Positions 1 through 27,953 of a stretch of 27,953 bases of DNA are shown one piece after another. The notes below the pieces were generated by a model that ran no database searches, had not been told where the DNA came from, and saw nothing but the letters and a program-made list of their open reading frames with translations. Every line of letters begins with the position of its first letter. The stretch's first letter is position 1. Made by a program: the position numbers and the translations under genes. Source of the DNA: a virus; IMG/VR virus record IMGVR_UViG_3300010300_000080, positions 1-27,953 of that record; one strand, 5' to 3'.

Positions 1-23
1 ACCCTTTGGTGGAGACTTCATGA

Positions 24-194
24 ATGAAATGTTATCTGTGTGATACTGAACTTATTTGGGGAGGTGATCACGATTGTGTGGACGAACCGGTCAGCATTTA
101 CTATTCAGTGGTGACTAACCTGTCTTGTCCGAACTGTCAAGCGTTTGTTTTGGTATATCATCCAAGAGATGATGGAGAATCGGAGGAGGCTTGA
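24..194 (+). CDS. Small two-CxxC putative zinc-binding protein
   Basis: A 56-residue protein with two CxxC pairs, CYLC at residues 3-6 and CPNC at about 35-38, the arrangement expected of a small zinc ribbon. The stretch ELIWGGDHD after the first pair recalls short conserved proteins I know from marine phages, but the function is unknown. GGAG at 11-14 lies 9 bases before the ATG. The stop codon overlaps the RNA polymerase ATG by one base (TGATG), and the polymerase Shine-Dalgarno lies inside its last codons, so the two are probably translationally coupled. It could be a small regulator of host or phage RNA polymerase, but that is a guess from position only. Confidence 0.75.
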   Translation: MKCYLCDTELIWGGDHDCVDEPVSIYYSVVTNLSCPNCQAFVLVYHPRDDGESEEA

Positions 195-2587
195 TGAGCA
201 AGCAACTTGATGCTGAGAAGAAGATGCTTGAGGCTGGACGGGAACGCTACTGGCGTAACTACCGAAAGTCACAAGCCGCTGGTATGGAAGCCAACACGCC
301 TGTAGGACGCAGGCTCCTCGCTGAGTCAGTCACAAAGCTGACCAGAGGCATTGAGGAATGGAAACGCCAAGCATCCAAAGCACCTGGAATACGACACCGT
401 GCGTTGGATTACATCGAACAACTACAGCCCAAGGTCATCGCTGCGATCACCGCAAGGTCTGTCATTGATTCAATCAGTCACGGCAAGAAACTGACACGAT
501 CCGCAATGACCGTGGCTCGTCTTCTTCAGGACGAACTGTTGTTCACAACGCTTCGCAAAGAAGAGCCGGACTTCTGGCGGTTGACTCAGATGAACCGTCA
601 GCGTGCGATGAAGTCAGGACCGCAGTATCACGCTGACTTCATCAAACGTGCCGCCAAGCATTCGGACATCATGTTCCCCAAGTGGCCTCAGCGTGACTCC
701 CTTGCTGTTGGTCTGGTCTGCGTGGAACTGATGCGTCAATACACCGGCATCATTGAGATCAATCAACGCCGTGGGTTTGATGGTAAGACCACCACGATTG
801 TCCAGGCGACTGACGAAATGTTGGACTGGATGAAGAAGTCTCACAGCTTCAGCGAAGTCTTGAACCCTGTGTTCATGCCAACGGTCGATACACCAATGGA
901 CTGGGATACGGTCTACTCCGGCGGTTATCACGGAGTCATGTGGAAGCCAAGACCTATGGTCAAGACCCACGACAAAAGACTTCTGAATGAACTGCACGGC
1001 ATTGAGATGCCTGAGGTCTTCGAGGCCATCAACATTGTCCAGAGAACTGGCTGGAGCATGAACCCATTTATCTACGGGACCATGAAGATGGCTTGGGAAG
1101 ACGGTGCATCTTTGGGAGACCTGCCGCCTGCTGAGGATGAACCACTGCCTGACAAGCCTGAGGACATCGACACCAACAAAGAGGCCCGTCGTGAATACTG
1201 CCGGATGGCTGCGTCGATCCACAAAGACAACGAGTCAAACCAAAGCAAGCGATTGCAACTGGTCAAGGCTCTCCAGCTTTGCGAAGAGTATGACGGAAAG
1301 ACTATGGGCTTCCCCCATCAGTTTGACTTCAGGGGACGCATGTACCCCATGCCCTACTTCTTGCAACCACAGGGAACAAGTTGGGCCAAGTCTCTGTTGA
1401 TGTTCAAGAACGGTGCGGAGATGAAGACCGAAGATGATGTGTCGTGGCTTGCGATTGCCGGAGCGAACCGGTGGGGCCACGACAAGAAGACTTTTGTTGA
1501 GCGGATCGAATGGGTTCACTCCAATACAGAATGGATTGAAGACTGTGCCAAAGATCCCCTCGGATACACCCAATGGACGAAAGCAGATGAACCGTGGGAG
1601 TTCCTCGCGTTCTGCGATGAATGGGCGAGATTCAAAAGACAAGGCTTCGGCTTCATGTCGGCTCTGCCTTGTTCTCAAGATGGAACCTGCAACGGAATCC
1701 AAATCCTCAGCCTCGCAAGGCTAGACCCAATCGGAGCGTATGCAACGAACTGTATGCCCTGCGACAGACCCCAGGACATCTACGGCATTGTCGCAGATAA
1801 GGTCGTGCAGAAGGTCATGCAGTCTACCCATGAGTTTGCCATTGGATGGCAGCAGTTGGAGATCAACAGGTCTCTGGTCAAACGCCCAGTGATGACTCTT
1901 CCGTATGGGGTGACGCTGTTCAAGGTCAAGCAGTACCTCTCGGATCACCTTCGGGTTGAAGTCAAGAAGGGTATGCACAATCCGTTCGGTGATGAGATCC
2001 GCAGGCCCACGGCTTGGCTGGGTGACATCGTTTGGGAGTGCATCAAGGAAACGGTGTCTGGAGCTGTGGAGATCATGGACTGGCTCAAGGAGTGCGTCAA
2101 GATTTCTATCGAGAACGACACCCCGCTTCGTTGGTTCACCTCTGACGGCTTCATGGTTCGCCAGGCTTATGAGTGCCTGGAACGCTACACCGTGAAGACC
2201 AGCATTGGTCAAGTGATTCGCCAGCAACGGCTACGCTCCGAGACCGGAGAACTGTCGATGCGTCGAAACTTGAATGGGATCACTGCAAACTGGACTCACA
2301 GTTGGGACGGATGCGTCAATCGCTCATCAATCCGTACCGCCCATCACAATGGGGTGACAGAGGTTGGCAGTGTGCATGATTCTTTATCGACACCAGCACC
2401 ACATTGCGGTATTATGGCTGCAAGCATCCGCGAGGCTGCGATTGAAATCTTTAGTGATGACCCCTTGGAACGGTTCCGTCAGGGTCAACAAGCGATGCTC
2501 CCGCAAGGTATAGACCTGCCGGAGCCTCCCCAACGGGGGGATCTCGATATCAATGTCCTTCGAGATGCCCCTTACTTTTTCAGTTGA
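194..2587 (+). CDS. 1: T7-like single-subunit DNA-directed RNA polymerase
   Basis: A 797-residue homologue of T7 gp1 (883 residues), the polymerase that transcribes the phage middle and late genes. Visible landmarks: FDFRGRMYP in the central region; motif A CSQDGTCNGIQ with the first metal-binding Asp at about residue 496; motif B VKRPVMTLPYG with the nucleotide-binding Lys at about 563; WFTSDGF upstream of the specificity-loop region; motif C VHDS with the second catalytic Asp at about 729; and the C-terminal 'foot' ending in YFFS, equivalent to T7 DFAFA. All catalytic positions are present. ATG 194 is chosen over the in-frame TTG at 191 because GGAGGAGG lies about 4-5 bases upstream. The specificity-loop region differs clearly from T7, so promoter recognition is probably different. 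Confidence 0.97.
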   Translation: MSKQLDAEKKMLEAGRERYWRNYRKSQAAGMEANTPVGRRLLAESVTKLTRGIEEWKRQASKAPGIRHRALDYIEQLQPKVIAAITARSVIDSISHGKKLTRSAMTVARLLQDELLFTTLRKEEPDFWRLTQMNRQRAMKSGPQYHADFIKRAAKHSDIMFPKWPQRDSLAVGLVCVELMRQYTGIIEINQRRGFDGKTTTIVQATDEMLDWMKKSHSFSEVLNPVFMPTVDTPMDWDTVYSGGYHGVMWKPRPMVKTHDKRLLNELHGIEMPEVFEAINIVQRTGWSMNPFIYGTMKMAWEDGASLGDLPPAEDEPLPDKPEDIDTNKEARREYCRMAASIHKDNESNQSKRLQLVKALQLCEEYDGKTMGFPHQFDFRGRMYPMPYFLQPQGTSWAKSLLMFKNGAEMKTEDDVSWLAIAGANRWGHDKKTFVERIEWVHSNTEWIEDCAKDPLGYTQWTKADEPWEFLAFCDEWARFKRQGFGFMSALPCSQDGTCNGIQILSLARLDPIGAYATNCMPCDRPQDIYGIVADKVVQKVMQSTHEFAIGWQQLEINRSLVKRPVMTLPYGVTLFKVKQYLSDHLRVEVKKGMHNPFGDEIRRPTAWLGDIVWECIKETVSGAVEIMDWLKECVKISIENDTPLRWFTSDGFMVRQAYECLERYTVKTSIGQVIRQQRLRSETGELSMRRNLNGITANWTHSWDGCVNRSSIRTAHHNGVTEVGSVHDSLSTPAPHCGIMAASIREAAIEIFSDDPLERFRQGQQAMLPQGIDLPEPPQRGDLDINVLRDAPYFFS

Positions 2588-2607
2588 ATCCAAAGGAGGA
2601 TTCCCAC

Positions 2608-3222
2608 ATGGACAGTGTTCGTCTTATTTCACCGTTTGGTACTGCGGTTTATCCGTGGCTCAATGATCCCGACACTCGGTTTGAACCTGAAGGTGTCTAC
2701 GCCTGCACGCTTCGCCTCTCTGCTGAGGATGCTGAACCGTTCGTCAAGCAACTCGAAAGCATTCATAAGCAGGCGTATGCCTATCACTGCAAAGACCAAA
2801 AGAAGAAGCAGCTCAAGACTGCGGACTTGCCGGTCAAGCCTGTGATTGACGATGACACCGGAGAAGAGACGGGTGATGTTGAAGTCAAGTTCAAATTGCC
2901 TGCAAAGGTCACAACCAAAACAGGCAAGTCTTGGGAGCAACGCCCCAAGTTGTTTGACTCAGCAAACAAACCTGTTGAGGATCGAGTTGGCGGCGGGTCA
3001 ACCATTCGCATCTCAGCAGAGGTTCGTCCTTGGTTTGTCCCAACGATGGGAGTCGGTTTGACTCTTCGTATGAAAGCCGTACAGGTTCAAGAACTGAAGT
3101 CGCCATCCTCCGGTGGAGACTCTGCTTCCGACCACGGCTTTGATGAAGTTGAAGGCTTCAAGGCACAGACCTTTGAGGCTTCGTCTGAGTCCAACGGCAC
3201 CGAAGACAACTTTGACTTCTGA
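2608..3222 (+). CDS. 2.5: Single-stranded DNA-binding protein, gp2.5-like (DUF2815-type)
   Basis: A 204-residue protein in the position of T7 gp2.5, which coats single-stranded DNA and contacts polymerase and helicase. The body is a beta-rich, OB-fold-like sequence with conserved pieces such as GGGSTIRISAEVRPWF and GVGLTLRMKAVQV. It ends in an acidic tail finishing EDNFDF, with the terminal phenylalanine that defines the gp2.5 interaction tail. ATG 2608 is chosen over an upstream TTG at 2584 because AAAGGAGGA at 2592-2600 is spaced 7 bases from it. The stop overlaps the next start (TGATG). Pfam-level assignment is from recall; the tail and context make the role likely. Confidence 0.88.
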   Translation: MDSVRLISPFGTAVYPWLNDPDTRFEPEGVYACTLRLSAEDAEPFVKQLESIHKQAYAYHCKDQKKKQLKTADLPVKPVIDDDTGEETGDVEVKFKLPAKVTTKTGKSWEQRPKLFDSANKPVEDRVGGGSTIRISAEVRPWFVPTMGVGLTLRMKAVQVQELKSPSSGGDSASDHGFDEVEGFKAQTFEASSESNGTEDNFDF

Positions 3223-3596
3223 TGAAGATCACAATCCCTGTCCCGCCAGTCCCAGCTTCTCGTCCGCGAGTCACACGCTGGGGTGTCTACTACGGAAAGA
3301 AATATACGAACTTCCGTAATCGACTCAAGGAATTGCTCCCAGACCTTCTGGTGGGCAGGGAGGATCTTCCCGTATCTGGACCGATCTCTGTCCGCATCAT
3401 CTTTCATTGCACCAAACCCAAGACCACCAAACTCAGTGCCCCACGGGGGGACATTGACAACTACCTCAAGGCGATCTTGGATTCTTGCAACAAGTTGGTG
3501 TGGGACGATGACGATCAGATTGTCCGGATCAATGCGTGCAAGTTGTACGCGGATGGCTGCGAACCAAAGATAGAGATGTGGATTGATGACAAATGA
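3222..3596 (+). CDS. rusA: RusA-type Holliday junction resolvase
   Basis: A 124-residue protein with the RusA pattern. An N-terminal strand IPVPPVPASRPRVTRWG is followed by GDIDNYLKAILD with Asp77 and Asp79, and then an acidic run WDDDDQI at residues 94-100 supplying the third acidic ligand. These match the catalytic aspartates of E. coli RusA (Asp70, Asp72, Asp91). RusA enzymes are dimeric nucleases that cut four-way junctions. The gene sits where T7 encodes gp3 (endonuclease I), so it is the probable functional replacement for resolving branched DNA before packaging. It overlaps the SSB gene by one base and the primase-helicase gene by 11 bases. Confidence 0.92.
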   Translation: MKITIPVPPVPASRPRVTRWGVYYGKKYTNFRNRLKELLPDLLVGREDLPVSGPISVRIIFHCTKPKTTKLSAPRGDIDNYLKAILDSCNKLVWDDDDQIVRINACKLYADGCEPKIEMWIDDK

Positions 3597-5202
3597 ATCA
3601 GAGTTTCTGAAACACATACCATGCGAGACTTGCGGATCTTCGGACGGCAACTCTCTTTATACAGACGGTCACACATTCTGCTTCGTATGTGAGACTTGGA
3701 AGCCTGGAGACGGGCAGGAGGATACATTGATAACTGAAGCACCAACTAATAACAATCTCATCCAACATGACATCCGACCGCTGAAGAAGCGGGGGATCAA
3801 TGTTGAGACTTGCCAAAAGCTGCGATATGGCATTGGTGATTACCAAGGCCAACCTGTTCACGTTGCTGATTACTGCGATGAGCGTGGGCATGTCGTTGCT
3901 CAGAAGGTTCGGTTCCCTGACAAGAACTTTGTCATGCTAGGTGAACCCAAAAAAGCTGGACTCTGGTGTCAACACCTTTGGAAAGATGGTGGTCGCAAAG
4001 TCATCGTCACCGAAGGTGAGATTGACTGCCTGACCGTGAGCCAACTCCAGGGCAACAAGTGGCCTGTGGTATCTCTTCCATCAGGAGCCGCTGGAGCAAA
4101 GCGTTCCATCCAACGATCAATCGAGTGGTTGGAGAAGTTTGATGAAGTGGTCTTCTGCTTCGACAACGATGACCCCGGACGCAAAGCAGCAGAACAGTCT
4201 GCACTTCTCATGTCACCTGGCAAAGCCAAAGTCGTGACGCTGCCTCTCAAAGATGCTAGTGACATGATGGTCAAAGGGAAAAGCAAAGAACTGATGGATG
4301 CCATATGGCAAGCCAAGACGTTCCGACCTGATGGGATTGTTCCAGGCGATGAACTGTGGGAAATCCTCACCACCAAAGATGACGTTGTGTCGGCCCCATA
4401 CCCCTTTGAGGGGATGAACGACAAGACCGGCGGGATTCGTAAGCGAGAGCTGGTCACGTTCACTGCGGGGACTGGAATCGGTAAGTCAGCGTTCTGCCGT
4501 GAGATTGCCCATCATCTGCTGACCCTTGGTCACAAGGTTGGTTATATCGCTCTGGAGGAGTCTGTAAAGCGTACAGCCCAAGGAATCCTCAGTATCGACC
4601 TAAACCTCCCAATCCATCGCTGTGATGATGTGGATGAGGGAAAGATGCAGGAAGCGTTCAAGAAGAACCTTGGATCAGGCCGATGCTTTTTGTACGACCA
4701 CTTCGGGTCGATTGATTGTGACTCATTGTTGAGCCGTATCAAATATATGGCGGTGGGTCTTGGAGTGGACTTTGTGATCCTTGATCACTTGTCCATCGTT
4801 GTCTCAGGCTTGGATGGTGGCGACGAACGTAGGACGATTGACCAAGCGATGACCCGACTTCGTTCTTTGGTAGAACAAACGGGTATTGGAATGGTGCTTG
4901 TATCGCACCTAAGGAGGCCAGATGGCAGGGCACATGAAGAAGGCGGACAAACCTCTCTCTCACAACTTCGTGGCAGTGCTGGTATCGCTCAATTGTCTGA
5001 CATGGTTGTTGGCCTGGAGCGAGATCAGCAAGGCGAACATCCTAATATCACAACTGTCCGTATACTCAAGAACAGATGGAGCGGTGATACCGGAGAAGCC
5101 TGTCACGTTCAATATGACAAGGACAGTGGAAGACTCACCGAAACCCACTCCGATTTTGCCGACACCGCCAGCTCCGGAGGATTTGACGATGTGCCCTTCT
5201 GA
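3586..5202 (+). CDS. 4: DNA primase-helicase (gp4-like)
   Basis: A 538-residue bifunctional primase and hexameric helicase. The zinc domain has Cys13, Cys16, Cys32 and Cys35 in the order CETCGSSDG...CFVC. The TOPRIM primase core has VIVTEGEIDCL near residue 143 and FCFDNDDPGRKA near 192. The RecA-like helicase has Walker A AGTGIGKS at 294-301, VILDHLSIVV as Walker B, and a final motif LRGSAGIAQLSDMVVGLER. The C-terminus GFDDVPF is acidic with a terminal Phe, like the polymerase-binding tail of T7 gp4. I chose ATG 3586 over TTG 3583; the Shine-Dalgarno is weak and lies inside rusA. Unlike T7, I see no clear internal start just after the zinc domain for a helicase-only form. Confidence 0.96.
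   Translation: MTNESEFLKHIPCETCGSSDGNSLYTDGHTFCFVCETWKPGDGQEDTLITEAPTNNNLIQHDIRPLKKRGINVETCQKLRYGIGDYQGQPVHVADYCDERGHVVAQKVRFPDKNFVMLGEPKKAGLWCQHLWKDGGRKVIVTEGEIDCLTVSQLQGNKWPVVSLPSGAAGAKRSIQRSIEWLEKFDEVVFCFDNDDPGRKAAEQSALLMSPGKAKVVTLPLKDASDMMVKGKSKELMDAIWQAKTFRPDGIVPGDELWEILTTKDDVVSAPYPFEGMNDKTGGIRKRELVTFTAGTGIGKSAFCREIAHHLLTLGHKVGYIALEESVKRTAQGILSIDLNLPIHRCDDVDEGKMQEAFKKNLGSGRCFLYDHFGSIDCDSLLSRIKYMAVGLGVDFVILDHLSIVVSGLDGGDERRTIDQAMTRLRSLVEQTGIGMVLVSHLRRPDGRAHEEGGQTSLSQLRGSAGIAQLSDMVVGLERDQQGEHPNITTVRILKNRWSGDTGEACHVQYDKDSGRLTETHSDFADTASSGGFDDVPF
4911..5188 (+). other. Possible overprinted upstream start giving an anchored muramidase
   Basis: Inside the primase-helicase gene a perfect AAGGAGG (4911-4917) is followed 4 bases later by ATG 4922, in frame with the downstream muramidase. 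From there the frame stays open to the muramidase stop, giving a 224-residue form. The 89-residue extension holds a Lys-containing N-terminus, a hydrophobic stretch FVAVLVSLNCLTWLLAW at about residues 16-32, and a proline-rich linker SPKPTPILPTPPAPED. That is the layout of a signal-anchored endolysin. The hydrophobic run could be a by-product of the conserved helicase sequence in the other frame, so this is a hypothesis. Confidence 0.4.
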
Positions 5203-5596
5203 ACAAGAACTTTTCTTCAGTGCGATTCTGTTGGTGGAGACCGGCGGGCATCCTGATCCTGACAATGCGATTGGAGCGGCTGGCGAACTTGGTGCGTATC
5301 AAATCACTGAGCCTTACTGGAGGGATGCGGTCGAGCATCGTCCCGAACTTGCGGCAAACGGTGAGACATTCCAGAATGTTCGTGACCGAGGCTACGCCAA
5401 GCAAATCGTCATGTCTTACATTGACCGTTATGAGCCGGACAACTTCGATATTGAAGCGTGGGCGAGACTTCACAACTCCGGCCCAAACTGGAGAAGAAAG
5501 ACTCACCTCACCGATACATATTGGGGCAAGGTCTTCGATCATGTTGACAACTGGCAGCGTGATTATTGGGACGATGCGAAAGCGAGGGTTCAATGA
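5189..5596 (+). CDS. Lysozyme/transglycosylase-like muramidase (probable endolysin)
   Basis: A 135-residue protein with a goose/SLT-type muramidase signature: LLVETGGHPDPDNAIG near the N-terminus, with Glu in VETGG as the likely catalytic acid, then GELGAYQIT. A later YAKQIVMSYIDRY helix and LHNSGPNWRRK resemble the rest of the fold. It should cut the peptidoglycan glycan backbone, unlike T7 gp3.5, which is an amidase in roughly the same place. GGAGG at 5176-5180 lies 8 bases before ATG 5189. It overlaps gp4 by 14 bases and the polymerase gene by an ATGA junction. This form has no signal peptide, so it would rely on a holin for export, unless the upstream start is used. Confidence 0.85.
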   Translation: MCPSEQELFFSAILLVETGGHPDPDNAIGAAGELGAYQITEPYWRDAVEHRPELAANGETFQNVRDRGYAKQIVMSYIDRYEPDNFDIEAWARLHNSGPNWRRKTHLTDTYWGKVFDHVDNWQRDYWDDAKARVQ

Positions 5597-7344
5597 ACTT
5601 AGCGTTTGACATTGAAACCAACGCCATCGACAACTTCCGTGATCTTGAGGGTCTGCGTGAAATCCATTGCTTGGTGCTTCAATGCCTGGACACTGGGACG
5701 CAGTGGAGATACTCAAGTAACGCAGGCAACATCAAAGAAGGTCTGAATCGTCTACGAAATGCTGACACGATTGTTGGACACAACATCATCAGCTTCGATA
5801 TCCGAGCGATCAAAAAGTTGTACCCGCGTTGGGAATACAACGGGTGTGTCAGAGACACTCTGGTCATGGCTCGTTGCATCTATGCAAATCAACGTGAGTT
5901 GGACTTTGGGTTCATCAACAAAGGGTTCCCAAAGAATTTGATTGGATCACATTCGCTCAAAGCATGGGGCCACCGGATCGGTGCGTTGAAGGATGACTTT
6001 GGCGAGACCTCTGATTGGGAATCGTGGTCAATCGAGATGGAGGATTACTGTGCCCAAGACACTGCGGTCACTGCTCAACTTTATGGATACTTGATGAACA
6101 TCGAGCCGAGCATTGACATGATTGATCTTGAACAAGACTTCCAGAAAATCTTGGTCGAGCAAGAGGAGTACGGGTTTCCATTTGACACGCACAGAGCAGA
6201 GCGTCTGTATTCCGAACTGGCATCCAAGAGAGATGACCTTGAGAAGTCGTTGAAGTCTTTGATTCCAGACAAGGTGATCGAGCGGGTGAGTGAGAAGACG
6301 GGACGCAAACTCAAGCCAAAGGTCATTGAGTTCAACCCCGCCTCCAGGCAGATGATCGCTGAGGCGTTGATTGAGAGATACGGGTGGAAGCCTGTAGAGT
6401 TCACGCCCAGCGGTCATCCCAAGGTTGATGAATCAATCTTGACCCAACTTGACTTCGACATCGTTGAACCGGTGGTGAAGTATCTCACTATCCAAAAGCG
6501 TATCGGGCAACTTGCCGAAGGCAAGGAAGCGTGGCTCAAGCTGGTGTCAAAGCAAGGCCGCATCCACGGGAGGATCAACGGGTGTGGCACGGTCACGGGA
6601 AGATGCACCCACTCCAAACCAAACATCGCACAGGTTCCTGCCTCTGGTTCTCTTTGGGGTCCAGAGTGCAGGAGCCTTTTTCAAGCACCGGGTGGATGGA
6701 CTCTGGTTGGTGCAGACGCATCGGGTCTGGAACTCCGGTGTTTGGCTCACTACATGCACAGATGGGATGAAGGTTCTTATGCAAAAGAAATCGTTCAGGG
6801 AGATATCCACACCGCTAACCAAAAGGCCGCAGGTCTACCAACTAGAGGGGACGCAAAGCGATTCATCTATGCGTTCCTTTATGGGGCGGGTCACGAAAAG
6901 ATTGGCTCGATTGTGGGCGGCGGTGTGGCTGAAGGTAAGGGACTTCAAGCAAAGTTTCTGAAGTCTCTTCCAGCTTTGCAAAGTCTCCGCAAAGCCATCG
7001 AGAACGGGATCAAGCACCGTGGGTATCTCATCGGTCTTGACGGCAGACGGTTGCCGATCCGTTCCAAACACTCTGCATTGAACACTCTGCTTCAGAGTGC
7101 AGGTGCAGTGATCATGAAGCAAGCCACGGTGGACTTGCATCGCAAACTCAAGGCCAGAGGGATTGAGTTCCATCAGGTCGCACACATTCACGACGAAGTG
7201 CAGCTCGTAGTCAGAGAGGACGATAAGGATGTCGCAGGCTCAATCGCGGTTGATTCGATCAGGGAAGCGGGACTTCCCTACAACTTCAAATGTCCCCTCG
7301 ATGGCGAGTACCGTACTGGTAGGTCATGGGCTGAGACGCATTGA
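5593..7344 (+). CDS. 5: A-family DNA polymerase with 3'-5' exonuclease (gp5-like)
   Basis: A 583-residue replicative polymerase. Exonuclease motifs are FDIETN (Asp6, Glu8), VGHNIISFD (Asp69) and YCAQDTAVT (Asp156), so proofreading residues are intact. Polymerase motifs are GADASGLELR (motif A, Asp375), KRFIYAFLYGAG (O-helix, Lys422 and Tyr426, matching T7 Tyr526) and HIHDEVQ (motif C, Asp534). The protein is about 120 residues shorter than T7 gp5 (704). The shortfall is in the thumb: only about 23 residues (about 224-246) separate SLIPDK from FNPASR, where T7 carries the thioredoxin-binding loop. ATG 5593 was chosen from the ATGA overlap with the muramidase stop and because it places the exonuclease motif at the N-terminus. 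Confidence 0.97.
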   Translation: MNLAFDIETNAIDNFRDLEGLREIHCLVLQCLDTGTQWRYSSNAGNIKEGLNRLRNADTIVGHNIISFDIRAIKKLYPRWEYNGCVRDTLVMARCIYANQRELDFGFINKGFPKNLIGSHSLKAWGHRIGALKDDFGETSDWESWSIEMEDYCAQDTAVTAQLYGYLMNIEPSIDMIDLEQDFQKILVEQEEYGFPFDTHRAERLYSELASKRDDLEKSLKSLIPDKVIERVSEKTGRKLKPKVIEFNPASRQMIAEALIERYGWKPVEFTPSGHPKVDESILTQLDFDIVEPVVKYLTIQKRIGQLAEGKEAWLKLVSKQGRIHGRINGCGTVTGRCTHSKPNIAQVPASGSLWGPECRSLFQAPGGWTLVGADASGLELRCLAHYMHRWDEGSYAKEIVQGDIHTANQKAAGLPTRGDAKRFIYAFLYGAGHEKIGSIVGGGVAEGKGLQAKFLKSLPALQSLRKAIENGIKHRGYLIGLDGRRLPIRSKHSALNTLLQSAGAVIMKQATVDLHRKLKARGIEFHQVAHIHDEVQLVVREDDKDVAGSIAVDSIREAGLPYNFKCPLDGEYRTGRSWAETH

Positions 7345-7348
7345 AGAG

Positions 7349-7894
7349 ATGGCGTACTACGCTGGCATCATCGATGGGGAAGGCTGTATTAGTTACTACA
7401 AATCGCTGAGTGTTGCGGTGGAAGGTCTTTACCCAAAGACCCTCATCGACATGCACACAGTTTTTGGAGGCTCGGTATCAGAAATGAAAAGGGCCAACAA
7501 GCGTCGTTACTATCGGTGGCGGATCTACGGTCAAGACGCAGCTCGCTGCCTTCAAATGCTTTTGCCCTATCTCCGTGAAAAGAAAGAGCAAGCCGAAGTT
7601 GGCCTGGAAGCCATGTGTTATCCTAAGAACAGCGATAAGCGAAAGATGCTTACGGCTCATCTCAAGGCTCTAAAGAAAGTAGAACATGGACCAGAACCCA
7701 CTCGACTTTGTGACAACGGAGACTCTCCTATCGGTTCTCAAAAGCAGGCTGGATTCTCTTGTTGTGCTGGGGACCAAAAAGATGACGGGGGAAGCGGACG
7801 ATATGGTGATGGTCTTTCACGGATCTCTGGCGGAATGTCTTGGCCTGACAATGTTGTCACAGGAGATGCTGAAGGCGGGAGGACTGAGGGATGA
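7349..7894 (+). CDS. LAGLIDADG-type endonuclease-like protein
   Basis: A 181-residue ORF starting 5 bases after the polymerase stop. Its N-terminus MAYYAGIIDGEGCISYY contains one LAGLIDADG-like motif (AGIIDGEG), the dimer and metal-binding helix of homing endonucleases. Next come HTVFGGSVSEM, YYRWRIYGQDAARCLQ and LLPYLREKKEQAEVGLE, which match the single-motif phage members that act as homodimers. The recognisable domain ends near residue 110. The remaining 70 residues are low-complexity and lie over the next gene in another frame, so they look like read-through of a shadow frame. The Shine-Dalgarno is weak. It is probably a free-standing homing-type endonuclease; DNA-cutting activity is inferred. 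Confidence 0.7.
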   Translation: MAYYAGIIDGEGCISYYKSLSVAVEGLYPKTLIDMHTVFGGSVSEMKRANKRRYYRWRIYGQDAARCLQMLLPYLREKKEQAEVGLEAMCYPKNSDKRKMLTAHLKALKKVEHGPEPTRLCDNGDSPIGSQKQAGFSCCAGDQKDDGGSGRYGDGLSRISGGMSWPDNVVTGDAEGGRTEG

Positions 7895-7913
7895 CGAAGA
7901 CGATATTGATTGA
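7686..7913 (+). CDS. Small acidic hypothetical protein
   Basis: A 75-residue protein that I cannot assign. It opens MDQNPLDFVTTETLLSVL and ends in the acidic run RDDEDDID. Codon choice in this frame looks like its neighbours, while the overlapping frame of the LAGLIDADG ORF is poor over the same bases, so I believe this gene is real. It overlaps the tail of the LAGLIDADG ORF by 209 bases and the exonuclease gene by 23. The Shine-Dalgarno (AAAGAAAG) is mediocre. Similar short proteins (an N-terminal TTEELL-like helix and a later GSLAECLGL-like helix) are familiar to me from podovirus replication modules, without a known role. Confidence 0.6.
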   Translation: MDQNPLDFVTTETLLSVLKSRLDSLVVLGTKKMTGEADDMVMVFHGSLAECLGLTMLSQEMLKAGGLRDDEDDID

Positions 7914-8625
7914 TGCTGACATCGTTCTCTACCAGGCGTGCTGTGCTTGCGAAGTGGCGACCGACTGGGGCAACGACATCTGGACTCTTGTTGCGGATGC
8001 TAAAGAGTGCCGTCAGCGGGTGGATGTGACCTTTGCTGATCTCAAGGAAGAACTCAAAGCTGATGAAGTGGTCATCTGTCTGAGCGACACCGAGAACTGG
8101 CGAAAGTCTGTTTATGCAGACTACAAGTCAAACCGCAAAAAGACGCGAAAGCCTTTGATCTACCCTGAGGTCAAGCAGTATCTCCTCAAGGTGTACCGAT
8201 CATTCATGTGGCCTCAACTGGAGGCTGACGATGTTCTTGGGATCTTGGCGACCAGCAACCGGTACATCAAGGGAGAGAAGATCATTGTCTCTGAGGACAA
8301 AGACCTCAAGACAATACCTGGACTTCTCTACAACCCCGGTAAGCCTGAACTCGGCGTGGTTGAAATCACAAAGAAGGAAGCCGACCGTAACCACCTGATC
8401 CAATCACTGGCTGGCGACCGAACTGACGGATACCCAGGCTGCCCAGGCGTTGGTCCCAAAGGTGCTGAGAAGGTCGTAGATGAGGGGTGGGACGGTGTTG
8501 TTCAGGTGTATGAGAACGCCGGTATTACTGAGCAAGAAGCGTTGGTTCAAGCCCAAGTGGCTCGGATTCTTAGGGCCAACGAGTGGACTAAGACCAAGGG
8601 AGTAAAACTATGGCAACCAAAATGA
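7891..8625 (+). CDS. 6: 5'-3' exonuclease, T7 gp6-like (FEN fold)
   Basis: A 244-residue flap-endonuclease-like exonuclease. Acidic metal ligands appear in order: LIDADIV (Asp8, Asp10), LEADDVLGI (Glu111, Asp113, Asp114), VSEDKDLKT (Asp136, Asp138) and GDRTDGYPG (Asp176, Asp179). A helix-hairpin-helix-like PGCPGVGPKGAEK follows at about 182-194, the classical FEN order. In T7, gp6 degrades host DNA, removes RNA primers and takes part in recombination. It is about 55 residues shorter than T7 gp6. GGGAGG at 7877-7882 lies 8 bases before the ATG. The start overlaps the LAGLIDADG ORF stop (ATGA), and the 3' end overlaps the next gene by 16 bases. Confidence 0.92.
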   Translation: MTKTILIDADIVLYQACCACEVATDWGNDIWTLVADAKECRQRVDVTFADLKEELKADEVVICLSDTENWRKSVYADYKSNRKKTRKPLIYPEVKQYLLKVYRSFMWPQLEADDVLGILATSNRYIKGEKIIVSEDKDLKTIPGLLYNPGKPELGVVEITKKEADRNHLIQSLAGDRTDGYPGCPGVGPKGAEKVVDEGWDGVVQVYENAGITEQEALVQAQVARILRANEWTKTKGVKLWQPK

Positions 8626-8951
8626 ATCGTGAGGAATACTTCAAGTTCCACCAAAAACTCTGCGAAGAGGCTTTGTCACTGTCCATCCGAAAGAACCATG
8701 ATTATTCGGGCGGTCAAGACGGGGCCGACCCGTTCCTCAACTTCAAAGCTGTGGAACACATGGGAATGGGCGTGTCAACCGAACAAGGTTTCTTGGTTCG
8801 ATTGGCGGATAAGATCCGCCGCCTCAGCGGTTTCTGTCGAACTGGTGAGTTCAAAGTGAGCGATGAATCCTTCAGGGATACCATCATTGACGGCATCAAT
8901 TACCTTGCTTTGCTGGCGGCGTATTACGAATCCAAAGAAAGAGAGGGCTAA
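8610..8951 (+). CDS. DUF1599-like phage protein
   Basis: A 113-residue helical protein with KNHDYSGGQDGADPFLNFKA, GVSTEQGFLVRLADKIRRLS and DTIIDGINYLALLAAYY. This order matches, from memory, the DUF1599 family, which is common in phages, has an all-helical fold resembling dUTPase/MazG-like nucleotide pyrophosphohydrolases, and is linked to nucleotide metabolism. No reaction is proven. ATG 8610 is preferred over the in-frame ATG at 8622 because GGGAG at 8598-8602 is 7 bases from the first and 19 from the second. It overlaps the exonuclease stop and is followed one base later by the next gene. Confidence 0.75.
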   Translation: MATKMNREEYFKFHQKLCEEALSLSIRKNHDYSGGQDGADPFLNFKAVEHMGMGVSTEQGFLVRLADKIRRLSGFCRTGEFKVSDESFRDTIIDGINYLALLAAYYESKEREG

Positions 8952-9161
8952 ATGGCTTCCCCTATGAAGAACTTTCCTGAAGTCTCGAAAGCCCTTCTGG
9001 ATGCTTTAGACAAGCGTTTCCCTGATCGTTGCCCGAATGAAGGCATGAATGATCGTGAAATCTGGATGGAAGTGGGATGTCGCCGCGTGGTGCGATTCTT
9101 GCAATCGGTGTATCAGGAGCAGAACGAATCGAGAATGGAGTCTTCTCTAGATGTGCATTAG
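8952..9161 (+). CDS. Small hypothetical protein (RFPDRCP type)
   Basis: A 69-residue protein. Its core NFPEVSKALLDALDKRFPDR is followed by CP, then a helix EIWMEVGCRRVVRFLQSVYQ. I recall the RFPDRCP signature from short proteins of marine podoviruses next to the portal gene, but no function is known to me. There is no signal peptide or membrane segment. A GAGAGGG at 8941-8947 serves as Shine-Dalgarno. It directly follows the DUF1599-like gene and overlaps the proline-rich gene by 11 bases. Confidence 0.65.
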   Translation: MASPMKNFPEVSKALLDALDKRFPDRCPNEGMNDREIWMEVGCRRVVRFLQSVYQEQNESRMESSLDVH

Positions 9162-9357
9162 TACGCCTGATATCCCCCCACCCCCACCGCCTCCGGCCCC
9201 ACCGCCACCCGCTCCTCTTCCCCCCCAAGAGCGTGTGCGTGCTGCTGCTGGAGCTGGTCCGAAAACCCGTTCTCAAATGCGAAGAACTGGCGCACGATCC
9301 CTGCGAATTCCGTTGTCCGGTGCTGGCGGCGGCTCTGGCTTGAATGTGAGTTATTGA
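9151..9357 (+). CDS. Proline-rich small protein upstream of portal
   Basis: A 68-residue protein with a near-pure proline tract at residues 9-25 (PPPPPPPAPPPPAPLPP), then a basic linker with several arginines, then SLRIPLSGAGGGSGLNVSY. Proteins with the plan MCx-polyproline-RRT...SLRIPL...GSGLN recur immediately upstream of portal genes in marine podoviruses as I remember them. That points to a virion assembly or head-tail role, but none is established. GGAG at 9137-9140 lies 10 bases before the ATG. The C-rich run at 9175-9230 is this tract and could be prone to slippage. Confidence 0.65.
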   Translation: MCISTPDIPPPPPPPAPPPPAPLPPQERVRAAAGAGPKTRSQMRRTGARSLRIPLSGAGGGSGLNVSY

Positions 9358-9365
9358 GGTACTAA

Positions 9366-10916
9366 ATGAAAACCGCTCAGTCCATGTATGACTCCCTTCA
9401 ATCGGAGCGGTATTCATATCTAGAGCGTGGCAGAGATGTCGCCAAGCTCACCATCCCGACCTTGTTGCCAGAGGAGGGAGCGAACTACTCCACCAAGTTC
9501 TCTACCCCCTATCAGAGTGCTGGAGCCAGAGGCGTAAATAATCTGGCTTCGGCACTTCTGTTGTCTCTCCTTCCCCCAAACTCTCCATTCTTCCGCTTGA
9601 CGATTGATGACATGGCGTTGCAGGAACTCGGGCCTGAAGCTGAAGAAATCAAGACAGAGATTGACATTGCATTGTCCCGTGTTGAACGGGCGGTGATGCG
9701 TGATATTGAGACCAACAACATCCGAGTTGCGATGTTTGAGGCTCTCAAGCAGCTTATCGTGACCGGAAACGCACTCGTGTATTTACCAAAATCAGGTGGT
9801 ATGCGGGTCTTCCGGCTGGATCGATATGTCGTAAAACGCTGTCCACTTGGGTTTGTCCGAATGATGGTCACAAAAGAGACCATCGCTCCCTCCATGTTGC
9901 CTCCAGAGGTCGCGGCATTGGTGGATGGTCAAGAGTCCACGATGGATACCGTGGATCTCTACACCTGTGTGAAGAGCATTGACCCTGAGAACTATGAAGT
10001 GTTCCAGGAGGTTGGTGGGCAAGAGGTGCCTGGATCTCGGGGAACCTTTGCCAAGAACGCTTCTCCCTACATTGCCCTGCGAATGAACCGCGTTGACGGT
10101 GAGTCCTATGGGCGTGGGTATGCCGAGCAATACTACGGCGACCTGAAGAGTCTTGAGGCTCTCTCGATGGCAGTTGTCGAAGGTTCGGCGGCTTCTGCCA
10201 AGGTTGTGTTCTTGGTCAATCCGAACGGAACCACCAGAGCAAGAACGCTATCGGAGGCCCCAAATGGAGCTATCAGGGAAGGCAGTGCTGCGGATGTGTC
10301 TACTCTGCAAGTTGGAAAGCAAGCCGATCTGCGCATTGCGTACGAAACAATCAACCAGATCAACGAACGGCTTGCGAATGCGTTCCTGCTTACTGAAGCG
10401 ACCATCCGCCGTGCTGAACGTGTCACCGCAGAAGAGATCCGATTAGTTACCCAATCCATCGAGCGGCAGCTTGGTGGTATCTACTCGGTTCTTTCGCAGG
10501 AGTTCCAACTTCCGTTGGTCAACCGGATCATGGAGCGGATGAAAAAGAACAACCTTCTTCCTCCTCTCCCAGCAGACATCGTGCAACCCACGATTGTCAC
10601 AGGTATTGAGGCTTTGGGTCGGGGGCAAGACCTCAACAAACTCGATGTATTCTTGGCTGGTGTGGCTCAACAACTTGGGCCGCAAGCACTGGCACAGTTT
10701 GTAGACCTTCGCGAATACATTGATCGTAGAGCGGCATCTCTCGGGATTGATACTGAAAATCTTATCAAGAGCCAAGAACAGATCGCCGCTGAACAACAGG
10801 CTCAACAACAGGCTGCACTGACTCAACAGTTCGGCCCGCAAGCCCTAGAACTCTTCGGTAAACAACAACTGAAGAGCATGGACATGCAGCAAGAGGAAAC
10901 CCAACAAGATGGCTGA
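9366..10916 (+). CDS. 8: Portal (head-tail connector) protein, gp8-like
   Basis: A 516-residue portal protein, close to T7 gp8 (536). Recognisable features are the N-terminal YDSLQSERYSYLERGRDVAK and TKFSTPYQSAGARGVNNLAS with a following LLSLLPPNSPFF, a later GRGYAEQYYGDLKSLEALS, and ATIRRAERVTAEEIR, a signature of T7-type connectors. The C-terminus is glutamine-rich (EQQAQQQAALTQQFG). It forms the ring at one capsid vertex through which DNA enters and leaves and on which the tail assembles. Shine-Dalgarno GAGG at about 9355-9358. It overlaps the scaffold gene by 8 bases. Confidence 0.96.
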   Translation: MKTAQSMYDSLQSERYSYLERGRDVAKLTIPTLLPEEGANYSTKFSTPYQSAGARGVNNLASALLLSLLPPNSPFFRLTIDDMALQELGPEAEEIKTEIDIALSRVERAVMRDIETNNIRVAMFEALKQLIVTGNALVYLPKSGGMRVFRLDRYVVKRCPLGFVRMMVTKETIAPSMLPPEVAALVDGQESTMDTVDLYTCVKSIDPENYEVFQEVGGQEVPGSRGTFAKNASPYIALRMNRVDGESYGRGYAEQYYGDLKSLEALSMAVVEGSAASAKVVFLVNPNGTTRARTLSEAPNGAIREGSAADVSTLQVGKQADLRIAYETINQINERLANAFLLTEATIRRAERVTAEEIRLVTQSIERQLGGIYSVLSQEFQLPLVNRIMERMKKNNLLPPLPADIVQPTIVTGIEALGRGQDLNKLDVFLAGVAQQLGPQALAQFVDLREYIDRRAASLGIDTENLIKSQEQIAAEQQAQQQAALTQQFGPQALELFGKQQLKSMDMQQEETQQDG

Positions 10917-11643
10917 TCGAGTTCAAATGACAACTGAAGATGGCGGAATGCCTGATGAATTGATGACCAACGCCCCTGAGGTCAATGAAGAGGCGGTGGC
11001 AGAAGAACGCCCCGAGTGGCTCCCAGAAAAGTTTGAGTCTGCCTCTGATTTGGCAAAGGCTTACTCTGAGTTGGAGTCTCGGATGGGTAGCCAAGAGTCC
11101 CCAGAATCCCAAGAGGTGACTGAGGATGTAGACGCTTCGGATCGTGAAGCCTTGACGATGGATGACATTCGTCCGTTCTCTGAAGAGTTTGCCGAAAAGG
11201 GTGAACTCGGTGAGGAGTCCTACCGAAAGCTGGATGAACTCGGATTCCCAAGAGAGTTGGTTGACAACTACATCCAAGGCATGGCTGCATACTCGCAGCA
11301 ACAGTCCACTCAAATGATGGCGGCGGTTGGAGGCGAAGAGTCATACAATCAGATGACCGAGTGGGCATCGAAGAGTCTTAGTGAAGCCGAAATCAACGCT
11401 TACAACGCAATCATGGATAGCGGCGATCCCTCACAGATTGATATCGCTGTCCGTGGCATGCACGCTCGTTTTAAAGCAAACGACACGGAACCAAGCCTTA
11501 TCCAAGGAGATACTGTCAATGTCAATAACGGCTTTAATTCAACGGCTGAAGTCACTGCTGCGATCAACGATCCTCGGTATCGCAAAGATCCCGCTTACCG
11601 TAAAGAGGTTCAGCGTAAAATTCAGATGTCGAAAGTGTTGTGA
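10909..11643 (+). CDS. 9: Capsid assembly scaffolding protein, gp9-like
   Basis: A 244-residue, very acidic protein between portal and capsid genes, the T7 gp9 position. The segment PEWLPEKFESASDLAKAYSE is typical of this scaffold family: a short conserved hairpin followed by low-complexity acidic sequence. The C-terminus is more basic (KDPAYRKEVQRKIQMSK), as expected for the helix-turn-helix that contacts the coat protein in tailed-phage scaffolds. It would guide procapsid assembly and leave before DNA fills the head. It overlaps the portal stop by 8 bases and touches the next gene by one base. Confidence 0.93.
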   Translation: MADRVQMTTEDGGMPDELMTNAPEVNEEAVAEERPEWLPEKFESASDLAKAYSELESRMGSQESPESQEVTEDVDASDREALTMDDIRPFSEEFAEKGELGEESYRKLDELGFPRELVDNYIQGMAAYSQQQSTQMMAAVGGEESYNQMTEWASKSLSEAEINAYNAIMDSGDPSQIDIAVRGMHARFKANDTEPSLIQGDTVNVNNGFNSTAEVTAAINDPRYRKDPAYRKEVQRKIQMSKVL

Positions 11644-12113
11644 TGAATAAGACAGCACTTGGTATCGGAGCCGTATGGGTAGCCCTTGGAGCTGGGATCT
11701 ACTTCATGTCTGGCTGCGCCCTTGACGATCTGATTCAAGTCAGTGTTCCCAAGGGTGTCCAAACGGCAACTCAAACTGCATCCACCATCAAACTTTCTGA
11801 TGCTGAATACACCTGGACTGAATGGCAGAACTTTGTTGATGTCAATACCGCAAAGTTTCAAGAGTCCATCGACGATGCCAACAAGGTCTGGGGCGTTGCC
11901 TCCAGCGTTGTGAACATCGGTGCTGACTCTGCTGCCGGTCCACTCTCTCAGCTTCCAGGCGGAGCGGCCCTAGTTTCGGGCCTGTCTCTTGCCACTGGTC
12001 TCTTCCTTCGTCGCCCAGGCGATGCCAAGCGTGAGGCCAAGGAAAAAGAACGATCATTCAACGCCGGTTTGGCTCAGGGCAAGGCTCTGGTCGAAACGGT
12101 TACCAACTCTTGA
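11643..12113 (+). CDS. Putative lipoprotein/membrane protein between scaffold and capsid
   Basis: A 156-residue protein that has no T7 counterpart at this position. The N-terminus is a hydrophobic signal (ALGIGAVWVALGAGIYF) ending in MSGC, with Cys25 in a lipobox-like setting. The canonical -3 position would be Leu; here it is Met. A second hydrophobic stretch, GGAALVSGLSLATGLFL, precedes a basic tail RRPGDAKREAKEKER. I remember similar 'GCxLDDLI' proteins beside capsid genes of marine phages; their role is unknown. Candidates are a lysis protein such as an outer spanin, or superinfection exclusion. ATG 11643 is chosen over GTG 11640 and overlaps the scaffold stop. Confidence 0.7.
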   Translation: MNKTALGIGAVWVALGAGIYFMSGCALDDLIQVSVPKGVQTATQTASTIKLSDAEYTWTEWQNFVDVNTAKFQESIDDANKVWGVASSVVNIGADSAAGPLSQLPGGAALVSGLSLATGLFLRRPGDAKREAKEKERSFNAGLAQGKALVETVTNS

Positions 12114-12126
12114 CCCTCTTAGGGTC
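12112..12126 (+). terminator. Weak hairpin after the lipoprotein gene
   Basis: GACCCT (12112-12117) and AGGGTC (12121-12126) form a perfect 6-bp stem with a 3-base loop, starting inside the stop codon. No T run follows, so intrinsic termination is doubtful. It may be a pause or RNA-processing site at the start of the 115-base gap before the capsid gene. Confidence 0.25.
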
Positions 12127-12199
12127 GCCATAAGCAGGCCCGCTGCGGCGGACAACTTGACTGATGGGCGAATCTAACGGTCTGTGTGTGTTTTCTAAC

Positions 12200-12219
12200 T
12201 CTATTAACCCTTTATAGGA
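12200..12219 (+). promoter_or_regulatory. 10 promoter: Candidate phage late promoter before the capsid gene
   Basis: The 115-base gap 12114-12228 is the longest non-coding stretch in the window and sits where T7 has its strongest late promoter, phi10. It contains ATTAACCCT (12203-12211) followed by TATAGG (12213-12218). The first block is identical to nine bases of the T3 RNA polymerase promoter, and the second resembles the melting and start region of T7-type promoters, but the spacing is about two bases shorter. A start at 12217 would leave only 12 bases before the ATG and would cut the AGGA Shine-Dalgarno (12216-12219), which argues against that exact start. No second copy was found in the window. 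Confidence 0.3.
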
Positions 12220-12228
12220 ATCTTTCCA

Positions 12229-13260
12229 ATGGCTGACGCTTCTGTCACTCGTCTTGGTCAGGACAGCCTTGCGGGGGCCACAGACGCTCTGTTCCTCAAA
12301 GTATTCTCCGGCGAAGTTCTCGCCGCCTTTGAAGAGCGGAACGTGATGATGCCCTTGCACAATGTCCGGACCATCACTTCGGGCAAATCTGCCCAATTCC
12401 CCGTTTTTGGTAAAGCCATCGCCAAGTACCACACCCCAGGTGCGGACATCATTGACGATGGATCTGAGCTGATCGGAATGACCGAGCGCACTGTCGCTAT
12501 TGACCAACTCCTTCTCTCGAAGGTCTTCATCGCCAACATTGATGAAGCAATGGCTCACTACGACGTTCGTTCGATCTACTCCCGTGAACTCGGATTTGCT
12601 CTTGCCAACCATGCTGATGAAGCATGTATTCGTACCGTTATCGCAGGTGCGCAATCCGCACTGACCGATCCCAACCCTGTTGAGCAAGGTTCAACTGGTA
12701 AAGAAGGCGCACGCCTCGATACCGGAACAACCGGAGACGGTGTTATCGATCAAATCATCGAAGCAGCTCGTCTGATGGACGAAGCTAGTGTTCCCGCTGA
12801 TGATCGCTACTGCCTCCTGACTCCCGAGTATTACTACAAGGTTGTCGCGTCTGCTGGTTCTTCCAACACCGCTGGTGCAGTGATGAACCGTGACTTCGAT
12901 GGTTCCGGTAGCATCTCAACCGGTCGGTTCACCAACGTCGCTGGTGTGAACGTGATGATGAGCAATCACATCCCAACCTCCAACGAAGACTCTGGTGCTG
13001 CCACGGTGTTTGAATCCACCAGCATTGCTAACGACATTTATGCCGGTAGCGGTGTGGGTTACGGTGGTCTCAACTTCACCAACACCAACGGAATCGTGTT
13101 CCAGCGAACCGGTCTCGCAACTGTGAAGTTGTTGGATCTCGCCCTTGAAACCGAATACTCTGTTCGGAACCAAGGCACGTTGATGGTTGCCAAGTACGCA
13201 ATGGGTCACAACTTCTTGCGTCCTGAGTGCTGCTACCACCTCCGTACGGCTTCGCCGTAA
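12229..13260 (+). CDS. 10: Major capsid protein, gp10-like
   Basis: A 343-residue coat protein, almost the length of T7 gp10A (345). Typical pieces are ALFLKVFSGEVLAAFEE, a long stretch through TITSGKSAQFPVFGKA and YHTPGADI, VAIDQLLLSKVFIANIDEA, and a C-terminal domain with NFTNTNGIVFQRTG and LALETEYSVRNQGTLMVAKY. It has the HK97 fold by family. Shine-Dalgarno AGGA at 12216-12219, spaced 9 bases. The gene is bounded by the largest gap upstream and a strong terminator downstream, as expected for the most highly expressed late gene. I see no sign of a T7 10B-type frameshift extension. Confidence 0.97.
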   Translation: MADASVTRLGQDSLAGATDALFLKVFSGEVLAAFEERNVMMPLHNVRTITSGKSAQFPVFGKAIAKYHTPGADIIDDGSELIGMTERTVAIDQLLLSKVFIANIDEAMAHYDVRSIYSRELGFALANHADEACIRTVIAGAQSALTDPNPVEQGSTGKEGARLDTGTTGDGVIDQIIEAARLMDEASVPADDRYCLLTPEYYYKVVASAGSSNTAGAVMNRDFDGSGSISTGRFTNVAGVNVMMSNHIPTSNEDSGAATVFESTSIANDIYAGSGVGYGGLNFTNTNGIVFQRTGLATVKLLDLALETEYSVRNQGTLMVAKYAMGHNFLRPECCYHLRTASP

Positions 13261-13296
13261 TCGGATTCTTGAGGAACCCTTTCTCCTCCTCTTCAC

Positions 13297-13332
13297 GGGT
13301 AGGCTCACTTCGGTGGGCCTGCCCCTTTTTCT
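13297..13332 (+). terminator. Strong intrinsic terminator after the capsid gene
   Basis: A 12-bp stem (13297-13308 with 13313-13324, two G-T wobbles) is closed by a TTCG tetraloop (13309-13312) and followed by a T-run at 13326-13330. It lies in the 83-base gap between capsid and tail tubular A, the position of the T7 Tphi terminator, and should make capsid mRNA abundant while reducing transcription into the tail genes. Read-through would still express the downstream structural genes. Confidence 0.93.
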
Positions 13333-13343
13333 AAAGGAACCCT

Positions 13344-13946
13344 ATGGCTCTCGCAAAAACTACAAGGCTTCAAGCCGTGAACACCATGCTGAGTACGATT
13401 GGTGAAGCACCTGTCAACACTCTTACCGGCACGGTTGGAGTTGATGTAGCAACCGCAGAGCGGGTTCTGGATGAGACATCTTTAGAAGTCCAGTCGATGG
13501 GCTGGCATTTCAATACTGTTCCTGAGGTTGAGTTGACACCGGACTCATCAACAAAACTCATTACGGTGGCCCCGAATGTTGTTCGGATCGATGTTGAGAG
13601 TTCAGCAACGCATGACTTGGTTCTCCGAGGAGATACGCTCTTTGATCGAAAGAACAACACCAACCAGTTTGATGAATCCATCAAGAAAGTCACGGTCGTA
13701 ACGGCCTTAGATTTTCAAGATATGCCTCAACTGGCTCGTCACTACATCACTATTCGAGCGGCCCGAATCTTTCAGGATCGGGTTGTTGGCTCAGAGAAGC
13801 ACCACACCTTTACCCTGCGGGATGAGATGATGGCCTTGTCGAGGCTGAAGGAATACGAGATGGACACTGGAGATCACTCGATCTTCGACAACTTTACTGT
13901 TTCGCGTGCATTGCGTAGAGAGCCACCTATCAACGAGGTTCACTGA
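13344..13946 (+). CDS. 11: Tail tubular protein A (gatekeeper), gp11-like
   Basis: A 200-residue protein like T7 gp11 (196). It starts with the family helix RLQAVNTMLSTIGEAPVNTL, continues with VLDETSLEVQSMGWHFNT, and ends with a helix LARHYITIRAARIFQDRVVG. It forms the ring between portal and nozzle. The Shine-Dalgarno AAAGGAA (13333-13339) follows directly on the terminator T-run. It is the first gene after the capsid terminator and overlaps the gp12 start by one base. Confidence 0.95.
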   Translation: MALAKTTRLQAVNTMLSTIGEAPVNTLTGTVGVDVATAERVLDETSLEVQSMGWHFNTVPEVELTPDSSTKLITVAPNVVRIDVESSATHDLVLRGDTLFDRKNNTNQFDESIKKVTVVTALDFQDMPQLARHYITIRAARIFQDRVVGSEKHHTFTLRDEMMALSRLKEYEMDTGDHSIFDNFTVSRALRREPPINEVH

Positions 13947-16798
13947 TGGCCTTTATTTCTCAGACGGTTCCTAACCTGATCCAAGGTGTGTCCCAGCAGC
14001 CGGATTCTCTCCGGTACAACACCCAGGCTCAAAAGCAAGATAACGCTTACGGAACACCTGTGGATGGTCTAATCAAACGGCCCCACACTGAATTCATCGA
14101 CAAGCTCTCAAGTGCGGATGCCTCAGCAAACCAATTCTTTCATTCGATCAATCGTGATGAAAACGAGCGGTTTATTCTTGAGATTACGGAAGCGTCCACC
14201 CCAACCGTGAAGGTCTATGACACCACAGACGGGGCCGAAAAAACAGTGCATGTTCCGGATGGAACAACTTATCTGGATGCTTCTAGTCCATCCACGGCTT
14301 ACAAAGCGTTGACCATCAGCGATGTCACGTTCATTGTCAACACTGAGAAGACCGTTGCCAAGGATACGGATTCTGCTGACCTTGGAAGCATTGGGTACAG
14401 CCTAGATGTCTCTGACTTCCGAGCGGATGTCAACAACGATGGAAGTGTCACAGACCTAACCAGCGATTTCCTGAGGGGACATGAGAAGCTGGTGTACGTC
14501 AAGCAAGCGTTGAATGACAGCGAATATCGGATTGAGGTCAAGGCTGCTGGTGCAAGTCACCTGAGTAGATCCGGAAACACCACAGTCGATGCAACTGTCC
14601 GTGTGATGGCGAAGACCGAGGACACATCAGGTAGTGGCGGGATGACGAACGCTTGCCAGCCTGGTGAATTGTCGGGAAGTTTGTTGGATTTGAATACAGA
14701 TCCAGAAGGCATATGTGCCGCATGGATGGGACTAATGCTCGATAACGGTACTGCTGCCGCCGATGATGGAGAACACTTTGTAAAACCGATTGATACCTCA
14801 GGATCGGGCCTGACATCAGGAGCCGCCACGCGGTTCGCCAGTGGTGACTTCAAGCAATCAGTCATTGTTCGTCAAGGCAATGTCACAGGTCAGGGACGTG
14901 CGGCCATCGCACACGGTTCTTCAAAAAATGTGGGGGGTCGCGGCCCTGTTCTCCACTTTGTCAGTCACGCCGGTCTGACCTCATTTGATATCAATGTGGA
15001 GTCTCCCCAACAAGAACAAACTGCGGTTGTGATCGACAGTTTGAAAGGTGTTCAGTCCTTTGTGGATCTCCCGCCGTACGCTCCTGATGGATTCATCGCC
15101 AAGGTCAATGGAGATCCCGAGTCAGCCGCAGACGACTATTTCGTTGAGTTTGTCTGCAACGAGTCTGGAGGGTTTGGTAACGGATACTGGAGAGAGACTC
15201 TCGGTGTCAAAGAGTTCACCAATGTCTTGGGGCAAGGCCAAGGCCGTCCTGAAGGCATCGAGAAGTCGTTTGATTTCACCACCATGCCTCACATCCTGAT
15301 CCGGCAGTCTGATGGGTCATTCATGTTTACGAAGGCTGATGGAACAAAAGCACCTACAGGTGCGCCCAGCGGTGCTGACTACTCGAACTTCAAGTGGGCC
15401 GACCGCAAGGTTGGAGATAATGAGACCAACCCGTTCCCGTCCTTCACTGATAAGAAGATCAGTAACATTTTTCTTCACCGAGGAAGGCTGGGCCTGACTG
15501 CTGAAGAATCTGTGGTTATGTCCTCAGCAAACGAATTCTTCAACATGCACCGGACAACAATGACCACGGTTCTTGATGGAGACCCCATTGATACCGATGT
15601 GTCCTTCCGTAAGGTGTCATTGATTCGCCACGCGATCCCATTCAATCAGAACCTAATTCTGTTCTCCGACACCGATCAGTTCGCCCTAACAGGATCTCCG
15701 AACCTAACTCCGATTACTGCTCGGATTATCCCGATCACTTCTTACGAAAACGTGATTGATGCGGACCCAGTTCCCGCTGCCTCCAGCCTCTTCTTTGGGT
15801 TCAACCACGGTAACTTTGCGGGCGTTCGAGAGCTGTTCCCAACCGACTCTACAAACTTTGATGCTCTTGACATCACTGAGGCTGTCCCTGCTTATGTTCC
15901 AGGCAAGGTCAGACAGTTCGCATCCTCAACTGATGAGAACATCATCGCTGTTCTTTCCTCAACTGAGACAAGCTCGATCTACATTTACCGATACTACGAG
16001 GTCGGAAGCGGGTCTCAGAAGCGGAAGATTCAGTCTGCTTGGAGTCGATTCACGTTTGGATCGGATGCGAACATTCGCCACATCTCATTTATGGATGAAG
16101 ATTTGTTCCTGATGGTTCAAAGAACCGATGGTCTTCACCTGGAAAAAATGCGGATTGAAACAAAGCTGGTCGATACCGGACTGAACTTTCGAGCCATGCT
16201 GGATCGTCGGATTACCTACGCAGGGACGGATGGAACGATTACAGCGTCATTCTCAGCAGCGACTGGGAACACCACATTCACATTCCCTTATGCCAAGCGG
16301 GGCCGTAATCTTGATGGCCTGATCAACAATGGTGTTCGTGTCAATGTCGTGACTCAACCGTCTGATGGAGGAACCACCTTGGTCTGCGAGGGAGACCTAA
16401 CGTCAAACACCATCTTCTTTGGTGAGGCTTATGAGATGGACTATGAGTTCTCCACGGCTTACCTCAGGACATCCTCACAGACCGCAGGTCAACAACCAAT
16501 CGTCACTGGCCGCTACCAGCTTCGGTTTGGTAACATCATCCATGAGGACACTGGATTCTTTACCGTGGAAGTTGCAAGTCCAAACCGTGATACAGCCGTG
16601 TCCACCTTCAGTGGGGTCGTGGTTGGTCAGGATGCGACTGATGCCCTCAACCTATCGGATGGCACGTTCAGGTTCCCAATCCTCCTGAAGAACACCGATG
16701 CAACCATCAACATCAAGAATGACTCACCGTTCCCCAGCAAGTTCATGGCGGCAGCGTTTGAGGCTTCTTACAACACCAAGGTTCGCCAGCGTCTCTAA
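13946..16798 (+). CDS. 12: Tail tubular protein B (nozzle), gp12-like
   Basis: A 950-residue nozzle protein, about 150 residues longer than T7 gp12 (794). The N-terminus TVPNLIQGVSQQPDSLRYN and PVDGLIKRPHTEF are diagnostic of the family. Further recognisable pieces are FLHRGRLGLTAEESVVMSS, FNQNLILFSDTDQFALTG and a beta-rich C-terminal half. The extra length appears to lie around residues 210-350, in a Gly/Ser-rich region with GSGGMTNAC and GSGLTSGAATRF. The nozzle is exposed, so the insertion might contribute to surface contacts; this is inference. The stop overlaps the gp13-like start (TAATG). Confidence 0.95.
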   Translation: MAFISQTVPNLIQGVSQQPDSLRYNTQAQKQDNAYGTPVDGLIKRPHTEFIDKLSSADASANQFFHSINRDENERFILEITEASTPTVKVYDTTDGAEKTVHVPDGTTYLDASSPSTAYKALTISDVTFIVNTEKTVAKDTDSADLGSIGYSLDVSDFRADVNNDGSVTDLTSDFLRGHEKLVYVKQALNDSEYRIEVKAAGASHLSRSGNTTVDATVRVMAKTEDTSGSGGMTNACQPGELSGSLLDLNTDPEGICAAWMGLMLDNGTAAADDGEHFVKPIDTSGSGLTSGAATRFASGDFKQSVIVRQGNVTGQGRAAIAHGSSKNVGGRGPVLHFVSHAGLTSFDINVESPQQEQTAVVIDSLKGVQSFVDLPPYAPDGFIAKVNGDPESAADDYFVEFVCNESGGFGNGYWRETLGVKEFTNVLGQGQGRPEGIEKSFDFTTMPHILIRQSDGSFMFTKADGTKAPTGAPSGADYSNFKWADRKVGDNETNPFPSFTDKKISNIFLHRGRLGLTAEESVVMSSANEFFNMHRTTMTTVLDGDPIDTDVSFRKVSLIRHAIPFNQNLILFSDTDQFALTGSPNLTPITARIIPITSYENVIDADPVPAASSLFFGFNHGNFAGVRELFPTDSTNFDALDITEAVPAYVPGKVRQFASSTDENIIAVLSSTETSSIYIYRYYEVGSGSQKRKIQSAWSRFTFGSDANIRHISFMDEDLFLMVQRTDGLHLEKMRIETKLVDTGLNFRAMLDRRITYAGTDGTITASFSAATGNTTFTFPYAKRGRNLDGLINNGVRVNVVTQPSDGGTTLVCEGDLTSNTIFFGEAYEMDYEFSTAYLRTSSQTAGQQPIVTGRYQLRFGNIIHEDTGFFTVEVASPNRDTAVSTFSGVVVGQDATDALNLSDGTFRFPILLKNTDATINIKNDSPFPSKFMAAAFEASYNTKVRQRL

Positions 16799-17268
16799 TG
16801 AGTGATCTTGTCCGCTACGCTCGGATGCGTGACATCAAGTATGTCGCTGAGAACATGCGTGAGGTTGACATTCAGGAGATTCAGGCCCACACAGGCAGAG
16901 ATCCATACTCGACCCTGAGGTCTGGATATGAGAACTCACATGAGTGTCATGCGATTCTCTACCCCTATGACAAAAAAGAGGTCATGGGGATCTTCGGGGT
17001 GTCTCCAAGTCCTGATGACAAACTTGGCATCATCTGGATGCTGGGTACAGACAGGATCGCTGAGGTTCCGATGCACTTCCTCAGACACTCCCGTTCTGTG
17101 ATTGACGAACTACATCGCCGTTATCACTTGCTTGCCAATGTGATGGATGAGCGGAACAAGGTGCATCAAAAGTGGCTCCAATGGTTGGGGTTTACATTCA
17201 TTCAAAGACATCCAGAGTATGGCGTTGAGAAGCGTCCATTCTTGGAATTTGTGAGGTTGAAGGACTGA
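16798..17268 (+). CDS. 13: gp13-like internal/virion assembly protein (GNAT-like, DUF2833)
   Basis: A 156-residue protein with the T7 gp13 pattern: an N-terminal RYARMRDIKYVAENMREVD, a central GIIWMLGTDRIAEVPMHFLR, and a C-terminal HQKWLQWLGFTFIQRHPEYG. The fold resembles GNAT acetyltransferases, but substrate binding is not known for this group. In T7, gp13 is needed for stable incorporation of internal core proteins. It sits between gp12 and gp14 as in T7. ATG overlaps the gp12 stop. Confidence 0.9.
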   Translation: MSDLVRYARMRDIKYVAENMREVDIQEIQAHTGRDPYSTLRSGYENSHECHAILYPYDKKEVMGIFGVSPSPDDKLGIIWMLGTDRIAEVPMHFLRHSRSVIDELHRRYHLLANVMDERNKVHQKWLQWLGFTFIQRHPEYGVEKRPFLEFVRLKD

Positions 17269-17271
17269 TCT

Positions 17272-17820
17272 ATGTGTACGCCTACAGCCTTTATTGCGTT
17301 GACGATTGCTCAAGGTGCTGCGTCATATGCGGGAGCAAGGGCAACCGCAAGTGCCCAAGAAGCGGCTGCTCAACAGTCCTACGACTTGAACAAGGCCAAC
17401 GCTGAACAATCAGCGATGAACCAGTACCGGCAGATTCGCCAGCGTCAGGCACAAGAGAACGAGAAGTCTGCCCAGGAGATCCAAGAAGTCTCCAGGCGTG
17501 CGCTCAAGGCTCGATCTACTGCGATGGTTCAGGCGGCTGAGAAGGGCGTGTCCGGTCGCAACATCGCTGACCTGTTCCAAGACTTTGAGCGTCAAGAGTC
17601 TGAGTACCGCAACATCTCACTGCGTAACCGTGCGTTCCGAGAGATGGCCTATGACGATCAACTTGAGGCTGTCCGATTGGGTACTCAATCTCGCATCATC
17701 AATGCTCTGCCTGCTCCAGTCGCCAAGCCCAGCTTCATCGCTACGGCTCTCAGGGTTGGTGGTCAGATCGCTGGCGGCATCGGAGACTTCCAAGATCCTA
17801 ATCCAGAGGCTACCGACTAA
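17272..17820 (+). CDS. 14: Internal virion protein B, gp14-like
   Basis: A 182-residue protein close to T7 gp14 (196). It has an Ala-rich start FIALTIAQGAASYAGARATA, a long helical segment rich in Gln and Arg, and the conserved SRRALKARSTAMVQAAEKGV followed by SGRNIADLFQDF. In T7 it is ejected and forms the outer-membrane part of the DNA channel. The hydrophobic N-terminus and the C-terminal ATALRVGGQIAGGIGDF fit that role. It starts 3 bases after the gp13-like stop and shares one base with gp15. Confidence 0.9.
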   Translation: MCTPTAFIALTIAQGAASYAGARATASAQEAAAQQSYDLNKANAEQSAMNQYRQIRQRQAQENEKSAQEIQEVSRRALKARSTAMVQAAEKGVSGRNIADLFQDFERQESEYRNISLRNRAFREMAYDDQLEAVRLGTQSRIINALPAPVAKPSFIATALRVGGQIAGGIGDFQDPNPEATD

Positions 17821-20057
17821 TGTCACAATCTCAATTTGATGTCGATCTCGGTCTGTTCAAACAAATCGAACCTGCGGCACGGCCCATCGACACTTTTGCT
17901 CCAGTACGGATCAAGGCTCCTGACGCTGGCTCTCAACTTCGAGAACTTGCTGCGGGTCTTTCTACGTTCAACAAGGGTTTGACTAAGTTTGGATTGGAGC
18001 AAAAAGCTGAGCAAGATGAAAAAGACCGCGTACTTGGCGAGGCGGACGCTGCCGAACTCACACAAGCAGATCGAATCGAGATTGCCCGTCAAGGAATCAG
18101 GGACGCTGAGAAAGCGGGACTCATCCCACAAGGACTAAGCCCTGTCCGTTTGATTGCGATTCAAGAGGCCGTTGGTCGTGACATCGCACGCGATTATGAA
18201 AGCAGAGCGTTTGCCCTGTTGCCTCGTCTCACCGATCCAACCAACAATGAAAACATTGATGAAGCGTTCGAGGCCGAGTGGACAAAAACTAACCTGCAAT
18301 CTGAGTCGTTCTACATCACCTCGGCAGCTCTGAAGGAGCGAGCCAACATCGACCAACGGTTGATCCGGCAAGCAACGGTTGAACGGGGTCGGAACACTTA
18401 TGCGCTCAACAAAGAGCAACATGCGGATGATCTTGCCAGAGACTTGGACATTGCTGACAGCAAAGGCGAAGAGTTTACGACTAAGGAGATTGAAGCGTGG
18501 ATGAACAAGGGACGCGATGAGTTTGGAGCGTCGTTCTTTGAGGAAGGCTGGCAGCGAATCCAAGCACAAGCGTTTGACTTGGCAAGGGATGGTAAATTAG
18601 AAGAAGCCGAGACATTGTTGGTGAACTTTGAAAATGCAAACCCATCCGGTCAGAAGGGCGCTGACATGGGGCGGAAGTATGCTGATGAGATTTCTTTGGC
18701 AGAGGCAAGGGCCGAAGAACTTGCGGAACGCTACGAAGACAACGAAAAGCGAAAACAAGAGCAAGAACGTGATGAGGCTCGCAAGCAAAAGGTTGAGGAG
18801 GCGGATCGAATCAGGGACGCTGTTGGAGAACTTGTTGTCGGTCTTGGTGACGAAGTTCCGGATCGGTCAGAGTTTCGAGAACTTGTTCAGTCAACACTGA
18901 AAGAAAAAGGATTCTCTCCTGCGTTGATTGGTCGTTACATGACTGACGAGTTCTCCGGTGATTACAGCAGCCTCCAAGACCCTCAGGCTAAAGAAGATGT
19001 AATCGCCGCGTTGGCTGGGGCTAGAACACTGGAGGAACTTCGGTCTCTTGCAGACGAACTAGGTGCATCTAAGATTCAACTAATAGAAGCAGAAAGGCGA
19101 CTGGACACGAAACGTGATGCATTGCTGTCCCAAGTATCTAGGTTGGTTAGCCCAGAGTTGGGTATTTGGCAGAATGAAATAGATGTTCTTCTTGATAATC
19201 TTCCCTCTGAAAATAGGGAGTTACGGGCAAAGATCATTCGGCGTGAACTCGGTGCTTTCCAAGAAGAAGTGAATCGCGTGACTAAGGAGGTTCGTGATAA
19301 CAACCAAGACTTCACTATTGGTGAGGTAGCACGCGAAGTCCAACGACGCATGGCTGAGTGGAACACGGAAAACATCGGAAGGTTGAACAACGCTGATGAT
19401 GTGAACGCTCCAGTCAACGAGGTAGCCGAAGCAAGATTTGAAATGCCTTCACTCTCGCGGCTTCCTGCCGATCCAGAAGGTGATGAATTCGCAGGAGAAG
19501 GTGTTCTTGACGGACTCTTCGCCGGAAGGCTTGGAAACAGGGTCGGAGATTACTTCGATCAGACAACCGCCCAAGGTCGAGAACAATACGCACGCGAGAA
19601 TGTTCAACCCATCGTTCGAGAGGAGTTGATTGCGGCGGATCAAGCTATATCACTGGCGGTCGCGGGACGAACTCGCACCGATCCACGATCTGGTCGCCCT
19701 GATCCAAGGTTTACAACATTTGATCGTCAGGCGCTGGATCAACAAGGTACTCCAGCTCGTCGCTACCGATCTGCTGTCCTGTTCACTGGAGTCTCCATTG
19801 AGGATCTTGAACGTGGCACGTTTGAGAACGGGGTGACGATTGTTGACGAACTTAGAAATCCAAAAATGACTCCGTTCTTCCCAAATAAGAAGGCACTGGA
19901 AGATGCTCTGGATGAGTACGACAACGCCACCCCTGAAGCCCAAAGTGGAACATTGATTGGGCGACTGATCACTGAACTGGGGGCCGAAAACACAGGAACC
20001 GCAGATCAGTTTGCCACGATGCAAGGTCTTCTTCTTCAACGTAGAGGTATGAACTAA
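17820..20057 (+). CDS. 15: Internal virion protein C, gp15-like
   Basis: A 745-residue, highly charged, mostly helical protein, matching T7 gp15 (747) in length and position. Residues 25-60 contain LRELAAGLSTFNKGLTKFG, typical of this family, then long coiled-coil-prone stretches, for example RKQEQERDEARKQKVEEADR near residue 310. In T7 it is part of the internal core and, after ejection, of the periplasmic tube that carries DNA. No catalytic motif is visible. The stop is 2 bases before the gp16-like start. Confidence 0.88.
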   Translation: MSQSQFDVDLGLFKQIEPAARPIDTFAPVRIKAPDAGSQLRELAAGLSTFNKGLTKFGLEQKAEQDEKDRVLGEADAAELTQADRIEIARQGIRDAEKAGLIPQGLSPVRLIAIQEAVGRDIARDYESRAFALLPRLTDPTNNENIDEAFEAEWTKTNLQSESFYITSAALKERANIDQRLIRQATVERGRNTYALNKEQHADDLARDLDIADSKGEEFTTKEIEAWMNKGRDEFGASFFEEGWQRIQAQAFDLARDGKLEEAETLLVNFENANPSGQKGADMGRKYADEISLAEARAEELAERYEDNEKRKQEQERDEARKQKVEEADRIRDAVGELVVGLGDEVPDRSEFRELVQSTLKEKGFSPALIGRYMTDEFSGDYSSLQDPQAKEDVIAALAGARTLEELRSLADELGASKIQLIEAERRLDTKRDALLSQVSRLVSPELGIWQNEIDVLLDNLPSENRELRAKIIRRELGAFQEEVNRVTKEVRDNNQDFTIGEVAREVQRRMAEWNTENIGRLNNADDVNAPVNEVAEARFEMPSLSRLPADPEGDEFAGEGVLDGLFAGRLGNRVGDYFDQTTAQGREQYARENVQPIVREELIAADQAISLAVAGRTRTDPRSGRPDPRFTTFDRQALDQQGTPARRYRSAVLFTGVSIEDLERGTFENGVTIVDELRNPKMTPFFPNKKALEDALDEYDNATPEAQSGTLIGRLITELGAENTGTADQFATMQGLLLQRRGMN

Positions 20058-20059
20058 AT

Positions 20060-23000
20060 ATGTCACGACTTGATGAACTACTCGCTCAAGTACCCCAAGA
20101 AGAGATTGATGCCGCAGCCCAAGAAGAATCTGGATTCTTCGACGTTGCTGGCGACATCCTTGCAGCCCCATTCCGTGGTGTCGAAGGTGCAGTCCAAGGC
20201 ATCTACAACCTCGGGGACATGCTGACGTTTGACCTCTTGCCTGACTACGACAACCGTTTGCTGGGCGAGTCATCAACCACTGCCGGTGGGATTGTCGAAG
20301 GTATCTCTCAGTTCGCCAGCGGCATGTTTGTTCCAGGCGTTGGTGGCCTCTCGATTGCCTCGAAGCTGGGCAAGTTGGGTAAGGCTCGCACGTTGCTGAC
20401 GCAGGGTTCAAAGTCGAGAGAGATCGCCAAGTTTGCCGTAGGTGGTGCAGTCACGGACTTTGCGTACTTCGATGGTAAGCAAGGTCGGCTGTCTGATCTG
20501 ATTCAACAAAACCCCTCGCTTCAGAACCCGATCACGGAGTTCTTGCAATCAGAGGAGGACGATACTCAGATCGAAGGTCGCCTCAAGAATGCCGTGGAAG
20601 GCTTGGGTCTTGGTCTTCTTGCTGATGGGATCATCGCAGGAGCCAAGGGGCTTCGTGCTGGAGGTAAGGCAAAAGCGGACGGAGCGTCTCCCGCTGCTGT
20701 CGAAGAGGCGATGAGAAAGGCCGAGGGTGAGCATGCTCCTGCTCCCAAAACAGAGCCAGATGATTTGGTCTTTGAAGCCGAAGAAGGAGCCTTTTATCAC
20801 GGAACCGCCTCAGATTTAGATGCTGGTTCGGTTGATCCATACGCAACTTCAGTGTCCGGTCTGTATGGTCCGGGGCTGTATCTCACCGACAATCCCAATG
20901 TTGCATACGGATACGCGAAGACCAGATCCAAGCAGGCAAAAGGCGATAAATCTGCCAAGGTCTTCAAAGTCAACTTGGGTGAAACAAACCTGATTGATCT
21001 CGATGCAAAAGCGGTCGATGCTGATCCAGCGGTTCGGGAGAAGTTTGAGGGTTTCTACAACGGGACTTTAGGTTTTGATGGGAACCTTAAAGAATCCTCA
21101 AGTTATTTCGACAACATGACTTTGGGTCAAATCTACGAAGAAGCTACTGACATTCTGTCTGAGGCACGAATCAGTCGAGAAGAAGCGTTGAACTATATTG
21201 ACCCATTCCAAGGTGACATCATGGCTTTGGGTTATGACGGGTTCCGTCACCTTGGTGGAGGGCGGGTAGGAAAAGTTCGTCACAATGTCGCCATCCTTTT
21301 CGATCCATCCGGAAAGACTTCATCAGGCCGTCCGAATCCGATTCAGGGTATGGAAGACATCGTGGGTTCTGGAAAGCCTCGTCCAAAAGCTACGCCTGTA
21401 GAAGAAGATGCCACTCCTGGTGCAGGGCCAACGCCTGAGCCTCCAAAAGAACCCGAGTCAGCCAGTGAGTTCCTCGCTGGTGTTGAGGCTGACGATCTCA
21501 CAGGAAAGCCGCCGTCAGAGCGATTGAACATTCGTCGGGTGTCTGATCAGGACAGCGGCAAGCGGGTCGTGAAGGGAACTCTTGATGAGATGGAGGCTCG
21601 CGGAGAGTTTGATGATGTCCGGTCTAAGTCTTTTGAAGAACAACGGGCCGATGCTGCATCGGTGGCTGCGGACTTGGCTGATGCCACAGGCGATGCTTCA
21701 CTGAAGAATCTTCAAGGCGTTCTCAAAGATAAAGAAGATGCTCTTACCGAAGCACTGCCAGCGTTGACTGCGGTTCGTGAGACTCTTTCCCAGGCTGCCG
21801 CTGAAGCCGGTCAGATCGCCCGTAAAGGTGCGAGGGCAACTTCCTCGGAGAAGATGGAGTTCTTGCTTCTTCAACAACGCATCGAAGTCTTGTCAAAGAC
21901 TGCGGTAAACATGCAGCGAGCCGTGGCTCGGCAGTTGGGACTTCAGCGGTTCATCCCCAGCGTGGACGCAAACGTCAGACTTCTTCCTGATGACTTGGTG
22001 AAGGGGGGAACAGACGCCGGGAAAGCTGCACAAGAGCAACTTCTCCGTGACCTCGGAGGCGGGGATGCGGCTGAAGGTCTTGCACGGGTTGATTCGATGA
22101 TGGAGAAGTTTGCTGCTGCCGCTTATCAAAACCCAATGCGTGCGGTCGGTCTGGCTAAAAACGGAGGTAAGCTCAACTTCATCGGGTACTGGATGAACAG
22201 CATCCTGTCTGGACCAACGACTCACATGGTCAACATCGCATCCGGTGTCTTTACCACAGCGTTCCTCCCGATGGAACGAGCGTTAGGACAACTCCTCACC
22301 GGAAACCTTGAAGCCGCAGGTCGAGAGGTGGCAAAGTACGGGTATATGTTTGAAGCATTCAACGATTCTCTTTCAGCCGCCAAGTTGACGCTGAAGCAAG
22401 GTGAGAATGTCTTGGACTCTTCAGTCATGGTTCGTGATGACCTGAAGGCCGGAATCATTTCCACGATTGATGAGAATGTGGATGACGCTGTGTCTGCTTC
22501 TCAGAAATGGATCACCGGCATCATCAACACCCCCAGTAGATTCTTGGCGGCAGAAGACGAGTTCTTCAAGCAACTGAACTACCGTGCCGAGGTCAAGGCT
22601 GGACTCTATGACCAAGCGGTACGCCGTGGACTCAAGGGCGATGAAGCCGCCGTGTTCGTTGCTGATGGTTTCGAGAGAGTGACTAAGAACGGGCAGCTCT
22701 ACAACGAGAAGAACCTTCTTCAGCGTGCGGACATTGAGGCCAAGAGATTGAAACTCGATCCGTTGAATACCCCCGATCAGTATCAGAGATTTGTCAAAGA
22801 GTTCATGGCAAAGAACTTCGACAAGCAGTTTGCTGACATTGCTGAGACAGGGCTGGGGCGAGCGAGAGAAGCCACCTTCACAACTCCGTTGACGAAGGAT
22901 CGCGGTGGGGTTATTGATATTGGACGATCCGCAAACAAAGCGGTGAACGAACTTCCGCTATTGAGGTTTGTTCTCCCGTTCGTCCGAACACCTGCAAACC

Positions 23001-24148
23001 TTCTGGACTTCTTCTTCAAACGATTTGTTCCTACTGAGGGACTTTCAGTGATTGCACGAAAAACCAGAAGGGATCTTCTGTCATCCGATCCTCAGGTCCG
23101 CGCTGAATTTGTTGGAAGAATGGCAACCGGAACAATGATGGTCTCAGGGGCCGCAATCTTGCACGCCTCTGGTCGCCTCACTGGAACCGGTCCAACAGAT
23201 CCATCTCGCCGTGCGTTGCTCGAAGAGGCCGGATGGCAACCCTATTCGATTCTCGTTGGCGACAAGTATGTCTCATACCGACGATTCGACCCGTTTGCTG
23301 GGTTCTTGGCTGCCGTCGTTGATTTCGCTGAGGGAGCGAGTTATGCCGAAGAAGAATCAGATGATGAAATTCGCAATTCGTTCGCTGGACTTGTCTTTGC
23401 TGCTGCTCAGTTCAATAAGAACCGTTCGTTCTTCCAAGGTATTTCCAACCTTCTGAGTGCCGCATCGGAACCAGAGCGGTTCGGCCCCGGACTTGCGGAA
23501 CAGTACGCAGGTTCGCTGGTTCCCTCATTCCTCGCTCAACTCAAGCCTGCGTTCGGTGACTCCGAAATCAGAGAGGTTCGAGGACTCGTCGATGCGATGC
23601 GTAATCGTATTCCTGGGCTTGCGGAAGGCTTGGAAGGTCGCAGGAACATCTTCGGAGAGAACACCACTCGTCCCACCGGACCTTTGGCAATCGACCCGTT
23701 CCCCTACACCGAGGTCAAGGAAGATGTCATCTCTGAGGAGTTGATGAAGATTGGTATGCGGAATGGTATCTCTCGCCCGCGTGTCCGTAAGAATGGACTG
23801 GACTTGACCAACTACACCAACTCCAAGGGTCAAACTGCATACGACCGTTGGCAAGAACTTCATGGCAAGGTCAAGCTCAAGGGTCGGACGCTGCGTGACG
23901 CAATGAGTCGACTGATCCGATCCCGCGATTACCAGCGGCTCACCGAAGAATCGAACTCCAACTACGACTCACCTCGGGCTGAGGCTCTGCGTCGGTTGGT
24001 GTCTCGATACCGTGCCGAGGCATATAAGCAACTCCTCCGTGAGTTTGATGACCTTCGCACTGACGATGTGAACAACAACTTGAACCGTAAGGCTCTCCGA
24101 ACTGGTAAGAGCCTGTCTCAACTTCGTGCTTTGATTGGAGAAGAATAA
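20060..24148 (+). CDS. 16: gp16-like internal virion protein with ADP-ribosyltransferase-like domain
   Basis: A 1362-residue protein in the T7 gp16 position (1318). Unlike T7 gp16, its N-terminus shows no transglycosylase signature. Residues 1-200 hold FFDVAGDILAAPFRGVEGA, Gly-rich hydrophobic stretches and TDFAYFDGKQGRLSDL. Residues about 243-430 look like an ADP-ribosyltransferase of the polyvalent-protein type: FYHGT (His247), then GLYGPGLYLTDNPNVAYGYA (Tyr274), then GYDGFRHLGGG and VAILFDPSG. A Pro/Glu linker, a helical region, MNSILSGPTTHMVNIASG near 709 and FVLPFVRTPANLLDFFFKRF near 970 follow. The last two match large ejected proteins of marine podoviruses. A catalytic Glu is not obvious. 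Confidence 0.88.
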   Translation: MSRLDELLAQVPQEEIDAAAQEESGFFDVAGDILAAPFRGVEGAVQGIYNLGDMLTFDLLPDYDNRLLGESSTTAGGIVEGISQFASGMFVPGVGGLSIASKLGKLGKARTLLTQGSKSREIAKFAVGGAVTDFAYFDGKQGRLSDLIQQNPSLQNPITEFLQSEEDDTQIEGRLKNAVEGLGLGLLADGIIAGAKGLRAGGKAKADGASPAAVEEAMRKAEGEHAPAPKTEPDDLVFEAEEGAFYHGTASDLDAGSVDPYATSVSGLYGPGLYLTDNPNVAYGYAKTRSKQAKGDKSAKVFKVNLGETNLIDLDAKAVDADPAVREKFEGFYNGTLGFDGNLKESSSYFDNMTLGQIYEEATDILSEARISREEALNYIDPFQGDIMALGYDGFRHLGGGRVGKVRHNVAILFDPSGKTSSGRPNPIQGMEDIVGSGKPRPKATPVEEDATPGAGPTPEPPKEPESASEFLAGVEADDLTGKPPSERLNIRRVSDQDSGKRVVKGTLDEMEARGEFDDVRSKSFEEQRADAASVAADLADATGDASLKNLQGVLKDKEDALTEALPALTAVRETLSQAAAEAGQIARKGARATSSEKMEFLLLQQRIEVLSKTAVNMQRAVARQLGLQRFIPSVDANVRLLPDDLVKGGTDAGKAAQEQLLRDLGGGDAAEGLARVDSMMEKFAAAAYQNPMRAVGLAKNGGKLNFIGYWMNSILSGPTTHMVNIASGVFTTAFLPMERALGQLLTGNLEAAGREVAKYGYMFEAFNDSLSAAKLTLKQGENVLDSSVMVRDDLKAGIISTIDENVDDAVSASQKWITGIINTPSRFLAAEDEFFKQLNYRAEVKAGLYDQAVRRGLKGDEAAVFVADGFERVTKNGQLYNEKNLLQRADIEAKRLKLDPLNTPDQYQRFVKEFMAKNFDKQFADIAETGLGRAREATFTTPLTKDRGGVIDIGRSANKAVNELPLLRFVLPFVRTPANLLDFFFKRFVPTEGLSVIARKTRRDLLSSDPQVRAEFVGRMATGTMMVSGAAILHASGRLTGTGPTDPSRRALLEEAGWQPYSILVGDKYVSYRRFDPFAGFLAAVVDFAEGASYAEEESDDEIRNSFAGLVFAAAQFNKNRSFFQGISNLLSAASEPERFGPGLAEQYAGSLVPSFLAQLKPAFGDSEIREVRGLVDAMRNRIPGLAEGLEGRRNIFGENTTRPTGPLAIDPFPYTEVKEDVISEELMKIGMRNGISRPRVRKNGLDLTNYTNSKGQTAYDRWQELHGKVKLKGRTLRDAMSRLIRSRDYQRLTEESNSNYDSPRAEALRRLVSRYRAEAYKQLLREFDDLRTDDVNNNLNRKALRTGKSLSQLRALIGEE

Positions 24149-24510
24149 TGGCGGATGCCTCACTCACCTACACCGGCCTGTCAGGTAGTCAGGCTACGTT
24201 CTCTACCGCGTTCACTGGCGGTACAGCTCTGGATGCCTCACACATCGTTGTGAAAGTCGGCGGGGTCACTAAGACCATCACGACTCACTACACCGTGGCG
24301 GCAGACCGTCAGTCCATCACGTTTACTTCAGGCAACGAGCCGAGTGCAAACGTGGTGGTAGAACGAGTCACACCTCGCACCTCAGCGACCCGTCTGGTTG
24401 ATTTCACAAACGGAGCCACTCTCCAAGCGAACGATCTGGACAATATGTTCCTTCAGGTTCTCTACGTCTCGCAAGAGATCCAAGATCGAGTCACAACGCT
24501 GGAGTCTTGA
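24148..24510 (+). CDS. 17: Tail fibre N-terminal anchor protein, gp17 N-domain
   Basis: A 120-residue protein consisting only of the T7 gp17 N-terminal domain, which attaches the fibre to the tail. It begins ASLTYTGLSGSQATFSTAF and ends with RLVDFTNGATLQANDLDNMF and LQVLYVSQEIQD. T7 gp17 is 553 residues, with a shaft and receptor-binding tip; both are missing here. The tip must therefore be carried by another protein, most likely the lectin-like product encoded at 25016. The ATG overlaps the gp16-like stop (TAATG). No frameshift is apparent; the next gene starts immediately after with its own start. Confidence 0.93.
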   Translation: MADASLTYTGLSGSQATFSTAFTGGTALDASHIVVKVGGVTKTITTHYTVAADRQSITFTSGNEPSANVVVERVTPRTSATRLVDFTNGATLQANDLDNMFLQVLYVSQEIQDRVTTLES

Positions 24511-24511
24511 G

Positions 24512-24715
24512 GTGGAAAACAGTAATCAGATCATGCTGGCATTAGGTCGCCTGGAAGGAAAGGTCGATGCCATGCTGACTCGTCAGAAGCACCAAGATGA
24601 AATCTTGGAGCAACATGACCAACGAATCCGAAACCTTGAGCAAAGTCGCTCTTGGCTCCTTGGAGCATCCGCAATCATCGGTGCTTCAGTCTCTTTCCTT
24701 ATGAAGTACCTATGA
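24512..24715 (+). CDS. 17.5: Holin-like small membrane protein (XhlA-like, gp17.5 position)
   Basis: A 67-residue protein with a GTG start at 24512, preceded by GGAG at 24501-24504. A coiled-coil-prone N-terminal two-thirds (LGRLEGKVDAMLTRQKHQDE, then ILEQHDQRIRNLEQ) is followed by one C-terminal membrane segment, WLLGASAIIGASVSFLMKYL. The layout is that of hemolysin XhlA-type holin proteins, and size and position match T7 gp17.5. An in-frame ATG at 24533 could give a shorter form. It would permit the muramidase to reach the cell wall. Sequence-based holin calls are always uncertain. Confidence 0.78.
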   Translation: MENSNQIMLALGRLEGKVDAMLTRQKHQDEILEQHDQRIRNLEQSRSWLLGASAIIGASVSFLMKYL

Positions 24716-24726
24716 GGTGAACTAAC

Positions 24727-25014
24727 ATGAAAATTGTAAAACTGCTCGATGGCGTTTCCGCCAACGGTGATGGCGATGTCTACGAATCCCGATTCCTTCG
24801 GGACAACGAAGTCGGCTTGGTCCAAGCTGTCTACGGTGGGGATCGCACTGGAACCCTGACACTCAAGGGAAGCCTTGATGGAACCAACTACGTTGACGTT
24901 GCCAGCTTCACCGCTGCTGACGCAAAGGCTGTGACCATCTTTCCTTTTATGAAGGGCAACCTCGCCAGTGTCGGTGGATCTACCGGAACCGTGTCCCTGA
25001 TCTTGGGCGACTGA
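24727..25014 (+). CDS. Small beta-rich hypothetical protein, possible tail/fibre component
   Basis: A 95-residue protein of alternating hydrophobic and polar residues without signal peptide or membrane segment. GTLTLKGSLDGTNYVDVASF resembles the small beta-sandwich proteins found in tail-fibre regions of marine phages. The Shine-Dalgarno GAGGTGA (24714-24720) is 6 bases upstream. It lies between the holin-like gene and the lectin-like gene, 2 bases from the latter, so it may decorate or chaperone the adhesin. I cannot name a family with confidence. Confidence 0.65.
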   Translation: MKIVKLLDGVSANGDGDVYESRFLRDNEVGLVQAVYGGDRTGTLTLKGSLDGTNYVDVASFTAADAKAVTIFPFMKGNLASVGGSTGTVSLILGD

Positions 25015-25015
25015 T

Positions 25016-25825
25016 ATGGCACTGTGGTCACCCTCAAATCTGAATGCGACCCTGACGGCTTGGCAACAAGGCGGCACTGGTGTTTCGGTAAGCAGTTGGA
25101 CAGACTCTTCTGGCAACAGCAATAACCTTGTGCAAGCCGCCAGTGGAGACCAGCCCGCAGTCACCACCTTGAATGGGTTGGACATCCTTGACTTCAACAG
25201 AACCCAACTTGACCACATGGACTACGGCGACCTTGACGCTATGGATGTTGGCACTGGCGACTTCTACACGTTTATTGTTATGAACCCAGATGTAAGCAAC
25301 GCCTTCATGGCTCTTTTAGCAAAGCACAGTGCTGCTGATGACTACCTACTTCGCGTGGATGCTAACAACAAAATCCAGCAATACATCGGAAGCAATGCCG
25401 CTGGTATTGTTACGGGGTCAACAACGATTTCATCGGGAACCACTTACATTATTGCGGGCTACAGAGACAGTTCTGTTAGTCGTGTTCGCGTGGATGGTGC
25501 AGCAGATGGTTTTGCCATAAACGCTAATTCATTCAGCAACGCCAACGCTTTCCATGTTGCTGGTCAGGCATCTACGGGAACCTCCGCAAACTTTGACGGG
25601 CAGATTGCTGAGATCATCATGGGTCCCGGATCCATTGAGACCGAGGAGATTGAGAAAGTTGAGGGGTATCTGGCAGAACGCTTCGCTCTGACCTCGCTTC
25701 CTTCGTCTCACTCCTACAAGCAGCACCCGCCCACTGAGTACCTGGAAATCTCAGGAACCCAAGGTGATATCGAGTCGGGCCTAACGCTGTCCGTGTCCTC
25801 TGAACTAACCACGGTGAGGATCTAA
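25016..25825 (+). CDS. LamG/concanavalin A-like adhesin, probable receptor-binding protein
   Basis: A 269-residue protein with a lectin-type beta-sandwich. The N-terminus has VSSWTDSSGNSNNLVQA, then GLDILDFNRTQLDHM, FYTFIVMNPDV, a long beta region with YIIAGYRDSSVSRVRVDG, and the closing segment QIAEIIMGPGSIETEEIEKV followed by EGYLAERFAL. This 'D.SGN.NN ... IAEIII...L...E...VEGYLA' plan is typical of LamG-like domains, which often bind carbohydrate. Because the fibre anchor is truncated, this is the best candidate for the host-recognition tip. How it is attached to the anchor is not visible. The stop overlaps terS (TAATG). Confidence 0.85.
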   Translation: MALWSPSNLNATLTAWQQGGTGVSVSSWTDSSGNSNNLVQAASGDQPAVTTLNGLDILDFNRTQLDHMDYGDLDAMDVGTGDFYTFIVMNPDVSNAFMALLAKHSAADDYLLRVDANNKIQQYIGSNAAGIVTGSTTISSGTTYIIAGYRDSSVSRVRVDGAADGFAINANSFSNANAFHVAGQASTGTSANFDGQIAEIIMGPGSIETEEIEKVEGYLAERFALTSLPSSHSYKQHPPTEYLEISGTQGDIESGLTLSVSSELTTVRI

Positions 25826-26037
25826 TGGAAGAACTACTCAAAAAGCTGCACACCGGTATGTGTGAAACTCTTCTGGCCCGGATTGAGTCAGGTGAGGCTA
25901 CCGCTGCTGATCTCGGCGTTGCCCGTCAGTTCCTCAAGGACAACGGGATCGACGCATCTGCTAACAAATCAGAACCACTGGCAAACCTTGCCAGGTCTTT
26001 ACCATTCGATCCCAGCATCGAGAAGGAAGCCATCTAA
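25825..26037 (+). CDS. terS: Terminase small subunit, gp18-like
   Basis: A 70-residue protein with LLARIESGEATAADLGVARQ and FLKDNGIDA, a helical signature shared with T7-like small terminases (gp18, 89 residues). It would recognise the concatemer and recruit TerL to start packaging. In T7 only small genes separate 18 and 19; here six or so very small genes fill the gap. ATG 25825 overlaps the lectin-like stop and its own stop overlaps the next ATG. Confidence 0.85.
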   Translation: MEELLKKLHTGMCETLLARIESGEATAADLGVARQFLKDNGIDASANKSEPLANLARSLPFDPSIEKEAI

Positions 26038-26180
26038 TGAAGCACAAGAAAATGAGTGCAAAAGATCGCCGGTTGGCGGCTCTTGCTGAACCCAAAGACA
26101 AAATCACCCAAGCCGATGTCATTGCCGGTCGGACGATGAAGATCAAGAAGGGCAAGAAGAAAAATGGAATGCGGGCCTGA
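26037..26180 (+). CDS. Very small basic protein
   Basis: A 47-residue protein, MKHKKMSAKDRRLAALAEPK at the start, ending in a lysine-rich run (KIKKGKKKNG). It is strongly basic, with no membrane segment. It starts on the terS stop (TAATG). It has no relative I can name; its place in the block suggests a DNA-binding or virion-associated role, which is inference. Confidence 0.6.
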   Translation: MKHKKMSAKDRRLAALAEPKDKITQADVIAGRTMKIKKGKKKNGMRA

Positions 26181-26181
26181 T

Positions 26182-26268
26182 ATGTACCACAGCAAGCGAA
26201 AAGTCGGGAAGATGAAGTCCAAAGCTGCGGCAAAGCCAAAGAAGACCAAGCCAAAGAAAAAGGGCTGA
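26182..26268 (+). CDS. Tiny lysine-rich protein
   Basis: A 28-residue product, MYHSKRKVGKMKSKAAAKPK followed by a Lys/Pro run. Nearly half the residues are Lys or Arg. It carries the KRKVGK motif shared with the next two genes. It starts one base after the previous stop, and packing between similar genes makes translation plausible; no function is known. A peptide this short needs expression evidence. Confidence 0.45.
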   Translation: MYHSKRKVGKMKSKAAAKPKKTKPKKKG

Positions 26269-26271
26269 TCG

Positions 26272-26451
26272 ATGGCAAAGCGTAAGGTTGGAAAAAAGGC
26301 CGAAGGTCTTACCAAACGCCAAGAGGACACCATGAAGCGTCACTCAGAGCATCACACCAAAAAGCACATGGACATGATGCGGTCACTGATGATCAAGGGC
26401 GACACCTTTAGTCAAGCCCATAAGAAGGCTCAGAGAAAGGTTGGTAAGTAA
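26272..26451 (+). CDS. Small basic KRKVGK-tagged protein
   Basis: A 59-residue protein beginning MAKRKVGKKAEG and ending QRKVGK, so the tag appears at both ends. The middle is His/Met/Lys-rich (MKRHSEHHTKKHMDMMRS), which could bind metal or nucleic acid, though neither is shown. The last codons overlap the next ATG (TAATG), which opens with nearly the same sequence. Confidence 0.55.
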   Translation: MAKRKVGKKAEGLTKRQEDTMKRHSEHHTKKHMDMMRSLMIKGDTFSQAHKKAQRKVGK

Positions 26452-26477
26452 TGGCAAAGCGTAAGGTAGGAAAGAAG
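26272..26477 (+). repeat. Imperfect direct repeat: start of two adjacent genes
   Basis: Bases 26272-26298 and 26451-26477 agree at 25 of 27 positions, sharing ATGGCAAAGCGTAAGGT exactly, and encode the same MAKRKVGKK start. A weaker form (AGAAAGGTTGGTAAG) lies at the end of the first gene, and KRKVGK also occurs in the gene at 26182. The pattern looks like small-scale duplication of a tag. Confidence 0.75.
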
Positions 26478-26621
26478 AAACCGATCCCAACCGACAAGGC
26501 TTTGTATTCCCGAGTCAAGGCGGAAGCCAAGAAGAAGTTCGATGTCTATCCATCTGCCTATGCCAACGCTTGGCTGGTGCGAACCTACAAGAAGCGTGGC
26601 GGAAAGTACCGGATGGGCTAA
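26451..26621 (+). CDS. Small KRKVGK-tagged protein with SAYANAWLV domain
   Basis: A 56-residue protein with the same MAKRKVGKK start as its upstream neighbour, then a conserved domain: RVKAEAKKKFDVYPSAYANA followed by WLVRTYKKRGGKYR. I know this 'DVYPSAYANxWLVxxYKKRGGKY' domain from phages and large eukaryotic viruses, where it often precedes a 'WFKEKW...KYPVCRP' segment. That second segment is encoded separately here, at 27117. Function is unknown. Confidence 0.72.
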   Translation: MAKRKVGKKKPIPTDKALYSRVKAEAKKKFDVYPSAYANAWLVRTYKKRGGKYRMG

Positions 26622-27124
26622 TGAGTTGTCCTGAATGCAATAAGAGAGCATCTGAAGAAAAAAAGGCTCTTCTGGACTGCAAGGGCAACTGTGAAAAGCT
26701 GAATACCAAGGCCCAACGTCTATCTCTGGTAGTCGCAGTGCTTGGCACGGTTCTCGGTAAAGAGACTCTTGATATGGCCTTGGGCCTGGAGTCAACGCTC
26801 AATCAACTTGCGGCAAAGACCGAAGACACCGGTGCAGCTCTGGCTTACTCGCCGCCTGTCATCGTCCCACCCAGTTCTCCAAAGGATCCTGATCCCAAGC
26901 CCTCAGGGTTGTCCTACATGAGTGCTGCCGTGGAGCGTGAAGACTCCTTGCTGTCTTATGTTCCACCTCTGACAACCTTTGAGTGGCATGAACCAGACCC
27001 AGAGTTGTTCACTTGGCAAGATGACACATCACTACAAAACTCAATGATTGTTCCGTTCCGTAACGGGTTGTTCCTGTTCGGACTCGCATATCTTGGACAC
27101 CAGAAAAGGCGTAGAAATGGCTAG
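26621..27124 (+). CDS. Putative membrane-associated protein with N-terminal Cys motifs
   Basis: A 167-residue protein. Residues 3-6 are CPEC and residues 20-24 CKGNC, a possible metal site. A short hydrophobic stretch LSLVVAVLGTVLG follows near 35-47. The middle is proline- and acid-rich (PPVIVPPSSPKDPDPKP). The C-terminus is a short hydrophobic segment ended by arginines (FRNGLFLFGLAYLGHQKRRR). The position between terS and terL is that of the T7 spanin genes 18.5/18.7, but there is no convincing spanin topology. The C-terminus vaguely resembles a PEP-CTERM sorting signal. Function unassigned. ATG overlaps the previous stop. Confidence 0.65.
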   Translation: MSCPECNKRASEEKKALLDCKGNCEKLNTKAQRLSLVVAVLGTVLGKETLDMALGLESTLNQLAAKTEDTGAALAYSPPVIVPPSSPKDPDPKPSGLSYMSAAVEREDSLLSYVPPLTTFEWHEPDPELFTWQDDTSLQNSMIVPFRNGLFLFGLAYLGHQKRRRNG

Positions 27125-27371
27125 ACACTCGGGCGGACTCACCAAGTGGTTCAAAGAAGACTGGATTGACCTACGGACTGGCAAAAAGTGCGGGCGGTCT
27201 GGCGAGGAGATGTCCACTCGGAAGTATCCAGTGTGCCGTCCTCGTAAGATTGCCAACCGGATGACCAAGAAAGAAAAGCAAGCGGTCATCGCCAAGAAGA
27301 CTGGTCCCAGTAAAGTCAAGTACCCCATCACTGCCTCCGGTCGCCGTAGGATGAAGATCAGGAAGGCATAA
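27117..27371 (+). CDS. Small basic protein with DUF5872-like WFKEDW...KYPVCRP segment
   Basis: An 84-residue basic protein: GLTKWFKEDWIDLRTGKKCG, then STRKYPVCRPRKIANRMTK. I recall this as DUF5872-like sequence found in phages and in large eukaryotic DNA viruses. Two Cys (about residues 25 and 40) could bind metal. The C-terminus is KVKYPITASGRRRMKIRKA. It overlaps the previous gene by 8 bases and lies one base before the next. Family name from memory; function unknown. Confidence 0.72.
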   Translation: MARHSGGLTKWFKEDWIDLRTGKKCGRSGEEMSTRKYPVCRPRKIANRMTKKEKQAVIAKKTGPSKVKYPITASGRRRMKIRKA

Positions 27372-27372
27372 G

Positions 27373-27630
27373 ATGGCTGAATACAAAGGCAAGAAAGTCC
27401 CCCTGAACAAGGTCATGCGGATTCGCAAGGGCGAGCCGGGGTACGGCAGAAAGAAGTCCAAGGTCTTCGTCAAGGATGGTGGTAAAGTCAAGAAGGTGAT
27501 GTTCGGAGATCCCAACATGAAGATCCGAAAGAATGAGCCTGGAAGACGAGCCAACTTCCGCGCCCGTCACAACTGCGACAACCCCGGCCCCAAGACCAAG
27601 CCTCGGTACTGGGCATGTAAGACCTGGTAA
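27373..27630 (+). CDS. Small basic protein ending in ARHNC...YWACKTW
   Basis: An 85-residue basic protein. A repetitive first half (MRIRKGEPGYGRKKSKVFVK) is followed by VMFGDPNMKIRKNEPGRRAN, then FRARHNC and KPRYWACKTW. The 'FGDPNMxI...N.PxRRxxFRARHNC...KTxxRYWxCKxW' pattern is a module I recognise from many marine phages, alone or within structural and assembly proteins. One His and two Cys could form a metal site. The role is unknown; the terS-terL context suggests head maturation or DNA packaging. The stop overlaps the terL ATG (TAATG). Confidence 0.75.
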   Translation: MAEYKGKKVPLNKVMRIRKGEPGYGRKKSKVFVKDGGKVKKVMFGDPNMKIRKNEPGRRANFRARHNCDNPGPKTKPRYWACKTW

Positions 27631-27953
27631 TGGACGAGCGAATCCACGACTTTCGGAACTTCTTGTATCTGGCGTGGGAGCAGCTCCGTCTGCCAGACCC
27701 TACGCCTGTCCAATATGACATCGCGGACTACCTCCAGAATGGCCCCAAGCGGTCGTGCATCATGGCGTTCCGTGGGGTCGGCAAGTCTTGGATCACCTCC
27801 GCCTTTGTCTGCCACCAGCTCTTGCTTGACCCCCAGAGGAACATCTTGGTGGTCTCAGCGTCCAAGGCCAGAGCCGATGACTTCTCCACGTTTACCCTGA
27901 GGTTGATCTCAGAGATGCCCATGCTTCAGCATCTCAGACCCAGAGAGAACCAG
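27630..27953 (+). CDS. terL: Terminase large subunit, gp19-like, cut at window end
   Basis: The first 108 residues of a T7 gp19-like packaging ATPase and nuclease; the right edge truncates the gene. The start has FRNFLYLAWEQLRLPDPTPV and QYDIADYLQ, then MAFRGVGKSWITSAF, the T7-type Walker A (Lys about residue 52; T7 reads AFRGIGKS), and ILVVSASKARADDF after it. Walker B and the nuclease domain lie outside. The ATG overlaps the previous stop. The assignment is firm despite the truncation. Confidence 0.95.
   Translation, partial: MDERIHDFRNFLYLAWEQLRLPDPTPVQYDIADYLQNGPKRSCIMAFRGVGKSWITSAFVCHQLLLDPQRNILVVSASKARADDFSTFTLRLISEMPMLQHLRPRENQ

What the first reader, a model, noticed from the sequence alone, without database searches (positions are those of the whole stretch)
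20789..21330. ADP-ribosyltransferase-like domain inside an ejected internal virion protein
Seen: residues about 243-430 of the gp16-like protein contain FYHGT, GLYGPGLYLTDN with a following GYA, GYDGF and VAILFDPSG. This is the order of ADP-ribosyltransferases in polyvalent phage and plasmid proteins (first-motif His, second-motif Tyr). Known: T7 gp16 is ejected into the host at infection, and T4 delivers the ART Alt with its DNA. Inference: this phage injects an ART with its genome to modify host factors before any gene is expressed, joined to the protein that builds the DNA channel. Caveat: the usual third-motif Glu is not evident, so the domain could be divergent or inactive.
Basis: partly seen in the sequence, partly recalled or inferred. 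Interest (0 to 1): 0.78.

Follow-up and report, generated by a model that had tools for sequence, protein, structure and literature searches.

The report
ADP-ribosyltransferase domain in phage ejection protein
A T7-like phage carries, inside the large protein it probably shoots into the bacterium ahead of its DNA, an enzyme-like domain of a kind that chemically tags host molecules, and relatives show this spot is a swappable cargo bay that repeatedly receives such domains.

Summary
ORF 20060-24148 (1362 aa) is the gp16-position internal virion protein of an Autographiviridae-type phage. Residues ~236-434 (nt 20765-21361) form an ADP-ribosyltransferase (ART) domain. Pfam gives only sub-threshold hits (ART-PolyVal 1.3e-4), but a profile built without this lineage finds it at 107 bits (5000 shuffles: at most 8.5), and AlphaFold gives a confident model (pLDDT 83). 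Its best PDB match is the cyanophage A4 pre-ejectosome protein; its viral matches include named ART-PolyVal proteins. The missing-Glu caveat is largely answered: this ART clade is reported to use H-Y-D, and the window keeps H247, Y274 and D393. The ART sits in a length-variable slot (231-1685 aa) between two conserved blocks. A 73%-identical relative lacks it; 8 of 50 other records carry above-cut-off ART-PolyVal domains, all in the gp16-like ORF; a tree needs at least 6 gains or losses; one near-identical pair differs by a clean cassette swap. Ejected ARTs are a published idea, and a cyanopodovirus core protein is already annotated ART-like. Novel are the T7-type gp16 context and the slot. 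Activity, ejection and target are untested.

The parts
20060..24148 (+). gp16-position internal virion (ejection) protein, 1362 aa, that carries the ART
   Evidence: PHROG 6651 internal virion protein 6.5e-65; lies between the gp15-position gene and the tail-fibre gene; homologues annotated internal virion protein D in pelagiphages and roseophages
20132..20764 (+). conserved N-terminal block (aa 25-235) of the ejection protein
   Evidence: 36-71% identity over 15 relatives, 22 invariant columns; blastp blocks
20582..20644 (+). weakly hydrophobic segment aa 175-195 followed by basic residues, just before the slot; possible membrane contact (speculative)
   Evidence: hydropathy scan
20765..21361 (+). 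ART domain (aa 236-434), the cargo module
   Evidence: leave-out profile 107 bits; AF2 pLDDT 82.8, pTM 0.80; Foldseek to ART-PolyVal proteins and to PDB 9k3a_B; absent from the 73%-identical relative L020
20798..20800 (+). His247, ART motif 1 (FYHGT)
   Evidence: invariant in 14 aligned ARTs
20879..20881 (+). Tyr274, ART motif 2 (GPGLYLTD)
   Evidence: invariant in 14 aligned ARTs
20912..20914 (+). Tyr285 (GYA), conserved Tyr of the helix after motif 2
   Evidence: at least 90% conserved
21236..21238 (+). Asp393 in GYDGF, proposed third active-site residue of the H-Y-D type
   Evidence: at least 90% conserved, kept in slot ARTs of L105, L116, L119, L120, L124, L127, L135; H-Y-D active site reported for the family (PMC5512222); the identity of this Asp with the published one is inferred
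21287..21304 (+). last core strand VAILFD; the PARP-type Glu position is not conserved in the family
   Evidence: alignment A2
20765..22159 (+). variable slot (aa 236-700, 465 aa here) between the conserved blocks: ART plus Pro/Glu-rich linker and the region up to the C block
   Evidence: slot length 231-1685 aa across relatives
22160..24109 (+). conserved helical C-terminal block (aa ~701-1350)
   Evidence: 25-sequence alignment; AF2 mostly helical, pLDDT 69
17820..20057 (+). gp15-position core protein (745 aa)
   Evidence: gene order only; no Pfam or PHROG match
17272..17820 (+). gp14-like internal virion protein
   Evidence: PF24072 T7_gp14 2.5e-30
24148..24510 (+). T7-type tail fibre N-terminal domain protein
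   Evidence: PF03906 2.3e-17
191..2587 (+). T7-type RNA polymerase, marks an autographivirus-type phage
   Evidence: PF00940 1.6e-80

Best explanation
The region is a genuine ADP-ribosyltransferase domain of the H-Y-D, polyvalent-protein type. It was inserted as a cargo module into a linker slot of the gp16-position ejection protein of a T7-like phage. Shown here: homology, predicted fold, conserved active-site pattern, presence/absence as a module relative to a close relative, and repeated use of the same slot for ARTs and other modules. Inferred: the protein is packed in the internal core and ejected with the first DNA; the module reaches the NAD-containing cytoplasm; there it transfers ADP-ribose from NAD to a host target (protein, or less likely nucleic acid or a signalling nucleotide) before any phage gene is expressed. 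The likely benefit is blunting defence or retuning host machinery. The conserved N and C blocks do the envelope-crossing work, while the slot diversifies.
For: Homology beyond chance. H247, the two Gly of the GPG loop, Y274 and Thr of motif 2 invariant, D393 nearly so, over 14 diverse ARTs. AF2 model pLDDT 82.8, pTM 0.80. BFVD matches include proteins named ART-PolyVal, best such 2.9e-7; PDB match 9k3a_B, cyanophage A4 pre-ejectosome, 7.9e-5, whose gene also matches by profile at aa 1419-1583, E 1e-5. Profile hits to diphtheria toxin C-domain 3e-4 and weakly to PARPs. Module missing in L020. 8 of 50 gp16-like records carry above-cut-off ART-PolyVal, all in the gp16-like ORF. At least 6 changes on the tree. 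Motif region under strong purifying selection. Packaged or injected ARTs proposed widely (PMC5512222, PMC9503650).
Against: No biochemical evidence. The window domain is below Pfam's cut-off. Classical ART structures in the PDB matched only weakly by Foldseek (ParT E 0.5). The carrier shows no sequence or fold match to T7 gp16, so ejection is by analogy. The slot lies between blocks whose membrane topology is unknown; in T7 the gp16 N-terminal part stays periplasmic (PMC8954989), where NAD would be absent. Several slot ARTs in relatives lack the motif-1 His (L105) or the motif-2 Tyr (L116, L119, L127), so some are probably inactive or divergent.
Confidence: 0.66

Rival explanations
1. Degenerate ART fold used as a structural or binding module (for packing in the core or contact with the gp15-position ring), without catalysis.
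For: Sub-threshold Pfam score; aa 321-424 evolves faster than the motif region; an ART-like fold is part of the protein solved as the cyanophage A4 pre-ejectosome; some slot ARTs of relatives lack His or Tyr.
Against: H247, Y274, Y285 and D393 all kept; dN/dS 0.04-0.06 around the motifs; the domain is dispensable in the relative L020, which argues against a structural need.
Confidence: 0.2
2. The domain is an NAD-using enzyme but not a protein modifier: it hydrolyses NAD, or ADP-ribosylates DNA, RNA or a defence nucleotide.
For: ART superfamily chemistry is broad (PMC9503650); the family's own targets have not been tested.
Against: Nearest characterised clades (diphtheria toxin, PARP) modify proteins; the polyvalent ART clade is postulated to do so.
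Confidence: 0.17
3. The ART acts in the periplasm or at the membrane, or not at all until later in infection, because the slot is not delivered to the cytoplasm.
For: In T7 the gp16 N-terminal part is periplasmic (PMC8954989); the slot is N-terminal to the C block.
Against: NAD is not expected outside the cytoplasm; a weakly hydrophobic segment ending in basic residues just before the slot would fit a cytoplasmic side (weak).
Confidence: 0.1
4. Chance resemblance of short motifs.
For: Pfam scores alone are weak.
Against: Leave-out profile 107 bits against at most 8.5 for 5000 shuffles; confident model and ART-PolyVal fold matches.
Confidence: 0.01

Closest known systems
ART-PolyVal (Pfam PF18760), Tox-ART-HYD2 clade; prototype in Roseovarius Plymouth podovirus 1 vRNAP (CBX87992.1)
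   Same: H-Y-D motif order, G.G(L/F)(Y/F)(L/F)T loop, GYDG strand; embedded in a large virion protein
   Different: Below the Pfam cut-off; carrier is a T7-type gp16-position protein, not an N4-type virion RNA polymerase; long insert between motif 2 and GYDG
Cyanophage A4/A-4L core protein ORF27 (PDB 9k3a_B, pre-ejectosome) and relatives Pf-WMP3 ORF26, Lbo240-yong1, Pbo-yong3
   Same: ART-like fold inside a large core protein of a short-tailed phage; Pbo-yong3's protein is annotated mono-ADP-ribosyltransferase-like
   Different: Saffermanviridae; A-4L ART lies near the C terminus (aa 1419-1583), no carrier similarity seen; Pbo-yong3 carries a different ART (PF01129, aa 1261-1416)
T4 Alt
   Same: Proposed role: ART delivered with the DNA
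   Different: Alt uses R-S-E, is a separate protein, and is not fused to an ejection protein
T7 gp16
   Same: Gene position, internal virion protein D annotation of relatives, size
   Different: No detectable sequence or fold match of the C block; no lytic transglycosylase domain found; carries an ART instead
Yersinia phage fHe-Yen9-03 ART-PolyVal-like protein (BFVD A0A2C9D1N7)
   Same: Best-scoring stand-alone ART-PolyVal fold match, E 2.9e-7
   Different: Free-standing 199-aa protein

Membership tests
ART superfamily, H-Y-D / ART-PolyVal type | His in strand 1 and Tyr in strand 2 | tested here: met
   H247 and Y274 invariant in 14 aligned ARTs
ART superfamily, H-Y-D / ART-PolyVal type | Asp as third residue | tested here: met
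   D393 (GYDGF), nearly invariant; equation with the published strand-5 Asp is inferred
ART superfamily, H-Y-D / ART-PolyVal type | Profile score over Pfam's curated cut-off | tested here: inconclusive
   23.2 bits against 31.2; linked through a leave-out profile at 107 bits and BLASTP to L081 2e-22. Treated as a divergent relative.
ART superfamily, H-Y-D / ART-PolyVal type | ART fold | tested here: met
   AF2 pLDDT 82.8, pTM 0.80; matches to ART-PolyVal models; weak to classical ART crystal structures
ART superfamily, H-Y-D / ART-PolyVal type | NAD-dependent ADP-ribosylation | not testable with these tools
   needs an assay
Polyvalent proteins (Iyer et al. 2017) | Large protein from the virion gene cluster combining several effector-type domains | tested here: inconclusive
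   Window has one recognised effector domain; relatives' slots add methyltransferase (L110), DUF7178 (L159), HExxH motif (L030, L100, L102)
T7 gp16 | Gene position after gp14/gp15 and before the tail fibre | tested here: met
T7 gp16 | Sequence homology to T7 gp16 | tested here: not met
   hhalign C block against T7 gp16 E 0.031, probability 1.6%; no PDB fold match
T7 gp16 | N-terminal lytic transglycosylase | tested here: not met
   no such Pfam match in the ORF
T7 gp16 | Packaged and ejected | not testable with these tools
   PHROG 6651 annotation only
T4 Alt / R-S-E ARTs | R-S-E active site | tested here: not met
   H-Y-D pattern

The most novel reading that the evidence does not exclude
Gp16-position ejection proteins of T7-like phages are delivery vehicles with a dedicated cargo bay. 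Effector cassettes, ARTs foremost, are swapped at seams marked by a conserved TLFQ(S/D) peptide, which is a cleavage or docking site that frees or holds each module after ejection. The window shows a one-module version of this, without the seam motif.
Probability: 0.25. Interest if true: 0.82.

Novelty: new variant of a known kind. Interest (0 to 1): 0.62.

Why it matters
If the ART is active and delivered, a T7-like phage modifies its host at the moment of entry using its own DNA channel protein. The slot comparison turns that into a general question. A homologous position in many ejection proteins gains, loses and swaps ARTs, methyltransferases and other modules, so comparing slot contents across hosts could reveal which host defences or functions early-ejected effectors target. 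It also gives natural with-and-without pairs (L020 against the window; L135 against L138) for direct tests.

Tried and rejected
phmmer of the window domain against the PDB gave only E about 1; the alignment profile was needed. tblastn of the domain in phage isolates and plasmids found nothing significant at 0.01. A bacterial-genome scan with the closest subfamily found no relative, and the broader alignment had no usable stretch. L027 first looked as if it might share the ART, because its BLAST match runs to residue 343, but it has no ART motifs and no family hit. NCBIfam gave nothing useful. C-block fold search was uninformative, and T7 gp16 homology was not found. ARTs are not general in the carrier family: none was found in five cultured relatives, CRP-227, Gjalp, ProddE, CRP-114 and HTVC011P. 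Literature searches found no paper describing an ART in a T7-type gp16; only open-access papers were covered.

Full report
OBSERVATION. The ORF at 20060-24148 encodes 1362 aa with all stated motifs at the stated places. The window is an IMG/VR virus record of 27,953 bp with a T7-type RNA polymerase, primase-helicase, DNA polymerase, capsid assembly protein, major capsid protein, tail tube, nozzle, gp14-like protein, tail fibre and a terminase start. The ORF is in the gp16 position and matches PHROG 6651, internal virion protein, at 6.5e-65.

IS IT AN ART? Pfam alone gives weak, mutually consistent hits to three ART-type families: ART-PolyVal 1.3e-4, DUF3990 5e-4 and exotoxin A catalytic 1e-3, all below curated cut-offs. 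A scan of viral contigs for the GPGLYLTD coding pattern returned 52 stretches, most with an upstream HGT motif in large phage proteins. The closest, L081, is 33% identical over the domain (2e-22 within the collected ORFs). In a 14-sequence alignment, H247, the G.G of motif 2, Y274 and its Thr are invariant, and Y285 and G-Y-D393-G are at least 90% conserved. A profile that omits the window lineage finds it at 107 bits, and 5000 shuffles reach at most 8.5. A profile of mostly above-cut-off members plus the published prototype scores 32.4 against 13.1 for the best shuffle. The profile also reaches the diphtheria toxin C-domain (3e-4) and, weakly, PARPs.

FOLD. AlphaFold2 gives pLDDT 82.8 and pTM 0.80. 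Viral-model matches include several proteins named ART-PolyVal. The only significant PDB match is 9k3a_B, cyanophage A4 pre-ejectosome. That chain is A-4L ORF27, and the ART profile aligns to its residues 1419-1583. So an ART-like fold inside a packaged podovirus core protein appears to have been solved already, in a different carrier. Its relative in Plectonema phage Pbo-yong3 is annotated mono-ADP-ribosyltransferase-like and has an above-cut-off PF01129 ART. Classical ART crystal structures matched only weakly.

THE MISSING GLU. Iyer et al. 2017 report H, Y and D (strands 1, 2 and 5) for polyvalent-protein ARTs (PMC5512222). In the prototype, the isolates and the slot ARTs the conserved acidic residue is the Asp of G(Y/H/F)DG, while the last-strand position varies. 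Equating D393 with the published Asp is my inference. One relative (L076) has His there.

THE SLOT. Comparison with 80 gp16-like loci shows two conserved blocks (aa ~25-235 and ~701-1350) and between them a slot of 231-1685 aa. L020, 73% identical in both blocks, has no ART. Above-cut-off ART-PolyVal domains occur in 8 of 50 further records, every one inside the gp16-like ORF (slot scans). Other slots hold a methyltransferase (L110, PF13489), DUF7178 (L159) and HExxH motifs (L030, L100, L102). On a quick C-block tree, ART presence needs 7 changes, and well-supported branches force at least 6. L135 and L138 are 95% and 99% identical on either side of a clean exchange of the ART for an unrelated ~110-aa module. 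The window's ART is flanked by Pro/Glu-rich linkers and has slightly lower GC (0.48 against 0.52-0.56), fitting a modular insertion.

SELECTION. Among near relatives, dN/dS is 0.04-0.06 over aa 240-320 with the His and Tyr motifs; replacements lie mostly in the inter-motif region. Only three distinct sequences were compared, but this favours function over decay.

MECHANISM. Shown: a conserved ART domain in a virion-cluster protein, gained and lost as a module. Inferred: packaging, ejection, cytoplasmic delivery, NAD chemistry and target. The carrier has no detectable similarity to T7 gp16 itself, so those steps rest on gene order and annotation. In T7, gp16's N-terminal part stays periplasmic (PMC8954989), so the delivery side is an open point.

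NOVELTY. Head-packaged or injected ARTs, including fusions to virion proteins, are an established proposal (PMC5512222, PMC9503650). No paper found describes one in a T7-type gp16, nor the cargo slot, within the open-access library searched. Filed as a new variant of a known kind.

Noticed in passing
L120, L127, L119, L135, L138, L105 and other gp16-like slots: A TLFQ(S/D/T) peptide brackets cargo modules: LFQ occurs 25 times in 36,160 slot residues (3.7 expected by composition; 2 in the conserved blocks) and flanks the ARTs of L120 (480/675), L127 (914/1073), L119 (131/396) and L135 (912, FQS 1123). It is not enriched in unrelated polyvalent-type ORFs (17 against 15.6 expected). Codons vary, so selection seems to be on the peptide; it could be a protease site, docking tape or linker. 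Some sequences are near-duplicates. The window lacks it.
   Followed up: partly
L135 aa 929-1120 against L138 aa 929-1037: Two near-identical ejection proteins differ by a clean swap of the ART for an unrelated ~110-aa module.
   Followed up: partly
L100, L102, L105: Close gp16-like relatives show stepwise cargo: an HEVAH zincin-like motif in L100, an extra YHETS-type module in L102, and in L105 (truncated contig) the end of that module followed by an ART-PolyVal whose motif-1 His is Lys.
   Followed up: partly
L044, L045, L064, L086: Other large phage proteins combine an ART of this type with a region resembling the gp16-like C block, suggesting further independent fusions.
   Followed up: no
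L175:8001-12416 (Plectonema phage Pbo-yong3): Core protein carries an arginine-type ART (PF01129, 2.4e-9) at aa 1261-1416, a different ART family in a comparable carrier.
   Followed up: no
L171, L030, L113, L123, L107 slots: Weak repeated match to Phage_L5_gp82 (PF25735) marks another shared slot module of unknown function.
   Followed up: no
window 25016-25825: Laminin-G/concanavalin-like domain protein next to the tail fibre gene, a possible receptor or decoration protein.
   Followed up: no
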